IMG/VR virus record: IMGVR_UViG_3300034418_009484
Span: 1-64,000 of that record
DNA: 64,000 nucleotides
Strand: one strand, 5' to 3'
Origin: a virus
Shown: piece after piece, positions 1 to 64,000 of the stretch
How positions within the stretch are numbered: position 1 is the first letter of the stretch
Layout: each line of letters starts with the position of its first letter
The notes under the pieces: generated by a model
Database searches by the model: none
Told to the model about the DNA's origin: nothing
What the model saw: only the letters and a program-made list of their open reading frames with translations
Program-made: the position numbers and the translations under genes

Positions 1-414
1 GAAATAGGTTTGCCCGATGCAGTTATTGACAATACAAGTGAAGGCAGTACACTAGTTATGTTGAAGGGGGCAACAAACATGGCCCCAGTATTATTAGAAA
101 TAGAACTTGATAAAGTAGATTATAGGTCTGCTAATTGGTCAAAGTTTGATGCTTCTACTGGACAAATTGTTATAGGCACAGTGGACACAGCAACAAACTC
201 TCACACACCAACAACGACAGTGTTTCAAGCAGACGATATAACAGAAGCAACGGCAGATCATTATAATAGTAGGTTGATTATATTTACTTCTGGTGTGCTT
301 ATTGGGCAAGCCACCACTATTACAGACTATTCAGCAGTTGGCGGAATAGGACAATTCACTGTTTCTACAATGACAGACGCTCCATCAAATGATGATACTT
401 TCATTATAGTGTAA
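1..414 (+). CDS. Phage virion protein, 5'-truncated by the window edge
   Basis: The reading frame is open from base 1, so the gene starts to the left; the in-frame TTG at 10 is unlikely to be the true start. About 137 residues are visible. The C-terminal part (DDITEATADHYNSR, then LIIFTSG and an ITDY...GQFTV stretch) resembles a short beta-rich module that I recall at the ends of phage tail-fibre and collar proteins; this is recollection, not a search. It lies 15 bases before a beta-helix fibre gene, at the head of a rightward virion operon. A role in fibre attachment or surface decoration is inference. Confidence 0.7.
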   Translation, partial: EIGLPDAVIDNTSEGSTLVMLKGATNMAPVLLEIELDKVDYRSANWSKFDASTGQIVIGTVDTATNSHTPTTTVFQADDITEATADHYNSRLIIFTSGVLIGQATTITDYSAVGGIGQFTVSTMTDAPSNDDTFIIV

Positions 415-429
415 ACGTAGAGAAAATTT

Positions 430-2502
430 ATGTCAATAACACAACTGGGCTTAACGGGTACTCCTTCAAAACAGTATTCCGTAAGTCCAAAAAGAGCGGC
501 AACAACAGTAACCAAATCTATTGGAACTTCCAGTAGAGATTACTCTACGATGACCGCATGGGAAGCAGACCTAGACAACACTTTGGTGTATGTTTCTGGC
601 GATGATGCCGTGGGCGAGTGTTATAATGATTCAGATTTTACGGAGACTATTACTGTTAGCGGAGGTAGTACAGTAGGTCTTACTTCTGTTGCTTTAACAG
701 CAGCTAGTACAGAGAGGCATAATGGGACTGCTGGAACGGGGGTGAGGGTTCTGGGAGCATACACAGCATCCGTCAGCGGGAACAACACGATTCAGAGAAG
801 AATAGAATGGATTGAATATGATTATAATGGAAATAGTGGTGCTTCCTTCGTTGTGAGTGTTGCAGGGTTTGGAAATCCTGGCAACGCAACGGTATCTCAA
901 TTAATTGTTCATGATGCTCAGAACTCAGGTAGTACCTGTTCTGGAATCAAAACGGGTGACAAAGATGGCGATATTTTAAATTGTATTATATATGACATAA
1001 GATGTTCAAACGGTTTTAGTGCGGGAGCCTTGGGAGTATCTTGTTCCGTTTTTGGTTATGATTATAATATTCTTAATTGCACCGTTTATAATATAATCAA
1101 CGATAATGGTTCTGGGTCTGCGTTATGTTATTCTGGATTGGATGACGATCTTAGTAAAACGATGAAAAACTGTATTGGCATGGGCGTTGGAGGAACGTCA
1201 AGCGGTACAAAACAATGCTTCGCCTCAACGACCACCGTGAATGCAGATTACTCTCACAACCTATCATCCGACACTAGCGCTCCCGGCGCTAGTTCTGTCA
1301 CAAATTCTGTTACCGCAGATCAATTTGTTTCCATTGTATCTGGCTCAGAAGATCTCCATCTCAAATCAGGATCAGACGCTATCGGTGCGGGAGTAGATTT
1401 GGGAACAACCCCAGACGGAGTTCAGTACGATATAGACGGAGTTGATCGCGATGCTCGCGGAACAACGTGGGATATAGGTGCGGATCAAGCTGCTGGAACA
1501 GTTGGAAAAACCATTGGTACGTCTTCTCGCGATTATTCTACGATGACTCTTTGGGAAGCAGACCTAGACTCTGCGGGTTATCAAAGCGGTGACGATGCCG
1601 TAGGAGAATGTTATAATGATAGCACTTTTGATGAATCTGTTACTATAGATGGTGGAAGCACTGTTGGTTTAAATTCTTGCACCCTAACGGTCGCAAATGG
1701 AGAAAAACACGATGGAACCGCTGGTAATGGAGTAAGAATAGTAAGAACCGCAAACAGTTCATATATTATAAATAATACTGGATCTACACAAACAGAAATT
1801 TCTTGGCTTGAAATTGACGCTAATGGCTTTAATGCTACAGGAATGTGTAGAGGGGAGACGGATTCGGTTACATCATCTAGATTAAAAAATTTAATTGCTC
1901 ACGGTCAAAGCGGGGCTTCTAGTTTTAATGGATTTTTATTAAATAGAGGTAGTAGTTATTGCTTAAATAATATTCTTTATGATTGCATTAATACTCTTTC
2001 TGGCGGCGGTGGAAATGGATTTAAATCTGGATCTAGTACAGAGAATTGGCACAATAATACATGTTATCTTGTAAAAAGTGGAGTCTCACACACTTCTGGA
2101 TTTTTTTATGGTATGAGTTTTGCTTCTATAACTGCCTCAAATAATATATCTGTAGATTCTGGGACAGACGGCACAGCGACCGGAGCGGATTTTACTGGAA
2201 CTAGTGATTACAGTTTGTCGTCTGATTCTTCTGCGTCAGGAACCTCCGTATTAACAAACAAAACCTCTACCAATCAATTCGTCTCCATCGTTGGCGGTTC
2301 CGAGGATCTCCATCTTAAAGCTGGTGCAGATGCCATCGGTGCGGGAGTTGACTTAGGAACAACGCCAACTGGTGTAAATATAGATATAAACGGATTTGAC
2401 AGGGACTCGATAGATGTTGCTTGGGATATTGGCGCTCACCAATTTACAACAACTTTAAGTAATATATCAAATGCGTTAATTGCTTTTTTCCTTGATTTTT
2501 AA
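430..2502 (+). CDS. Duplicated beta-helix tail-fibre or adhesin protein
   Basis: 690 residues built from two tandem copies of the same roughly 320-residue module. Copy 1 begins at about residue 29 and copy 2 at about residue 359. Each starts with IGTSSRDYSTMT...WEADL, then GDDAVGECYND, a Ser/Gly/Thr/Asn-rich region typical of right-handed parallel beta-helices, and ends with LHLKSGSDAIGAGVDLG followed by D-x-DG-x-DRD...WDIGA. The closing motif resembles the choice-of-anchor-Q/pectate-lyase-like ends of bacterial surface and phage proteins. The last 16 residues (SNISNALIAFFLDF) are hydrophobic and unlike the rest. The likely role is a receptor-binding or glycan-contacting fibre; no catalytic residues can be assigned. 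Confidence 0.75.
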   Translation: MSITQLGLTGTPSKQYSVSPKRAATTVTKSIGTSSRDYSTMTAWEADLDNTLVYVSGDDAVGECYNDSDFTETITVSGGSTVGLTSVALTAASTERHNGTAGTGVRVLGAYTASVSGNNTIQRRIEWIEYDYNGNSGASFVVSVAGFGNPGNATVSQLIVHDAQNSGSTCSGIKTGDKDGDILNCIIYDIRCSNGFSAGALGVSCSVFGYDYNILNCTVYNIINDNGSGSALCYSGLDDDLSKTMKNCIGMGVGGTSSGTKQCFASTTTVNADYSHNLSSDTSAPGASSVTNSVTADQFVSIVSGSEDLHLKSGSDAIGAGVDLGTTPDGVQYDIDGVDRDARGTTWDIGADQAAGTVGKTIGTSSRDYSTMTLWEADLDSAGYQSGDDAVGECYNDSTFDESVTIDGGSTVGLNSCTLTVANGEKHDGTAGNGVRIVRTANSSYIINNTGSTQTEISWLEIDANGFNATGMCRGETDSVTSSRLKNLIAHGQSGASSFNGFLLNRGSSYCLNNILYDCINTLSGGGGNGFKSGSSTENWHNNTCYLVKSGVSHTSGFFYGMSFASITASNNISVDSGTDGTATGADFTGTSDYSLSSDSSASGTSVLTNKTSTNQFVSIVGGSEDLHLKAGADAIGAGVDLGTTPTGVNIDINGFDRDSIDVAWDIGAHQFTTTLSNISNALIAFFLDF
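514..2446 (+). repeat. Internal tandem gene duplication (two ~0.95-kb modules)
   Basis: Copy 1 spans about 514-1490 and copy 2 about 1502-2446. Matching landmarks are the IGTSSRDYSTMT start (bases 520 and 1513) and the SEDLHLK...AIGAGVDLGTTP end (near 1350-1410 and 2300-2360). DNA identity is patchy: the ends are clearly alike and the middles have diverged, so the duplication is not recent. Confidence 0.8.
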
Positions 2503-2515
2503 TTAGAGGTATAAA

Positions 2516-2695
2516 ATGCTTGGATTTCAACCTATATCAAGCGATCCGATATCTACTATTGAACTTATAGGAACACTGTTAATAGTGTTTAATAGGAAAA
2601 TTCCTATAGATACTCAAGGAGAAATAAATCCAAATATAAAAACTTTTGATTGGATTCTTAATGTTAGAGATTCAGTATGGAATATAAAATGTTAA
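2516..2695 (+). CDS. Small virion-region protein with IPI motif (59 aa)
   Basis: ATG at 2516 with a GAGG ribosome-binding site 5-9 bases upstream; 59 codons. The protein contains IELIGTLLIVFNRKIPID and ends near DSVWNIKC. Both pieces echo the protein at 3443-3850, which carries five IP[IV]E motifs and a C-terminal SIWSL...IIWNI segment. It is therefore probably a short paralogue of that protein. It sits between the beta-helix fibre and another fibre-region gene with 10-13-base gaps, as expected for a translated operon member. Function unknown; a structural adaptor is a guess from context. Confidence 0.6.
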   Translation: MLGFQPISSDPISTIELIGTLLIVFNRKIPIDTQGEINPNIKTFDWILNVRDSVWNIKC

Positions 2696-2705
2696 AGGTA
2701 AAAAT

Positions 2706-3443
2706 ATGAGTATAGTACCATCAGATATTGTTATTTATTCAAGCCAAAACATGCCTCAAGATGATTCTTCAGTTGCTGGAGGCGTAATAAATAGTGGTAT
2801 AAGAGTTGTATTTCAAGATGTTACAAATACTGGCGTAATAAATGCCGTAAGTGATAACGCATTAGATACTGGTAATATAACTGTAGTAGGCAGAGATGTT
2901 GTTGGCATCATTACTAGTGATACATTTCAATTAAATGGTATAACGCCCGTTGCAGGAACTCAAAATTTTGAAAGAATAATATCTTGTTCTGTAGATCAAA
3001 TAGCTAGTGGAAATATATCTGTAAGTGGAAATATATCTTTAGGATCAATATATCAGAATGAAAGTGGATTTACAAGACCATTTTATAATGCAACTGCTAA
3101 TCCTAATGGTGGTGCAGATAAAGTATTATATGAGAAGGTATTTATTAAGAATAATAACACAACCAATGCTCTACTTGATGCTACAGTTCAAGAAATTTCG
3201 TCTGGTTTATATTCAAAAATTCAATTTGGATTGGAAAAAGGTCAAAATTATAATGAGTCAGTTGCTAATAGGCTAACCGCCCCAACAGGCGTAACTTCTT
3301 ATGGTAGCGGTATTAGTGGTGTTTCAAATACTAATATATCTCCTTTGGATGCTCAAGGAGTTTGGTTAAAATTTGATCTAAATGCAGGCGATTCTGCACA
3401 AGATAGTTTTTATCAGTTGCAAATAGCAGGAGGTACTACATAA
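2706..3443 (+). CDS. Fibre-region virion protein
   Basis: 245 residues, Ser/Gly/Asn/Thr rich, with no signal peptide and no membrane segment. A run of alternating polar and beta-branched residues (ASGNISVSGNISLGSIY) and a C-terminal region with VWLKFDLNAGDSAQDSFYQLQIAG read like a beta-sandwich fibre or collar domain. Its stop codon overlaps the ATG of the next gene by one base (TAATG), so the two are translationally coupled. I recognise no named family. A structural role is inferred from composition and position. Confidence 0.6.
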   Translation: MSIVPSDIVIYSSQNMPQDDSSVAGGVINSGIRVVFQDVTNTGVINAVSDNALDTGNITVVGRDVVGIITSDTFQLNGITPVAGTQNFERIISCSVDQIASGNISVSGNISLGSIYQNESGFTRPFYNATANPNGGADKVLYEKVFIKNNNTTNALLDATVQEISSGLYSKIQFGLEKGQNYNESVANRLTAPTGVTSYGSGISGVSNTNISPLDAQGVWLKFDLNAGDSAQDSFYQLQIAGGTT

Positions 3444-3850
3444 TGCCTACTCCTTTAACAGTTGAAAAAAATTTTATTGGGTTAAGAGTTGATTCTATTG
3501 CGTCTGTTTTACTTGATTACAAGATACCTATAGAAAATATTTCTTTTGCGTCTGTAGTAATTTCGCCAGAAATACCTATTGAAAATATTGCTTCTATATT
3601 AGAGGCAAATAATATTCCTGTAGAAATACAATCAGATGTAGTTTTAATAACAACTGATAAAAACATACCTATTGAAGTTATATCACAAATAATATCTAAT
3701 AATGATATACCTGTTGAAGTATTTAGAGATATTGATGGTGACTCTATTTGGAGCTTGAATAAGAGGGGTATATTATGGGGGATGAGCGAAAGACAAATTA
3801 TTTGGAATATTGAAAATTTTGGTGTACTTTGGGTTAGAGAAGATAAATAA
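3443..3850 (+). CDS. IPIE-repeat virion protein
   Basis: 135 residues dominated by a short repeat: IP[IV]E occurs at residues 28, 44, 58, 75 and 89, with spacing 16, 14, 17 and 14. The flanks are strings of hydrophobic beta-strand residues, suggesting stacked strands of a small beta-solenoid or repeated hairpins. The C-terminus changes to a Trp-rich segment (SIWSL, ILWGM, IIWNI, VLWV) at 101-131, again a short periodic motif. The start overlaps the upstream stop by one base. The 59-residue gene at 2516 shares both motifs. Repeats of this kind occur in phage fibre-proximal proteins (recollection). Function unknown. Confidence 0.6.
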   Translation: MPTPLTVEKNFIGLRVDSIASVLLDYKIPIENISFASVVISPEIPIENIASILEANNIPVEIQSDVVLITTDKNIPIEVISQIISNNDIPVEVFRDIDGDSIWSLNKRGILWGMSERQIIWNIENFGVLWVREDK

Positions 3851-3874
3851 TTTAAATTAATTTGGAGTATTTAA

Positions 3875-4195
3875 ATGAGTGTTACCGCTAGTCAAGAACT
3901 TTGCAAGCAGCCTGCTGAAAAGAGAAGGTTTGCTATGGAGTTTTCGAGCTTGCTAGGCTCAAGTGAAACTATCTCAACTATTAATTCAATTAATTCTGAA
4001 ACAATTAATGGAGATACTTCAGATTTACTTATAACTGTTCCTGCTATTGTTGATGGGTTTGCAACAGATAGCCGAGTTCAAGTATGGATTCAGCAAGGAA
4101 CTTCCGGTTTAAAGTATAGAATAGAAATTTTAGTAACTACTTCTGATGGTCAAATATTAGAAGGTGACGGTATTTTAAAAGTAACAGACAGGTAA
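3875..4195 (+). CDS. Fibre-tail adaptor-like protein
   Basis: 106 residues with ATG at 3875 preceded by TTGGAG. The pattern TIST...TINGDTSDLLITV, then VQVWIQQGTSGLKYRIEILVTTSDGQ and a basic C-terminal beta strand fits the small beta-sandwich that phage genomes annotate as a fibre-tail adaptor: an alternating inducer strand, an (I/V)W(I/L)xxGTxG turn and a TTSDG turn. It lies between the fibre genes and the head-tail joining genes, which suits that role. Family assignment is by motif memory only. Confidence 0.6.
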   Translation: MSVTASQELCKQPAEKRRFAMEFSSLLGSSETISTINSINSETINGDTSDLLITVPAIVDGFATDSRVQVWIQQGTSGLKYRIEILVTTSDGQILEGDGILKVTDR

Positions 4196-4199
4196 AAAC

Positions 4200-4742
4200 A
4201 TGGCAAGTTGGCAAAATACTAGTTTGATTATGTTACGCACTATGTTGAATGATGTAGGATGCGGTGAAACAAAATATTCAAACTCAAGGCTTGAGCAGTT
4301 ATTAATAACTTCTGCTTATTTTCTTCCTATTGATATAAATTTTAATAGTAATTATGTAGTAGATGTTGAGCAAAATACAATTTCTCCTGATCCTATTAAT
4401 CAAGATGATGGAACAGAATTTATTAACTTTATGGTTTTACGAGCGGCCTGTATTGCTGATGAAGGCAATTTTAGAAACGCTGCATTGCTACAGGGCGTTA
4501 CCGCTAGGTGTGGTCCTGCTGTGTTGCAGACTAGTAGTTATGGTCAATATTTAAAAGACCTTTTAACAGAAGGTCCGTGTAAAACTTATGAAGATTTGAA
4601 AAATGAATATAACTTTAGTTATGAAGGAAGAAAAATTATTAGAGCAGTTATGTCTCCGTTTGTATCTAATGATTTTTATCCTCCTATGAATGATGGTGGT
4701 TTCGGACAATTAGATACACAGAACCCACATAGAAGTAGATAA
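4200..4742 (+). CDS. Head-tail connector-like virion protein
   Basis: 180 residues. An N-terminal helical region (LIMLRTMLNDV, YSNSRLEQLLITSAYFL) is followed by a beta segment ending TISPDPI, the stretch FINFMVLRAACIADEGNFRNAA, then ARCGPAVLQ and a C-terminal GPCKTYEDLKNEYNF motif. This combination matches a virion protein family I recall from aquatic tailed phages, found beside neck genes. Start four bases after the adaptor stop. Likely a neck or connector component; not experimentally assigned as far as I know. Confidence 0.6.
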   Translation: MASWQNTSLIMLRTMLNDVGCGETKYSNSRLEQLLITSAYFLPIDINFNSNYVVDVEQNTISPDPINQDDGTEFINFMVLRAACIADEGNFRNAALLQGVTARCGPAVLQTSSYGQYLKDLLTEGPCKTYEDLKNEYNFSYEGRKIIRAVMSPFVSNDFYPPMNDGGFGQLDTQNPHRSR

Positions 4743-4761
4743 TAAAATTTTGGAGTAAAAA

Positions 4762-4971
4762 ATGACTATTATATATCAGCCTAAAGGCTCAGGTACTGAA
4801 CATAAAGAAGGTACTATCGTTGTAAATTCACCAAGGGGCGCTTCTGCTGCTTCCGGCATTACATCTAATTATACAATTGATACTTATGTTACAAATTTAC
4901 CAACAACTGGTACTATAAACGATAAATATGATATTAGATTTACTGGTTGCGGTGATGTTTGTGGAAGTTAA
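4762..4971 (+). CDS. Small conserved-looking virion-region protein
   Basis: 69 residues, ATG at 4762 with TTGGAG upstream. Composition is Thr/Gly/Ser rich (SPRGASAASGITSNYTIDTYVTN in outline), and it ends in a short Cys pair, CGDVCGS. No family recognised. It is tightly placed between the connector-like protein and the zinc-motif protein, with only two bases before the next ATG, and is probably co-translated with it. Confidence 0.5.
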   Translation: MTIIYQPKGSGTEHKEGTIVVNSPRGASAASGITSNYTIDTYVTNLPTTGTINDKYDIRFTGCGDVCGS

Positions 4972-4973
4972 AT

Positions 4974-5498
4974 ATGAATGCTTTTTCAGGAATAATCAAT
5001 AGCGATTTTAAGAATCTATTTAATAATGCTATTTCTGCATTGCTATATGACGATTCTTGCACACTGCCATGTACTTTATACTATGGTGTTACCAAGTATG
5101 AAGATTGTGTAAATTGTGTGTATGATCCTATTGGGCAAAAATCTTCTAATAGATTTCAAGATGGTGGTCCTATTCCATTTCCTTTTGGAAGTATATGTCC
5201 AATGTGTAATGGGAATGGTAAAAAACCAGTTGAAACTTCGGAAGATATAAATTTAATGATAATTTGGAATGTAAAAGAATTTGTAAATTTTGGTACTGTA
5301 AATGATGGTACTGACGACATGATTCAAACTATTACTTTTGCAACAAATACTCCTAAGTTAGTTAGAGCTAAAGAAATAATTGTAGCAAGTGATATAGAAG
5401 AATATACAAGACATAGATTTGAAAGAGCCTCTATGCCAAAACCGTGCGGCTTAGGAAATACTACATTTGTTGAATGTATTTGGAAAAGGTCAGGGTAA
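4974..5498 (+). CDS. Zinc-motif protein in the neck gene cluster
   Basis: The start is taken at ATG 4974 (174 aa) because GGAAG lies six bases upstream; a TTG at 4959 in the same frame would overlap the previous gene. The protein has a likely metal site made of CVNC at about residues 45-48 and CPMCNGNGK at about 79-87. This resembles one half of a DnaJ-type CxxCxGxG zinc module. The rest is beta-rich, ending CGLGNTTFVECIWKRSG. A zinc-stabilised structural protein among head-tail joining genes is plausible. The stop overlaps the next ATG by one base. Confidence 0.6.
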   Translation: MNAFSGIINSDFKNLFNNAISALLYDDSCTLPCTLYYGVTKYEDCVNCVYDPIGQKSSNRFQDGGPIPFPFGSICPMCNGNGKKPVETSEDINLMIIWNVKEFVNFGTVNDGTDDMIQTITFATNTPKLVRAKEIIVASDIEEYTRHRFERASMPKPCGLGNTTFVECIWKRSG

Positions 5499-6133
5499 TG
5501 AGTATACAGGCAAAAATTGAATTGCCAAATTTTGATTCAGAATTTGATAAAAATATTAAAAAAGAAATAACAAATATTATATTGAAAAATATTAATGGGG
5601 TTGTTTCTAATATAGAAAAAAGATTAAAGATAATTGTTAAAAACTTAATAGAATCTTCGCCAGAATATAGCTCTATTAAAAGTGGTGATTTAAAAGGCGA
5701 GCTTGGAATTGTTTCTTCCAGTTCTATTGATGCAATAATAAGTAAATTTGTAGAAAGCGTAAAAGTTGAATACAAAAAGAATAAAGGATTTGGAAATATT
5801 GTTATAAAGATAATAAACTCAGATTATTCTGATGTTTTAACATTACCAGAAGCTTCTTATGTTTATTCTTCTAAACGTGGAGGTGGTGTTATTGAATGGC
5901 TACGTTGGTTGCTTCTTGAAGGCACTTCAATAATAGTTACTGAATATGATTTTGAAGCAGGACCGAGAGGTAGAACTGGTAGGGGTATAATGGTGAAAAA
6001 AATTGGCGGTTGGTCAGTTCCGGTAGAATTTGCTGGAACTGCCACTGACAATTTTGTTACACGTTCGTTATCTTCAATACAGGATGATATAGATATTACC
6101 GTAAGGCAAGAGATTACCAAAGGTTTAAAATAA
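5498..6133 (+). CDS. Neck/tail-completion-like protein
   Basis: 211 residues from ATG 5498, which overlaps the upstream stop as TAATG; the longer frame from 5474 would intrude on the upstream gene. The first third is amphipathic helix (KNIKKEITNIILKNI...IEKRLKIIVKNLIESS), followed by ASYVYSSKRGGGVIEWLRWLL and a C-terminal GRTGRGIMVKKIGGWSVP then EFAGT..DNFVTR segment. A helical N-terminus with a basic glycine-rich loop fits neck or tail-completion proteins of the HK97 gp10-like group, and the position before the tail-tube gene agrees. Assignment is moderate. Confidence 0.55.
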   Translation: MSIQAKIELPNFDSEFDKNIKKEITNIILKNINGVVSNIEKRLKIIVKNLIESSPEYSSIKSGDLKGELGIVSSSSIDAIISKFVESVKVEYKKNKGFGNIVIKIINSDYSDVLTLPEASYVYSSKRGGGVIEWLRWLLLEGTSIIVTEYDFEAGPRGRTGRGIMVKKIGGWSVPVEFAGTATDNFVTRSLSSIQDDIDITVRQEITKGLK

Positions 6134-7092
6134 TGGCTGTTTGTGGATTTAATAAAAGACTTAATAAGCATGTTACCAATATAGGTACTAGCTTATTAAC
6201 ATCTCAAATTGAGACTAACTTAAAAAGCTATTTAGATTGGGGATTATTAGGCGTTGGTTCATTTTCAAATGTAAATATTCCAACTTCTGGTGCTTTTGGT
6301 GGAACTTTTGATAAACTTAGGCTAGTTGACGATCCTTCATATATAGACGGTCAAGTTTGGGAAAGTCCAAGAAAAGATTGGGTTTGGGAAACTGGTGTTT
6401 ATTATGACACTCAACCAACAAATATTTCTGGCGTAAATGTTAATGGTATTTTTTACGGTACTGGAGATGCTACATATGGACATCATTATAATTATCCATT
6501 AGGAAGGGTTGTTTTCGATTCTGCTATACCAGTAAATAGTAATGTTCAATTAGAATATTCGTATCGAAATGTTCAAACATATATAGCGGATCAAGCTCCG
6601 TGGTGGGATGAAATTCAATACGGATCTTATAGGGTTGACGATTCTACTTTATATGATGTTGGATCAGGAAATTGGCAAATATTATCTAATCATAGAGTTC
6701 AACTTCCAGCGGTTGTTTTAGAAGCAACTTCTAGAAGGTCGTTTAAGCCTTATGAATTAGGCACTGTGAGTAATTTTGTATACACAGATGTTTTATTTCA
6801 TATACTATCTGAATCAAGATGGTGGAGAAATCAATTGGTTGATATAATTTCTCTAGAAAAAGATAGAAGTATATGGCTTTATGATAATAATCAAGTTGCT
6901 AGTGCTACTGGATATCCTTTAGATCATAGAGGCATGAAAGTTTCTAGTCCATTAATGTATCCTTATTTAGTTGATAATTACAGATATAAAATGGCTAGAT
7001 TTTTTAATATGGCTGTAACTGAAATGGAAAGTCCTAATAGCAGGCTGCATAGAGCAACAGTTAGGGCTACTTTTGAGATTGTTATGGCTTGA
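6133..7092 (+). CDS. Tail-terminator/neck-region virion protein
   Basis: 319 residues, start overlapping the upstream stop by one base. Landmarks are a central aromatic region (KDWVWETGVYYDT, GIFYGTGDATYGHHYNYPLGRVVFDSAI) and a C-terminal VRATFEIVMA. I recall closely similar proteins in aquatic tailed phages next to the connector-like family seen at 4200. It precedes the major tail protein, the usual place for a tail terminator, but the fold cannot be read from sequence alone. Ends with TGA, followed by an 86-base leader. Confidence 0.55.
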   Translation: MAVCGFNKRLNKHVTNIGTSLLTSQIETNLKSYLDWGLLGVGSFSNVNIPTSGAFGGTFDKLRLVDDPSYIDGQVWESPRKDWVWETGVYYDTQPTNISGVNVNGIFYGTGDATYGHHYNYPLGRVVFDSAIPVNSNVQLEYSYRNVQTYIADQAPWWDEIQYGSYRVDDSTLYDVGSGNWQILSNHRVQLPAVVLEATSRRSFKPYELGTVSNFVYTDVLFHILSESRWWRNQLVDIISLEKDRSIWLYDNNQVASATGYPLDHRGMKVSSPLMYPYLVDNYRYKMARFFNMAVTEMESPNSRLHRATVRATFEIVMA

Positions 7093-7178
7093 TTTTTTTA
7101 AATTGGTGTATTTAATTTAAGGTAAATAAAAAAATACAATTCCTACCTATTAAAGATAAGATAACTAGGAGATAAATA
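7093..7178 (+). promoter_or_regulatory. Leader of the major tail protein gene with strong RBS
   Basis: An 86-base AT-rich gap, the longest in the joining-gene block. AGGAG at 7167-7171 lies seven bases before ATG 7179, the best Shine-Dalgarno match in the neighbourhood, consistent with a highly translated gene. TTGGTG (about 7104) and TAAGATAA-like boxes are present, but none has good spacing, so a promoter is suspected rather than shown. Confidence 0.35.
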
Positions 7179-8327
7179 ATGGCTAATAATAATAGAATTT
7201 ATTACCCTATGCAACAGGTTGCTTTTCGTAAGCCTGGAACCACTGTATATCGTGAAGCGCATGGGGTTCAAAGTGTTGCTATTACAACAACATTTAATCT
7301 TGAACAAGCTTTTGAGCTTGGTCAACTTGCGATTTATGAAAATATTGAAGGTATTCCAAATGTTGAAGTTACTCTAAATAAAGTTTTAGATGGATATCCG
7401 CTTTTATATTGTTTGGCTACAGCTACTAATGCTGCTGGTACTACCATTGAAAAGCCACAATTGGTTCAAAGGGCAGTTGGTGAAACTGTCATGAGTTTGG
7501 GCATTTGGCCTGAAACACAAGAAGCTGTATCGGGTCTTCCTTCCACATTTTGTGAAATGTCAGGCTTGACCGTTTCTTCTGTTAGTTATACATTCCCAAG
7601 TGAAGGTAACTTTACAGAAGATCTTAGTCTTGCTGGATTTAATAAAGTCTGGAGTACTTATGTTACTGGTGCTTCAGAATGCGAAGCTCCGTGGGCAACT
7701 GGAAGTCCAACTGGCGCTCCTAGTTTTCAAGATAATGCAGACGCCCCGATTGGTTCTGGCGGTGTAAACCAAAGAGAAAATATGATTTGGGCCATTAGTA
7801 ATCAGCAGGCCAGTTCAGCAGGAGGTGGAGATTATGGTATTCTTCCAACTGATATTCCTGGCGTTCAAGGATCTGGTTTCTTAAATAGAAGTATTGCTCA
7901 TATTTCTAACGTTTCAGTTAGTACAGACTTTTCTAGAGAAGACTTGTTTGAATTAGGTTCCAGAAGCCCTTATGCTAGAACAGTTACTTTCCCTGTTGAA
8001 GTCACATGTTCTATTGATGTTATTTCTGTTTCTGGTGACTTGGTTAATGCTTTAGACAATTGTAATGCAGACGTTGCATGTGAAACACCATCTAACTTGA
8101 GCGATCAAAAAATTAGATTGGCAACTTGCGAAGGCACTAGAATTTATCTTGGAGAAAAAAATAAATTATCTTCTGTCAGTTATGGTGGAGGTGATGCTGG
8201 TGGTGGAAATGTTACAGTAACGTATGAATATCAGACATTCAATGACTTTACTGTTCTTCATTCTGGCGATAATTTTAACACATCAGGTCAAGATATTTGG
8301 TCGAAACGTAGTAATTATTTGACTTAA
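7179..8327 (+). CDS. Putative major tail (tube) protein
   Basis: 382 residues. Evidence is mainly context: a strong ribosome-binding site, its own downstream terminator at 8359-8394, and a position directly before the assembly genes and the tape measure, as in siphoviruses. The sequence is beta-rich, with VAITTTFNLEQAFELGQLAIYENIEG near the N-terminus, SSVSYTFPSEGNFTEDLSLAGFNK in the middle, and a C-terminal half repeating the pattern VSVSTDFSREDLFELG...VTFPVEVTCSIDV. The two FELG-containing stretches look like repeated tube domains. No immunoglobulin-like add-on is obvious. Confidence 0.6.
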   Translation: MANNNRIYYPMQQVAFRKPGTTVYREAHGVQSVAITTTFNLEQAFELGQLAIYENIEGIPNVEVTLNKVLDGYPLLYCLATATNAAGTTIEKPQLVQRAVGETVMSLGIWPETQEAVSGLPSTFCEMSGLTVSSVSYTFPSEGNFTEDLSLAGFNKVWSTYVTGASECEAPWATGSPTGAPSFQDNADAPIGSGGVNQRENMIWAISNQQASSAGGGDYGILPTDIPGVQGSGFLNRSIAHISNVSVSTDFSREDLFELGSRSPYARTVTFPVEVTCSIDVISVSGDLVNALDNCNADVACETPSNLSDQKIRLATCEGTRIYLGEKNKLSSVSYGGGDAGGGNVTVTYEYQTFNDFTVLHSGDNFNTSGQDIWSKRSNYLT

Positions 8328-8358
8328 TAAATAACTGATGTTTGAGATAAATAAATTA

Positions 8359-8394
8359 AGAGGGGAGGGAGGTTGTCTCCTTTCCCTTTTTATT
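8359..8394 (+). terminator. Intrinsic terminator after the major tail gene
   Basis: A 13-bp stem (left arm 8359-8371, right arm 8377-8389, a few G-T pairs, no mismatch) closes a five-base loop. It runs into TTTTTATTTT. It would limit read-through from the highly expressed tail protein into the assembly genes. Confidence 0.8.
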
Positions 8395-8408
8395 TTAGGA
8401 AATAGGAT

Positions 8409-9467
8409 ATGGACCAACAAAAGAAATTTTCATTAATAAATAGAATATCTACTGGAATAATATTTCAATCAGTAGAAGGAAACCTCTATAAATTATTGCC
8501 TCCTGATAATGAAATCAAGGCATTATCTGAATTTGTATATCAAGAAATGTTATACAATACAAAGTTTGACCAATTAATAAATAAAAGTCAAGCATCTTAT
8601 TTTCTGCAAAAAAAGAATATTTGGATTCCTTCTGATGAAAAAAAATTAGAAGATAATAACAAATTTATTGACGAATTAAAAATAGCTTTGTATAAATCTC
8701 TATATAATAATAAAGAACAGAAGCAGATTAGAAAAAAAATATCAATTGTTCAAAAAAATATTAATAAGCTATTAATGGCAAAACATTCACTTGATTATAT
8801 GACTTTAGAAAATTTTTCTGAAACTATAAGGGATGAATTTTTAATTGCTAATTGTATTCATACTTTAGATAATCAAAAGGTTTACAACTATAATAATTTT
8901 TGGCAAAGCGATTCAACTATTTTAAATAAATTTACAACCTTTATTCAAATGAATGTTATATCTTCTGAGGAGTATAGGGAAATAGCTAGGTCTGAGCCAT
9001 TTAGATCATTATGGCTAATAAGTAAAAGTGATATTTTTTCTAAACCTTCTTTAGAATTAACATTAGATCAAAAGAATATGATTTTATATTCTAAGATGTA
9101 TGATAATGTATATGAAAGCCAGGATAGACCCTCTGATGAAGTTATAGAAGATGATTTGATGCTAGACGGATGGTTTTCATTTCAAAAGAAAAAGAATGAG
9201 TTAGAAAGAAAGCAAAAAGAAGTTGATGATCTACTCAACAAAAAAGGATCAAATTCTGGTGCTGGGGATGTTTTTGTTATGAGTCCTAGCAGAGATGAGG
9301 CTAAAAGGGTTAGCGAATTAAATGATTTGAATGCTAAGATGAAATTAAAGCAAAGAAGAAATCAGATTGAAAAACAAGGAGTAGTTTCAGAAGAAAAGTT
9401 TGCAGATGTAAAAATGGATTTAAGAAATCAGGCTATGCAAAAAATGGCTAATAGATTTAAAGGATAG
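8409..9467 (+). CDS. Conserved phage protein, tail-assembly region
   Basis: 352 residues, lysine/asparagine rich and largely helical, with a charged coiled-coil-like C-terminal third (KKKNELERKQKEVDDLLNK). Landmarks are the helix KKISIVQKNINKLLMAKHSL, the segment ARSEPFRSLWLIS, and the signature RPSDEVIEDDLMLDGWF then VFVMSPSRDEAKRV. I recall the DEVIEDD..LDGWF signature from uncharacterised proteins of large tailed phages, next to tail genes. Between tail tube and tape measure one expects assembly chaperones, and this gene could act as one. No frameshift signal is seen. Confidence 0.55.
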   Translation: MDQQKKFSLINRISTGIIFQSVEGNLYKLLPPDNEIKALSEFVYQEMLYNTKFDQLINKSQASYFLQKKNIWIPSDEKKLEDNNKFIDELKIALYKSLYNNKEQKQIRKKISIVQKNINKLLMAKHSLDYMTLENFSETIRDEFLIANCIHTLDNQKVYNYNNFWQSDSTILNKFTTFIQMNVISSEEYREIARSEPFRSLWLISKSDIFSKPSLELTLDQKNMILYSKMYDNVYESQDRPSDEVIEDDLMLDGWFSFQKKKNELERKQKEVDDLLNKKGSNSGAGDVFVMSPSRDEAKRVSELNDLNAKMKLKQRRNQIEKQGVVSEEKFADVKMDLRNQAMQKMANRFKG

Positions 9468-9469
9468 TT

Positions 9470-9784
9470 ATGAATGATAAAGAGTATAAAGATTTTTCAA
9501 AAAAAAGATTTTCAAATAATTTAGATAAAAAATTTAATACAACAATTATTGGTTCTTTAGCTAAATTTGAAGAGAATTTTGGTTTTTTGTGGGGTCATGG
9601 AATTCCTTATGCGGATTTAACAGATCAGCAAAAAGAGTTCAGAAAGATTTGGAAAAAGACAAGAATTTCTATATTAGATTCTGGTCATTCTAATTTGAGA
9701 GCTTGTCAAAGCGAGTTAAACCAATACGATGTTCATTGGAACAAGTATGTTACTAATTTAATTAATTTTAATTCTGAGGAATAA
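9470..9784 (+). CDS. Small conserved phage protein, tail-assembly region
   Basis: 104 residues, ATG two bases after the previous stop. The core reads FEENFGFLWGHGIPYADLTDQQKEFRKIW, then RACQSELNQYDVHW, giving a compact helical protein. I recall similar WGHG-containing small proteins beside tail-assembly genes in other large phages. It is in the same frame as the following gene but is separated by consecutive TAA and TAG stops, so it is not a frameshift pair. Possible chaperone partner of the flanking products. Confidence 0.5.
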   Translation: MNDKEYKDFSKKRFSNNLDKKFNTTIIGSLAKFEENFGFLWGHGIPYADLTDQQKEFRKIWKKTRISILDSGHSNLRACQSELNQYDVHWNKYVTNLINFNSEE

Positions 9785-9796
9785 TAGGGGATAAGT

Positions 9797-10687
9797 ATGA
9801 GTTCTAAGATTGAAAAGAAAAAAGAAAAAAGAGATTTTGAAGTTGATGGTGTTAAGTATTCTGTAATAAGACCTAATATTCAAATTTTAACAGGAGCAAA
9901 TAAGATTAGAAGGGAAACTTTTAATCAAGAGCTTGAGGCTGGTTCTTTACTAAGAGATCAGCTTGAAGAAGAGCTTCGCAAAAGAGAGCTTTGGAGTGAT
10001 GAAAGAGAAGCTAATTATCAAAGGCTTAGGGTAGAGATAGTAGATAGAGAATATAAATTGGCTGCTGGTGGTATAAAGCTTTCAGAAGCAAAGCAATTAG
10101 CATTGGAAATGAAACAAAAACGAGAAGAAATGGTAGAGCTACTATCTTCTAGAACAGATTTGGACTCAAACACTTGTGAAGGACGAGCAGATGCAATGAG
10201 ATTTAATTATCTTTTTGCTAATTGTTTGGTGTATTCAGATAGTGGAGAAAAGTATTTTAAGAATGGCTTAAATGACTATCTTTTAAATCAAGAAGATTTG
10301 GTTGGTTTGGTTGGAGCATCGGAATTCTTTTATCTGATTTCTGAGACAGATCAAGTTGATGATAAATTACCTGAAAATAAATTTTTAAAACAATTTAATT
10401 TTGTAAATGAAAAATATCAACTAGTTGATAAAGAAGGTAGATTGGTCGATCAAGAAGGTAAACATATTGATGAAAATGGAAATCTTATTGAATGGTTGAA
10501 TGATAAAGATTTTATTTATGTTGATATAAATGGTAGACAACTAGATGATGATGGCAACTTTAAAGTTGAATTTTCTCCATTCCTAGATGACGAAGGCAAT
10601 CCTATTGGATTAGAAGAAGATAAAACTGTAAAAAAAACAACGGCACGACGAAAAAAAACATCTCCTAAAAAAGAGGAAGTAGTTTAG
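9797..10687 (+). CDS. Tail-assembly protein with Gly-Asp repeat tail
   Basis: 296 residues. The first half is charged helix (LLRDQLEEELRKRELW, EAKQLALEMKQKREEMVELL), followed by a conserved-looking CEGRADAMRFNYLFANCLVYSDSGE core. The C-terminal part has a short acidic repeat, roughly V-D-x-E-G-x-x, at about 215-238 (DKEGRLVDQEGKHIDENGNL) and again as LDDDGNF and LDDEGNP. It ends in a lysine-rich tail. I recall this architecture in proteins placed before the tape measure in large tailed phages. The acidic repeat might bind cations. Stop is TAG at 10685. Confidence 0.55.
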   Translation: MSSKIEKKKEKRDFEVDGVKYSVIRPNIQILTGANKIRRETFNQELEAGSLLRDQLEEELRKRELWSDEREANYQRLRVEIVDREYKLAAGGIKLSEAKQLALEMKQKREEMVELLSSRTDLDSNTCEGRADAMRFNYLFANCLVYSDSGEKYFKNGLNDYLLNQEDLVGLVGASEFFYLISETDQVDDKLPENKFLKQFNFVNEKYQLVDKEGRLVDQEGKHIDENGNLIEWLNDKDFIYVDINGRQLDDDGNFKVEFSPFLDDEGNPIGLEEDKTVKKTTARRKKTSPKKEEVV

Positions 10688-10705
10688 GAGAAGTTAACTT
10701 TGGGT

Positions 10706-10747
10706 AAGCGATCTTTTTTGATTATTAATCAAGATGGGTCGCTTTTT
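10706..10747 (+). terminator. Hairpin between assembly genes and tape measure
   Basis: Left arm 10706-10723 pairs with right arm 10727-10744 over about 17 of 18 positions, counting three or four G-T pairs. The loop is three bases and the right arm is followed by TTT. This is a terminator or attenuator-like stem placed just upstream of the tape-measure ribosome-binding site (GAGG at 10754-10757). It could lower expression of the tape measure relative to the genes before it. Confidence 0.6.
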
Positions 10748-10766
10748 GCTTATGAGGTAATATAAA

Positions 10767-13700
10767 ATGGCTTTTAATATAAATGCACAGGTTGTTCTAA
10801 GCGGTCCTAAAAATATAAAGACCGTAAGAAGTAATATAAAAAAACAATTATCTGGAATAACAACAAATGTAAAAGTTGATTTAAGTAAAGCTGCAAATAC
10901 AAATTTATCTAACTTAAATAAACAGCTAAAAACAACAAATTCTATATTAAAGCAAGTTGCTTCAAGCGCAACGACTGCTAATAAGCAAATATCTAGTCTT
11001 TCCAAAGGTATAAATCAAGCTTCTACTAGTGCTGGTAATTTAGGTAGAAATGCCAATAACCTATCAAATTCTTTTAATAATGTTACTAAGTCTGTTGCTC
11101 AATCTAGGGGAGAAATAGAAAATTTTGGTAGGGATGCTGCACTAGCTATTCGTAGATTCTCTGCTTTTACTATTGCTACTGGCGCTGTATTTGGATTTAT
11201 CAGAGCAGTAAAAGAAGGTATTAAAGACTCAATTGAGTTTGAAAGACAATTATCTAGAATTGTTCAAGTTACTGGAGCAACAGATAAACAAATCAAAGGT
11301 TTAGAGTCAACTATTGATGGATTGGCAGCAACTTTAGGTTTAAATTCAAATGAATTAGCAAAAACTTCTGTTACGTTGGCGCAAACTGGTCAGACAATAG
11401 ATCAGGTAAGAAAGTCTTTAACTGCTATTAGTAAAGCTAGTTTAGCACCTACATTTGGTAATATTCAAGATACCACAGAGGGTGTTATCGCTGCTCTAAA
11501 TCAATTTCAGATTAGTGCAGATAGAACAGAAGCGGTTCTTGGTTCTTTGAATGCTGTTTCTAAAAGATTTGCTGTTGAATCTGAAGATTTGATTTCTGTT
11601 ATTCGTCGTGCTGGTGGTGTTTTTGCTACTGCTGCTGGAGATATTGCAGAACCAGAAAAGGCTCTTGCTGAACTTGTTGGTATTTTTACTGCTGTAAGAT
11701 CTACGACTAGAGAAAGTGCAGATACTATTGCAACTGGTCTTAGAACTATCTTTAGTAGAATTCAAAGAAAAGGAACTATTGAATTTTTAAAGAACTTCAA
11801 TATTGAACTTACAAATGCCCAAGGTCAATTTGTAGGTTTCTTTGAAGGTTTTAGAAGAATTGCTGAAGGACTAAATGATATACAAAGAAGGGGCGATACT
11901 ATTACTCTGGGTAGAGTAGTAGAAGAATTGGGTGGTATCCGTCAAATTGGAAAAATCTTACCTGCTATTCAACAATTTACTAAGGCCGAAGAAGCTAGAG
12001 CAGTTGCTTTAGCCGGTACTGAAAGTATTACAAAAGATGTTGCTATTGCTACGCAAACATTAGCAGTTCAAATACAGCAGTTGCAAGCAAGATTTCAAAC
12101 GTTAATTAAAGATATTTCTCAGTCTACAACTTTTCAAAGATTAGCTTCTTTTGCTCTTAGTACAGCGAATGCATTTATTACTTTGGCAGATGCTTTAAGA
12201 CCTGTTATTCCTTTATTAACTACTTTTGCTACAATTAAAATTGGTGGAGCAGCATTAGAATTTGCTCAAGGTTTCGTTGGAGGTATTAAAAAGGGTGGTG
12301 GAGCAGGAGGTGTAGGCAAGGGCTTATCTGGCGCTATTACAGGTCAGGGTGGAGGTGGAGGTCAGCTTAATCTGAAACCTTTGCAAACTGCCTTAACAGC
12401 AAATACAAATAGTGTTAATACTAATACTAGCTCTGTAAATCAAAATACAAACTCATCAACTACTTTAACTACTTCTGTAAGAACTTTAGATTCCAGTGTA
12501 AAAGCTTTAACAACAGCTATTAGTAGATCTAGCCTTACTGGTGGCGGCGGTACTTTAGGAAGAAGAAGAAGGGCTTTGGGTGGATCTATACCAAGATTCC
12601 AAAAGGGTGGTTTTGTAAATGGGCCTGGACACGCTCAGGGTGGTGTTATAGCGGAGCTTGAAGGTGGTGAATTTGTTGTTCCTAAAAAACAGGTTCAGAA
12701 ATTTGCAAGAGGTGGTAAAAAATCTAAGCTTAATAAAAAGAATGCTTATATATTTGATTTTGACGATACTCTTGCTACTACAGAAGCTAAAGGGTTTAAA
12801 GAATTTAGCGATCCTAAATTTGTTAAAAGTGCATCTGCAACAAGATATGCTTCTTTAGCAAAACGTAGGGCTTCACAAGGCGATGATATACATGTTTTAA
12901 CTGCTAGGTTTGGTGGAGGTGGAATTAGAGAAGCTATTGCTGATTTTATGGCAAAGAATGGAATAGCAACAAAAAGTGTTATTGCTGTTGGTGGTGCGTT
13001 TCCAAAAGATAGAGAACCTGGGAAAAGACCTGGGACAACAAGAAAATTAAGTACTGCTTCAAAGAAAGCCAAAGTATTATCTAAACTTTCTAATAATTAT
13101 AATAAAATAACATTTCTTGATGATAATGCTGAAAATCTTATACAGGCAGCTAAGGTTAAAGGAGTTTCTTCTGTAGAAGCGAAAGAGTCAAAACTGTTTA
13201 AAAATAGAAAGGCTCTTGGTGGAATTATACAAAAGCTTGCTGTTGGAGGAAAAGTCAAGGCAGGCGAACTTAGAATTGGTGATATTTTAGACACTGGAGA
13301 AATTGTAAAAGCCGCTTTAAAAACAGGTAATCGACAGAGAAGAAAAATAAATCTAACATTAGAGAAAGATGGTGTTAGGAAAACAGAACGGGTTGAGTTC
13401 TCTAAGCTGTTTGGTTTAAAGAGCAGAGGAAAAGGTATATCTCCAATAAAACTTAATAGCGGGGGAATTATACAAAAGTTTGAACTTGGAGGTCTTACAA
13501 GAAATGCAGTAAGAAACCCCGGAAGAAACCCATTAAGCGATATTTTTCAGGTTAATCAAGCGGCTGGTGCTAAATTACCTATACAAAATACTAAACAATT
13601 TGGTTCTTTCTTAAAGAAAAAGTTCGGCAATAAAGTTTCTGCGGCAGATTTCGGAGAATTTTCACCCACCGAACAAAAAGCTCTAGTTAAAGAATTTAGA

Positions 13701-16700
13701 GGTGGAGAGTCAGCACCTAAACAACCTAAACAACCAAAACAACCAAAACAAGATGGAGATCCAGATAATCTTACTTCGATAAGTGGAAAACTAGGAAGGG
13801 GTCGTGGTGCTAGAATTGTAGGAGCGCAGATTCAAGGTGTTCCTTTTGGTGTTACGTTCTTAAATAACCCACCATCCAAATTGCAACAAACAATTAATGG
13901 TGTTTTGAAGGATGGTAACCAAACAGGAAAGTCTACACTAAACAAGCTTATTATAAAAGAGCTTCAAAGATTTGGTGGTCCTGCCACTAGAGATAAAACT
14001 AAAAGATTTGGAATAAAATCTGGCGCACAACTTTCAGCGCCAAACGCACAGATTGGAACTTTTAAATCTAATGGTAAAAAGGCTTTTGAAGATGAGGTAG
14101 AAGGTGGTATTCCTCCAATTTTTGAAAATGCTACTAGAAATTTCTTTGAATCTGCTGGTATTTCTGGTCCTGCACCTAAATTCTCCCTTAATCAACTTGT
14201 TAGTAAATCTGCCGTTGGTTCTATTACTGGTCAATTCTTTGAGGCATTTACTAGGTCTGTAGGTAATCAGCCTATTTTGACTGGCGCTCAAGATGATGCG
14301 GATGACATTTTTGATTTCAGATCAAAACCTCAAAATGCAGACGCACTTTTTACTAAATTTGCATTGCCAAATGAATTTAAGAATACAGGTAGTAGCACAG
14401 AAAATATTAGAAATGCTATTTCCAAATCTTTCTCTTTGCCCGGAACTTTGGTTGATTTTCAAACAGAAGTATTTAAATTAAATCAACAAAGTGCTAATAG
14501 AGGCGGCGAGATAAATAATGCCAATGCAATATTAACTCCCGGTGAGGCTGTATTCGGTGCTAAGAAAGCTTCTCAAATAGGAATTTCTAATTTAAGTAGG
14601 TTAAATAAAACAGGAGATGCTTCTGGGTTAAATATTTCTAACTCTGATTTTTCTATTGTTCCCGGTAGTGGAAATAGTGATACTGTTCCTGCAAGTCTTG
14701 AGCCTGGGTCTTTTGTTATTAAAAAATCTTCTACACAAGAAGGTTTGCAGACTTTTAATTCTGGTGGCAAAGTTCAAAGATTCCAAGGGGGTGGAAGTAA
14801 AGGTGGAGGTCTTGGTGGTGGTATTACTCAGTTGGCTTTGTTTGCTAGTTTTGCGGATTTGGGCGAAAGCGCTAATCAATTAATAACATTATTCTTTGGT
14901 TTAGAAACTGTTTTAGGTTTATTTGGAAAAGATCTTAGTGATTTAGGTAAGAGTTTTAAAAAACAAAACAAAGCTTTAACAGATTTGTCTTCTCAACAAA
15001 GAAAAGAAGCAAAAAAAGTTAGAGGAAGACTTAAAGCTCCTATTAGGGGAGCAAAAGTTAGCGGATTAACAGCTTCAGCATCTAGGGCAGCAAGATTAAA
15101 AGCAGTAAGATCTGTTAGAGGTACTGGTGGATTTGGAACCGCAGGAAGGTTTGGAAGAACTGCTGCTAAAATTGGTGGCAAAGGTGGTCTTGTTGCTATT
15201 GTTGCATCGCTTTTGGTTGATCCAATAACACAGGCCATAAAAACTGGTTTTGGAGAAGTAGAACTTGAAACGGGACAAAGAGGTTTTAGAGGCCCAGGAG
15301 GTTTAGAGACTGCTCAAGCTATTGGTACTGGCAGCGGTGCTGTATCTGGCGCTTTAGCTGGTGCTGGTTTAGGTATTGCTGGAGGTCCAGTAGGAGCTTT
15401 AATAGGGGGTATTGCTGGTGCTGCTGTTGGTGGTATAAAAGGATTTTTTGATGCAGCATCGGCTCAATTAGAATTTCAGGCTTTTGACCAATTTAATAAT
15501 GCTTTGGGTAAATCTACTGAATTAATAGATGAATTTAATAAAAATGCTAGTGTAGAAAATTTAGGTAAATTAAATCAAGCTACTGCTGAAGTGTTTTCAA
15601 GTTTTGAAAGATTAGCTAAAAATACAATTGAAGCAAGAGAAACATCATTTAGTAGTCAATTACTTGGTGGATTAGATACAAATATTTTTGATAGTTTCAG
15701 TACTGCTTCTGGTCTTTATGAAAAAAGTGTTTTTCTTTTTGATAAAGCTGCTCAGTTTTTTGGTCGTGGTACTAGCGATCTTGTTAAAAGTATTGAAAAA
15801 TCAGCAACAGCACAAAAAAGAGGTGGTTTGTTTGGTGATATTCTTGCTGGTATTGCACCTCGAATTGATAAAATAGCCAGTGCTAATATTAAAGGTATTG
15901 AAGCAACATTTAATGCTATACCTTTAGATCAATTAAAAGCCTTAGATTTTAACGATATTGATTCTTTAGATGCAGTAAAAGATCAACTAAAAGATCTTGG
16001 CGTTGAGGCGAAAGATGCTGAAATTGTTCTTGGAAATTTAGAAGCAGCTTTAACACTTCAAGGTATTAATGATATATCTTCTGAATTACCAGAGGCTGCT
16101 AGAAAAGCATTCTTAGGAGCGGCAAGTGAAGCTTTAGCAGCAGGAACTAGTATCGCTGATGCAGTAGAACTAGCATTTTCACCTGACCAATTAGTTAGAC
16201 TTGGAATAACCGCTGAGAATGCTAAACAAATAGTTGAACAATTAAATAATACAATTGGTGAAGAAGCAGTTGCTGAATTAATAGCTTATCAAAAAGAACA
16301 GGTTGAGCTTAGTAGAATTTTATCAGAAACTTCTAGGGAAATAGATGCTTTTGGTGCTGCGTTAAATTTATTGTCTGGTGGTATTGCTGGTATTGGTTCT
16401 GATTTTTCTACACTTCTTGGAAATATACAATCAGATCTTGATGCCAGTCTTAGTAATGATTTCACGGTAAGGAGACAACAAGCTCCTAATGTGTTTGAAA
16501 ATGTCACAGGAAGACTGCCTGATGAAATCAATAACGCCGTAAATAATTTAGGAAAGATTCTAAATACAGATGTATTAGATGGTGCTGGTAAAATTGTAAA
16601 CTTGCAAAATGAGTTACCTAGAGCATTAAAAGATACTGTTACTGCTTTAGCATCGCAAACTTCTGGAGGTATTAGTGGTGCTGGTCAATTTACAGACGAA

Positions 16701-19700
16701 CAAATATTAGATGAATTTAAAAATGCGATAACAGAATTTGATAAACTGCCATCATTTGTTCAGCAAAACCTTGAAGCTACTTTACGAGGCATCGTAGGTG
16801 GGAGTAGACAGGGAGAAGGAGGAAAAGGAGCAGTATCCTTACAGAAATTATTAGAAGAAGGTAATTTTGACCAACTAAATCAGATATCAGTAGAATTTGC
16901 TGAAAATCTTTCTGAAATACAAAGTGCTGTAAATGATTTTCAAAATGCTATTGCGCAAGGCGCTAATAATATTAAGAAAATTAATAATTTAAGATTAAGA
17001 ACTGACTTAGAAATTAACGCTAAGAGACAGTCTTTTGAAGATAGATTTGGTCAATTCTTGAATCAAACTGTTGACGAAAGAGCCAAGGCTGAGAAAAGAT
17101 TAAGAGATACTATTGATACACAATTGCGTGCTGGCACTGGTGGTCCTGGCATTGGTGCTGGAGGTATTGATGCTGATGCTTTAGCTAGAAGAAGGGAAAA
17201 ATTACTACAAACAAGAGATAATTTACAAAAGCAACTGGAAAATCCTGAACTTGGTCAAGCTGAATTTGATTCTTTAACTAAGGCTCTTGGTGATAACGCT
17301 TCTAAATTAGATGGTACAACAGCAGCATTAAAAACATTATCAGAAGATGTAACACAGCTTGAAGCTGTAGAAGGAGAATTAGCAAAGATACAAGAATCTA
17401 GATTAACAGGAAGGGAAAGAGCAAGACTATTTGCTTCTAGAGCGCAAGATGCATCAACTCCAGCAGAATTTGCCAAATTATTTCAAGATTTTCTTGCGCC
17501 AACAATTGCCATTGCTAAAGCACAACAGGGTGGTCCTATTGGTTTTGGAGAAGCTGCTGCTATATTAGGAGATCCGCAACAGATTAAAGATGTTTTTGGT
17601 TTTGATGATGCTCAAATAGAGTCTATATTAGCCGGAACAACACAGGGAATTGGTGATACTTTTGCTAATCTTTTAGCTTCATTTGGTGTCGGTAGAAATG
17701 CTGCTCCTATTGCTAGAGGTTTGTTTGGGGCTGGTGCTACAGAAGCGGGGTCTACTGCTAAAGAACAAGAACTTCTTGCCGAAGCTGCTAGGTTACAGCT
17801 TGAAAGAGAACAGGCACTTCTTGCATTAAGAGATCAAAATATAACTTCTGCCGAAACACTTCAGCAACAGTTTTCTGATCTTATTGGAACAACTTCTCAG
17901 TCTCTTACCAATCTTATTGCTAAGGCTCAAGAATTAAGAAGTTCATCTGTTATACCTCCTTCTGCTGGTTCAGAACAGCAAGCAGAACAAGATATAGCTC
18001 AAGTTTTTAGAAATGCAGTTAAACCTTTAGATAGTACTGGCGCTGAATTAAGTAATGCTGCTAGTAGTTTACAAAGAGCAGCACAGGCTATACAAGAGGC
18101 TGTTAAAGCGCCAGAAGTAAAACCTGTTAAAAAAATCAGTGAAACTGCTATAAATCAAAACATTCCTCCTTCGTTTCCGGTGTTACGACGTCAAAACGGA
18201 GGTTCTATATTTAAACCAAGAGGAACAGACACAGTTCCTGCCATGTTGACTCCTGGCGAATATGTAGTAAATGCAAAAGCTGTAAAAAAAGGATCGAATC
18301 TTCAGTTATTAAAAGATATAAATGATGGTAAGGTTACTATTCCAAAATTTGCTAAAGGTGGAATGGTTGGTTATTTTGATAGAGGGGCTTTAGTACCATC
18401 GGAAGATGAATTTATATTACAGGAATTAGTAAAGCGAGAAGACAAAAGTATTTTAGATGCGACTAAAACTATTCCTAATCTAAGAACTCCTTCGCGAGAA
18501 TCAGTTGAAAAGTCGGCTGCTGATAAATTATCAGAATTAAAAAGACAAGGGTTTAATCAAGATGCTAGCAAGCTTGCTGGTGTGTCAAGCAGTATTCAGA
18601 AAACTTCTGGGTCTTTCGGTTCAGGAACAGATGATAAACTTCTTGATTTTTTCACATTGTTAAATCAAATTTCTGCTCAAGAAATTGAACGTAAAGATAA
18701 AATAAGGAATTCAGCCGCAGGGGAACGCGCAACTGATCTTTTAAGCTTACCTTTAGAGCTACCCTTTCTTCCAGAAAAGATTTTTGAAACAACGACAGGA
18801 ACAGATCTACGTAAATTTTCACAAACTCTAGATCCATTCGCAGTGGATGAAGATCGAAATCAAAAAGGTATAAGAAGTCTAGCAAATAAATCTTCAGATC
18901 AGATTATAGGTGGGTTTGCAAATCTCGTTCAAGGAGGAATTAATAGCGTAATTGGTCGTGATCCAACCGATTTACTAGATCAGATTGATTTTGCTGCGGT
19001 GGGTCGTGGTGACGGTTCAGCAAGTTTTGACGATATACAATTAGCAGAAATACTTGAATTGCAAAAAAAGGCTGCTGAAGGTATTTTAAAAAGCAGGACC
19101 AGTTTGCAAAGCAATGAAAATTTAAGCAGTCTTAGTAATCTAAGACTTTTTGGGAACGACGAGGATTTTAGAGCGGCGGGTGGCACTTTTAAAGATAGTG
19201 GAGAAAGAAATATTTTACCCGAAGAAGAAGCTTTGTCTAATTTTTTAGCTATAAGAAGAAAGGCAGATCAAGATACACTTGCAGAATTTCGTAAAAAAAA
19301 TCCCACCAATATTGATCCTAATCTTATTATACCAGCAGGACAAACGCCAGAAGATTTTATACAAACTGATAGAGGCGATACAAGTGTAGCAGGTTTGCTA
19401 AAGAGGGCGCCAAATATTATTAGCAATGAAGGCATTAGAGATTCAATTTCAGGCTCAACACAACAGGAAAGGTTGGAGGCAGCGAAAAAAAGAAATGAGG
19501 CTTTCTTTGCTGATAAGAAAAAATTGGATACTACTAAAACAAAAAATACAAGCAAGTTTGGTGAGATGGGACAAAGCTTTGGAGAGGCTGCTCCTTTTCT
19601 AGAAAATGTTCAATCTGGTAGAATTTCTGGACTAGCCCCTTTAATACCATCACTGCCTCGTTCACAATTTAGCAATGATGAGAAGTATCAAGATTATAGG

Positions 19701-21044
19701 CAAAAATTAAGAGAAGAAAAGTTTGGTAATGAGTCTGGAAGGCTTGAAGCCCAGTTTAAGGCACAAGAGCAAACTAAACCACAAATAAAACAAATTCAAA
19801 AAGAAATAGCAAAAACAATACCAGGGTCTACGAGAAGGAAAGAACTTGAAAAACAATTATCAGAACTTGAGAATCCTAAAATTTCTTCTAAGAAACAGGC
19901 TTCACCAAGATCAAAACAAGGTAGCATTACCAAGGGTAAACCTGAGAGATCAAAGGTTAGTACTATCAATGGTAAAGCTATAACGGACAAAAGTGGAAAG
20001 GTCATAAAACCAATCAAAGATTCGCCTTTTATTAACAAGCCGACCACCTTAACTTCAGATGAGTTAGCTGCTAAAAGAGAGGCGTTTTTAAGCACAAAGC
20101 CACAAAGTAAAGCTGAGTCACCGCCTGAAAGAGAAAAGAAAGAGCAAGAAGCTAGAATAAAGAGACAACAACAACCACAAAGTCAAGCACCCTCAAGTGG
20201 CTCTAAAGTTGACCAGCCCACACAGTTAACTGCTCCACCGCAACGCAAGATAACGCGAGAACGAATTGAGCAAACGAAAGGCTTTGACTTCAAAGCTGCT
20301 ACACGAAGGGCCATAGATGCTGATGAAAGAGCCAAGGCTGAGAAAAGACTAAGAGATACTAATGCTCCTGAAGGATCAAATCGACTTTTAGACACTAAAT
20401 ACAGTGCTCCTGGTCTTGAGAATGTAGACCCAGTGACACTTGCTGGCGGGCAAGCACAATTCGCTGACCAACAAGCTCGATCAACAGCGGTACGACAAAG
20501 GCAACGTAATGCTCCTGCAAGTATACCAACAGATTTACCTGCAACTTTAGGATTACCTCCACAACAAGAACCAGCAACAAATCTACAACAACAAGAAAAT
20601 TTAAGAAGCAGACAAGCAAGAATACGAAGAACACAGGGTGAAGGAGCAGCATCTAGATTTGGACAAACTTTTGGATTAAGAAATAGTGGTCCTGGGCAAA
20701 GAGCAGGATTGCCTGGAGGTCAAGGCCAAGGTCAAGCTGGCGCTCAAGATTTTACTGCTTTTTCAGATTCAGTAGCAAAGCTACAGGAAACCACTAAATC
20801 ATTAACAGCATTTGCAACTCAATTAAATACTGCTGCTGATAAATTAGCACAATTACAAACTATTGAAGTTAGTTTAAATGCCAGAGTTGAACCAATTCAG
20901 GTTATATTAAATGGGGCAAGTATTATTAATGAATTTGGTGATACTGCTAAGAAAGAGATATATAATCAGCTTGTAACTAAATTAGAAGACGAATTTGTTA
21001 AGAAAACTCCTGATGGCAGTATAAATGAACCGACACTTGGATGA
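10767..21044 (+). CDS. Giant tail tape measure protein
   Basis: 3425 residues. It sets tail length and occupies the tail tube; at the usual ~0.15 nm per residue it predicts a tail near half a micrometre. Residues ~150-420 match the TP901-type tape-measure core (FERQLSRIVQVTGAT, LASTFGN-like LAPTFGNIQDTTEG, GVFATAAGD, TIATGLRTIFSRIQRKGTIEF). Glycine-rich motifs follow in at least three places: GPGHAQGGVIAELEGGEFVV near 620, ILTPGEAVFGAKKA and DTVPASLEPGSFVIKK near 1255-1320, and GTDTVPAMLTPGEYVVNAKA near 2490. A hydrophobic Gly/Ala segment lies near 1525-1565. A HAD-like domain is inserted at ~655-810 (separate entry). The C-terminal third is Gln/Lys/Arg rich. Confidence 0.93.
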   Translation: MAFNINAQVVLSGPKNIKTVRSNIKKQLSGITTNVKVDLSKAANTNLSNLNKQLKTTNSILKQVASSATTANKQISSLSKGINQASTSAGNLGRNANNLSNSFNNVTKSVAQSRGEIENFGRDAALAIRRFSAFTIATGAVFGFIRAVKEGIKDSIEFERQLSRIVQVTGATDKQIKGLESTIDGLAATLGLNSNELAKTSVTLAQTGQTIDQVRKSLTAISKASLAPTFGNIQDTTEGVIAALNQFQISADRTEAVLGSLNAVSKRFAVESEDLISVIRRAGGVFATAAGDIAEPEKALAELVGIFTAVRSTTRESADTIATGLRTIFSRIQRKGTIEFLKNFNIELTNAQGQFVGFFEGFRRIAEGLNDIQRRGDTITLGRVVEELGGIRQIGKILPAIQQFTKAEEARAVALAGTESITKDVAIATQTLAVQIQQLQARFQTLIKDISQSTTFQRLASFALSTANAFITLADALRPVIPLLTTFATIKIGGAALEFAQGFVGGIKKGGGAGGVGKGLSGAITGQGGGGGQLNLKPLQTALTANTNSVNTNTSSVNQNTNSSTTLTTSVRTLDSSVKALTTAISRSSLTGGGGTLGRRRRALGGSIPRFQKGGFVNGPGHAQGGVIAELEGGEFVVPKKQVQKFARGGKKSKLNKKNAYIFDFDDTLATTEAKGFKEFSDPKFVKSASATRYASLAKRRASQGDDIHVLTARFGGGGIREAIADFMAKNGIATKSVIAVGGAFPKDREPGKRPGTTRKLSTASKKAKVLSKLSNNYNKITFLDDNAENLIQAAKVKGVSSVEAKESKLFKNRKALGGIIQKLAVGGKVKAGELRIGDILDTGEIVKAALKTGNRQRRKINLTLEKDGVRKTERVEFSKLFGLKSRGKGISPIKLNSGGIIQKFELGGLTRNAVRNPGRNPLSDIFQVNQAAGAKLPIQNTKQFGSFLKKKFGNKVSAADFGEFSPTEQKALVKEFRGGESAPKQPKQPKQPKQDGDPDNLTSISGKLGRGRGARIVGAQIQGVPFGVTFLNNPPSKLQQTINGVLKDGNQTGKSTLNKLIIKELQRFGGPATRDKTKRFGIKSGAQLSAPNAQIGTFKSNGKKAFEDEVEGGIPPIFENATRNFFESAGISGPAPKFSLNQLVSKSAVGSITGQFFEAFTRSVGNQPILTGAQDDADDIFDFRSKPQNADALFTKFALPNEFKNTGSSTENIRNAISKSFSLPGTLVDFQTEVFKLNQQSANRGGEINNANAILTPGEAVFGAKKASQIGISNLSRLNKTGDASGLNISNSDFSIVPGSGNSDTVPASLEPGSFVIKKSSTQEGLQTFNSGGKVQRFQGGGSKGGGLGGGITQLALFASFADLGESANQLITLFFGLETVLGLFGKDLSDLGKSFKKQNKALTDLSSQQRKEAKKVRGRLKAPIRGAKVSGLTASASRAARLKAVRSVRGTGGFGTAGRFGRTAAKIGGKGGLVAIVASLLVDPITQAIKTGFGEVELETGQRGFRGPGGLETAQAIGTGSGAVSGALAGAGLGIAGGPVGALIGGIAGAAVGGIKGFFDAASAQLEFQAFDQFNNALGKSTELIDEFNKNASVENLGKLNQATAEVFSSFERLAKNTIEARETSFSSQLLGGLDTNIFDSFSTASGLYEKSVFLFDKAAQFFGRGTSDLVKSIEKSATAQKRGGLFGDILAGIAPRIDKIASANIKGIEATFNAIPLDQLKALDFNDIDSLDAVKDQLKDLGVEAKDAEIVLGNLEAALTLQGINDISSELPEAARKAFLGAASEALAAGTSIADAVELAFSPDQLVRLGITAENAKQIVEQLNNTIGEEAVAELIAYQKEQVELSRILSETSREIDAFGAALNLLSGGIAGIGSDFSTLLGNIQSDLDASLSNDFTVRRQQAPNVFENVTGRLPDEINNAVNNLGKILNTDVLDGAGKIVNLQNELPRALKDTVTALASQTSGGISGAGQFTDEQILDEFKNAITEFDKLPSFVQQNLEATLRGIVGGSRQGEGGKGAVSLQKLLEEGNFDQLNQISVEFAENLSEIQSAVNDFQNAIAQGANNIKKINNLRLRTDLEINAKRQSFEDRFGQFLNQTVDERAKAEKRLRDTIDTQLRAGTGGPGIGAGGIDADALARRREKLLQTRDNLQKQLENPELGQAEFDSLTKALGDNASKLDGTTAALKTLSEDVTQLEAVEGELAKIQESRLTGRERARLFASRAQDASTPAEFAKLFQDFLAPTIAIAKAQQGGPIGFGEAAAILGDPQQIKDVFGFDDAQIESILAGTTQGIGDTFANLLASFGVGRNAAPIARGLFGAGATEAGSTAKEQELLAEAARLQLEREQALLALRDQNITSAETLQQQFSDLIGTTSQSLTNLIAKAQELRSSSVIPPSAGSEQQAEQDIAQVFRNAVKPLDSTGAELSNAASSLQRAAQAIQEAVKAPEVKPVKKISETAINQNIPPSFPVLRRQNGGSIFKPRGTDTVPAMLTPGEYVVNAKAVKKGSNLQLLKDINDGKVTIPKFAKGGMVGYFDRGALVPSEDEFILQELVKREDKSILDATKTIPNLRTPSRESVEKSAADKLSELKRQGFNQDASKLAGVSSSIQKTSGSFGSGTDDKLLDFFTLLNQISAQEIERKDKIRNSAAGERATDLLSLPLELPFLPEKIFETTTGTDLRKFSQTLDPFAVDEDRNQKGIRSLANKSSDQIIGGFANLVQGGINSVIGRDPTDLLDQIDFAAVGRGDGSASFDDIQLAEILELQKKAAEGILKSRTSLQSNENLSSLSNLRLFGNDEDFRAAGGTFKDSGERNILPEEEALSNFLAIRRKADQDTLAEFRKKNPTNIDPNLIIPAGQTPEDFIQTDRGDTSVAGLLKRAPNIISNEGIRDSISGSTQQERLEAAKKRNEAFFADKKKLDTTKTKNTSKFGEMGQSFGEAAPFLENVQSGRISGLAPLIPSLPRSQFSNDEKYQDYRQKLREEKFGNESGRLEAQFKAQEQTKPQIKQIQKEIAKTIPGSTRRKELEKQLSELENPKISSKKQASPRSKQGSITKGKPERSKVSTINGKAITDKSGKVIKPIKDSPFINKPTTLTSDELAAKREAFLSTKPQSKAESPPEREKKEQEARIKRQQQPQSQAPSSGSKVDQPTQLTAPPQRKITRERIEQTKGFDFKAATRRAIDADERAKAEKRLRDTNAPEGSNRLLDTKYSAPGLENVDPVTLAGGQAQFADQQARSTAVRQRQRNAPASIPTDLPATLGLPPQQEPATNLQQQENLRSRQARIRRTQGEGAASRFGQTFGLRNSGPGQRAGLPGGQGQGQAGAQDFTAFSDSVAKLQETTKSLTAFATQLNTAADKLAQLQTIEVSLNARVEPIQVILNGASIINEFGDTAKKEIYNQLVTKLEDEFVKKTPDGSINEPTLG
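12726..13200 (+). other. HAD phosphatase-like domain inside the tape measure
   Basis: Residues ~655-810 of the tape measure carry the HAD-superfamily motifs in order: DFDDT at 664-668 (motif I, nucleophile D664 and acid D666), VLTAR at 710-714 (motif II), a Lys cluster KKAK at 766-769 (motif III) and FLDDNAEN at 783-790 (motif IV acids D785/D786). The spacing is close to that of small HAD phosphatases such as the phosphatase half of polynucleotide kinase-phosphatase. No change in reading frame or stop separates it from the tape measure. Confidence 0.75.
17076..20361 (+). repeat. 37-base direct repeat within the tape measure gene
   Basis: Bases 17076-17112 and 20325-20361 match at 36 of 37 positions and encode the same peptide DERAKAEKRLRDT in the same frame. 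The surrounding sequence is unrelated. The near-identity at DNA level 3.2 kb apart suggests a recent copy or template switch within the gene. Confidence 0.85.
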
Positions 21045-21068
21045 ATAGCTTAATATGAAAGGTAAACA

Positions 21069-22667
21069 ATGGCAACTGTTATGAAATATGGCGATTATCA
21101 ATTTCGCCCAGTTCCACTACTAGATATTTCTAAAACTCCTATTAAGTTAGGAAATGATTATAACGCTTTGGGCAATGAATATCAAGTTGTTTTAGATGGA
21201 GATATATTATTAACTACTGGTAATATAGCTTCTGGAACTCATCAAGTTTTTACAGAAATAAATGAATTAAAAGATGCTTTTGCTCAAGATGGCAAACTTT
21301 TTGTAGCTTATTGTTCTGGAGTAGGAGGAACAGAAGAAAAATTATTTGTTAGTGGATATCCTATTGTAGATGATGTCAGCATAAATGTAGAAAGTGATAA
21401 TTATACTAGAAGGGCAGGATTTAATATAAGTCTTAAAATGCCTTCTTTATCAGGGGTGTTTGATGGTTTAAATACTGGTAATGGATATATAGGACTTCAA
21501 TCAAATACAGGAATTTTTCTTTCTGATTTTTCTGAGAGCTATGATGCTTCTATTAGAGATGATTATTTTCCAGCTATTACCCATTGGACTCAAGGATCAT
21601 GTAACAATAAAGAAGAATATCCTGTAGTATTAGATATTAATAGACAAGTAAGTGCAAAAGTAAGACCTGTTTATTCTGGTGGTCAAGTAGTATTTAATTT
21701 AGAAAGCGGCGTTCAGTTTATTAATGACTATTTAAATGCAAATACACAATTTGATTATACAGGCATTGTAGGAATAACCTCAACTACTTTACCTAGATAT
21801 AATCTTAAAAGAGAAGTTTCTGTTAATAAATTTGATTGGACAATTGATGCGACAGAATCTTATGTGGCTATTAATTATGATGAAAATACTTATGCTCCTG
21901 ATACTGGAGCTATAGAAACTTATACTGTAGATGTTAGTCGTTCTGATTATATATCAACTGTTACAGTTCAAGGAGAAATACAAGGTTTAGCATTAACTAG
22001 TTTTGATGGAGGTACAATAGCAGAAACTTCTGAAAATAGAGAAGGCTTTATATCTACTCAAAGTGCTTATTCAAATGCTAGGGCATTTTTAACTGGTATA
22101 AATGATTTAACATTCTGTAGAGCATCAGAAGTTTTTGCAGAAAATTCAGGGTTTTTATATGGCGATTCTACTTGTAGGGCATCACCTCTTACCTTAATTA
22201 ATAAGGTGTCAAATTCAACGATTGGCGTTAATCCTGTTAATGGACTAATAACATATAGTATATCTTATAATAATAGTCTTCAAAATTGCTTTAGCATTAA
22301 TCCTTGTATTTTATCTTCTAATGCAACAATTACAGACAATTTAGCAACAGATGTTTTTGCATCACAAACAATAATTGGTAGAGGTGCGCTTGGTCCGATA
22401 TTGCAAGATATTAATGCGAGTACTGCTAGAGTTAAACAATTAAATGTAGAACTTGTTGTGCCTCCTTCTACGGGTTGCGATACACTTATTGCTATTACTG
22501 GTGATATTCCATTGACTGAAGTTGATTCATTAATAAGTTTAATATCTGGAGATTTAGTAACTAATTATGATCAAGTTTTTGTTTCAACAAATACACAAAA
22601 TTGGAATTTTACACAAGGAAGATATACAAGAACAGTTGCTTGGACATATAATGATTGTGAGAACTAA
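21069..22667 (+). CDS. Distal tail-type protein
   Basis: 532 residues, ATG 25 bases after the tape-measure stop. The first ~130 residues (YGDYQFRPVPLLDISKTP, then a beta-barrel-like stretch to FNISLKMPSL) suggest the ring-forming N-terminal domain expected of a distal tail protein. The rest is beta-rich with a few paired cysteines in the C-terminal part (FCRASE, STCRASP, NCFSINPCIL, TGCDTLI). It precedes a very large tip protein, the usual order tape measure, distal tail, tip. Assignment rests chiefly on gene order. Confidence 0.55.
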   Translation: MATVMKYGDYQFRPVPLLDISKTPIKLGNDYNALGNEYQVVLDGDILLTTGNIASGTHQVFTEINELKDAFAQDGKLFVAYCSGVGGTEEKLFVSGYPIVDDVSINVESDNYTRRAGFNISLKMPSLSGVFDGLNTGNGYIGLQSNTGIFLSDFSESYDASIRDDYFPAITHWTQGSCNNKEEYPVVLDINRQVSAKVRPVYSGGQVVFNLESGVQFINDYLNANTQFDYTGIVGITSTTLPRYNLKREVSVNKFDWTIDATESYVAINYDENTYAPDTGAIETYTVDVSRSDYISTVTVQGEIQGLALTSFDGGTIAETSENREGFISTQSAYSNARAFLTGINDLTFCRASEVFAENSGFLYGDSTCRASPLTLINKVSNSTIGVNPVNGLITYSISYNNSLQNCFSINPCILSSNATITDNLATDVFASQTIIGRGALGPILQDINASTARVKQLNVELVVPPSTGCDTLIAITGDIPLTEVDSLISLISGDLVTNYDQVFVSTNTQNWNFTQGRYTRTVAWTYNDCEN

Positions 22668-22694
22668 TTTTATTAAAATAAGGAATAAATAAGA

Positions 22695-25600
22695 ATGCCT
22701 TGCCAACAAAATATAACCGGACCATTTTTAAGACATCAGTTTCTTGGAGCAACTGTAAAAAGTTGGACTTGTAGTGCTGGTTTAAATCAAGAAGGAACTA
22801 CAGTAACAATACAGTTAGTCGAAGATACTTGCCCTGCCTATCAGGGGGTTGTTTTTAATGCTTCTAATAGAGTTCCTGAATTAAAAACATTAACCGACAG
22901 TTTTGTTTATCCTCCAGTTGGTACTCCTGTAATATTTAGGTATGCAATGCCAGACGGTGCTGGAGGTATAGATGTTGATACTGGTTTTGAATATGCAGGA
23001 TTTGTAAGAAACTGGACTGAAAGTAAAGATTCTAATGGTAATCCTATATTTAATGTTCAGTTAGGTGATGCTGGATTTTTATTAGAGAATCTTCAAGTTA
23101 TTATGGCAGACAATGCCGAGAATGTTCCTATCCAGCTAAATACTTTAAATGCATTTGGAGCTTTGCAATACACCGCAGCTTATCTAGGTTCTGTATGCAG
23201 CACCCCAGGAAACCCTGGTGCTATAAGTCCAGCGGTAAATGATAAAGGTATGGTATTAGCAGATTTAATAGCAATGCTTCATTTGCTATGTTCAAATAAT
23301 AATGTTCAACTTCCAGAAGTCAATAATTATAATCCTGGCGGTAGAATTTTTTATAGTGTAAAACCTTTCGATAAAACTCCTACTTCTGATGTTTTAGATA
23401 GTGTGGTTAATGAAGATGAATTTTTAGCTTTTCATCTTGATTTAACAGACCTTCCTTCAATGCCAAGTGACTATAGGGTTTCTGGTCCAACAGCTTCTGT
23501 TTATGATATTGTGTCTGAAGTTTGTACAGATGCGGGTCATGATTTTTATACTGAACTATTACCAGTTAGAGCATCTGGTGGAACTGAATTTATTATTAAA
23601 ATCAGAACGATAGATAGAACTTTAAATCCAGTAGAAAATGCCATACCAGATTTTGTTAATTATAAAAAAACTTTATATCCTGATTATCAAGGTGGTATTA
23701 TTTCTGCTACTTCTGGGCTAGAAAGCAGAAATGAACCTACTAATTATTATTTATATGGCGCTCCAGTTAGAGTTCCTATGGTTGAGACTTCTAACTTTAT
23801 GGTTCCGTTTTTTGGATATGATAGTAATGGAGCAATGAATCAGGTTAATGTTGGGGGTGGATTATCGGTAACATTAGACACTTCAAAGTTAAATCAATCT
23901 TTAAATACATCTGTAGGTTCGACTATAACTATTTCAGAAGCTGAAATTCAAGCAGCTTTATCTGATTTTGATTCTTGGCAAGCAGTTTCACATGCTGCTA
24001 ATGGAAATGTAAAAAGTTATTTAGATAGCATTAACCAGCTTGCAAGAGTAGATTTCGATGCTTTAGAGGCAGCAATACAGGGGGGAAAACCCGTTGTTGA
24101 TATACAAAAACCTTCTTCTTCTCAATCAGAAAATGATCTTAGATCCGCTAATGCAAATGACGCTAGTAAATTATATGAATTTATAAAGTCTTATTGTGAT
24201 GAATATTACGGCAAACAGTTTTATGTGGATGCAACTAATCAAGTATGCAAGTCTACAATATTTAGTTTATCGGCAGGATATCAGTATGATTTTGATCCAT
24301 CTTCAGAAGGGTGCTGGACAGAAAATGCTAATGTTGGTGGAGATATTAATGGGAACACTTTAGACTTAGCTAATAACACTGCTGCTTCAGATTTCTTTAG
24401 AGATAAGGATGGAAAATTTCAAGCAATATTGCAATATCCTATTGCGGGCGCTACTAGTATTGATGGATTAACTTCAAGTTTAGTGCCAGATCCTAGCAAA
24501 TTAGATGACGGAGAATATATAAAAGAAGGTTCTAACTTATTTATTAAGGTGGAATTTACCCCTCAATGGCTGAATGGAACTCCTTTATCTCCAAGTGATA
24601 CAAGTGCTATAGGTGTTGTAGTAAAAACAAAAGCTCCTATTGTAAATTATTTAGGAGATACGAATTATTATGAGGGTTTTAATGGTAGCGCATTAGCACT
24701 TCAAAAAGCTTCAAAAACCCCGCCATCAAACATACGTGTTGGAGACAGAGGAATGATTGTTTTTGGTGCAATACCTCAAGCTGTCGCTCCTACTAAAGTT
24801 ATGGTTCCTTTAAAATCTAATATGGCTGTATATGGTCCTTATTATACCGTACCAGACCCTAACGATCCAAATGATTTTGAAGTTCTTAGGGGGACTATTT
24901 TAGAACAAGACGAGGGGCTTTCTCCTTGGGAGTATGGAGGAACAGTTTATATGGAGGCTGTTGCTAAAGCTAAAGTAACAAATGCCGTAACAGAAATGAT
25001 TCAAAATGAAAGAGGTTCTGTAAATTTTGCTGGCGTTCCAGAAGCACCTTTGAACTCTGAATTATTAATTGAAACAAATAATGATCAAAGATTTACTGAT
25101 AGATTATTTAAGAATAGAACTGCATTTTATAACGGTGTAAGCGCAATCATTCCTACCTTGGCATTTTTAAATTATAGTATGCCAAAGTTTGATGGTAGCA
25201 ATGGTCCAATCATTTCAAATATAACTGCTAATATTACTCCAGAAGGTTTTACTACTCAATATCAATTTAATACTTATAGTCCTCAATTCGGTAAATTTGC
25301 AAAATTAAATGCTGATAGATTAAAAAGACAAGGAAGAAATAGATTATCATTTAATAGAAAACTAAGAGCTTTGCTAGGAGGCACTCAGTTAAAACTAGAG
25401 AATAAGAGATATAATAATAATTTTATAGGAAGATCAGATAGAACCCCAAAGTCTGCACATCATGTTTTGATGCAAAGATATGTAGATCAAGGAAGTTCTA
25501 ATAGGATTGAATCTAATTCTCAAGCTATTAAAGAAATAAATGTTTTGTTTAGTGATAGTACACATTATCAAGATGTTGCACTTATGTCATGGGATGGTAT

Positions 25601-27746
25601 ATTCAGACCTGTTTCAAAAGCTGGAGATGGAGGATTACCTCGATATATTAATATTAGCTCTGAAACTCCATGTGATATTCCGACTCCCGACAGAAGTAAA
25701 CTTATTGATCCTCCTACAATAGATGATCGTGAGCCGGTATCACCAACAGTATATCTTGAATCTTTAGATATTAATAAAGATTATCTAGACCCATTGGCAA
25801 ATGCAACAGATTCATTAATAATGGATACTCGTAGTAATAGCTCTACTAGTGGTCACAATATGGAAGTTGTTGGTAGAGGTTCTAATATTCCTGATCCTGA
25901 TGATGGATGGTCTGTTCAAAAAAATAATAGTACTGCATCTGATTATAGATTTCTTGCTATGAGAGGACCAATCATGCTCCAACAGTGGGGATATGACTTG
26001 CAAGGAAAGCCTGTTCCGAATGCAGCAGATGTTGAAGCTGATACTGAAGCAGGTACTTTTGTAAAACAGAATTTGAAAGATAAATTTACTACTAATTGGT
26101 TGTCAAAACCAAAAACTTGGCCTGTCGCTCCTATTGATTTAAGGCTTGATAGAGACAGGGGTGTTTGGACCATTCCAATTCCAAGAGATATTATACATCT
26201 TAAATCTACAGAGGATAAGTGTGTTGGAGAAAATGGCTGTATTAGTGGAGTGTTTGAAAATGCTGGCAATATATATTATGACGATGGAACACCTCAATCT
26301 GCTTCTAACAAGAAGATCGAAGCTTGCTGGCCTTGGACTACTCATGCTATGCCAAGTGGTAAAGTAGATGACAAAATGCCCGTTTATTGGGATCAAAACG
26401 ATTGTAAATATTACATAATGCCTTGGAATAGATTAGATGTATCATATGCTACTAGATCATGCGATGGAGAATATGGCGCACCAACTGAACTAAAAGATAT
26501 TAAAAAAATAAATTTTAGAGGTTGTGAAGGTTTAAAAATAAGCGGATCTGTTACTGATGACTGTCTTAAAACATTGGACGTAACACTTGCATCTTCTAAT
26601 CCTAGAGTTTTTGGTCCAAGTAACGATTTTGGATATGTTAGTAGAATTAATTTTAGCGGTTGCTTTTTTGAGGTCGCTACTTCTGGAGATGCTAGTCCCG
26701 ATCAAGAAGATGACTGCTGTTCTTCTGCTATTAATGTTAAAGTCAAGGGTTTATCAGTAGATGGAACTACTTCTTGTTACGATGGTGATCCAGTGGCAGG
26801 AACAGATGTAGAAAAAATTGTTTTTAACAATGCTAGTGTTACTACTGGAGAGCGTACATCTGAAGGATGTGTTACAGCCACGGTTGACGTAGGTATTTCT
26901 GGATATACAACGACCGCCTGTGAACGGAATTACTTATGTGGTGATACAGTACCAGCAGAGGGTTTTGTTACTAGAAATATTGTAGGTGGATATGGAATTA
27001 AGATAGAGACTAGTATATGTAATCCTGAGTTTCCTTGTGTTCTTGGAATTAGTTCAGAAAGACAAATCTCTCTCGGTGTGGATCAAAAGGGAAGTATGAT
27101 GACCCGTCAGTTGGCTGGTTGTAGTACAGGTGTTGCTGGGTCTTATTCTGATGGTGATTTAGCAGGTGTTTATAGCTATTCTGATCGTATTCCTTCCTGT
27201 AATTTTAATTCAATTCATGCTGGCGCTGGAATTGGATTGACTTCTAAAAAGAAACTAGGGGGAGATGATTGCGCTGCTGTTATATTTAGTAATTTACAAA
27301 TATGTGGTTCAAATGAATGTGTGACTTCGCCTGCTGGTCAGTGCAAATCTAGTTTTGGTCTTCAAGTTTCAGCAATTTACTTTGAGACAGAATTCAATAA
27401 TTTTTATGCTGGCGATGCGGGCGGAACTTGTAGCTGTTCGGTAGGTGAAGGCTCCGCAGGAGGTGCTGGCGGTATAGATGGTTCAGATTACAGTGAGCTT
27501 GCGGGAATTAAATTAGACACTTCTGGAGATCCATGGAGAATTGCTGTTATAACTGGATTATGTGTTACTAAGGATGGCGGTTATGTAAAAGAAATAGAGG
27601 CATTCAGTACTGAATTGAATGGATGGCAAACCTGCGCTGGTACGGACGACCAACAAGACGGACGAAAGTTTTATTGGATTCAGAATGACCCTGGAGCAAG
27701 CGCACAAATAGGTGGTAAGAACCTGGGAAAAATTAATCCATGTTAA
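22695..27746 (+). CDS. Large tail tip/hub protein
   Basis: 1683 residues, second largest gene in the window. The N-terminal ~300 residues are a beta-domain region (GATVKSWTCSAGLNQEG, YAGFVRNWTES, MADNAENVPIQL) that could be the hub-like ring. The middle is extended (residues ~750-1150), and the last ~400 residues are cysteine-rich and repetitive, with pieces such as KINFRGCEGLKISGSV and RINFSGCFFEVAT that look like duplicated small beta domains. No peptidase or lysozyme motif is evident. By position it should form the tail tip and possibly a central fibre contacting the host. Confidence 0.6.
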   Translation: MPCQQNITGPFLRHQFLGATVKSWTCSAGLNQEGTTVTIQLVEDTCPAYQGVVFNASNRVPELKTLTDSFVYPPVGTPVIFRYAMPDGAGGIDVDTGFEYAGFVRNWTESKDSNGNPIFNVQLGDAGFLLENLQVIMADNAENVPIQLNTLNAFGALQYTAAYLGSVCSTPGNPGAISPAVNDKGMVLADLIAMLHLLCSNNNVQLPEVNNYNPGGRIFYSVKPFDKTPTSDVLDSVVNEDEFLAFHLDLTDLPSMPSDYRVSGPTASVYDIVSEVCTDAGHDFYTELLPVRASGGTEFIIKIRTIDRTLNPVENAIPDFVNYKKTLYPDYQGGIISATSGLESRNEPTNYYLYGAPVRVPMVETSNFMVPFFGYDSNGAMNQVNVGGGLSVTLDTSKLNQSLNTSVGSTITISEAEIQAALSDFDSWQAVSHAANGNVKSYLDSINQLARVDFDALEAAIQGGKPVVDIQKPSSSQSENDLRSANANDASKLYEFIKSYCDEYYGKQFYVDATNQVCKSTIFSLSAGYQYDFDPSSEGCWTENANVGGDINGNTLDLANNTAASDFFRDKDGKFQAILQYPIAGATSIDGLTSSLVPDPSKLDDGEYIKEGSNLFIKVEFTPQWLNGTPLSPSDTSAIGVVVKTKAPIVNYLGDTNYYEGFNGSALALQKASKTPPSNIRVGDRGMIVFGAIPQAVAPTKVMVPLKSNMAVYGPYYTVPDPNDPNDFEVLRGTILEQDEGLSPWEYGGTVYMEAVAKAKVTNAVTEMIQNERGSVNFAGVPEAPLNSELLIETNNDQRFTDRLFKNRTAFYNGVSAIIPTLAFLNYSMPKFDGSNGPIISNITANITPEGFTTQYQFNTYSPQFGKFAKLNADRLKRQGRNRLSFNRKLRALLGGTQLKLENKRYNNNFIGRSDRTPKSAHHVLMQRYVDQGSSNRIESNSQAIKEINVLFSDSTHYQDVALMSWDGIFRPVSKAGDGGLPRYINISSETPCDIPTPDRSKLIDPPTIDDREPVSPTVYLESLDINKDYLDPLANATDSLIMDTRSNSSTSGHNMEVVGRGSNIPDPDDGWSVQKNNSTASDYRFLAMRGPIMLQQWGYDLQGKPVPNAADVEADTEAGTFVKQNLKDKFTTNWLSKPKTWPVAPIDLRLDRDRGVWTIPIPRDIIHLKSTEDKCVGENGCISGVFENAGNIYYDDGTPQSASNKKIEACWPWTTHAMPSGKVDDKMPVYWDQNDCKYYIMPWNRLDVSYATRSCDGEYGAPTELKDIKKINFRGCEGLKISGSVTDDCLKTLDVTLASSNPRVFGPSNDFGYVSRINFSGCFFEVATSGDASPDQEDDCCSSAINVKVKGLSVDGTTSCYDGDPVAGTDVEKIVFNNASVTTGERTSEGCVTATVDVGISGYTTTACERNYLCGDTVPAEGFVTRNIVGGYGIKIETSICNPEFPCVLGISSERQISLGVDQKGSMMTRQLAGCSTGVAGSYSDGDLAGVYSYSDRIPSCNFNSIHAGAGIGLTSKKKLGGDDCAAVIFSNLQICGSNECVTSPAGQCKSSFGLQVSAIYFETEFNNFYAGDAGGTCSCSVGEGSAGGAGGIDGSDYSELAGIKLDTSGDPWRIAVITGLCVTKDGGYVKEIEAFSTELNGWQTCAGTDDQQDGRKFYWIQNDPGASAQIGGKNLGKINPC

Positions 27747-27777
27747 TAAGTTTTTTAAAATTTAAAAGGAAATTAAA

Positions 27778-28029
27778 ATGAGTTTAAATAAAGAAGAAAT
27801 GAAAATTTTAGATGAAGCTATTAATGATCTAGAAAAAGAAGAAGATATCAATTTAAAAAATTATAATGCTAAAGATCCAGAAGGGCTTGGAGATTCATTA
27901 GAGAAAGTTTTCGGCAAGTTTGGGATCAACGAAGAATTTATTGGTAAGGCTATGGGAATTGGAGGGTGTGGCTGTAGTAAAAGAAAGAAATTTCTCAATA
28001 AGATTTTCCCTTATAGAAAGAAAGAATAA
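27778..28029 (+). CDS. Small Cys-motif phage protein
   Basis: 83 residues with AAAGGA upstream. The N-terminus is acidic helix. The C-terminus reads GIGGCGCSKRKKFLNKIFPY, a compact CxC-S-KRK-xxLN-xxxP signature that I recall at the ends of small uncharacterised phage proteins, usually as CxxC-KR-xxLN. Two cysteines are too few for a full zinc site in one chain, so a dimeric site is possible. Only two bases separate it from the next gene. Confidence 0.55.
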   Translation: MSLNKEEMKILDEAINDLEKEEDINLKNYNAKDPEGLGDSLEKVFGKFGINEEFIGKAMGIGGCGCSKRKKFLNKIFPYRKKE

Positions 28030-28031
28030 CA

Positions 28032-28328
28032 ATGACAGAAAAACTTACAGATAAAGAGAAAAAGATTTCTGCAATAGCCATATGGGTTTGGAGAAACTTA
28101 TTGGCCTCTGGAATTATTCTAGTATGTTTTGGTTTCTTATACAACAAATGCGAACAGATAGAAGATAATGTTATAGAGGTAAGCACCGTATTAAAAGAGA
28201 GAATACGTGTAGAAAGAGGAGATTACGGATGGCAATCAGCCAGCTACAGTGAGGTAGCAATAACTCCAGAAAAAATGAAAGAAGGAACACAGGTAAGAGA
28301 GCATATAAGTAATTTTGCAGATAAATAA
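28032..28328 (+). CDS. Single-span membrane protein at the end of the virion operon
   Basis: 98 residues: a charged N-terminal 14 residues, one hydrophobic segment at about 15-41 (IAIWVWRNLLASGIILVCFGFLY), then a polar C-terminal domain of ~55 residues. With one span and no signal-peptidase site it would be anchored in the inner membrane. Holin- or spanin-like use is possible because it ends the late operon, but nothing decides this. Confidence 0.5.
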   Translation: MTEKLTDKEKKISAIAIWVWRNLLASGIILVCFGFLYNKCEQIEDNVIEVSTVLKERIRVERGDYGWQSASYSEVAITPEKMKEGTQVREHISNFADK

Positions 28329-28375
28329 AAATAGCCAGTAGCTGTAAATTTATAAATGACAACCACTGACTATTT
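28329..28375. terminator. Convergent stem-loop at the strand switch
   Basis: Left arm 28329-28339 and right arm 28365-28375 pair at 10 of 11 positions around a 25-base AT-rich loop. It fills the only gap between the rightward virion operon and the leftward operon, where a bidirectional terminator is expected. The T tracts beside it are short, so strength is uncertain. Confidence 0.45.
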
Positions 28376-28387
28376 CATCAAATTAAC

Positions 28388-28777
28388 TTATGATGTTTTG
28401 AATTTGAAAAATCCATTGTTAGGCAGAAATCCGTTATGCTTTTCAGCATACTCTTGTTCATCTTTTCTTTGCTCTTTTTGAGCATCGGATAGATGATCCC
28501 ACCTAATTTTTGGATAAACAAAGTTATTATCTTCTGTAGTGCTATAAACAAGTTTAGCTTTACATCCAATATCTTGACAAACGACTTCAAGCCATTTGCT
28601 TTTCTTTGCGGCTGTACGAACTACAAATTTTACATCCTTGCAGCCACACATTCCACATTTCGCAACTGAAAAAACTTCTTGAACTCTTGCAATTTGTTTG
28701 AAAAGTTCCGGCTCTGTATCAGCAGATACGTCGAACCATAAATTGTCAGATGCTTTTACTCTAGCAGTAATTGCCAT
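28388..28777 (-). CDS. Zinc-ribbon phage protein, annealase neighbour
   Basis: 129 residues, last gene of the leftward operon. A four-cysteine ribbon is visible: CGMCGCKD near residues 41-48, and VCQDIGCKAKL near 67-77. This is followed by a YPKIRWD motif and an aromatic C-terminal GFFKFK. I recall this layout in small phage proteins next to single-strand annealing or DNA-binding proteins. It starts two bases after the stop of the annealing-like gene, so the two are probably made together. A partner in ssDNA handling is inference. Confidence 0.55.
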   Translation of the reverse strand: MAITARVKASDNLWFDVSADTEPELFKQIARVQEVFSVAKCGMCGCKDVKFVVRTAAKKSKWLEVVCQDIGCKAKLVYSTTEDNNFVYPKIRWDHLSDAQKEQRKDEQEYAEKHNGFLPNNGFFKFKTS

Positions 28778-28779
28778 AA

Positions 28780-29550
28780 TTAAACTCCAAATTCTTCTTC
28801 CCAGTTATCGTTGTAACCAACAAATTCTTCGGGAGTTCCCTCTCGTTGAAAGCTGGACAACTTATTAATCATAAGACGACCTTCTAGATTTTTAACCTCT
28901 CTGATTGATTCAACCTTATCTGAATTAGGATACGATCTAACAAATTTGATTAGATCAACATCATTTCTTTTGCACATTGTTTTAATTGCAACAATTTGTT
29001 GATCATTAATAGGCTCTTTAAGAGTTTTGTTATCATCGTCATCGCTATTAGCAAGCTCTTCTGCTGTTTGAACACGAATCTTTAATGCTCTTCTTAAAGC
29101 TTTTCCTTCTGCTCTGGTACATGCTGTAGAGACTAAGTGTTGATTAAACGGAGATGGAAGTCTTTCTCCTACAACATCAACACATGCGCTAACAGTAATT
29201 AAATCATCTCCCATTTCCCATTTTGCAAGACCTTCTCTGGTATTATCATATTTTCTAATTCTTAAAGTATGTTTAGCAGAAGCTTTTCCAGAAAATGCAA
29301 GTTTTGGTATTTCTAAAATTTCTGTATCAGATTCAACTATTTCTCCAAATACTTTTTCTGTCACTCTCCTGAGTCCGTCAGTCGTAGGAGCGCCACTAAT
29401 TAATTCATGATTAGCTAATTGATCTAGAACATATTCAACCCATTTTGGATCTGTAGGCTTGGGTACTTTTGGTTCTTCTTTTATTTGAACTTCATCTTCA
29501 ACAATTTCCTCAACCATTTCCTCTACCATATTCTTTTTAGACTTGCTCAT
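28780..29550 (-). CDS. Putative ssDNA annealing/Rad52-like protein
   Basis: 256 residues. After an acidic, low-complexity N-terminus (residues 7-35) comes HELISGAPTTDGLRRVTEKV, then a beta region (KHTLRIRKYDN...ITVSACVDVVG) and the motif STACTRAEGKALRRALKIRV. The T-R-A-E-(G/A)-x-A-L-R-(K/R)-A-L signature is one I associate with phage single-strand annealing or DNA-binding proteins of the Rad52-like group. The C-terminal ~70 residues look like a separate small domain. The start forms an ATGA overlap with the endonuclease stop. A recombination role suits the RecA-like and nuclease genes elsewhere. Confidence 0.5.
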   Translation of the reverse strand: MSKSKKNMVEEMVEEIVEDEVQIKEEPKVPKPTDPKWVEYVLDQLANHELISGAPTTDGLRRVTEKVFGEIVESDTEILEIPKLAFSGKASAKHTLRIRKYDNTREGLAKWEMGDDLITVSACVDVVGERLPSPFNQHLVSTACTRAEGKALRRALKIRVQTAEELANSDDDDNKTLKEPINDQQIVAIKTMCKRNDVDLIKFVRSYPNSDKVESIREVKNLEGRLMINKLSSFQREGTPEEFVGYNDNWEEEFGV

Positions 29551-30341
29551 ATTTCAAAATACCTCTTTCCTTCTTCTGGGAATTGCTTTTCAACTAAATC
29601 AATTATCTTTTGTAATTCGTTCAAGATATACCTATGGAATCTTTGAGAACCTCTTTTAACTAATTTTACTCTGACTAAAATCATTCCAGAAGATAAAATC
29701 AATCCGTTTTTAGCTAAATCAGCAGCTTGTCTTTTTTTTAACTTTTCTTCACCATAAACTGGTTCAAAATGCATAGGTCCATCTACTTCGATAGCCATAC
29801 TTATATTTCTTATGTAAAGATCTATATGGAACTTTTCATTTTTTAATATATGTTCCTTATGCCTATCTACTCTATACCCTTTTGAAATTAGATATTCAAA
29901 CATCTCTTTTTCTAGTTTAGAGCCTGTTCTAGCGGCCTCTTGGATCGCCTGACCGCCTTTCTTTAAAAATTCGGCCTTTTCCTCGTCTGTTTTTTTATTC
30001 CAGCATTTTCTGGCAATTTCAGACCTGTATTCTAGTTCCGATTCATTCATCGAATCCCAAACTGCACCTTGACTTTCACTTATTTTAAATTTGGTTTCAT
30101 CTGAATGTTTCTTTCCTTCTGTCGGATGCTTTGTTCTTCCTTCTTTTAATGCTATTTTTTGAGCCTCTGATTTATCTCTAGATTTTATTCCTAGTTTCTT
30201 AGCATCTCTTTTTACTTTGTTTGGATATGTTTCTAGCATTTTTGCTATCTCACTCCAACTTTTTTTATCTTCATGATAATGCTTTTCATAATAAGCTTTT
30301 CTTATAGAAGAAAGATCAGTAAAAAATTTTTCTTTACTCAT
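29547..30341 (-). CDS. Homing-type endonuclease, Vsr/EDxHD-like with NUMOD motif
   Basis: 264 residues. Residues ~10-55 resemble a DNA-binding helix-turn-helix, and ~68-90 (GRTKHPTEGKKHSDETKFKI) look like a NUMOD3 DNA-binding motif. The C-terminal ~125 residues form a Vsr-like PD-(D/E)XK nuclease: E144, D174 in HIDLYI, then AIEVDGPMHF with E185, D187 and H191. This E...D...x-H-D-like set resembles the homing nucleases described near phage split inteins. The gene is embedded with 4-base ATGA overlaps on both sides, so it is a settled operon member rather than a fresh insertion. Confidence 0.7.
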   Translation of the reverse strand: MSKEKFFTDLSSIRKAYYEKHYHEDKKSWSEIAKMLETYPNKVKRDAKKLGIKSRDKSEAQKIALKEGRTKHPTEGKKHSDETKFKISESQGAVWDSMNESELEYRSEIARKCWNKKTDEEKAEFLKKGGQAIQEAARTGSKLEKEMFEYLISKGYRVDRHKEHILKNEKFHIDLYIRNISMAIEVDGPMHFEPVYGEEKLKKRQAADLAKNGLILSSGMILVRVKLVKRGSQRFHRYILNELQKIIDLVEKQFPEEGKRYFEI

Positions 30342-30796
30342 TCTATCACCTTTAATAATTCATCTGGATTCCAATTGTATACTGTTCCAATTGTTGGTTT
30401 GAATAATTTTGTTAGGATTTCGCTATATGAAGAACTTTTTGATATAATATTCATTTCTTCATTAAAAAATATATTGCTTATTTGTTCATTGTTAAAATTT
30501 TCTAAATTCATCCATTCTAATTTGTTTAAATATAAATACTTCTTAAAAGCACATAAAGAATTTAAACAGCATTGAGAATTAAACAGTGAAGTAGCTATCA
30601 GGTGTCCTTTAAATGAAAATAAAGATTCCGCTTGAAGAACACTAAAATTAGCATGGCTAATTAATTTGCTATTTGAATTTTGGAACAAGAATAGATAACA
30701 CCTATTTGTTTTTGATAATTCATTTAAGCATTTTACTATATTATAAGAATCAACATTTTCTTCTAATGAGTTTACTATTACTCCTATTTCTTTCAT
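30338..30796 (-). CDS. Unknown protein at the end of the sugar cassette
   Basis: 152 residues with no recognised motif. The start and end both overlap neighbours by four bases. The N-terminus IGVIVNSLEENVDSYNIVKCL has a Rossmann-like beta-alpha start, and the sequence has aromatic- and asparagine-rich stretches later. Because it is coupled to a glycosyltransferase-like gene it may be a GT-B partner or a truncated glycosyltransferase. This is inference from position. Confidence 0.45.
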   Translation of the reverse strand: MKEIGVIVNSLEENVDSYNIVKCLNELSKTNRCYLFLFQNSNSKLISHANFSVLQAESLFSFKGHLIATSLFNSQCCLNSLCAFKKYLYLNKLEWMNLENFNNEQISNIFFNEEMNIISKSSSYSEILTKLFKPTIGTVYNWNPDELLKVIE

Positions 30797-31572
30797 AATT
30801 TCATTTCCTCTATAATCATTTTAGCATAATCTTTATAAGTCTTAATATTTTTTTCAATTTTAAATTCTTGTGTTTTATTGACCACTTTTTTACAGATGGA
30901 AAATAATTCTTGTGTATTATTCCACTGGTATTCTTTTTTCTCGTCTTTAATATTAAATGATATAGGTAATATTTCCGAAGATAGACATGTCATATCCCAT
31001 TCATCATTTAATGATATTATTGCTTTTGTAGATTTAAAAACATTGTTGTAATCCGCTTCGCCAATGTTGCCAATATAGTATGGTGAATTAACTTTGTGTT
31101 TACCAATAATTTTTAAATTGAAGTTATCTCCTATTAGATTTAGAATATTATTTATATCCATACTTGTTTTTAACGTATTTGAAATAAATATAAAATCTGA
31201 ATCAAATTTATTATCAAACTTTCCTTCATCTGTAATCATTACATCATTATGCAAGAAGGGCATAAAGTTTTCTTCTTTTTCATTAAATGCATTTATTATG
31301 TAGTCAAATAAATGGTCAAATTTTGGATCAGTTGGCTTGTCTTTTATTAGGCATATCTTTATATTTGGATTTTCTGCTTTTACATAGTCTATGTATATGT
31401 AATCTAAGCTAGAACTATCAACGAATATTAAATCTGGCTTAGATATTTCTATAAAGTCAAATATATTTTGTTTTCTTAAATTTACAAAAAATGCTTCATT
31501 TATTAACTTTTCTATTGCTTGTGCAAATCCAATTATTTTTGGATTATCTGTAGCAGTAAAATATATTCTCAT
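30793..31572 (-). CDS. Glycosyltransferase-like (GT-B fold) protein
   Basis: 259 residues. The N-terminal half alternates beta strands and helices (DFIEISKPDLIFVDSSSLDY, NIKICLIKDKPTDP). The C-terminal half contains NLKIIGKHKVNSPYYIGNIG and KSTKAIISLNDEWDMTCLSSEIL. This is the usual GT-B acceptor/donor layout, where a strand-loop-G motif precedes an N-x-EWDxT-like nucleotide-binding helix, similar to CgeB-type transferases. The typical E-x7-E motif is not intact. It probably works with the neighbouring sugar-modifying enzymes. Confidence 0.5.
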   Translation of the reverse strand: MRIYFTATDNPKIIGFAQAIEKLINEAFFVNLRKQNIFDFIEISKPDLIFVDSSSLDYIYIDYVKAENPNIKICLIKDKPTDPKFDHLFDYIINAFNEKEENFMPFLHNDVMITDEGKFDNKFDSDFIFISNTLKTSMDINNILNLIGDNFNLKIIGKHKVNSPYYIGNIGEADYNNVFKSTKAIISLNDEWDMTCLSSEILPISFNIKDEKKEYQWNNTQELFSICKKVVNKTQEFKIEKNIKTYKDYAKMIIEEMKL

Positions 31573-32282
31573 ATTATTCCTTTTACTAATTCTATGTCTT
31601 TATAACTGTCAATATCAATTACCTTGGCGTTTTTATCATTAAAAACATTGATTGATCCACCGTAATTAATGATACTGTTTATAACTTCAAAACCAAATAG
31701 GTTATAGTTATCTGGATTCCAACATATTTTTTTTAATAGTTTTAATTCGTATCCCTTAAAAAATGATATTTGCCCCCATTTAATTTCTAGGTCATACATC
31801 ATATTTTCTACTGTAAGTCTGTTATTTATGGTACATCCCACTTCATTTTTTTTCATGATATTTTTTGACGCAACAATTCCAGAATGATTAAATTTAATAC
31901 ATTCCAAACATTCGTTATTAAATATCAAGTCTCCATATATCACCAATACATTATTTTTTGAGGCTCTTAATCCTATTCCTATAGACCTTGCTACGTTAGT
32001 AGAGTCATACGATTCATTTTCAATTTTAACAATACTATCTGGAGAATAATCCATTAATTCATCAGACTTAAATCCTGTTATTAATATTATGTTTGCTTCT
32101 GGAAAAAACTTTTTTATTTTTTCTAATTGTAAATCTAATATTGTTTTTTCTTTATAGACTTTTATTAAAGATTTTGCCCCATAGGATTTCATCCTTTTGC
32201 CTAATCCGGCAGCGGGGATTATTATGTCTAATTCTGAAAAATTTAGATCTTGTTTTATATTTCTAGAGTATCGTCTTGACAT
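31569..32282 (-). CDS. Sugar-1-phosphate/choline-type nucleotidyltransferase
   Basis: 237 residues. The nucleotidyltransferase signature IIPAAGLGKRM lies at 21-31, followed by a Lys (AKSLIKV, about 37-42). A metal-site-like GDLIF is near 117. The fold is the GT-A-like Rossmann domain of NTP-transferases that activate sugar- or alcohol-phosphates with CTP, UTP or dTTP; the size and motif pattern fit LicC/GlmU-N or RmlA-like enzymes. The start overlaps the upstream gene by 20 bases. In this cassette it would make the activated donor for the glycosyltransferases. Substrate unknown. Confidence 0.75.
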   Translation of the reverse strand: MSRRYSRNIKQDLNFSELDIIIPAAGLGKRMKSYGAKSLIKVYKEKTILDLQLEKIKKFFPEANIILITGFKSDELMDYSPDSIVKIENESYDSTNVARSIGIGLRASKNNVLVIYGDLIFNNECLECIKFNHSGIVASKNIMKKNEVGCTINNRLTVENMMYDLEIKWGQISFFKGYELKLLKKICWNPDNYNLFGFEVINSIINYGGSINVFNDKNAKVIDIDSYKDIELVKGII

Positions 32283-32643
32283 ATCTAAACACAGGTTCTG
32301 ATAAATGATCTATTAATTTACTACTTAAACTTGTTTGAATTTGTTTTATTATGTTAGGATTAAAAGGATTTACATTATTTGATTTTTTTAAAAAGTATGG
32401 GAATGAATCAATATATTGATTTTCTAACCTTTGAGTATAATATTCGTTAAATTCATTTTGCAATAAAACGTCTGTTGTTAGCATAACCTTATTGTCATCA
32501 TCCATAATTTTATTAACTATATCATAGTAAGAATTTTTGATAAAAACTCCATCCTTAATTATACATACTAATGTGTCATTTGGAATTTCTTCCCACTTAG
32601 AATTATTGTCTTGATCTAAATTGATTACTTTAAACTTGGACAT
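32263..32643 (-). CDS. Unknown small protein in the sugar cassette
   Basis: 126 residues, overlapping both neighbours by about 20 bases. The N-terminal stretch TLVCIIKDGVFIKNSYYDIVNKIMDDD with a following KVMLTTDVLLQNEF looks like the strand-helix-strand of a small Rossmann-type domain, perhaps a piece of a GT-A transferase. No catalytic DxD is seen. It could be an accessory subunit of the neighbouring enzymes; function unknown. Confidence 0.45.
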   Translation of the reverse strand: MSKFKVINLDQDNNSKWEEIPNDTLVCIIKDGVFIKNSYYDIVNKIMDDDNKVMLTTDVLLQNEFNEYYTQRLENQYIDSFPYFLKKSNNVNPFNPNIIKQIQTSLSSKLIDHLSEPVFRYVKTIL

Positions 32644-33455
32644 ATATCAGTCGCCTCAAAAATAAATTTACTAGCATCGGGTTCGTACTTTAATATTTTA
32701 TCTTCTAAATTAATTTTAAATGCATTCCCTCCATGCTTTTCATGAGCAACCTTACTAACAATCATTCCGTTTAAATTATCTACAGGATTTGCAAAACAAA
32801 GCTGTTTCATTTTAATTAAAATAGCATCATTCAAATCTTTACTAAAACTATCAGGAACACTAAAATTAGTATTGAATACAACATAAAATGGATATGGATG
32901 TTTTTTACTTCCATCAAAAGTCACATCTACTAAATCCCTATCTGATAATTCATTATCGTATACGTTTTTCAAAGAATATTGATGAAAAGAATATGACTTT
33001 AATAACTCTAGTATCTGACTAGGTTTTATAGATTTTTCCCCATTTGATTCTATGTATGAGTTATACTGCTTGTTTATTACAGTGATTAATGAAGGTTTTA
33101 TTTCTTGTGTATTTAATTGATTTAAGATTGATTTCAAATCTTGATATGTTGAATTTTTTTCTAAAAATAACATGACTTGATATGATACTTTTGTTTGCAT
33201 CTCTACTATTTTTTTCCAATTTTTATTGGAATATTTTTTCATTAGTTCTTCGTGTCTATAAAATAGACATAGCCTACCATTGATTACTTTATACATATTT
33301 CCATCTGAATGGTTAAGCTCTAACACTTCTACGTCTGCATTTTCATAATCTTCTAATTTTTTTAAATCACATCCTATTTGTTTGTTTTCTTTTATTATAG
33401 AAAAAACACAATTTCTACAAGATGTGTGTACTTGATTTAATTCTACAGGTTCCAT
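32625..33455 (-). CDS. Cys-motif protein in the sugar cassette
   Basis: 276 residues. The N-terminus has four cysteines in a possible metal site: C13 and C16 (TSCRNCVF), C29 (QIGC) and C63 (GRLCLFYR). I recall this N-terminal arrangement (C-x2-C-V-F ... TQTGC ... C-x-x-Y/F-R) in phage proteins next to glycosyltransferases. The middle is helical and the C-terminal ~100 residues carry HPYPFYVVFNTNFSVP and VDNLNGMIVSKVAHEKHGGN, compatible with a GT-A-like domain (beta strand then acceptor loop). Function is unproven. Confidence 0.45.
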   Translation of the reverse strand: MEPVELNQVHTSCRNCVFSIIKENKQIGCDLKKLEDYENADVEVLELNHSDGNMYKVINGRLCLFYRHEELMKKYSNKNWKKIVEMQTKVSYQVMLFLEKNSTYQDLKSILNQLNTQEIKPSLITVINKQYNSYIESNGEKSIKPSQILELLKSYSFHQYSLKNVYDNELSDRDLVDVTFDGSKKHPYPFYVVFNTNFSVPDSFSKDLNDAILIKMKQLCFANPVDNLNGMIVSKVAHEKHGGNAFKINLEDKILKYEPDASKFIFEATDICPSLK

Positions 33456-33841
33456 TAGACTTTCCTTGTTGCTTCAATATTAAAAACTGAATTGTTAACA
33501 TTCATAAATTCTATCTTCCATCCTTTTTCTTCAAAAAAATTCTTTAGTTCTGCAACCGTATAGAAAGATTTTGTTTTTGAAAGATATTCATTTGAATAAG
33601 GATAATTTTCATGTAAAATTTTTACACAAACATCTAAAATATCAATTCCAGAAATCCTTATTTTGCCATTAATTCTTAATTTACTACAGACAATATTCAA
33701 AAAATCTTTCTCTTCAAAACCTAATACATTATCTACATATATTTGAGTAAAAAATGAATCTGGAATATTCATTAATTCACTTGTAGTTATATCATTATGA
33801 TTTTCTTTGTTAGTGGTTATTCTTATATTATTTTCAATCAT
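33455..33841 (-). CDS. Methyltransferase-like fragment
   Basis: 128 residues. The run ELMNIPDSFFTQIYVDNVLGF, then LNIVCSKLRINGKIRISGIDILDV, resembles the second half of a class I SAM methyltransferase: a strand following motif I, then LR-x-G-G-x-hydrophobic-x-hydrophobic. The glycine-rich SAM-binding loop (motif I) of a complete enzyme is not visible, so it may be a reduced or degenerate domain. The stop overlaps the next ATG by one base. It may modify a sugar or serve as a partner of the cassette. Confidence 0.45.
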   Translation of the reverse strand: MIENNIRITTNKENHNDITTSELMNIPDSFFTQIYVDNVLGFEEKDFLNIVCSKLRINGKIRISGIDILDVCVKILHENYPYSNEYLSKTKSFYTVAELKNFFEEKGWKIEFMNVNNSVFNIEATRKV

Positions 33842-34800
33842 TAGTATCCTCTTATGTAATTTGTTTCAGAAGCATATCTAAAAATATTTTCCCATGATGT
33901 TTTAAATTTTTCTTGTCCGCAACAATAATTATCTACAAAATTTTCTGCGTTTTTTATTACATTCTTTTCAACTGCAAGATGATAAATAGCATCACATGTC
34001 TGATGTGCTACTATTACTTTGGGCAGATCATTAGGCAGTCCTATTATAATCGCATTTTTTAAAAGATATTCTAAATCAAAACATTCTTCTTTTGTAAGAT
34101 TAGGAATTATTACTGGTATTGATGATCTCATGCAGGTTAGTAGCAGATGGTCAATATTATTAAATAAATGCAGATAAACTTTTGCTTTGTTAATATCTTT
34201 TGTAATAAATTCTTTATTTAATCCTATTCTTGATAAATAAATATCTGGTATTTTAGGATCTACAAAAATAGAAGAAGGATTTTTGACATCTATTTTTTCT
34301 GGAATTAAATTAGGAATAATCATATTGATTGACTCTTGCCCATACATCCAAGAGTTCATAATTAATTCATTTGTATGAACATTAACTAATCCGTGTTTCT
34401 TTATAGATTCTTGTTTAGAAAATTCATTAGGTGTTCCAAATAATTTGCGACCTACTGATATGGAACTACAATCATCAATAGATATTAAGTTAATATTTAA
34501 TTGATTAGAAATTTTTCTTCCTATATCGTAAGACTCATTTCTTCTAAAGGTTAAAACTAAGTCTATAAATTTACATTTAAGATTATTAAGATCTGTAATA
34601 AAATTCAAATTATATGGTTTTATTTGAGGATTAAACCATTGTGGACCTCCTTCTAAGCTTTTAAATAAATAAAAATTGTGATTTGAGTTATTACATAGAT
34701 TTTTAATATAATCATCTTCATATTGATTTATTATTAGTATATTTAATTTTCTTTCAATATTGTCAGCAATTGCATTTTCTATAATTTTTTCTATATACAT
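33841..34800 (-). CDS. Glycosyltransferase-like (GT-B) protein
   Basis: 319 residues. Alternating strands and helices (LNILIINQYEDDYIKN, IDLVLTFRRNES, INLISIDDCSS) suggest a Rossmann-type N-terminal domain. The C-terminal domain has VYLHLFNNIDHLLLTCMRSSIPVIIPNLTKEECFD, the pattern seen where GT-B enzymes bind the nucleotide (small residue-P-V-I followed by an acidic cluster). A possible donor sugar from the nucleotidyltransferase two genes away would suit it. Family not identified. Confidence 0.5.
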   Translation of the reverse strand: MYIEKIIENAIADNIERKLNILIINQYEDDYIKNLCNNSNHNFYLFKSLEGGPQWFNPQIKPYNLNFITDLNNLKCKFIDLVLTFRRNESYDIGRKISNQLNINLISIDDCSSISVGRKLFGTPNEFSKQESIKKHGLVNVHTNELIMNSWMYGQESINMIIPNLIPEKIDVKNPSSIFVDPKIPDIYLSRIGLNKEFITKDINKAKVYLHLFNNIDHLLLTCMRSSIPVIIPNLTKEECFDLEYLLKNAIIIGLPNDLPKVIVAHQTCDAIYHLAVEKNVIKNAENFVDNYCCGQEKFKTSWENIFRYASETNYIRGY

Positions 34801-35849
34801 ATTAGTTGTTTAGCCTTATCAATAAATGACTTATGAATTTCCTGTGAATAATCAGACACTAATGATTTATTTTCTTTTATTCTATATCCATCAAATGCCA
34901 TTTTCATTTTATTGCTTAAATCAGCAGATGAAGGTATCGTGTAATAGTTTTTATGTTTATAAAAATTGCTTTTAGTGCTACCCACAGAAATTTCATAATG
35001 TGATTTAATCTGGTAGTCATAGTTATTCAATAGTTTTACATTATCTAAGCATAAGCAAATTTTATTTTGATAAATAGATTTCAAAAAATTTATATCTGGC
35101 TTTGCATTAAAATTAACATGTATGTAAAAGTCTGAAAATTTATGGGACCAGTCTATTTCATCTTCGGAATTGGCAATTGCTACCGTTGGATAAAGTTCTT
35201 TAGATGAATATAAATTCATTTTTTCTTTAAATTCATTTATAAAATTTAGCAGATTTTTATCTGATGAATATAGAATTAAGGCAACATCATCTAATGATGT
35301 AAATGTAGAGTAGTAGGCTGATAGTATTTGATTTATTCCGCTCTTAGAATTTGTTGAAACTTCTGCATAGAATGTTTTTTTATTTCCTAAACTAATGTCT
35401 ATTTTTTTATCTTTAATAGACGAAAGATTAACTGGATATGTATCAAAATTAAATATCTCTGTTTTTACTCCAGACTTTTTTAAAATTTCCTTTTCATGTT
35501 CTGAAAATACTACGATAGTATCGAATAGATTTAAATTTGAAACCCATCCTACATAGCTAATATCATGTTCAATAGAAGTCACCACTATATTTTTTTTGAA
35601 TTTTCCATGATAGACTAAATTGTTTGGTATTCCATGCTGTATTAATATTTCAGGTTTTGAAACTTTTCTTTTTTCAAATTCAAATATTTCTCCATTGATT
35701 ACAGAGTCAATAGATTGATTATACCATATATTTCTAGATGAAAGATTATTTTTATCTTCAATACAAAAAGCCAAGTTGTCTAATAAAGCCTTGCTTATTT
35801 TACCCCACGAATCAGTTTGTCTATAGGGTCCAATATATAAAATGCTCAT
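34791..35849 (-). CDS. Glycosyltransferase-like (GT-B) protein
   Basis: 352 residues, overlapping both neighbours. The N-terminus ILYIGPYRQTDSWGKISKALLDNL is the classic start of GT-B enzymes (strand, then G-x-G/S-W-G-like loop). Then ILIQHGIPNNLVYHGKFKKNIVVTSIEHD reads as the acceptor-binding strand-helix unit. The second domain has NKICLCLDNVKLLNN, without a clear E-x7-E. It forms a coupled block with the two adjoining transferases, presumably adding successive sugars. Confidence 0.5.
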   Translation of the reverse strand: MSILYIGPYRQTDSWGKISKALLDNLAFCIEDKNNLSSRNIWYNQSIDSVINGEIFEFEKRKVSKPEILIQHGIPNNLVYHGKFKKNIVVTSIEHDISYVGWVSNLNLFDTIVVFSEHEKEILKKSGVKTEIFNFDTYPVNLSSIKDKKIDISLGNKKTFYAEVSTNSKSGINQILSAYYSTFTSLDDVALILYSSDKNLLNFINEFKEKMNLYSSKELYPTVAIANSEDEIDWSHKFSDFYIHVNFNAKPDINFLKSIYQNKICLCLDNVKLLNNYDYQIKSHYEISVGSTKSNFYKHKNYYTIPSSADLSNKMKMAFDGYRIKENKSLVSDYSQEIHKSFIDKAKQLICI

Positions 35850-37459
35850 TTAACATCTCCAGAATTATTTGTCAATTTAAGTCTTAGCTGATCTATATTA
35901 AATCTTTTTATAGCTTGATTTCTAAATTCTTTAAATACAGATTCTTGTGTAATTCTATCTAGAGTCTTATCAAAAATCCTTACTTCTAAATTTAATGATT
36001 TTATATATTGCATCATTTTATAATTGTAAAGATGATATTGGTCTTGCAATAACTCTGAAAATATCCATTCCATAAACTGAACATTATTTAAGTTTTTAGG
36101 ATAATCACTTGGTATTTCTTTTATTAACTGTTTAAAATTCCAAGGTAGTTTTTTATTGTTTGTTAAATCAAACCATTTTTCCCATACCTTAGCTGTTTTA
36201 TCCCAATCGTATTTTTCTACACATAATGATCTAGTTCTAAGTCTTTTTTGTTTTATTTTATCAGGACTTATTTTAACAAAGTCTTTCATTATTTTTAATA
36301 GTCTTTCATTATTTGGTCCTGATCTATCAGCATTAGTTTCAATTTCCCTATAAAGATTTGGCGATATAGGAAATCCATCAGTACTTAATACTATATCTTC
36401 CATAGCAGAATAATCTATAGAGGCTATAGGAACGCCACATGCAGCAGCTTCCACTTGAGGCATACCAAAACCTTCACAAATTGCATATTGAATATATAGG
36501 TCCATTAGATTGTAAATATTAATTAAATCTTTATGTTCAATTCCATCAGAAACGCCTGGGAATACACAAGATTTATTTCCACATCTTTTACAAACTGTTA
36601 TCGCGTCTTTATATATCGAACTAAAATAATGATTACATAACCTGCATTTATATGTACATAAAATTTTTGATCCTAATCCAAATTCTGTAATTAAATCTGA
36701 AAACTCCCATCCCATTTTTTCTGGATAGCTGGTATGTATATACAAGTATGATTTGTTAGAAATCTCTACGGGACTTGTTTTTAAAAACTCATTAAATGTT
36801 TTCATTAGTTCAGGAAACATCTTACGTTTTTGGTTTCTCATTACTGTCCCAAAAATAATACTATCTTCTGGAAGACCAAAAGATTTTTTATGTTTTCCTT
36901 TATTAGGAATAATATCAAGTTCATTTTTATTAACTCCTGGGTAAGCACAATCTACAGGGATTATTCTTCCATTCGTTTGATTTTTAATAGTTTTTATTCC
37001 ATATTCTGAATAGGCTAAAAGAGTATCGCATCTATTAAAAAGATTATAAATCCAATCGGTCTTTTGTGGTGCGCTATCTATTGTGGGCATCCATACCCAA
37101 TTAAAAAATGGTAGAAGTGCGCTATCTGATATATATGCATCCATCCAGGGGTCACGATATGTGGCAACTATATCTGGTTGAAATTGAACGCAAATTTCAT
37201 CAAACTTTAAAACACCCCATTGAACCAATGGTTGTTTGTGATGCTCCGCATATTCTTTTTCATTATTCTCTGGTGCTACACCAACAACTTTCCATTTACA
37301 ATCTTTAAATTCTGAAGTTCTTGCATAACATGCTAATTCTAATATTTCATATTTATTAGTTGCATGAAGTCTACTTATAACCTCTTTTGAATATGTCCCA
37401 AATCCAGAAGCTAGTTTGTGTGACTCTGTTAGAAAGAGTATTCTTTTTTTTCTATTCAT
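35846..37459 (-). CDS. GT4-family glycosyltransferase with zinc-ribbon insert
   Basis: 537 residues. The N-terminal RILFLTESHKLASGFGTYS and the donor-site motif CEGFGMPQVEAAACGVP (E329...E337, the E-x7-E of GT-B retaining enzymes) place it in the GT4 group. Between the two, residues 268-300 carry a zinc-ribbon-like insertion with C272, C275, C290 and C293. A further ~150 C-terminal residues beyond the normal fold (after ~390) are helical and charged. The insert is unusual for this family. The 3' end overlaps the next gene by four bases. It may add sugars to a phage, DNA or host surface target. Confidence 0.8.
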   Translation of the reverse strand: MNRKKRILFLTESHKLASGFGTYSKEVISRLHATNKYEILELACYARTSEFKDCKWKVVGVAPENNEKEYAEHHKQPLVQWGVLKFDEICVQFQPDIVATYRDPWMDAYISDSALLPFFNWVWMPTIDSAPQKTDWIYNLFNRCDTLLAYSEYGIKTIKNQTNGRIIPVDCAYPGVNKNELDIIPNKGKHKKSFGLPEDSIIFGTVMRNQKRKMFPELMKTFNEFLKTSPVEISNKSYLYIHTSYPEKMGWEFSDLITEFGLGSKILCTYKCRLCNHYFSSIYKDAITVCKRCGNKSCVFPGVSDGIEHKDLINIYNLMDLYIQYAICEGFGMPQVEAAACGVPIASIDYSAMEDIVLSTDGFPISPNLYREIETNADRSGPNNERLLKIMKDFVKISPDKIKQKRLRTRSLCVEKYDWDKTAKVWEKWFDLTNNKKLPWNFKQLIKEIPSDYPKNLNNVQFMEWIFSELLQDQYHLYNYKMMQYIKSLNLEVRIFDKTLDRITQESVFKEFRNQAIKRFNIDQLRLKLTNNSGDVK

Positions 37460-37913
37460 TACAGTTTGCTTTTCTCAATTTTTTTACTAAGTTGTAAAAT
37501 TTATTTTTTACAGAAGAAGAAGACTGATCTAAGATATTACAAATTTCTCTAAATTTATATCCTTCTACCCTTAAACTTAATATCAGTTTTTCATCTCTTG
37601 TCATTTCATTAGTATAACATTCCCATAATTCATTATCAAGATTTCTTGAATAAAATTTATCAGAAACGTCTTGCAAAGATATATTTTTATGTTTATTATA
37701 ATTCTTTATTTCTCTTATTATAGACCACCTGATTGGTCGCCAAGCATATGTAGATATGACATTTCCAGATTTTACATCATATTTTTTTAAAGCTTTCCAT
37801 AAACCTATTCTTCCAGCATCCATATAATCTTGACGTTCTGTATAATTTTTAGGTTCAAAAGAATTTACAATCTTAGCTACCAAACCCATGTTTTCTTCTA
37901 TTAATTCATCCAT
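37452..37913 (-). CDS. Sigma-70-like transcription factor
   Basis: 153 residues. Residues ~8-75 read as sigma region 2 (LVAKIVNSFE, RQDYMDAGRIGLWKALKKYD, ISTYAWRPIRWSIIREIK), with the aromatic and basic residues that melt the -10 element. Residues ~104-150 read as region 4 (TRDEKLILSLRVEGYKFREI, then SSSSVKNKFYNLVKKLRK), a helix-turn-helix that would contact the -35 element. Region 3 is short. It is compact, like alternative or phage late sigma factors. It follows the polymerase genes and overlaps the glycosyltransferase start by eight bases. It would redirect host RNA polymerase to phage promoters; no cognate promoter is assignable here. Confidence 0.75.
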   Translation of the reverse strand: MDELIEENMGLVAKIVNSFEPKNYTERQDYMDAGRIGLWKALKKYDVKSGNVISTYAWRPIRWSIIREIKNYNKHKNISLQDVSDKFYSRNLDNELWECYTNEMTRDEKLILSLRVEGYKFREICNILDQSSSSVKNKFYNLVKKLRKANCNE

Positions 37914-37926
37914 TCATTTATCCTTA

Positions 37927-39549
37927 TTATATGCATTGATTCAATTTTTGTACACTTTTTAATAAAAAACTTCCTTTCTTTTTGTCTCTATTTCCTCTAA
38001 ACAATAATATTTTTCCAATAGAAACCTTATCTTTTATTACTTTCCAATCTTCTGAAAAAACTGTGACACTATCTAAACAGCATGTATTATCACTGATTTT
38101 TAGAAAAGCCATTACAGTGCCTTTATTTGGACCTCCTTTTATTTTCCATTCTCTAATATCTGTTACTTGTGCAGCAATAGCTATTGTTTTACATTCAAAT
38201 CCTTTAATATATTCTCTGCAAGTACAATTAGCATCAATGATATCATATTCATCAATTTCTGAGCAAGTAAGCTCGATACCAAGAAGATCTCTTTCTTGTT
38301 TTGCTCTCCAAGACCATTTATCAATAAGTTCATATGGTGGAGACTCAAGACTTATAATAGAGCTTTTAATAAAATCTATATTTTTATCTGTCCATGCAGT
38401 TCTTCTTCTAATCTTAATATCATCAATAAGTCTTTCTAGTCCCTCTTTAAAAGTCTTAGACTTATCTTCTGATAAAAACTTCTTGTCTCTATCTTTAATT
38501 TCTTTATAAATATTAAAGTCATAAAGCATCTTTGATCTATGTAGTCCATAACAATCAAAAACACCAGCTTTAATCATAGACTCAAATGAATTTGATTTAA
38601 TAAATCTTCCAAGCCTCATTAAAAATTCTTCCCATTCCATTTCAGCTACATTAATATTATTAGTGGTAATGTAGCCGTGGAGTTGGTCGTAAACGCTTTG
38701 CCCAACATTTTTTACATTAACGATTCCAAATGTTGGTTTATTATCAATCAATTTAAATTTAGCACTTAAATTCTTGATAGAAGGAGGAATAATATCAATA
38801 TCCATTATTCTAGCATTATTAACTAATTCGCTTATTTCATCAAACGGTTTTGGTTTACCGTCAGCATGTCTTAAATAAGAAGTAAAAAATGCTCTGGGAA
38901 AATGTGCTTTTGCATAAGCTGTTTGATATCCATTGTAAGCATAGCTAATACTATGACTTTTGTTGAATGAATATTTTTGCGATTTTTCAATCCAGCTAAA
39001 AATTTCCTCTGCTTCTTCCTCTGTAAACTTTCCTACCTCTTTTGCTCCTGTAAAAAACTCTTTCTTAACTTGAGCCATGAGGTCAACCTTTTTCTTACCA
39101 ATAGCCTTTCTAAGATTGTCTGCTTGTTGCAAAGAGAATCCTGCAACTAGTTGTGCAATCTGCATAGCCTGTTCCTGATAAACCAGAATGCCATATGTGC
39201 TTTTAAGAACAGGTTCTAGGTCGTTATGGAAATATTCAACAGGGTCTTTTTTAGATTTTCTATCAATATAATGCTGAGTTAATGATTTACCATCAACAAT
39301 AGCATCGCCGCACCCCGGCCTAATGATAGCAATAAGATCTGAAAGTTCTTCAATACTTCTTGGTTTTACTTCTTTAGCTTTGCTTTGTCCAAGTTGAGAC
39401 TCAAGCTGAAAAACACCTTTTGTATTTCCTTCACATATCATATCCCATGTTCTATCACAGTCTAATGGCATATCTTCAATGTTAGGATTAAATACAGGCA
39501 ATCCCTTATCATTTTTTTCAAATTTACATCCACATGGGAATTCAATCAT
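37927..39549 (-). CDS. dnaE: DNA polymerase III alpha, fingers and C-terminal half
   Basis: 540 residues, the C-terminal part of a split DnaE. It begins with FPCGCKFE and enters the fingers at MPLDCDRTWDMICEGNTKGV, then GVFQLES (45-51), IIRPGC, YGILVYQEQAMQIAQ (119-133), LRKAIGKK (146-153) and SFNKSHSISYAY (194-205). It ends in an OB-fold-like region (IAAQVTDIREW...GTVMAFLKISD). It lacks the PHP domain and all three palm aspartates, which are on the gene at 40264-42141. Its ATG overlaps the exonuclease stop (ATGA). It should assemble with the N-terminal half. Confidence 0.9.
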   Translation of the reverse strand: MIEFPCGCKFEKNDKGLPVFNPNIEDMPLDCDRTWDMICEGNTKGVFQLESQLGQSKAKEVKPRSIEELSDLIAIIRPGCGDAIVDGKSLTQHYIDRKSKKDPVEYFHNDLEPVLKSTYGILVYQEQAMQIAQLVAGFSLQQADNLRKAIGKKKVDLMAQVKKEFFTGAKEVGKFTEEEAEEIFSWIEKSQKYSFNKSHSISYAYNGYQTAYAKAHFPRAFFTSYLRHADGKPKPFDEISELVNNARIMDIDIIPPSIKNLSAKFKLIDNKPTFGIVNVKNVGQSVYDQLHGYITTNNINVAEMEWEEFLMRLGRFIKSNSFESMIKAGVFDCYGLHRSKMLYDFNIYKEIKDRDKKFLSEDKSKTFKEGLERLIDDIKIRRRTAWTDKNIDFIKSSIISLESPPYELIDKWSWRAKQERDLLGIELTCSEIDEYDIIDANCTCREYIKGFECKTIAIAAQVTDIREWKIKGGPNKGTVMAFLKISDNTCCLDSVTVFSEDWKVIKDKVSIGKILLFRGNRDKKKGSFLLKSVQKLNQCI

Positions 39550-40235
39550 AATTCTATTCCAGAAAAACTATTTTTAAATTTGTCAACAGAAGATTGTTTT
39601 CTATGAAATTTCATAAACCTAGTAATTATAGCAGCTTCTTCAAGAACGTCAACTAAGGCATCATGAGCCACTCCTGTAGCTTTCATGCCAAAAAACTTTC
39701 TCCAAGTATCCATCTTATAATCGAACGGTTCTTCAAGGTTTTCAAACCACCAGAACAAATTATCCATAGCATCTAGCTTAGTGACTTCTGAAAATGGCAT
39801 TTTAATTTTATGTTTTTCACAAAGTCTTTTAGCTATGGGAATATCAAACCCTGTAATATTATACCCTGCGGGAATTGGTTGAGGGAACCATTGCCCAGGT
39901 TTTTTATCAACTGTATATTTTGAACACCATGTAGAAAAGTTTTTCCATGCGACTTTTTCTGTAACTCCTGTTTTCCATTTGTCTAATATTTCTTCAAAAG
40001 ACACGCCATAGTTATCTGCGTGCCATTGAATTGTTTTTTCTCGCTCATCTGTTAAATATTCTTTTTTATTGATACCATCTGGTTTGATAACAATATTAAA
40101 TGATTGATCTTTTTTTACTTCTAAAGTTTCTGGATCAATAGGTACAGCGGCTAGTTGGACAGGATTACACGTTTCTCGGTCTGGAGAGTCCGTTTCAAAA
40201 TCAAAACAAATAATCCATCTAGTATTTTTAGGCAT
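39546..40235 (-). CDS. DnaQ-like 3'-5' exonuclease (proofreading)
   Basis: 229 residues. Exonuclease motifs are CFDFETDS (residues 10-17, motif I with D and E), GYNITGFDIP (motif II with D) and GVAHDALVDVLEEA (motif III, H-D-A-L-x-D, the DEDDh form). It lies between the two polymerase genes and overlaps the start of the second by four bases, so it is produced with the polymerase. Proofreading of phage DNA synthesis is the obvious role; its Pol III contact region is not identifiable. Confidence 0.88.
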   Translation of the reverse strand: MPKNTRWIICFDFETDSPDRETCNPVQLAAVPIDPETLEVKKDQSFNIVIKPDGINKKEYLTDEREKTIQWHADNYGVSFEEILDKWKTGVTEKVAWKNFSTWCSKYTVDKKPGQWFPQPIPAGYNITGFDIPIAKRLCEKHKIKMPFSEVTKLDAMDNLFWWFENLEEPFDYKMDTWRKFFGMKATGVAHDALVDVLEEAAIITRFMKFHRKQSSVDKFKNSFSGIEL

Positions 40236-40263
40236 ATTTATTCTCCCTTTTATTTATATTCAT

Positions 40264-42141
40264 TTATTCTCCACTAACTATGTTTACAACATCCATAACT
40301 TTATCTAACCCTCTAATTGCTAAACAGTCTAATTTTAAAAGTCCAACTTCCTCACAGCTTGGACCTTCAAAACCAGCCAACATTCCTTTTCCTTTATTAT
40401 CTAAAACCATTGGGCAAGACTTGCTAATTGGATCATTAGAAACAACAATTCCAGCAGCGTGTTTTCCTGCAATAATTTTAGTATGCTCTATACGAATAGC
40501 TTGCTCAAATATCTTTGCGAATCTCCCCTCTAGTTTATTATCCTTCCCTAAGTAGCACCAGTTCTTTAATTTATCTGGAGTATTTTCTAATGCCCAAATA
40601 ATACTTGATGAATATCCATATTCTTCTTCGATATCTTGCAGTTCGTCTGAAACACTTGCTGGCTCAGGCAGACACTTTGTAATTGCCTTTTGTTCTTCAA
40701 AACTAATATTTCCTCTCGCCGCCATAGTTCTAGTTAATGCTGCCTTACCTTTTAATTTTTGGAATGTAATAATTTGGGCAACATTTTCTTCGCCATATTT
40801 ATTTTTAATATATTCAATTGTTTCTTCTCTAGCGGCTTTAGGAATATCGAAGTCGATATCAGGCCAGGATATTTTACCAGGGGCATTTCTACCCGCATTA
40901 TAAAATCTTTCAAAGATTAGATTATATGGTATAGGATCTACCTGTGTGATACTCAAAAGATTAGAAACCATACATCCAGCAGCACTTCCTCTACCGGGAC
41001 CAGTTATATAACCCTTGCTTCTTACGAATTGAAGAATATCGTCTACAATTAAAAAATAGCTTGATAAACCGATAGATGTAAATATATCTAATTCGTTATT
41101 AACTCTTGCTCCATATTCAGAAAATTCCTTAGATTTATTATCTATGTTTATCATCTTTTTTTTCCAACCATCTCTGCATAATTTTCTTAAATATTCTTCT
41201 GGATTCATATTGCCAGGACATTTAAATTCTGGAGGTTGTGGAGATTTTGTAATATCATAATCTTCACACATATCCAAAATAAGATTTGTATTTTGAAGTT
41301 CTTCGTCGGTATGAAATACTTTCATATCATCATAAGATGGTATATGATAATTATTAGACAAAAATGAAGTCTTCAAAACATTGCTTGCTGCACCACTTTT
41401 TAATTCTCTTTGCACTTGGCTTATAGTCTTTTTTAGAGCAGTGCATAAGAGAACTCTTTGGTCCTCTGCGTCTTCTCTCCTGCAATAATGAGCATCAGGA
41501 GTTGCAACACAAGGTATATTAGTGATTTTAGAAATTTCCCTAAGAGCATTGGCTACTGTACCAGCAAATTTATTAATCTTTGAGTCGATCAATTGAATTT
41601 CAATAAAGAAATTTCCTTTACCAAACATCAACTCTAAATCTTTAGCTTTTGCAACACCCTTTTTCATCCAGTCAGGATCTAGTCTTTCGCCTTCTGTTAT
41701 TGCATTGGCTAATGTAGAGCCTAAGTGACCGCTAAATGAAACTAAGTTCTTTTGTGAAGCAACGCAAGCCAAGATATCAGTATCAATCCTTGGCTTATGA
41801 TAAAAGTGTTCTTTTTTATTAGAGATAGAAACCAAGGATAATAGGTCGTTCCACCCCTTTGCATTTTTAGCTATAATAACTTGATGATTTAATTTTCTGT
41901 TATCTTTAACTTTTTCAGTAACAAGACCATTGCAAATGTACATTTCACAACCCAACAATGGTTGAAAGCCTGATGATCTTAATTCATTTGAAAAATCAAC
42001 AGCGCCGCTTACATTTCCATGATCCGTTAATGCACAAGAAGTAGAACCTATTTCTTCTATTCTATCTGATATTTCATTGCACTTGCTAAGTCCATCAAGT
42101 AGTGAGTACTCACTATGTACATGCAATGGGGTGTATTTCAT
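40264..42141 (-). CDS. dnaE: DNA polymerase III alpha, PHP and palm half
   Basis: 625 residues, the N-terminal part of a split DnaE. The PHP domain shows HVHSEYS (7-13) and TDHGN (39-43). The polymerase core shows GPGRGSAAG (381-389), WPDIDFD (426-432, the paired catalytic aspartates), and LLKLDCLAIRGL with D605, the third catalytic aspartate. It stops 20 residues later. All palm catalytic residues are therefore present, and the fingers, beta-clamp and OB regions are missing. The C-terminal half is two genes downstream at 37927-39549. The 5' end overlaps the previous gene by 29 bases. Confidence 0.92.
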   Translation of the reverse strand: MKYTPLHVHSEYSLLDGLSKCNEISDRIEEIGSTSCALTDHGNVSGAVDFSNELRSSGFQPLLGCEMYICNGLVTEKVKDNRKLNHQVIIAKNAKGWNDLLSLVSISNKKEHFYHKPRIDTDILACVASQKNLVSFSGHLGSTLANAITEGERLDPDWMKKGVAKAKDLELMFGKGNFFIEIQLIDSKINKFAGTVANALREISKITNIPCVATPDAHYCRREDAEDQRVLLCTALKKTISQVQRELKSGAASNVLKTSFLSNNYHIPSYDDMKVFHTDEELQNTNLILDMCEDYDITKSPQPPEFKCPGNMNPEEYLRKLCRDGWKKKMINIDNKSKEFSEYGARVNNELDIFTSIGLSSYFLIVDDILQFVRSKGYITGPGRGSAAGCMVSNLLSITQVDPIPYNLIFERFYNAGRNAPGKISWPDIDFDIPKAAREETIEYIKNKYGEENVAQIITFQKLKGKAALTRTMAARGNISFEEQKAITKCLPEPASVSDELQDIEEEYGYSSSIIWALENTPDKLKNWCYLGKDNKLEGRFAKIFEQAIRIEHTKIIAGKHAAGIVVSNDPISKSCPMVLDNKGKGMLAGFEGPSCEEVGLLKLDCLAIRGLDKVMDVVNIVSGE

Positions 42142-42604
42142 TTAATTCCTCTATCTTTATTTTGCAACAGTTAAACTTAATTTCCATACCATTTGATTCA
42201 TCAACTTCGCCTTTTTTCAGATTAATTGATTTCTTAAAATAGTCTTTTTTATCAATCCATCCAGCAATCCATGCTCTTTTTGGAACATCGTTAATAAATT
42301 GTACTCTGACAAAAATATACCTATCAAATTTTTGTCTAGAATTATAGCTTTTAACTATACATTCGTGATAAGGTTTTGGTTCAGTGTTAGTTATATCTGT
42401 TTTTACTCTATAGGAATTTTCTTCACAGATTAAATGGTAATCTTTATTTTCTTTTTCTGAACATTCTAATATAGACTTAAGTATTTCTAATCCTATTAGA
42501 TCTTTTATTGTAAAATAATCTACTGATGATTTTATTAATCCTTTTTCAAAAGCTTTTTGACAAGAATTTTTAATAATATCTTTTGTTATTTTTACTTCTA
42601 GCAT
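42113..42604 (-). CDS. Conserved phage protein of the replication block
   Basis: 163 residues. The core VKSYNSRQKFDRYIFVRVQFINDVPKRAWIAGWIDKKDYFKKS, in outline, then LKKGEVDESNGMEIKFNCC, resembles a phage family I recall from replication regions. The strand-rich RYIFVRVQF...AWIAGWI stretch and the G-E-V-D motif could suggest a restriction-enzyme-like fold, but active-site residues are not assigned. The start overlaps the RecB-like nuclease stop by one base and the 3' end overlaps dnaE by 29 bases. Confidence 0.45.
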   Translation of the reverse strand: MLEVKITKDIIKNSCQKAFEKGLIKSSVDYFTIKDLIGLEILKSILECSEKENKDYHLICEENSYRVKTDITNTEPKPYHECIVKSYNSRQKFDRYIFVRVQFINDVPKRAWIAGWIDKKDYFKKSINLKKGEVDESNGMEIKFNCCKIKIEELNEIHPIACT

Positions 42605-43695
42605 TAGTCTTGAACCTTTCCCCCACCAGAACCATATCTTCCATGAGTATGATCTGGATGAATATAATTTTCAGTAACCCATTCAATTCCATTCTTTTTA
42701 ATCATATATCTAATTTGTTCACATTTTGTCATAATCTCACCATATTTTGTTCTTTGCCCTGGTCTTTTTTCTACAATAGGCAATACGTTTTTAGAATCTT
42801 CAAAGCTAGTCATTCCACAATGACATAAATATTTACAGAAAAATCCTTGCTTTGGATTTACTTCTGGAATAGTTTTTGGCTCTTTTGTATCTCTGATATA
42901 TTCAAATCTTTTACGAATTATTTCTTCTGTTCTTTCTAAATCAGAATCTTGGTAATGCACCGTAAATGGACCTCCTTGATTGATAAAGTAGATTGACATT
43001 AGAAATGTCTCAACATCTGGATACATATGTTTACAAGCATAATGATACAGTCTTAATTGAGGATTGTCAAACAGATTTTCTTGAGTATATTCTTTCCCTG
43101 TTGCCCAGTCTTTTCTTTGTCCAGTTTTCCAATCAATAACTTCATAGACACCATCACCTAAATCAGCTATTAAATCTATAGTCCCTTTTAGTGCTAAATT
43201 ACCAGACAGTCCATGTTCTTCATAATTATACTTTGCCCAAGGTTTATCAATTTCAAAATCAAAGTGAGGCTCTGCATCAACAACATCTCTATTTCTAGGA
43301 TCAAACATTCCTTTTCTATACTTTAAGGCTTTCCATGCCCAACTAACGCAGTCTTCAAAGTCTTTATTTGTCCATGCTTTTTTACCAACATGATAGTCAA
43401 ATATTTTTATATAATGCTCATACACCCTAGCGCCAATACTGTTAAGGTATTCTGGATCATAATTGTCAGTAAATACTTCTCCGATATCCTCATCATCAAT
43501 TACTTTAATTCCTTCTTGAGATGCCTTTTTACATAGAGCGGTTATCTCTAGGATTTTGTGAGTAATTGTTCCTTTGTCTGCTTTCTTATTTCCATCTCCT
43601 CTTAAACCTAAAACATATTCTGTGTAAAATTGCATTTCACAAGTTCTATGAGAATTAAAAGAACTGCTTCTAAAATAAACTATAGGAATTCCCAT
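42604..43695 (-). CDS. RecB/Cas4-like PD-(D/E)XK nuclease
   Basis: 363 residues. The nuclease core is LKGTIDLIADL (D of motif II), then YEVIDWKTGQ (D-x-K with the catalytic Asp and Lys), followed by a helix with NPQLRLYHYA (Q-Y-type motif of RecB nucleases). Cysteines near the N-terminus (RTCEMQF, C19) and near the C-terminus (CKYLCHC) could form an iron-sulphur cluster, as in Cas4/AddB nucleases. It sits between dNMP kinase and replication genes. A role in recombination or host-DNA degradation is likely. No helicase domain is attached. Confidence 0.8.
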   Translation of the reverse strand: MGIPIVYFRSSSFNSHRTCEMQFYTEYVLGLRGDGNKKADKGTITHKILEITALCKKASQEGIKVIDDEDIGEVFTDNYDPEYLNSIGARVYEHYIKIFDYHVGKKAWTNKDFEDCVSWAWKALKYRKGMFDPRNRDVVDAEPHFDFEIDKPWAKYNYEEHGLSGNLALKGTIDLIADLGDGVYEVIDWKTGQRKDWATGKEYTQENLFDNPQLRLYHYACKHMYPDVETFLMSIYFINQGGPFTVHYQDSDLERTEEIIRKRFEYIRDTKEPKTIPEVNPKQGFFCKYLCHCGMTSFEDSKNVLPIVEKRPGQRTKYGEIMTKCEQIRYMIKKNGIEWVTENYIHPDHTHGRYGSGGGKVQD

Positions 43696-43696
43696 A

Positions 43697-44524
43697 TTAA
43701 ACTCCTAAGTCAGTTAGGTATTTACAATTTAATGAAGTTAACGCTCCATAAATAGCTTTGTTTTGTTCTGGAATATCCATTTTTGTATTGTCTATCACTT
43801 TACTACATAAGCTAAATTTAATCTTTTCGCTACTATGCTTGTCTTTTGATTTATAAATATCTCTTTTTAATCCAATAACAATACCAAGCTCATCCTTTAT
43901 CTTTTTAATTTCATTATCAAATCTTACATCTGAGATCAATGCTATTTTTGGATTATCTTCTTCTATTTTTTTCATTAAAGAATTAACCCATATATCTTTA
44001 TACATTTTACGCATTACATCCGTACCGAGGAATTGCATAAATTCGCGAGCGGTCATTGGACCTTCCCCTAATTTAATATTAAAATCTTCTGGATTCTGAG
44101 TATACCCAGCAGCAACGCCACCTTGCCTCATTGACCATTCATGTGGAGTCATCACTCCCGGCATGTTTTCCCACAACAAATGTTCCTGTAGCTGATTCTT
44201 CTGCTCGTCTGTTCCATATACTTGAGAATGCTTAATTCCAAAAACATCTACACAGATTCTTTTAAGCTCTCCTGCCAAAGAATAAATTTTTACATCATTA
44301 AAATTATTCATTACAGCAGCAACATTTACATCTGGTTGTCTAAATTCCATCCATTCTTTGTCATTGCTTTCTCCAAAAACATCTGAAACTTCTATAACAC
44401 CCTTATCATTTAGCCTTGCCTTTTGACAAACGCCATTTTCTATCAATTTTAACATCAAGACAAAATTACAGCATGTGTCTTTTCCGCTTTGTTTTTTTCC
44501 TGCAAAACCAATTAATTGAGTCAT
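43697..44524 (-). CDS. Deoxynucleoside monophosphate kinase
   Basis: 275 residues. P-loop GFAGKKQSGKDT at 6-17; later DVMRKMYKDIWVNSLMKKI and IALISDVRFDNEIKKI, the base/lid elements of phage dNMP kinases such as T4 gp1 (recollection). It would phosphorylate dNMPs from host DNA breakdown for phage DNA synthesis, working with ribonucleotide reductase and dUTPase. The start overlaps the primase stop by four bases. Confidence 0.8.
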   Translation of the reverse strand: MTQLIGFAGKKQSGKDTCCNFVLMLKLIENGVCQKARLNDKGVIEVSDVFGESNDKEWMEFRQPDVNVAAVMNNFNDVKIYSLAGELKRICVDVFGIKHSQVYGTDEQKNQLQEHLLWENMPGVMTPHEWSMRQGGVAAGYTQNPEDFNIKLGEGPMTAREFMQFLGTDVMRKMYKDIWVNSLMKKIEEDNPKIALISDVRFDNEIKKIKDELGIVIGLKRDIYKSKDKHSSEKIKFSLCSKVIDNTKMDIPEQNKAIYGALTSLNCKYLTDLGV

Positions 44525-45666
44525 TTATAAATCTCCTTTGCCTTATTAATCCAAGGTCTAATATCTTCGGTTATTTCGTTAGTATTCATTTCTCCAACAT
44601 CCTGTTTATTTATATCTAAAGTATAAACACGATATGATTTTTCACATTGTTCTTTGATTTTTTGAGCAGCTTTTTGACCAGCTTCATTTTCATCATTGTC
44701 CATTATAATTATAATCGACAATGCCCCAGATTCGTCTATTAATTGTTTTTGAGGATTGTTCAAAACTGTGCCAAACAGGGCTACAGAATTATGTATGCCT
44801 GCTTCTTCTAGTCTCCAAACATTTCCTGGCGATTCAACTATAACAATTACTCCAGATTCTAATATATGATCTTTTGCTTTATAAAAGTTATACAACGATT
44901 TCTCTTTTTGAAACCCTTTTGAATGCCTCCATTTTGGAAAATGATAGCATTGTTTATTTGGGTCATGATATGATTTACATTCTTTACATTGCTCAAAAAT
45001 ACTTCTAGCGGTAAATCCTACTATCATATCGCCATCGTCATCATAGATTGGAACAACGGCTCTGTTAAAAAATTCTTTACCATAAGTGTTACAATTTCCA
45101 ACGTCATAGTCATCTAATACCTCAATAGTATATCCTCTGTTAAGAAAATATTTTGAAGGTATTTCGACTCGCTTTCTATAAAACTCTTTATCAATAGTTC
45201 CACTTAATTTGTTTTTAGATAAAGTGTTTACAACCTTGCAAAATTCATGATTACCTACATTTAATGACTGTGATTTTATTTGTCCAAAATCTAACTTATA
45301 TCTATTTAATAGAAATTCAACTGTTTCATTAAACCCAACAGTTTTGTCCCCTGGTACTTTCCAATTATATTGAACATTAGAAAGTGCGCCTCTTATCATA
45401 CTAAGAAGAGAAGTTCCAAAATGTTTTTCGCAACCATGAGTTCTGCATTTAAAGTGGACCCTATAATCTGCATCGTAGTATAAATTTAATGCAGTTTTAT
45501 TATCACCTCCATGTATAAAGCAATTTGAAAAAAATACTTTTTGACCTTTATGATATTCAGCTTCAAAATATTCGTAAATATCTTCAATATTATCTAAAAC
45601 TATATCAGTTAACTGATTTAATTTCCCTTGATCTTTATATTTAAAATGCGATATCTTCTTCATCAT
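44521..45666 (-). CDS. dnaG: DNA primase, DnaG-like
   Basis: 381 residues. A CHC2-type zinc finger is formed by C49, H52, C74 and C79 (SNCFIHGG, FKCRTHGC). The TOPRIM core has VIVIVESPGNVWRLEEAG with E278, and IIIIMDNDE with D323 and D325, followed by DVGEM. This is the catalytic set of DnaG-type RNA primases. It has no helicase domain and no long C-terminal helicase-binding region. The start overlaps the helicase 3' end by 26 bases, consistent with a primase-helicase pair. Confidence 0.88.
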   Translation of the reverse strand: MMKKISHFKYKDQGKLNQLTDIVLDNIEDIYEYFEAEYHKGQKVFFSNCFIHGGDNKTALNLYYDADYRVHFKCRTHGCEKHFGTSLLSMIRGALSNVQYNWKVPGDKTVGFNETVEFLLNRYKLDFGQIKSQSLNVGNHEFCKVVNTLSKNKLSGTIDKEFYRKRVEIPSKYFLNRGYTIEVLDDYDVGNCNTYGKEFFNRAVVPIYDDDGDMIVGFTARSIFEQCKECKSYHDPNKQCYHFPKWRHSKGFQKEKSLYNFYKAKDHILESGVIVIVESPGNVWRLEEAGIHNSVALFGTVLNNPQKQLIDESGALSIIIIMDNDENEAGQKAAQKIKEQCEKSYRVYTLDINKQDVGEMNTNEITEDIRPWINKAKEIYK

Positions 45667-47092
45667 TTACTTCATCTTCGGTTCTACTATTGGCTAATTC
45701 TTGTGCGGTCGGACCTTCTATTAATTTAGCATAAGCTCCTTGCATCATTACATTAATATAATCGCCTCCAGACAAGCCTTCTCCATGTCTAGAAATAATT
45801 GGAACAAGTTTTCTATTACCATTAGATATTCCGTCTTGAGCTATTTCTTCGTCTGACTTTTCTTTATAAATAGTAAAATTAGAACATAGCCACATAATCC
45901 TATCTGAACCACTTGCAGCATCTGTAGATTCCTTTGTAATACCGTCCCTATTCAATTGAATAAAAGAAAGGATAGGAATCTCGTATCTTAAAGCAAAGTT
46001 ATGTAGAGAGGTCATCATGAACCCCAGAAGCTGAAATTCTTTTAGATCTGTCTTTGCTAGTTCGGATGCTTCCATAAGCTTCAGATAATCATATACAATA
46101 ACACAATCATTTGCTTTACCTTCTGCATTCAAACCAACTGTTTTTGCCAGCCATCTTCTCATAATAGAGACTTGATCTTCAAATGCTCTGCCTCCAATAT
46201 TTTTATGATAAAAGGGAATATTTTTTAGCTCTTTTGCTAATTCCAATATAGAATTCTTTTGGAATGGGTTATCTGCGAATTTTCCAGTCTCAATTTCATT
46301 GATACTAGATTTAGCATGATTACTGAATGATGACATTGCACCGCCTCTATTCTGCTGATCTTTTTTAGTCATTTCAGTATCAAGATATAAAACAGGAACA
46401 CCTCGTTTAGCAATATCAAATCCCATATTTAAACCGATAAGACTTTTGCCAACTTTTGTCCTAGCTCCAATGACATTAACAGTCCCCTTCCTTAATCCGC
46501 CTCCAATAGCAAAATCATATTTATTAAAGCCTGTAGGAATACCAATCTGATCTACTCTATTTTCGGCTCTATCAATTAAATATTCATCTAAATCTCCGAA
46601 TAAAAGTTCTGGAGCATCGTCTTGATCGTTTAGCAAAGAAGTAAAATCAAAAATTGATTCTTCTGCCATACCAAGAATATGAGATATAGGTTCATCGCCT
46701 TTAATATGAAGATACTTTTCTTTAGTTTCTTCAAGTTGATCGTACATCATTCTAGCTATTTGAAGCTTTCTTATCTTTGCGCCAAACTTTCTTATGTTTT
46801 GAAACGCAACAGGAAACTTTAAAACAGCACCTAAATGAGATAGCTCATTATTATTCGTAAAGAATGTATCAAGACCTATTTCTTTAGCAGAAGAAAGAAC
46901 AGACGCAACATCTATAACCCTTGTATCGTCTTGTTCTATTAGTCTTTTTACACACGAATAGATAACAGAATTAGAATCAACAGTGAATGTATTTTCATTT
47001 ATTATGTCTGCTACGTCATAGTAAGCTTCTGTGCCATATTTACACACACCAGCTAAAACTGCACGTTCCGCAGCAGGATCTGACAAAATCAT
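45641..47092 (-). CDS. dnaB: Replicative DNA helicase, DnaB-like
   Basis: 483 residues. The N-terminal domain starts ILSDPAAERAVLAGVCKYG, the DnaB-N pattern. The RecA-fold ATPase has Walker A GARTKVGKS at 209-217, Walker B in CVIVYDYLKLM near 337, and the later LSFIQLNRDGI and PIISRHGEGLSGG region typical of hexameric helicase motifs. The C-terminus is short and acidic. It is uninterrupted, although helicases of this class carry inteins in some phages. Confidence 0.9.
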   Translation of the reverse strand: MILSDPAAERAVLAGVCKYGTEAYYDVADIINENTFTVDSNSVIYSCVKRLIEQDDTRVIDVASVLSSAKEIGLDTFFTNNNELSHLGAVLKFPVAFQNIRKFGAKIRKLQIARMMYDQLEETKEKYLHIKGDEPISHILGMAEESIFDFTSLLNDQDDAPELLFGDLDEYLIDRAENRVDQIGIPTGFNKYDFAIGGGLRKGTVNVIGARTKVGKSLIGLNMGFDIAKRGVPVLYLDTEMTKKDQQNRGGAMSSFSNHAKSSINEIETGKFADNPFQKNSILELAKELKNIPFYHKNIGGRAFEDQVSIMRRWLAKTVGLNAEGKANDCVIVYDYLKLMEASELAKTDLKEFQLLGFMMTSLHNFALRYEIPILSFIQLNRDGITKESTDAASGSDRIMWLCSNFTIYKEKSDEEIAQDGISNGNRKLVPIISRHGEGLSGGDYINVMMQGAYAKLIEGPTAQELANSRTEDEVNDEEDIAF

Positions 47093-47096
47093 TAAT

Positions 47097-47564
47097 TTAT
47101 CTCCCTTGACAACAACAAGAATTGCATTTCCATCTTTCTACACTTCCCACTAGATTTCTAGAAACATTAAAATCTTTTAGGCATGTACTACACCTTACAT
47201 CTATAAGTGTACTTGGTCTTTTACCTTTTCGTTTAGGCTGGGTATTTTTTCTTGAAACTTCATCTTCTTTAGAGGCTTTTGCAAGTTCTTTTTGTTCTGT
47301 AGCGTCAAGACAAATATTTTTCATAAAATCTTCAAACTTGTTTTTTCTTTTACCTATTTTCATAGGTGTTTTTTTTGAATACTTATTTGGTTGGGCTGTT
47401 TGATTATTTTTAGATTTCTTCTTCTTTTTGTTATATCCTGAACCCCTCCTTTTTATTACATGTCTGTGTTGTTCTTCTTCTTTTTCTTCTTCTCCAATTA
47501 ATTGTTTTAATTCTTCTTCACTTAATTTTTCTAATATTTTAGCAATTAATTCTTTTTTATTCAT
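47097..47564 (-). CDS. Basic zinc-finger protein before the helicase
   Basis: 155 residues. N-terminal acidic helix, then a long lysine/arginine-rich disordered stretch at about 38-75. A helical core follows (NKFEDFMKNICLDATEQKELAKASK), ending with a zinc finger CSTC (about 129-132) and CNSC (about 148-151). I recall a family with this NKF-DFLK-I-L core and zinc finger in phage replication regions. It lies four bases upstream of the helicase start. Loader- or ssDNA-associated roles are guesses. Confidence 0.5.
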   Translation of the reverse strand: MNKKELIAKILEKLSEEELKQLIGEEEKEEEQHRHVIKRRGSGYNKKKKKSKNNQTAQPNKYSKKTPMKIGKRKNKFEDFMKNICLDATEQKELAKASKEDEVSRKNTQPKRKGKRPSTLIDVRCSTCLKDFNVSRNLVGSVERWKCNSCCCQGR

Positions 47565-48046
47565 TTCATAGCCTTTGCCATTTGTAGATTCTTATAAAGA
47601 TCACTCATGTTCTTAGCAGAAGATGCAAGATAAGTCAATCTATCTGCTCTTTGTTTAGCGTAATTTTTTAGCTTTAATAAATCATTTGCATAATCATTAT
47701 TTTTAACAGCTTGATTATATTGACTTTCCCAAGAGCCTCTGTATTGTAGTTCTTCACCAGCAATAGTTTTCTTTAGAAGGTTGTCTGCCCAGTTGACTCT
47801 TGACATTTCTCTATTAAAACATCTCTGGATATGAAACGAAAGACCACCAAGCATCAGTGCTGCTTCTCCACACTCTTGGATACTAAGCTTTTCTATTTGA
47901 TTTCTGTCCATAGAGAGATATTTTTTAGCTTCGTCATCTATGGATTTTTCTGTAAACTTTGATAGACCTATTGATAATTCATACTCGTCTAGTATTTCAT
48001 CAATCCTGTTCATCCTGCCTAGCGGTGATTTATCCGATTCAGCCAT
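47561..48046 (-). CDS. Helical protein of the recombination block
   Basis: 161 residues, almost entirely helical and charged, with no cysteine site. Landmarks are SIQECGEAALMLGGLSFHIQR and GSWESQYNQAVKNNDYAN, followed by KNYAKQRADRLTYLASSAKNM. It lies between the helicase-side protein and the RecA-like recombinase side. Size and helical character would fit a recombination mediator such as UvsY, but no sequence signature confirms this. Overlaps both neighbours. Confidence 0.4.
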   Translation of the reverse strand: MAESDKSPLGRMNRIDEILDEYELSIGLSKFTEKSIDDEAKKYLSMDRNQIEKLSIQECGEAALMLGGLSFHIQRCFNREMSRVNWADNLLKKTIAGEELQYRGSWESQYNQAVKNNDYANDLLKLKNYAKQRADRLTYLASSAKNMSDLYKNLQMAKAMK

Positions 48047-48429
48047 TCCTCTTCCTTTTCATTGTAGGGTAGTTCTATGTATGTTATGTTGTTTAACTCA
48101 CACCATTCTTTCTTATCTGCATCGTTCTTCCTTTGATTTATAAAATCTTGCGCAGAAACATGAAACATACTATTAAATTTATAATGCTGCTGACCGTGAA
48201 CTTCAACAGCAAGTTTTACCTTATTGATATAGAAGTCCAAGTATTGGGTCTTTCCCGGCCTTGCATTAATTGGAACTTCTTCTAAAATCTGAATGGTGGG
48301 GAAAAGACCATACAATATCCTTCTGGCATTGATATGAAGTTGTGATCTTCTTCTGCTGTCAGAAGCACTAACTATATCACCCCTCAGTTTCCAGTTAGAA
48401 GTATTGCCATATAAATCTTTTACTTTCAT
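48019..48429 (-). CDS. Vsr/DUF559-like endonuclease
   Basis: 136 residues. Core QYLDFYINKVKLAVEVHGQQ: D65, E76 and H82 lie in the order of Vsr-type PD-(D/E)XK nucleases. A later QDFINQRKNDADKKEWC and ITYIELPYNE complete the fold. No separate DNA-binding domain is present, so it may be a stand-alone nicking or junction nuclease. It overlaps the recombinase gene by four bases, which argues for a part in recombination or repair rather than homing. Confidence 0.65.
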   Translation of the reverse strand: MKVKDLYGNTSNWKLRGDIVSASDSRRRSQLHINARRILYGLFPTIQILEEVPINARPGKTQYLDFYINKVKLAVEVHGQQHYKFNSMFHVSAQDFINQRKNDADKKEWCELNNITYIELPYNEKEEEWLNRINHR

Positions 48430-49418
48430 CCCATTCCAATCATTTCAAAAACCTGCTGCCTAAGATCATTATAGTAGGATGGGTTATCTTCTAGATAAGT
48501 GGCAAAGTTAGACATTCCTTGAACCTTTTCGCCATTAGGAAGAGTAATCCAAGTCTTACCTTCGACAACGCCAAAGTCTTTAGCTAGCTCTGCAAGCTCA
48601 TATTCATTCCAGATACCATGCCCGTATTTAATAATACTTGTAACCTTTTGTCCCGGCGCACCAATCGCAGAGTTTTCAACAATCCAGTTAACCTTCTGGC
48701 CTATTTGTGTTTCTCCCTGCATGAGAGGTTGTTTGTGAGTAGCCCATAGTTTCACATCTTGAGCATATTTAAGTGCATTGCCTGACTTCTCTACTTTAGT
48801 TTTACCTGCGCCAAACTTCTGGATATTAGCCATAAGATGAGTGATACCAACAAGCGTCACTCTATTAATTGGAAGTACGTTTGCAAATCTTCTAGTAAAC
48901 TTGCTTAGATAACGATTCATTGCAGCAACCTGTGTATCTGTAATATCTGCAACCAATTCTGCTTCTGCTGCTAGTGCAGAGAACGAATCAATAACACATA
49001 CAGCATGAGGTTCATTATGAATAATGTTATCAAAGATACCTAGATACTTTTCACCAGAAAGAATATTTCCCTTTGTAGAACCAACAATTTTGAATAATTC
49101 TGATGAATAATCAAGTCCTCTAATACCTTCTAGGTCACGCTTCTTGAGCCTACCTTCAACATTTCCATAATAGATATTTCTATCTTTTTTATTTTCTGTT
49201 TTCACATTTTGTGCATTTTTACAAAACTGTAAAGCATGTACAGTCTTACCAATTTTTTCTGGACCTGTCATGATAAACAGGCATCCTTCTGGCACTCCCC
49301 CACCTAAAGCAATATCAATTTTAGGACTAACTGAAATAATAGGCGGTGGATTTTCAACTATGTGAGATGCATCAAGAAGAACATCGCCGTATTCTTTAAT
49401 AATATCTGTTTGTGTCAT
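48426..49418 (-). CDS. RecA/UvsX/Sak4-like recombinase ATPase
   Basis: 330 residues. Walker A TGPEKIGKT at 51-59, Walker B in VCVIDSFSAL near 140, then a region with ITHLMANIQKFGAGKTKVEKSGNALKY matching the conserved second half of RecA-like folds, where L2 and a conserved basic stretch lie. The C-terminus reads NYLEDNP-like (FATYLEDNPSYYNDL). It probably catalyses strand exchange or annealing in phage recombination. The distance from classic RecA prevents choosing between UvsX-like and Sak4-like. Confidence 0.75.
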   Translation of the reverse strand: MTQTDIIKEYGDVLLDASHIVENPPPIISVSPKIDIALGGGVPEGCLFIMTGPEKIGKTVHALQFCKNAQNVKTENKKDRNIYYGNVEGRLKKRDLEGIRGLDYSSELFKIVGSTKGNILSGEKYLGIFDNIIHNEPHAVCVIDSFSALAAEAELVADITDTQVAAMNRYLSKFTRRFANVLPINRVTLVGITHLMANIQKFGAGKTKVEKSGNALKYAQDVKLWATHKQPLMQGETQIGQKVNWIVENSAIGAPGQKVTSIIKYGHGIWNEYELAELAKDFGVVEGKTWITLPNGEKVQGMSNFATYLEDNPSYYNDLRQQVFEMIGMG

Positions 49419-49849
49419 TCAAGATCCTCTAGTTTTGAAATAATAGATTTTTTCTTATTGTTACTTTCGTATGTTTCTTTCTCTGAGAAATCATACTCTA
49501 TTTTCTTTGCAATCTCTCTAGCAATGTCTTCTTTTGCTTTATATTCCTTAATAACATTTTCAAGAAATGGGTTTCTTAAAGAATAAGTTCTCCACATTCT
49601 TTTGTCTTTTAATGCTGCTATTATAGAATGTTCTCCATATTTTTTCAATAACTTATTAGCTAAAGTTATTTGATATTTATAGAATTTACGCCATTCATTC
49701 AACTCCCAAAATTTTATTGGGAGTTCTTTTTTATCAATTTTCGCTTTCTTTTCACAGATTACTTCTGTAATATATTGCGCGGCGTGTACAAACTTTTCTG
49801 GAGAATATCTAGAAGGATATTTACTTTTTTTAGTTTGTTTTTTACTCAT
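49415..49849 (-). CDS. Conserved phage protein beside the recombinase
   Basis: 144 residues, strongly basic and helical: KFVHAAQYITEVICEKKA, then KFWELNEWRKFYKYQITLANKLLKKYG and YSLRNPFLENVIKEYKAKED. I recall this Ala-Ala-Gln-Tyr-Ile-Thr-Glu helix and FW...NEW...FYK pattern in uncharacterised proteins of large phages. It overlaps the recombinase by four bases. Possible nucleic-acid binding. Confidence 0.5.
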   Translation of the reverse strand: MSKKQTKKSKYPSRYSPEKFVHAAQYITEVICEKKAKIDKKELPIKFWELNEWRKFYKYQITLANKLLKKYGEHSIIAALKDKRMWRTYSLRNPFLENVIKEYKAKEDIAREIAKKIEYDFSEKETYESNNKKKSIISKLEDLE

Positions 49850-50207
49850 CTTCTGAAATAGTATGAATGTTCTTTTTTACATCTTTAGACAACCTGAGAG
49901 AACGCATTTCATCTGATCTTGCAGATTCGTTTGGAGTCATGATAGTGACACCTTTATTTTTTTTACCCTCAGTTTCATGAACAAAATGAGTACTAGTTTT
50001 ATCTGCTTTTGCAAATCTTTTTTCATTTACAGCAGCATCTTGTTCAACAGTATTATTTTCATAAGGATCAATATTATCAGAATATTTTTTTACTGTTCTA
50101 GAATCTCTTTTTAAAAAGACAGAAATTTCTTCAACAGATTTTCCCTCCATTACCATTTTTTCAATACAGTAAATTTCAATATCAGAGATTTTATTTCCTT
50201 TAGTCAT
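49842..50207 (-). CDS. Helix-turn-helix DNA-binding protein
   Basis: 121 residues. The first ~45 residues form an HTH of the resolvase/sigma-like type (IEIYCIEKMVMEGKSVEEISVFLKRDSRTVKKY, read as helix, turn, recognition helix). The C-terminal half is charged and disordered, with GVTIMTPNESARSDE near 87-101. A transcriptional regulator or DNA organiser is plausible. Coupled by overlaps to both neighbours. Confidence 0.55.
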   Translation of the reverse strand: MTKGNKISDIEIYCIEKMVMEGKSVEEISVFLKRDSRTVKKYSDNIDPYENNTVEQDAAVNEKRFAKADKTSTHFVHETEGKKNKGVTIMTPNESARSDEMRSLRLSKDVKKNIHTISEDE

Positions 50208-50608
50208 ACCACTTCCCTTTCTGCGTTATTAAGCCAAGCCGAATTTTTAGTTTTTAAATAATTTCTGTATAGATCAAAAACTTTTTTACTAGTAGGTTTT
50301 AATACCCATTCAGGTTTTCCAGCATGTCTCATTTGAGATTTCTGCTTTCCTTCACTATACATACCGATAGGATCATAAAGTTTTCCGTACTTTCCTCTTT
50401 TAACATAGTAGGTTACTTTTTTACCTTGTACAAGTTCTGCCGCAAATACATTATGAAGCATAAAGATATCCATATCGTCGTCTTCTTCTAATTCTAATAA
50501 AGGAAATCCTGATTCATCTTCTGTTTCATGCATACCCCAAAAGGTATATGCTTTAATAGCAATATCCTTACTTTTATTATTCTTCGCATTAATCTTAAAT
50601 TCACTCAT
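50204..50608 (-). CDS. Unknown protein, replication-adjacent
   Basis: 134 residues with no recognised motif. The acidic LLELEEDDDMDIFMLHNV stretch near 37-54 and the basic KVTYYVKRGKYGKLYDPIGMYSEG region suggest a small alpha/beta domain. It overlaps both neighbours by four bases, so it is part of the same early operon. Confidence 0.45.
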   Translation of the reverse strand: MSEFKINAKNNKSKDIAIKAYTFWGMHETEDESGFPLLELEEDDDMDIFMLHNVFAAELVQGKKVTYYVKRGKYGKLYDPIGMYSEGKQKSQMRHAGKPEWVLKPTSKKVFDLYRNYLKTKNSAWLNNAEREVV

Positions 50609-50985
50609 TTATTTTTCCTTTTATTATCAATTTCTGTTTTTGAAAGTCTTTCTGAATTTTCATATCCCCCCATAGTCATTCCTTCTGGAAGTTTTTCTTC
50701 AAGAGTATTTCTCTTTTTAGTTTTAAAATCTTCTCTCATTCCTTCAACAGTTTGTTTTCCAAGTTTCTTACATCTTTTGTCTGCTAGTTCTCCCAAGGTC
50801 GTTGCTTCATGCATTCCTTTAATGTAGTTTGGAGTTATGTTATCTGCTAAAAAATCTCTATGAATTTTCTTGCTTTTACAGGATGGGCATTTTGATTTTT
50901 TTAATTCCGATTCATATTCTTTTACATGAAAAAACCTTTCAAATGTCCTATCGCATTTATCGCACCTAAAACTATACTCTGGCAT
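50605..50985 (-). CDS. FmdB-type zinc-ribbon protein
   Basis: 126 residues. The first ~45 are the FmdB/CxxC-CxxC zinc ribbon: PEYSFRCDKCDRTFERFF (C8 and C11), later KCPSCKS (C33 and C36), with the signature Y-x-F-x-C-x-x-C start. The rest is lysine-rich helix. FmdB ribbons are small regulators in bacteria; phages often carry them with a longer tail. The 3' end overlaps the next gene by four bases and the 5' end touches the previous stop. Confidence 0.7.
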   Translation of the reverse strand: MPEYSFRCDKCDRTFERFFHVKEYESELKKSKCPSCKSKKIHRDFLADNITPNYIKGMHEATTLGELADKRCKKLGKQTVEGMREDFKTKKRNTLEEKLPEGMTMGGYENSERLSKTEIDNKRKNK

Positions 50986-51212
50986 TATTCTTCCTCTTGT
51001 TTATTCAAAAAATATTTTTTTATATCTAAGCATTTTTTACAATAAATTTTTGCTGTTCTTATTTCAATTCCGTCTTTTGAAAGCTTTAGCCTAAAACCCT
51101 CTTGATCTTTCCTATATCTTCCTTCGACTTCTACATCAGGTATTATAACCGTGACTTTATCGCTATTTTTTAACATTCTATTACAATTATCACATTTTTT
51201 ATATTCGTACAT
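50985..51212 (-). CDS. Small zinc-ribbon protein
   Basis: 75 residues from the internal ATG at 51212. The longer frame from 51251 would begin inside a terminator-like hairpin, so the shorter start is preferred, although its ribosome-binding site is weak. Cysteines form a ribbon: CDNC near residues 6-9 and CKKC near 57-60, enclosing a beta-rich middle. It is probably a DNA- or protein-binding accessory. Start choice is uncertain. Confidence 0.5.
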   Translation of the reverse strand: MYEYKKCDNCNRMLKNSDKVTVIIPDVEVEGRYRKDQEGFRLKLSKDGIEIRTAKIYCKKCLDIKKYFLNKQEEE

Positions 51213-51223
51213 GTTGTATCCAT

Positions 51224-51282
51224 AAAAAAACGCGCCCTTTATTAACGTCATTTTACCTGAGCAAAAGAGAGGTTAGGCGCGT
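51224..51282 (-). terminator. Terminator-like hairpin, leftward
   Basis: Read leftward, a 7-bp GC stem (51276-51282 with 51230-51236) plus TAAC/GTTA pairing just inside is followed by a run of seven T at 51229-51223. The loop is long (about 25-40 bases). It separates the membrane/protease module from the replication genes. Confidence 0.55.
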
Positions 51283-51285
51283 GTG

Positions 51286-51498
51286 TTATTTGTCTATGTA
51301 AATTGAAATATCTTTTTTAAATTTAATTGAGTATCCCTTTTTGCCCTCAGAAAATTCAATTGAATCTGCTATAGAAGAAACTATTGGAATAATCTTATCT
51401 AAAGTTTCTCTTGACATATTAATGTTTTCTAAAACCTTTTCGACAATTAAATCTGAAATCCAAGAGTTTCCATATTCTTCTTTGTCTTTTTCACTCAT
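51286..51498 (-). CDS. Small unknown acidic protein
   Basis: 70 residues, helical N-terminus (ISDLIVEKVLENINMSRETL) and a lysine-rich end (IKFKKDISIYIDK). It is the last gene before a terminator, overlapping the membrane protein before it by eight bases. No motif. Confidence 0.45.
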   Translation of the reverse strand: MSEKDKEEYGNSWISDLIVEKVLENINMSRETLDKIIPIVSSIADSIEFSEGKKGYSIKFKKDISIYIDK

Positions 51499-51790
51499 CT
51501 TTTCTCAATAAATGCCAAACTTCATCTAATTTTTCACATGCATTATCTAAACCTGATTTTTTACACAGTCTGTAAAACTCTTCCCACTCCTTAACCAAAT
51601 CTAGTATAGAAGGATCTTCTACAACTGGTGGAGGGACAACAGGTTTTTCTCTCTTGGTAAAATTTTTAAATAAATCCACAACTTGTGATAAAAAAGGTTT
51701 TAATGAAGGTAGAACTAAAATAAGACCACCTCCAAGTAATAGCATTATTACGGGATCTATACCCCTTATGTAATTAATAATTTCATTCAT
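51491..51790 (-). CDS. Membrane-anchored small protein
   Basis: 99 residues. One hydrophobic span at about 11-30 (DPVIMLLLGGGLILVLPSLK), then a proline-rich linker (VVPPPVVEDP) and an acidic helical C-terminal domain with a Cys pair (LCKKSGLDNACEKLDEVWHLL). The start overlaps the holin-like gene stop by one base. Member of the putative lysis or envelope module. No family recognised. Confidence 0.45.
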   Translation of the reverse strand: MNEIINYIRGIDPVIMLLLGGGLILVLPSLKPFLSQVVDLFKNFTKREKPVVPPPVVEDPSILDLVKEWEEFYRLCKKSGLDNACEKLDEVWHLLRKDE

Positions 51791-51966
51791 TATTTTGTTT
51801 CTCTAACTGTGTCACCAACGATCCATGCTATAACGATACTAACAACACTAAGCAAATGTTCTGTATCCAATGTTACTCCAAAAACTTCTGATCCTACGAC
51901 AGCAACCAAACCTATAGCAGCAGCCCAGAATCTTCTTGATTTTAATAATGATAAAAACTTAGTCAT
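51790..51966 (-). CDS. Holin-like two-span membrane protein
   Basis: 58 residues from ATG 51966, preferred because GGAG lies six bases upstream; a TTG at 51978 is alternative. Two hydrophobic segments (WAAAIGLVAVVGSEVFG and LLSVVSIVIAWIVG) separated by a short polar loop, basic N-terminus, charged C-terminus (DTVRETK). This is the usual outline of small phage holins. Neighbouring genes are membrane proteins and a protease. It could also be a membrane subunit unrelated to lysis. Confidence 0.5.
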   Translation of the reverse strand: MTKFLSLLKSRRFWAAAIGLVAVVGSEVFGVTLDTEHLLSVVSIVIAWIVGDTVRETK

Positions 51967-52306
51967 TTTTTTCTCCAATTTGTTCGTTAACTAACATAAA
52001 AATATCTTTTTTATTTGTTTTATTGAAACTGTCTTTCAAAGAATCAAGTAAATACTCTCTTTCTTTTTTTCCTTTTAAATTTTTTCTAACAGATCTCCAT
52101 AAAGCGAACCTTGTAATTGGCCCCATTTTATTCAAAGCAGACGATGTTGACTCGGTGGTTCCATATATTTTATATAAAAATTTAATTACCTGCATAACAA
52201 TATTGGCTACAGTTATAATAGTCAAAATGTCTAATGAATAATTTTCTTTTTTTGCATTTGATGCAGCTTTTTTAGAAACTAAAAAGCAAAAATCTTCTAA
52301 ATTCAT
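51959..52306 (-). CDS. Unknown protein with a possible membrane segment
   Basis: 115 residues. A moderately hydrophobic helix at about 25-47 (LDILTIITVANIVMQVIKFLYKI) could lie in or on a membrane, followed by a basic segment (ALWRSVRKNLKGKKER). It precedes the holin-like gene and overlaps it by eight bases. Function unknown. Confidence 0.45.
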   Translation of the reverse strand: MNLEDFCFLVSKKAASNAKKENYSLDILTIITVANIVMQVIKFLYKIYGTTESTSSALNKMGPITRFALWRSVRKNLKGKKEREYLLDSLKDSFNKTNKKDIFMLVNEQIGEKND

Positions 52307-52309
52307 TTT

Positions 52310-53077
52310 CTACCTTCCAAATAGCCTACTAAAAATACTTCTTCTTGGTCTAATACAATTGCCAGAAGGACATGAACCACTTTGGTTTTGAATATAAACT
52401 GGTTCAGTATAAATCACTTGAGAATAACCACATTTAGGATTATGATTACAGTCTTGTCCTGACTCTACACATGGACATGGACTTCTATGCCCGTCTCCAT
52501 GTATAACATAACCCTTACCCTCACATATACACTCTTCTACTGGATTTGGAGGTACAGGATCATCATCGTCATCATTATTATAATCTTTAATTGCCTTTAA
52601 TGTTTTTTCTTTATATTCCTCAAACACTGAATCATACTCTGGAATATACATTTTCCATGCAAAACCGTAAAATAAATCCTTTAATTTTTTTCTTTCTTCA
52701 TTCGTTATTGGTTCACTCTCATCTTGCTTTCCAACAACTTTAGACATAATACCAGAAGCGGTAATAGACCACTCAGGATATTTACCACTATTTTCACCTT
52801 TAAGAACCTCATCACCCAAATACTTTAAGTAGTACTGAAGTTGTAAGTTTGTTTTTATATCTAATTCATCATACTGTTGCCACATAGCATAAAACATACC
52901 TGAATATTCAGCAGAGTCTCTATTGTCTATTTCATATAAAGATGAAACCAAATCTACTATTTCTTCACTAGGTTTTTGTAATTTATCTGGCATAGGATTC
53001 TCTTTTTCATAAAAGGATAGGAATATAGCTAATCCAATCAATAAGCATCCTAAAATTAATTTGAAATTTAAATTCAT
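52310..53077 (-). CDS. Cys-rich membrane-anchored protein
   Basis: 255 residues from ATG 53077 (ATGA overlap with the protease stop, GGAG seven bases upstream). The N-terminus has a membrane anchor (LNFKLILGCLLIGLAIFLSFY). An acidic helical middle follows, then a poly-Asp region (DDDDDPVPPNP). The C-terminal ~70 residues are Cys-rich, with VEECICEGKGYVIHGDGHRS, CPCV, CNHNPKC and SCPSGNC, giving the outline of small metal-binding knuckles. It would sit in the envelope with its Cys domain outside. Confidence 0.5.
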   Translation of the reverse strand: MNLNFKLILGCLLIGLAIFLSFYEKENPMPDKLQKPSEEIVDLVSSLYEIDNRDSAEYSGMFYAMWQQYDELDIKTNLQLQYYLKYLGDEVLKGENSGKYPEWSITASGIMSKVVGKQDESEPITNEERKKLKDLFYGFAWKMYIPEYDSVFEEYKEKTLKAIKDYNNDDDDDPVPPNPVEECICEGKGYVIHGDGHRSPCPCVESGQDCNHNPKCGYSQVIYTEPVYIQNQSGSCPSGNCIRPRRSIFSRLFGR

Positions 53078-54003
53078 GACCAATCTCCTAAGCCATAATC
53101 AGGAAGTTGTTTAGCAGGAAAACCGTTTACATCACTAAATACAAAAGACCCTCTAGCGTTTAAAATAGCCCTAGCATCTTTCTCTCTAACCCAAAAACTT
53201 CCGTCAGGTTGCCCATGTCTCTTAGGACCACCGTTCCATTTTCCCCAGCTATTTTGAATTAAAAATAAAGTTTCATCATATATTTCTCTAGTATCATCAC
53301 AGGCTATCCAGGCCATTGCGTGCGCCCAAGATCCTTTTCTAACAGATATTCCATTTTTATCCCTAGAAGATGAAAATCCTACCATGCTACAACAAGATAG
53401 GGCATAACCGTTAGCTAAAGCATCTCTAGCTTCTTCTACTGTACTCACCAACGAAATTGTTTTAACCTGATGTTTTCTTGCCTCTGTCTTGTAAATTTCA
53501 TTCGGAATTCTTTTTTTTGCTCCTAAAGATGAATTATAATTTGATAAATTAACTAATTCATAATCTTTTCTTATTAAGATGCCTCCTTGCTGATTTACAT
53601 ATTTAGCAGCACCAGAACAGGTCATTCCTTGACCCATATGACTTCTAGATTGATATATAGCCTCTGTAGCACCCCTAGCAATAAAATTTTCTGCCTGACC
53701 TTTAATATCAATTTCTACAGCCCTTGTGACATCAATAGCATTGCGAGTTGCATGAGATACGCAATCTCCAGTTGTTTGCCTTTCTGCTGGACCAAAACCC
53801 TTATCAAATTTTAGTAACGATTTGAAAGGAAGGCTTAGTTTGCCCTCACCAGAAGAATCTAAATCATAAGCAGCAGCCCCAAATAAAGGGGAACTTAATT
53901 CTGCCAATAATTGCTTTGTTTCTTCTGGGTCGCATTCTGCACCAACAAAACCATGTTCATACGCATCTACTAATTCTTTAGTATTTTTAAATTTAGAAAC
54001 CAT
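53074..54003 (-). CDS. Papain-like (C1-type) cysteine protease
   Basis: 309 residues. The catalytic residues of a C1 papain fold are visible: Q76 and C81 in RQTTGDCVSHATR, H228 in GSWAHAMAWIACDD, and N251 in LIQNSWGKW, followed by GPKRHGQPDGSFWV. No signal peptide is seen, so it acts in the cytoplasm or needs another export route. Similar C1 proteases occur in uncultivated aquatic phages (recollection). It is the first gene of a module with membrane and holin-like proteins. It could cleave host envelope protein, virion proteins or host factors. Target unknown. Confidence 0.75.
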   Translation of the reverse strand: MVSKFKNTKELVDAYEHGFVGAECDPEETKQLLAELSSPLFGAAAYDLDSSGEGKLSLPFKSLLKFDKGFGPAERQTTGDCVSHATRNAIDVTRAVEIDIKGQAENFIARGATEAIYQSRSHMGQGMTCSGAAKYVNQQGGILIRKDYELVNLSNYNSSLGAKKRIPNEIYKTEARKHQVKTISLVSTVEEARDALANGYALSCCSMVGFSSSRDKNGISVRKGSWAHAMAWIACDDTREIYDETLFLIQNSWGKWNGGPKRHGQPDGSFWVREKDARAILNARGSFVFSDVNGFPAKQLPDYGLGDWS

Positions 54004-54018
54004 AATATTAATACCTAT

Positions 54019-56529
54019 CTAACATTTGGACCAACCACATTTTGTACAAGTAACACATCCTTCCTGCCTAATCAATGAGTCTTGTTCACATTCTGGACAA
54101 TATCCCTCTTCCTCTGATCCATCTGGTATATATTTTTTTAATGCTCTTGCCATACTCTTTGCAAAAGAATTCATATCTCCTTTTACTTTCTCTAATTGTT
54201 GAACAATCATTTGAGTATCTGCACCGCTTCTAAGTGCTGTAGAAGTCATTCTTGTCAAAGCATCTTCTTCTTCACTACAAGTTTGATTTATCGGAGAAAG
54301 CTCAAGACCATCTTCTAAGATTGCTTTATAAACACCTTTTGGACGACCTAGTTTTATGATTTTTCCGGTTTTAATTTTTTTGTCGATAAATCCATTTTTA
54401 CCAGCAAACACCTCATATACCTGACCTTCATATAGCCCAACAAGAACAAAGTATTCTTCACCTTTTACTTTTATATGATAAACATCACATTTTAGTTCTT
54501 TTGGTCTTTCCTCTGGGAGTTTTTCTTCTTTATTATCAATAGAAGAATTAGCAGAAAGAACAGCAGTCATTGTTCCTGCTCTATAGGTCGTAAATCCTTT
54601 TATTCCTTTTTTCCATGCCTTATTGTAAACTTCTTTAAAGTCTTCATATGGATAATCATTTGGTAGATTGATTGTTTTAGAAATAGCTGAATCAACCCAA
54701 TTAGCAAATATTGACATTGTATTAACATGAGAATCAACATCAAGATCCATAGTGCAAGACGCCCAATTAGCATCAGCAGACCATTTTTTATTCCTCCTTA
54801 AATAAGATACACCATAATCTTCTATCCATTCTTCTTTTAAAAGACCTCTTGTACGATCAAATTTCCACACTTTCCCTTCAAATTCTGTTGCAAGAAGATT
54901 CTCATCCCCTTCTTTTACCCATTTCCAATCAGTATGAGGACTTCCATTATATTTTTCTAAATCAAATTTTTTATTTTCCCAGTCAACATTTTTAGGACTT
55001 GCCAAGCCATCTGGAACCGTTGGTTGAATAGATGTTCTAAAATATCCATGCATAAATAGAGGTTCAAGACCACCGCTGACTAAGTTTGCATAACAAGAAC
55101 TATTGCCAGTCGGCTGAATAGAAGTAACGTGTGAGTTTCTTATTCCATATTTTTTTATTAGTCCAACCGTATCAACATTTAAATTTTTAATAAATTCGCC
55201 ATCAAGATACTTATCTTTATCGAATAGGGGAAAAGCTCCTTTTTCTTTAGCTAAAAATGAAGAAGCTTTGTATGCTTCATTTGTAAAAAACCTCATAAGA
55301 TTTTCTGTCATTTCTAAAGCTTTCTTGCTTCCATACTTTACCCTAGCCATCATCAATGCTGAACCATACCCCATAACACCAAGACCTATTCTTCTTTTAT
55401 CAATCAGATTTTTCTTTTGAGATTTTAGAGGAACATTTGTTTTGTCATTAACATTATCCATAAATCTTATCGCAATATGTATACATCTTTCTAACTCATC
55501 ATATTTCCAGTCTTTATTTTCTGGATCAATAAAATGAACTAAATTAATAGACCCTAACAAACAAACACCCCCGATGGGTAATACCTGTTCACCACATGGG
55601 TTTGTAGCATTAATATTTTCACAATAATGAAGATTGTTCATCTTGTTCATATTGTCAATAAAAAGAACCCCCGGTTCATTTCTATTATATGTATTATCCA
55701 TAATTAGATTCCACAAATCTCTTGCAGAATCAAAGGTGTGGTAGGGAACGCATGGAGATTTATCGCTTTCGTCACTAGCCTCTGCCAGTTTTACCCATTT
55801 TTTAAGATCTCCATCCCATTCTTTTTTATAAAGATTTGGGTAATCTTCATAGTTTGGAAACCATAAAAACCATGCTTGGTCTTTTTTAACAGCTTCCATA
55901 AAATCATCTGTACATAAAACAGACATATTAAATTTAGATAACCGTCCTGGCGTTCTTTTTGCTTCAATATATTCAATAATATCTGGATGCCAGCAACTCA
56001 TAGTTACCATTTGCGCACCCTTTCTGATAAAATTCTTTTGGTCTTTTCTTGACTTTTTGCTTGATCCTGCTGTAATAATCTCTGATGATTTGTCCCATAA
56101 CTCTAAGAACTTTACAGAACCGGGAGACTGGTTTGCAATTCCTCCAATATGTGAACCGCAAGGACGCATTACATCTGCACAAAATCCATAGCCTCCTTCG
56201 CTTTTTAAAATTTGTGCTTGTTTAGTTAGTGTAGAATAAATACCTTCGATAGAATCCAGATCAGTACCTTCAAAACCGTCAACAAAACAATTAATATAAG
56301 TCGTTCCCTTTAATCCAGTTCCAGCATTGCTTGTAATTCTTCCGCCTGGAACAAATTTAAAATCTTCTAATATCTCATAAAACCTTTCTTCATATTTTTC
56401 TTTTTCTACTTCAACTGATGCTAAGTCTTTCGCAACTCTTCTCCAAGTGTCTTCAATATTTTTATCATCTCCAAATTTATATTTCTGATACCATGTTTCT
56501 TCTGAAAATGAATTTGTAAATCTTGACAT
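54019..56529 (-). CDS. nrdJ: Class II ribonucleotide reductase (B12-dependent)
   Basis: 836 residues. Catalytic features: redox Cys C81 (INCFV), NATNPCGEQ at 307-315 (N310, thiyl-radical C312, E314), second redox Cys C323 (GGVCLLGS), RIGLGVMGYGS, and SIQPTGNSSCYANLVSGGLEPLF as the PTG phosphate-binding loop. The C-terminus carries a TSCPD-like domain and a zinc-ribbon ending CPEC...CVTCTKCGWSKC that would re-reduce the active site. The length and single-gene form, with no radical subunit, fit the adenosylcobalamin-dependent class. It makes dNTP precursors from ribonucleotides. No intein. Confidence 0.9.
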   Translation of the reverse strand: MSRFTNSFSEETWYQKYKFGDDKNIEDTWRRVAKDLASVEVEKEKYEERFYEILEDFKFVPGGRITSNAGTGLKGTTYINCFVDGFEGTDLDSIEGIYSTLTKQAQILKSEGGYGFCADVMRPCGSHIGGIANQSPGSVKFLELWDKSSEIITAGSSKKSRKDQKNFIRKGAQMVTMSCWHPDIIEYIEAKRTPGRLSKFNMSVLCTDDFMEAVKKDQAWFLWFPNYEDYPNLYKKEWDGDLKKWVKLAEASDESDKSPCVPYHTFDSARDLWNLIMDNTYNRNEPGVLFIDNMNKMNNLHYCENINATNPCGEQVLPIGGVCLLGSINLVHFIDPENKDWKYDELERCIHIAIRFMDNVNDKTNVPLKSQKKNLIDKRRIGLGVMGYGSALMMARVKYGSKKALEMTENLMRFFTNEAYKASSFLAKEKGAFPLFDKDKYLDGEFIKNLNVDTVGLIKKYGIRNSHVTSIQPTGNSSCYANLVSGGLEPLFMHGYFRTSIQPTVPDGLASPKNVDWENKKFDLEKYNGSPHTDWKWVKEGDENLLATEFEGKVWKFDRTRGLLKEEWIEDYGVSYLRRNKKWSADANWASCTMDLDVDSHVNTMSIFANWVDSAISKTINLPNDYPYEDFKEVYNKAWKKGIKGFTTYRAGTMTAVLSANSSIDNKEEKLPEERPKELKCDVYHIKVKGEEYFVLVGLYEGQVYEVFAGKNGFIDKKIKTGKIIKLGRPKGVYKAILEDGLELSPINQTCSEEEDALTRMTSTALRSGADTQMIVQQLEKVKGDMNSFAKSMARALKKYIPDGSEEEGYCPECEQDSLIRQEGCVTCTKCGWSKC

Positions 56530-56561
56530 TAAAATCCTACTCCTATGTACATAAAATTAAA

Positions 56562-56589
56562 GACCCATCTCGTTTTTGCGAAATGGGTC
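56562..56589 (-). terminator. Hairpin just upstream of nrdJ
   Basis: Arms 56562-56572 and 56579-56589 pair at 10 of 11 positions around a six-base loop. Read leftward it is followed by a weak T tract (TTTAATTTT) and then the nrdJ ribosome-binding site (GGAG). It may terminate incoming transcripts or act in a regulatory leader. Confidence 0.5.
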
Positions 56590-56818
56590 GTAATTATTTT
56601 TTAAAAAGCAACACATGGGTTAACTAAATATACAAGTAATTTATAATTGTTTAATATTGAGTTAATAACTTTTAATAATTGTTTACTTCTAGTATTTAGC
56701 TTAATAATATTAGTCGAGATGTGTTGCTTTAACCTAATGTAAAAATTACAACTAAGCTTAATTTCTCGACCATTATTATTATACACCTTGAAATTTGTAA
56801 TAGATTATTTAAATTTTA
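56590..56818 (-). ncRNA. Possible structured non-coding leader of nrdJ
   Basis: About 230 bases without a credible gene, the longest such stretch in the leftward half. A perfect 12-bp inverted repeat (AAAGCAACACAT at 56605-56616; ATGTGTTGCTTT at 56719-56730) encloses about 100 bases. A second 7-bp pair (56713-56719 with 56764-56770) crosses it in pseudoknot order. A 61-codon GTG frame here has no ribosome-binding site and atypical content. It may be a leader, an sRNA or a recombination remnant. Confidence 0.35.
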
Positions 56819-57031
56819 TTATCCGTATTTTTTTACGTTCTTATGAACGCAGTCACAATATGTTAAATTTTCAATTAATTTTTCATTCTTTTTAATTGTG
56901 CCATTTAAACTTGTATAGGTTTTATTTATTCCTCTACCTAGACATTTCTTACATTTAGAAGAAGCATACATATCTGCAACATCATAATCTATTGTAGTTG
57001 TGTATGTAAAGCCTTTTGATTTATTTTTCAT
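56819..57031 (-). CDS. Small zinc-motif protein
   Basis: 70 residues. CKKCLGRG at 27-34 and a C-terminal TYCDC (about 58-62) resemble a single DnaJ-type CxxCxGxG knuckle. Otherwise hydrophilic and Lys/Asn rich. Ribosome-binding site GGAG upstream. Function unknown; similar small proteins with DnaJ-type CxxCxGxG motifs occur elsewhere in this genome (4974, 52310). Confidence 0.5.
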   Translation of the reverse strand: MKNKSKGFTYTTTIDYDVADMYASSKCKKCLGRGINKTYTSLNGTIKKNEKLIENLTYCDCVHKNVKKYG

Positions 57032-57042
57032 TTATATCTCCA

Positions 57043-57079
57043 CAAAAAAAGCGAGGTGCAACATTTAATTGTACCTCGC
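57043..57079 (-). terminator. Intrinsic terminator, leftward
   Basis: Read leftward, arms 57079-57069 and 57061-57051 form a 10-bp stem (GCGAGGT plus CAA, one mismatch) with a seven-base loop, followed by a T tract of seven at 57050-57044. It lies after the coiled-coil membrane gene, before the small zinc protein. Confidence 0.8.
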
Positions 57080-57103
57080 GATTCGTTAAATTATAAGAAA
57101 AAA

Positions 57104-57424
57104 CTATTTTTCTTTTTTACTACCAGTTACACTATTATTATTTGCTAATGTAGTTACAATGCTTGTCATAATATCAATTTTAGAATTCAAGTTTGATTCT
57201 AATCTATCAATTTTCTGTTCAATCTTGTTATCAAAAGTATCTAGTTTTCTCTCCATAACATCCAATCTACGATTAATTTCGGCATTAACCTTTTCTTCCA
57301 ATACCGTCAATTGTTTATTATGAGATACCACTGTTTTTAATAACCATACTATTACAGGTAAAAAAACAAGAGCAGCAATTTCCAATAGTATTTTAATAGT
57401 ATCTAAAAAGCTGTTATCTAGCAT
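57104..57424 (-). CDS. Membrane-anchored coiled-coil protein
   Basis: 106 residues. N-terminal transmembrane segment at about 8-30 (DTIKILLEIAALVFLPVIVWLLK), then a long coiled coil (VLEEKVNAEINRRLDVMERKL, continuing DTFDNKIEQKIDRLESNL). This looks like XhlA/holin-accessory or spanin-type proteins, though the anchor-and-coil form is generic. It follows a structural-like protein and is followed by a terminator. It could take part in lysis or anchor something at the membrane. Confidence 0.5.
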   Translation of the reverse strand: MLDNSFLDTIKILLEIAALVFLPVIVWLLKTVVSHNKQLTVLEEKVNAEINRRLDVMERKLDTFDNKIEQKIDRLESNLNSKIDIMTSIVTTLANNNSVTGSKKEK

Positions 57425-57456
57425 AATATCTCCTGCTATTGCTATAAGAGAATTAA

Positions 57457-58050
57457 TTACCAGTTAGTTTTTGCTTTATATTCATCTTGAACTGGGTCTG
57501 GGCTACCATCCCTATAGACTAATTCGCCTGGAATAGCCTGCGATGGATTAGCAGAGTTATCTGTTCCAGAGGTAGCGAGTGTTGCTGATGTATCTCCAGT
57601 AAGTGAGATATCCCATCCGCCTGCATCGCCTACAGTAACAGCAGGACTAAATACTCCTGAGTATTCATTCCAACCACCTGTTCTAACAGCAGTCTTATAA
57701 TAGTAAGTGCTAATATTTTGCATTTGATGAATAGAATCACTAGCATTAGCCGAATTTGAAGCGCCTGCAAGTAATACATTATTTGAAACGCCAGCAAGGT
57801 CGGTTGTTACTCTTACAATAACTTGATCTCCAGCATTAAAAGCACCACCAGCAAGTGGAGATTCAACATCTGAAAGACCAGAAACAACAGTAATATAAGT
57901 TGATCGACCTAAATTTACTGCATCTGAAACAAATTTTGTATCTGTAACTGTACCAGCCGCTCTAATCGTTCCAACGTCATTGTTTCCGCTAGAAGGTAAA
58001 CCATTAACCAACACATCATCTGCGCCAGTTGAAATATTCCAATTTGACAT
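57457..58050 (-). CDS. Structural-like beta-rich protein
   Basis: 197 residues from ATG 58050 (AAAGG upstream); an in-frame TTG at 58068 is less likely. Composition is Ala/Gly/Ser/Thr/Asn rich with no cysteine, like phage decoration or capsid-associated proteins. Repeated polar loops occur (VTDTKFVSDAVNLGRSTYIT, GGAFNAGDQVIVRVTTDLAG). It lies in the leftward half, away from the virion operon. Secreted or virion surface use is inferred from composition only. Confidence 0.5.
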   Translation of the reverse strand: MSNWNISTGADDVLVNGLPSSGNNDVGTIRAAGTVTDTKFVSDAVNLGRSTYITVVSGLSDVESPLAGGAFNAGDQVIVRVTTDLAGVSNNVLLAGASNSANASDSIHQMQNISTYYYKTAVRTGGWNEYSGVFSPAVTVGDAGGWDISLTGDTSATLATSGTDNSANPSQAIPGELVYRDGSPDPVQDEYKAKTNW

Positions 58051-58112
58051 AATAAAACCCTTTATCAAATTGATTTTAAATTCCTAAAGATCCAACAAAT
58101 AAAATCCTATCC

Positions 58113-58742
58113 TTAATTATAATTACACCAAAAGTCTATATTGTATATTCTAATACCAAATATATTACTTCTTTTTAAGATATTTACTTGTTGTTCATTC
58201 CAAAAATAACCATTAAAAATAGTATTAATATTAACTTTTTTTTCAATTATTTTGCAGTTTATTAAAGTATCTACGAATTGTTCATGATGATAACCTATGG
58301 TTGGATAACAAAATTCAATTCCTAAATCGTTTAAATATTTTGCTGTTCCAACTATATCTTTACTAAGCCTATTGTCTATAAAAACTCTGAGAGTAGCATT
58401 ATAATCTCTACAAATATTTATTGCTGATTTTATTTCTTTTTCTAACTCTTTATGCTTTGATTGAAAAAGATAATTATTCATAACATAGTCAATTGATTTT
58501 ACCCCTCCTTTTACAGCATTTAATACAGAATGATTTTTTGTTTTTGTTGATGAATATCCAGATGGATAATCAATAGGCACGGAACAAACAACTGCTTCTG
58601 GTATAAAATTCTTAATTTCATGATACATATGTATAGGCAGACATACACCATTGACATTACTATCAATAGCTTTAAATACGAAAGAGAGTTCTTTGTTATA
58701 ATCTTCTATGTTTTTATTATAAACACAATATTCAATATACAT
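58113..58742 (-). CDS. Divergent DeoC-like (aldolase) protein
   Basis: 209 residues. The succession GVCLPIHMYHEIKNFIPEAVVCSVPIDYPSGYSSTKTK (in outline), HSVLNAVKGGVKSIDYVMN and LRVFIDNRLSKDIVGTAKYL follows the beta-alpha order of deoxyribose-phosphate aldolase. The motif that normally ends K-T-S-T-G-F, with the Schiff-base Lys, reads CYPTIGY. The other active-site Lys is also not obvious. The protein may have lost aldolase activity or act on another substrate. It forms a one-base-overlap pair with the ClpP-like gene. Confidence 0.5.
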   Translation of the reverse strand: MYIEYCVYNKNIEDYNKELSFVFKAIDSNVNGVCLPIHMYHEIKNFIPEAVVCSVPIDYPSGYSSTKTKNHSVLNAVKGGVKSIDYVMNNYLFQSKHKELEKEIKSAINICRDYNATLRVFIDNRLSKDIVGTAKYLNDLGIEFCYPTIGYHHEQFVDTLINCKIIEKKVNINTIFNGYFWNEQQVNILKRSNIFGIRIYNIDFWCNYN

Positions 58743-59350
58743 TATTTTACAATACCATCAATAAATCCATAATAAATAGCATCTTCTGGAGTCATATACC
58801 AGTCTCCATTATTCATCTTTCTTTTCAGATATGCTTTAGTTTTAGCTAAGTTATATCCTCTTTCTTTAAAGAACTGTCCCTTTTGAGATTTTTCTGAATA
58901 AATAGCTATCATTACTGACCCTAGATGTTTTTCAAAAGAGGCTAGATTTTGAGAACTTAGATAATGACCTCCTATGTCACTATTTCCCCAATGAACCATA
59001 AACGCAGAATTTTTAGTTAAAAGTCTTTTGTTTGCAGCTTGCATTATTATAGTACCCATAGAACAAACCTGAGAATATCCTATAATCGTTGTTTTACACT
59101 TTGAATTTTTTATTGCATCATATATTCCCATTCCAGAATACCAGCACCCTCCAACAGTTTGCAAGTGTATTGTTATAGGCTCTTTGTTTTGACCTTTAAG
59201 GAAATTTATATTCTTGACAAAGTTTTGAACCATTCTGTGGTCTACACCACCAGATTCTCCAGAATCATCGAATTCATTTATATAGATCTCCCTATTTTTT
59301 ACATCTATTCCATAAAGATGCAGTTCGCTTACGGTATCTCTCTGATTCAT
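58742..59350 (-). CDS. clpP: ClpP-like serine protease
   Basis: 202 residues. The catalytic triad of ClpP is in place: S97 in QVCSMGT, H120 in SAFMVHWG and D183 in NNGDWYMTPEDA. The oxyanion-region TVGGCWYSGMGIYDAI and the C-terminal AIYYGFIDGIVK also fit. It lacks the short N-terminal loop needed to dock a Clp ATPase in an obvious form, so it may use host ClpX/ClpA or act alone. It could also be a virion maturation protease. It shares a stop/start overlap with the DeoC-like gene. Confidence 0.85.
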   Translation of the reverse strand: MNQRDTVSELHLYGIDVKNREIYINEFDDSGESGGVDHRMVQNFVKNINFLKGQNKEPITIHLQTVGGCWYSGMGIYDAIKNSKCKTTIIGYSQVCSMGTIIMQAANKRLLTKNSAFMVHWGNSDIGGHYLSSQNLASFEKHLGSVMIAIYSEKSQKGQFFKERGYNLAKTKAYLKRKMNNGDWYMTPEDAIYYGFIDGIVK

Positions 59351-59361
59351 TATATCACCTA

Positions 59362-59808
59362 TTAGTTTGAAACAGAATCAATCAATGCCTTCTTTACTCC
59401 GTTCATTATTTCTCTATCTTCAAACATCATTCCAATCCCTAATCTAAATCTATAAGGCGTTAATATATCAATTGACTCTACACCTTTACAATTTTCTATA
59501 ATTTCATAATGTTTTTCTAATAATTTAAAATTACAATGTCCTACCCATAATTTAAAATGATTACTAGCCAAACTTTGTTCTGTTATAGGAAGTATCCCAA
59601 AAGGAGTCATTATTGTTTTATAAGGTTGCTCATAAAAATCTTCAATTAATTCTTCTTCTAAAAATTCTTCTTTAAATTCTTCAACAGTTTCCCTATATTT
59701 TTGTTTTACCTTTTCTGCTTCTTCATTATTATAAGCATCTACCCATGCTGACCAATAAATATCATAAGTATTAGGTTCTGGCAATGAAGAAAAATCGTTT
59801 TTTGCCAT
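59362..59808 (-). CDS. Unknown protein beside ClpP
   Basis: 148 residues from ATG 59808, chosen because GGAG lies seven bases upstream; a TTG at 59820 is alternative. Landmarks are an acidic helix (KVKQKYRETVEEFKEEFLEEELIEDF) and a C-terminal beta region with YRFRLGIGMMFEDREIMNGVK. No family recognised. It sits in the nucleotide/protease block, possibly an adaptor for the protease. This is speculation. Confidence 0.5.
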   Translation of the reverse strand: MAKNDFSSLPEPNTYDIYWSAWVDAYNNEEAEKVKQKYRETVEEFKEEFLEEELIEDFYEQPYKTIMTPFGILPITEQSLASNHFKLWVGHCNFKLLEKHYEIIENCKGVESIDILTPYRFRLGIGMMFEDREIMNGVKKALIDSVSN

Positions 59809-59864
59809 AACTGTCTCCAATTTTAAGTTAATAATAGTTATTACTAATGTAAATACACTAAATT

Positions 59865-60272
59865 TTACTTCATATCTTTAAAATTAAAAACCATAGAAGC
59901 GTTAACAGCAACTTTATTTTTATCATTTCTAGATATATCATTTAGGTTTTCTAAACACAAAGCAATTTTTTGATTATAAATTAATCTCTCTTCATCATCG
60001 GAAGCCCATTCTTCAATAGAGTTTGAAATAAAAGAATTTAAATTGCCCTCGCTTATGTGCAATATAATAAAAGATAAAACTTCGGCAGATTTATCAGAAA
60101 GGTCTTTTATATCAGACTCAACAAGAAAACTACCATCTTCTGCATCAAATTTTATTGATATTTGACCACTTTCATAAGAGCATTCTTCTTCTTGCTCTTC
60201 TTGTTCTTCTTGAACTATTTCTTTATTGTTAAAAAAAGATATGTTAAATATTTTATTAATAAAACTTTTCAT
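59865..60272 (-). CDS. Unknown acidic protein
   Basis: 135 residues. An N-terminal basic/aromatic segment (SFINKIFNISFF), a low-complexity acidic run (EEQEEQEEEC), then an alpha/beta region with QISIKFDAEDGSFLVESDI and a helical middle. Two bases separate it from the GMP reductase stop. Function unknown. Confidence 0.45.
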   Translation of the reverse strand: MKSFINKIFNISFFNNKEIVQEEQEEQEEECSYESGQISIKFDAEDGSFLVESDIKDLSDKSAEVLSFIILHISEGNLNSFISNSIEEWASDDEERLIYNQKIALCLENLNDISRNDKNKVAVNASMVFNFKDMK

Positions 60273-60274
60273 TT

Positions 60275-61342
60275 TTAAGTTGAACCATCAAAATGAGTAC
60301 GATTTACCATAACTGCTTTAGAGCATTTTGACAAATCTTTTAGCGATGTTGCTCCAAGGTAGGCGCAACAACTTCTAAGTCCACCACATATTTCATTCAT
60401 TATATTTTTAACTGGTCCTTTATATGCAATTTTTTTAACCCTCCCCTCGCTTGCTTTATAATTAGCCATACCTCCATTATGTTTGTTCTGGGCTTTTTCT
60501 GAGGACATACCATAGAAAATCAAGCTTTTCTTTTCTAAGTTGGGCAAATATTCCCACTCACCTTCGCACTCGTCTGCTCCTGCCAGCATACCACCAAGCA
60601 TGACAAAATCTGAATTGGCAGCAAATGCCTTACAAACATCTGCCGGTATTCTACATCCTCCATCAGCACATATTAATCCCATTCTTTTCTCATCGCTTTT
60701 CAATCCATGAGCGGCATGACTACACTCTATTATAGCAGACAATTGAGGATATCCGACACCAGTTTTTAGTCTAGTAGTACAGGCTGATCCTGGCCCAATC
60801 CCAACTTTAACAATATCAACACCTCCATGCAGAATTAATTCGGAAACCATCTCTGGAGTACAAACATTTCCAGCCATAATAATCGGCTTAGAACCATAAT
60901 CAAATGAATTCCTTACATCTGAACACCATTCAACAAATTTTTCTGTATATCCGTTCGCAATATCAATGCAGATATTTGGACACCATCCCAACTTATAAAC
61001 TACTTCATTAACTTTTACTAGATCTTCTTTTTTCATCCCTATGCTCATCCAAACATTTGAACAGCAATCAGAATATTCATAAAAAGAAAGTATTTTTTCA
61101 GCAGTATAATGTTTATGTAAACAAGTTATTGCATTAAAATTCAACAATTCGGAACCCATTGAAAAAGTTCCAGTAGTATCCATATTGGCTGCCATGATTG
61201 GCAAACCATTCCATTCTTTGTTTGAATGAAAAAATTTATATGTTCTGTCAAGTTTTACATCTTTTCTGGATGCATTCGGACTTCTACTTGGAACCAATAG
61301 AATATCATCAAAATCTAATTTTATATCGTTTGAAATTTTCAT
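60275..61342 (-). CDS. guaC: GMP reductase / IMPDH-family enzyme
   Basis: 355 residues, close to the ~345 of bacterial GMP reductase and without CBS domains. The active-site Cys is C188 in VGIGPGSACTTRLKTGVGYPQL, preceded by ICIDIANGYTEKF and IIMAGNVCTPEMV. GLICADGGCRIPADVCKAFA and FVMLGGMLAGADE then give the phosphate and NADPH sites. The GPGSxCTTR-LKTGVGYPQ signature is typical of GMP reductase (GuaC) rather than IMP dehydrogenase. It converts GMP to IMP with NADPH. It is adjacent to dUTPase and would adjust purine pools during infection. Confidence 0.85.
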   Translation of the reverse strand: MKISNDIKLDFDDILLVPSRSPNASRKDVKLDRTYKFFHSNKEWNGLPIMAANMDTTGTFSMGSELLNFNAITCLHKHYTAEKILSFYEYSDCCSNVWMSIGMKKEDLVKVNEVVYKLGWCPNICIDIANGYTEKFVEWCSDVRNSFDYGSKPIIMAGNVCTPEMVSELILHGGVDIVKVGIGPGSACTTRLKTGVGYPQLSAIIECSHAAHGLKSDEKRMGLICADGGCRIPADVCKAFAANSDFVMLGGMLAGADECEGEWEYLPNLEKKSLIFYGMSSEKAQNKHNGGMANYKASEGRVKKIAYKGPVKNIMNEICGGLRSCCAYLGATSLKDLSKCSKAVMVNRTHFDGST

Positions 61343-61896
61343 TATTGTCCAGAACTCCCAAATCCTTTTTTGCCTCTATCGCTATTAGAAAGCTCATCTA
61401 CCTCGACTAAATGAATGTCTGGAACTCTTTGAAATAAAATTTGAGCTATTCTATCTCCTTTTTTTATTGTAACACTTGGATCGTTTTCATCAGCAAACAA
61501 TTGTAATTGGTTATTTGTATTGTACAGACATACCATTATTTCGCCTCTATACCCAGAGTCAACAACTCCTGCTAGTACATCAAGACCCTTTTTTACAGAA
61601 AGTCCAGATCTAGGCCAAATCAAACCAACCCATTCGTCTGGTATTTGTAACGATATTCCAGTCTTAACTATTTTTCTTTGACCTCCAGCAATAACAACAT
61701 CTTCTGTTGAATACAAATCCCATCCAGCATCAGATAGATTTGATCTAGTTGGCATCTTAGATTCTTTTGATAATAATTTTGCCCTAACTTTTCTAGAAAA
61801 TTCATTAGCACCACTATCTATTCTTTTTAATTTATTAAGCATTTTAATGCTTTCATTCAATTGTTTTAGTCTCGCGTCATTATCTGGATGATTCAT
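61342..61896 (-). CDS. dut: dUTP pyrophosphatase
   Basis: 184 residues. All five dUTPase motifs are readable: DAGWDLYS, PRSGLSVKKGL, GVVDSGYRGEIMVCLYN, KKGDRIAQILF and RGKKGFGSSG at the C-terminus. The enzyme hydrolyses dUTP to dUMP, preventing uracil in DNA and supplying dUMP. The N-terminal ~45 residues (LKQLNESIKMLNKLKRIDSG) are an additional helical extension. It overlaps the GMP reductase start by one base. Confidence 0.9.
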   Translation of the reverse strand: MNHPDNDARLKQLNESIKMLNKLKRIDSGANEFSRKVRAKLLSKESKMPTRSNLSDAGWDLYSTEDVVIAGGQRKIVKTGISLQIPDEWVGLIWPRSGLSVKKGLDVLAGVVDSGYRGEIMVCLYNTNNQLQLFADENDPSVTIKKGDRIAQILFQRVPDIHLVEVDELSNSDRGKKGFGSSGQ

Positions 61897-61899
61897 ATA

Positions 61900-62982
61900 T
61901 TATTCTCCAAAAATTATTTTTTTAACTTTATCGCTAGAATTTTTCCAAGACAATTCTTTGGAAGTTTCTATTCCATGTTGATTTACTTTAAAAGGGTTGT
62001 CTTTCCAAGAATTATACTCTGTTTTAAATGCATTAACTAATTGCTCATAAGAATTTCCTTCTAAGGATGCCCATGTTCCGTTATCTCCTATAAACCATTT
62101 TCCATCATAAATAGATTCTTCTTGTTCTATATCTATAAGATTACAATTTTGATTATTGCAAAATTCAGTATGAGCAGAATAATTCGTTGTAATTATTTGT
62201 TTACCCATAGCCATCATTTCTAAAATTTCTAGATTCCAACCTTCTGATCTTGCTGGAAAAACACCACAATAAACATTAGATATTATATCAGCCAGTTCTT
62301 CTTGCCATTGTACCCTTGGTATTAATTTAATTCTATCTTCTCTATATTTAGATTCCCAATAGCCTTTTTCTTCTTGATTTAGAAATGGATTTTCTGTCAT
62401 CATCCATAGTTCAACATCGTGGTTCATTGGAAAAGCATCTTTAAAAGCCCCGCATAAAACGTCATGACCTTTTCTTACTTCCCATTTACCGCAATTAAAG
62501 AAAATGCATTTAGAGGTATTTGGTTTATTTAATTGTTCATTGAAGATATTCCTATCAACACCGCAAGGAACAACATGCACATAAGAACCTACATATTTAT
62601 CAACTATTTCTTTAGCCCATTTTGATGATACAATAATTTCATCCGCAGATTGCAAATGACTTCTTCTTCTATTATCAAATTTATTTACTTCAAAAAAAGG
62701 CCAAGCAACAAACTTTCCTTTTCCAATCCTATCTGCCAATTGATTTTCATGCCAGATTTTTAATGTTGGTAGAGTAGCGTCAAATAGGTCTTGCTTTTGT
62801 ATTGAATCTTGCAGAAAAAACTTTTCACTATCTTGGATTAAGCATGGAGGTGAAACTTGATTAGCTATTGGAAACAATGTTGTATCAACATCTGGATCTG
62901 AATTTAGACTTTTCCATATATTGTATCCTACGACTCCATACCCTAAACTGTTTATAGGTGCATTTAAATTTAACTTATTCAT
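61900..62982 (-). CDS. GT4-family glycosyltransferase
   Basis: 360 residues. N-terminal LNAPINSLGYGVVGYNIWKSL is the GT-B start with a Gly-rich loop. Then CIFFNCGKWEVRKGHDVLC and the donor site FPARSEGWNLEILEMMAMGK (E...E of the E-x7-E motif) followed by QIITTNYSAHTEF. It differs from the cassette near 30-37 kb and stands alone beside dut, so it may act on another acceptor. Its start follows the stop of a 17-codon hydrophobic ORF with no gap. Confidence 0.8.
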   Translation of the reverse strand: MNKLNLNAPINSLGYGVVGYNIWKSLNSDPDVDTTLFPIANQVSPPCLIQDSEKFFLQDSIQKQDLFDATLPTLKIWHENQLADRIGKGKFVAWPFFEVNKFDNRRRSHLQSADEIIVSSKWAKEIVDKYVGSYVHVVPCGVDRNIFNEQLNKPNTSKCIFFNCGKWEVRKGHDVLCGAFKDAFPMNHDVELWMMTENPFLNQEEKGYWESKYREDRIKLIPRVQWQEELADIISNVYCGVFPARSEGWNLEILEMMAMGKQIITTNYSAHTEFCNNQNCNLIDIEQEESIYDGKWFIGDNGTWASLEGNSYEQLVNAFKTEYNSWKDNPFKVNQHGIETSKELSWKNSSDKVKKIIFGE

Positions 62983-63036
62983 TTATTTCCTAATAAAAAA
63001 AGATGCAATAAAAATTGCTATTGCTAATTCAATCAT
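62983..63036 (-). CDS. Putative 17-residue hydrophobic leader peptide
   Basis: ATG at 63036 with GGAG five bases before, 17 codons: MIELAIAIFIASFFIRK. The TAA at 62985-62983 abuts the glycosyltransferase ATG. The peptide is almost all hydrophobic, with one acid and two basic end residues, like a small membrane microprotein or a translational leader. It lies just beyond a terminator. Too short to be sure. Confidence 0.35.
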   Translation of the reverse strand: MIELAIAIFIASFFIRK

Positions 63037-63045
63037 AGTTGCTCC

Positions 63046-63080
63046 AAAAAAAAATCCATGTGAACATTAGCCCACATGGA
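63046..63080 (-). terminator. Intrinsic terminator, leftward
   Basis: An 8-bp perfect stem TCCATGTG/CACATGGA (63055-63062 and 63073-63080) with a 10-base loop. Read leftward it continues with nine T (63054-63046). It ends the thioredoxin group and precedes the leader peptide and glycosyltransferase. Confidence 0.85.
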
Positions 63081-63109
63081 ATTATACTTTAGGATTCTGA
63101 ATTATGGAC

Positions 63110-63517
63110 TTAATTTTTAAGCCATTCTTTCATAAAAGAAGCATTTTTTGAACCAATGAATCTTTTAATTTCGTTCCATCTTTTTAATTTCTCACTCCAT
63201 GAATATTTAACAACTAAAGGAATAGTTGTTGGCTTTGAGTAGTCTATCCACATTTTAGTTGTTTTATCTTTTTTTTCAATATCTAAAATGTAGTATTTAA
63301 TTTTTTCCGACTCTACATACTCTTTCATTTCTTGAGATTTCATAATATTTTTTAATTGCCTACATGGACCACACCAGTCTGCACTAAATTGAATTACTAT
63401 CTCTTTTTTAATATCTTTTGAGTTTACTGGTTGTTCAGCACAACCTTTTTTACAGTTATTCCCACCACAACATGCCATGATTAATATCCCTAGAATCATT
63501 AATTTTTTTTTGAACAT
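63110..63517 (-). CDS. Thioredoxin-fold lipoprotein
   Basis: 135 residues. An N-terminal signal with lipobox-like ILIMACC (Cys16) is followed by a Cys-rich linker. The thioredoxin active site is WCGPC at 48-52 and a cis-proline loop is KPTTIPLVV near 96. The C-terminus is the usual alpha helix (KNASFMKEWLKN). It would be exported and anchored to the membrane, working on disulphides in the periplasm or at the outside. It is adjacent to a second exported protein. Confidence 0.75.
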   Translation of the reverse strand: MFKKKLMILGILIMACCGGNNCKKGCAEQPVNSKDIKKEIVIQFSADWCGPCRQLKNIMKSQEMKEYVESEKIKYYILDIEKKDKTTKMWIDYSKPTTIPLVVKYSWSEKLKRWNEIKRFIGSKNASFMKEWLKN

Positions 63518-63518
63518 T

Positions 63519-63671
63519 TTACTTGCTCTTGTAAGGACAATGTTTACAATTATTATTACAACATTTTCCTCTTGACTTCAAGAACTTTTCCGTAAATACA
63601 ACTTTATTATCTACTATGTAGTAGTCTATATTTTCAATAAGCTTTTTATTATCTTGGACCTTGTTGACCAT
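63519..63671 (-). CDS. DUF5522-type small protein
   Basis: 50 residues if started at ATG 63671; an ATG at 63716 would give 65 with a hydrophobic extension overlapping the neighbour. The core DNKVVFTEKFLKSRGKCC followed by CKHCPYKSK fits the DUF5522 signature (FTE-x-[FY]-x-x-x-RG-x-CC...C-x-HCPY). Four cysteines suggest a metal site. DUF5522 proteins are typical of bacteria, so its presence in a phage is unusual. It lies between two exported proteins. Confidence 0.65.
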   Translation of the reverse strand: MVNKVQDNKKLIENIDYYIVDNKVVFTEKFLKSRGKCCNNNCKHCPYKSK

Positions 63672-63939
63672 TATAAAAATTAAATGTTTGAACTTGAGGA
63701 ATGTGATAAAAACCATAATTTATTCCCATTCTAACATGCCTTCTATATGGATCAACATATACAGGACCGACATTCAAAGATGTTCCTTGAGGCAACCAAA
63801 CAACATAAGGTTGATAATAAACCCTGGGAGGATTATATCTGTAGTCATGGGGATGCTGATGATTTTGCCAAGGCCAATGAGCCTCTGCTGTAGCAGCAAA
63901 TAATAAAACGCCTAATAAACCAATAATTAAATTTCTCAT
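63649..63939 (-). CDS. Secreted Pro/His/Tyr-rich small protein
   Basis: 96 residues. The N-terminal MRNLIIGLLGVLLFAATAEA is a clear signal peptide with cleavage after Ala-Glu-Ala (about 20). The mature part is rich in His, Pro and aromatic residues (HWPWQNHQHPHDYRYNPPR in outline). No cysteine, no catalytic motif. Ribosome-binding site AAAGGAG. It would act outside the cytoplasm. Function unknown. Confidence 0.55.
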   Translation of the reverse strand: MRNLIIGLLGVLLFAATAEAHWPWQNHQHPHDYRYNPPRVYYQPYVVWLPQGTSLNVGPVYVDPYRRHVRMGINYGFYHIPQVQTFNFYNGQQGPR

Positions 63940-64000
63940 ACAATCTCCTTTAAAATGTTTTTAGAATCTTCCTTGACTATATCATGCGGACGACCATCAA
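63936..64000 (-). CDS. C-terminal end of a gene cut by the window
   Basis: The frame is open to the right window edge and ends with TGA at 63938-63936, which overlaps the ATG of the secreted protein (ATGA). About 20 residues are visible (DGRPHDIVKEDSKNILKEIV). The overlap suggests translational coupling. The family cannot be identified from this piece. Confidence 0.4.
   Translation of the reverse strand, partial: DGRPHDIVKEDSKNILKEIV

Follow-up and report, generated by a model that had tools for sequence, protein, structure and literature searches.

A HAD phosphatase-like domain embedded in the tape measure protein of an uncultured phage

INTRODUCTION

What might a domain with the motifs of a HAD phosphatase be doing inside a phage tape measure protein? 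The question is raised by IMG/VR record IMGVR_UViG_3300034418_009484, the first 64,000 nucleotides of which form the window analysed here, and in which a sequence-only reading had pointed to the motifs DFDDT, VLTAR, a lysine and FLDDN at 12726-13200 and had proposed that a phosphatase so placed could act at the time of DNA entry. Tape measure enzymes are known for cell wall cutting. Indeed, both T5 pb2, a metallopeptidase, and YomI of the SPbeta group, an annotated transglycosylase, resemble the present case in having an enzyme domain within a tape measure, but the substrate of these enzymes, known or annotated, is peptidoglycan. HAD 3'-phosphatases of phages are also known already, whilst the combination of the two appears to be new: the reading knew of no tape measure described as having a HAD phosphatase domain, and our literature search likewise found no report of a HAD domain, phosphatase or polynucleotide kinase in one, which is weak evidence as subscription papers and preprints lay mostly outside its coverage. 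An end-processing enzyme in this position, if truly there, would mean that repair or counter-defence chemistry is brought in before phage gene expression, and the injection stage is important because host defences such as SNIPE act then (PMC13190303). The explanation that we tentatively favour, whilst giving it rather less than an even chance, is that a Pnkp-like HAD 3'-phosphatase has been gained between glycine-rich linkers and is delivered with the tape measure.

THE TAPE MEASURE PROTEIN AND ITS EMBEDDED DOMAIN

The ORF concerned (10767..21044, on the plus strand, as are all features of this gene given below) encodes a protein of 3425 residues that is recognized as a tape measure by its profile matches, its very great length and the long homologous ORFs found in other phages. 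It matches PhageMin_Tail in Pfam (PF10145, E=7e-20) and several PHROG tape measure families, the best of which is phrog_28 (E=5.5e-24). Complete homologues are 1956-3631 residues in length, and records in INPHARED have only the N-terminal tape measure region in common with it, at 20-29% identity.

The HAD motifs were found to lie in frame in this protein, in which 12726-13200 corresponds to residues 654-812, and all four are intact and in order. Motif I is DFDDT (residues 664-668; 12756..12770), comprising the predicted nucleophile D664, the acid/base D666 and T668; motif II, within VLTAR (residues 710-714), contains T712 and R714 (LTAR; 12897..12908); motif III is K767 (13065..13067), and motif IV is the pair D785/D786 (13119..13124) in FLDDN (residues 783-787). 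The domain as a whole extends over residues 657-807 (12735..13187). When residues ~657-807 were isolated they matched PHROG_415 (polynucleotide kinase; E=1.4e-6), and they were also matched, at E=2.8e-18, by an independent profile built only from five phage HAD proteins (L015-L019), with the tape measure domain itself excluded. Together with the AlphaFold2 model and its Foldseek matches described below, these results bear out the claim that a HAD phosphatase domain is embedded in a tape measure; from sequence and model, this region is assigned as such a domain, with an intact active site. Single-sequence searches with the domain gave nothing significant in Pfam, PDB, INPHARED, IMG/VR or GTDB contigs, and it is therefore considered divergent. 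Elsewhere in the 92-kb record of the phage there is no free HAD gene, and the selected genes that were scanned showed neither a kinase nor a ligase as its partner.

Relatives of the domain were sought in IMG/VR by motif guidance, using motifs I and IV, and five phage proteins of its family were found, at 25-29% identity. Three (L016, L017 and L018) are small standalone HAD proteins, whilst L015 is a large protein with an N-terminal HAD domain and a weak nucleotidyltransferase match. The threonine of motif II and the lysine of motif III, neither of which was used in the search, are invariant in 6/6 HAD proteins; the invariance of motifs I and IV is biased, because both were used to find the relatives. 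Members of this alignment match Hydrolase, HAD_2 and HAD_PNKP in Pfam. A further standalone HAD gene (L032:1483-1989), with 27% identity to the embedded domain, sits in the phage record of the tape measure relative L022. These standalone proteins of the PHROG_415 type (L016, L017, L018 and L032) share sequence family and motifs with the embedded domain, but are separate genes of ~170-285 residues with roughly 30 more residues after motif I.

The remaining relative, L019 (4055-12754), is a phage protein of 2900 residues with its HAD domain at around residue 1980 and a HEVLH peptidase-like motif; it has no PHROG match and resembles a polyvalent protein. Proteins of that kind, known from phages and plasmids, combine unlike domains in one large chain, for which injection has been proposed (Iyer et al. 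2017, PMC5512222); the main text of that paper mentions neither tape measures nor phosphatases. The embedded domain's own HAD family is thus carried by a giant phage protein.

THE INSERTION SITE AND HOMOLOGOUS TAPE MEASURES

The HAD cassette sits between 'GG' linkers of the tape measure. Linker 1 (residues 605-650, GGSIPRF..GGFVNGPGHAQGGVIAELEGGEFVVPKKQVQKFARGG; 12579..12716) shows 57-91% identity to L002, L005, L010, L022, L025 and L030, and the insertion point comes after it. Downstream of the HAD domain are linker 2 (GGIIQKLAVGG; 13218..13250) and linker 3 (GGIIQKFELGG; 13461..13493), which are 84% identical to each other at the DNA level, and between them is a small segment adjoining the HAD domain (KVKAGELRIGDILDTGEIVK..., residues 829-895; 13251..13451) that has no Pfam match and only a weak match in L034 (E=5e-4), partly to linker sequence. 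A module at 13473..13700 is common to L025 and L030 (blastp E=2e-5 and 9e-6), and in both of these it comes soon after linker 1, with no HAD domain between.

Three scans of viral contigs yielded 22 homologous tape measures, some of them near-identical pairs; L034, an additional, distant homologue on a gammaproteobacterial MAG contig, was outside the 22-member profile scan. The HAD domain was found in 0/22 by motif and by profile, and 17 of these (L002, L005-L008, L010, L011, L020 and L022-L030) read past the insertion site, the other five ending before it. The five-protein HAD profile matched no other tape measure in the collected set, L034 has no HAD motif by eye and no HAD match by Pfam, and among 80 loci found via linker 1, many of which may be other protein families, no ORF has a significant HAD match. 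In L002 the N-terminal region is 89% identical, yet the HAD domain is absent: after the conserved linker GEFVVPKKQVQKF, the protein runs directly into sequence that is found here only beyond ~370 extra residues. A Pfam scan of the relatives for further enzyme cassettes gave nothing convincing. Because homologues exist without it, the HAD domain is, on these comparisons, an accessory, optional inserted cassette rather than a conserved feature of tape measures. Conservation of the motif residues in homologous tape measures, on which the sequence-only reading had staked its claim, was therefore not borne out, the domain being wholly absent from them, whereas the predicted structure does have a HAD fold.

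A cassette of this kind could be a captured passenger, folded and perhaps active, that has no role at entry and whose only effect is extra length or bulk in a part of the tape measure that is variable and tolerates insertion. We consider this somewhat unlikely. The domain does occur only once in the set, and its insertion site is in a variable linker region in which the relatives differ in content and length; the catalytic residues are all intact, however, though the remainder has diverged to ~30% identity, which argues against long neutral drift, and a close relative would be expected had the capture been recent, yet none was found in viral or genome collections. The embedded form is known from one phage, so that selection on it is not measurable, which counts against the explanation that we favour.

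PREDICTED FOLD AND LIKENESS TO T4 PNKP

The structure of the domain was predicted with AlphaFold2 from a six-sequence alignment, as the sequence-only reading had advised, and the resulting model (pLDDT 75, pTM 0.72) has the Rossmannoid α/β core of a HAD fold. Its overall confidence is moderate, with the region after motif I modelled at pLDDT 50-70. The best Foldseek matches in the PDB are HAD phosphatases: AphA is first by E-value (E=1.1e-5, TM by target 0.40), and the T4 Pnkp 3'-phosphatase (5uj0; E=3.5e-5, TM by target 0.63) and bacterial Pnkp1 (4xru; E=3.1e-4) are also matched. The earlier guess that the domain is Pnkp-like thus fared well in that the nearest solved structures include Pnkp 3'-phosphatases, but less well in that AphA precedes them by E-value. 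Among the predicted viral structures of BFVD, the matches comprise polynucleotide kinases of phages together with HAD proteins, some of which bear the name XkdF, and no tape measure is named among the matches listed.

In an alignment with T4 Pnkp (PseT), residues D664, D666, T712, R714, K767, D785 and D786 of the embedded domain fall opposite D165, D167, S211, R213, K258, D277 and D278, which we take to be the catalytic residues of the T4 enzyme. D664, proposed from the outset as the residue to remove in an assay, is accordingly in the correct position for the nucleophile, both within motif I and in this alignment. The PseT sequence used was taken from NC_000866. From the first aspartate to motif II there are 48 residues in the embedded domain and 46 in T4 Pnkp, whereas the other phage HAD relatives have roughly 30 extra residues between motifs I and II. 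R749 (13011..13013), in REPG..GTTRK, is placed by MAFFT against R246 in the REQGDTRK of T4 Pnkp; this correspondence is weaker than those of the motifs and is suggestive only. The two phosphatases are therefore alike in their HAD fold, in DxDxT, in the S/T-x-R of motif II, in the lysine and in DD, all in aligned register, and unlike in that the T4 enzyme is free-standing and has a kinase at its N terminus, whilst the phage domain is embedded in a structural protein with no kinase found adjoining.

With all catalytic residues retained, the embedded domain probably works as an Mg-dependent enzyme that takes 3'-phosphates off nucleic acid ends. The catalytic register, the short spacing of motifs I and II and the Foldseek matches to Pnkp speak for a 3'-phosphatase; counted against it are AphA, an acid phosphatase of the periplasm with an equally good E-value, the moderate confidence of the model and the lack of a kinase or ligase partner among the genes scanned. 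The substrate might instead be a small molecule, a nucleotide or an envelope phosphate, possibly in the periplasm, as for class B acid phosphatases. The rank of AphA would fit such a substrate, as would the weak Pfam matches to Acid_phosphat_B in the embedded domain (E=0.1) and also in its HAD relatives, and the tape measure of T5 is known to traverse the envelope (PMC10038345). We nevertheless judge it rather unlikely, since TM by target for AphA is below that for the T4 phosphatase and T4 Pnkp shares the short loop after motif I.

A POSSIBLE ROLE AT DNA ENTRY

On the reading that we favour, the tail tube would contain the putative Pnkp-like 3'-phosphatase as part of the tape measure, in about three copies per tail if the phage is like T5, and the enzyme would leave the tail ahead of the DNA or along with it. 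Phage DNA that had been nicked or cut by nucleases could then be freed of its 3'-phosphates before phage gene expression; an alternative substrate at the same stage would be RNA cut by host ribotoxins. The clearing of 3'-phosphates from DNA or RNA ends is inferred from the resemblance to Pnkp. The T5 tape measure has a muralytic domain, is seen at the tail tip as a trimer and is ejected once the receptor is bound (PMC10038345), and for lambda, labelling has placed the tape measure at the inner membrane while injection is under way (PMC13190303); if this phage behaves like T5 or lambda, its phosphatase would be on hand as the DNA enters. As precedents for embedding we count the HAD family inside L019 and the XkdF-named structural matches in BFVD. 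The idea is cheap to test, because a domain of ~160 residues lends itself to assay in isolation.

It is also conceivable that the tape measure is made as a precursor and loses its linker-bounded region by cleavage, either before tail assembly or in the course of it, in which case the phosphatase would work in the producing cell and would not be delivered. The tape measures of T5 and lambda are indeed cleaved in morphogenesis (PMC10038345) and the region here is flanked by repeated linkers, but the T5 cut is near the C terminus, whereas the linkers here are in the N-terminal third, and we regard this as distinctly improbable. That the contig is an assembly chimera, with a HAD gene of unrelated origin fused into the tape measure, is scarcely credible, for although the arrangement comes from one uncultured-virus contig only and the nearest relative, L002, is without HAD, the insertion is in frame on both sides, contains tape measure linkers, is followed by the module common to L025 and L030, and has the same GC and GC3 as the remainder of the gene.

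OTHER MODULES AND NEIGHBOURING GENES

Further downstream, residues 1041-1259 (13887..14543) form a tape measure domain that leave-one-out profiles detect in nearly all relatives (E=6e-9 to 5e-35); L034 gives two matches, both of them partial. It contains, in order, a glutamate (E1159), FD (here FDF) and (D/E)xK (K1205); the glutamate is present in 14/14 sequences, and FD and the lysine are nearly invariant, L023 having DAR. The domain has no Pfam, PHROG or PDB match and its AlphaFold2 model has a pLDDT of 49 and no strands; judged by its motifs, it is possibly a PD-(D/E)XK-like nuclease. The HAD and E..FD..K domains thus occur within one tape measure, which may be compared with the polyvalent proteins.

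In L034, a segment with the Walker-A motif GPSGSGKT (L034:13124-13636) lies between similar GG linkers and matches AAA_24 in Pfam at only E=0.03, and a J-domain-like segment with HPD (L034:19298-19681) is located near the C terminus (Pfam DnaJ, E=0.03).

More broadly, the tape measure family might be a modular delivery vehicle, in which a linker-bounded region in the N-terminal third accommodates exchangeable nucleic-acid enzymes that come in with the tail and process DNA or RNA ends at entry; we think this unlikely. Its modules would be the HAD 3'-phosphatase described here, the Walker-A segment of L034 and the nuclease-like E..FD..(D/E)xK domain of nearly all members.

Elsewhere in the window, the DNA polymerase is encoded on the minus strand as two ORFs (37927-42141), which cover positions 42-613 and 623-1077 of phrog_405, and an exonuclease-like ORF (phrog_255, E=5.6e-8) lies between them.
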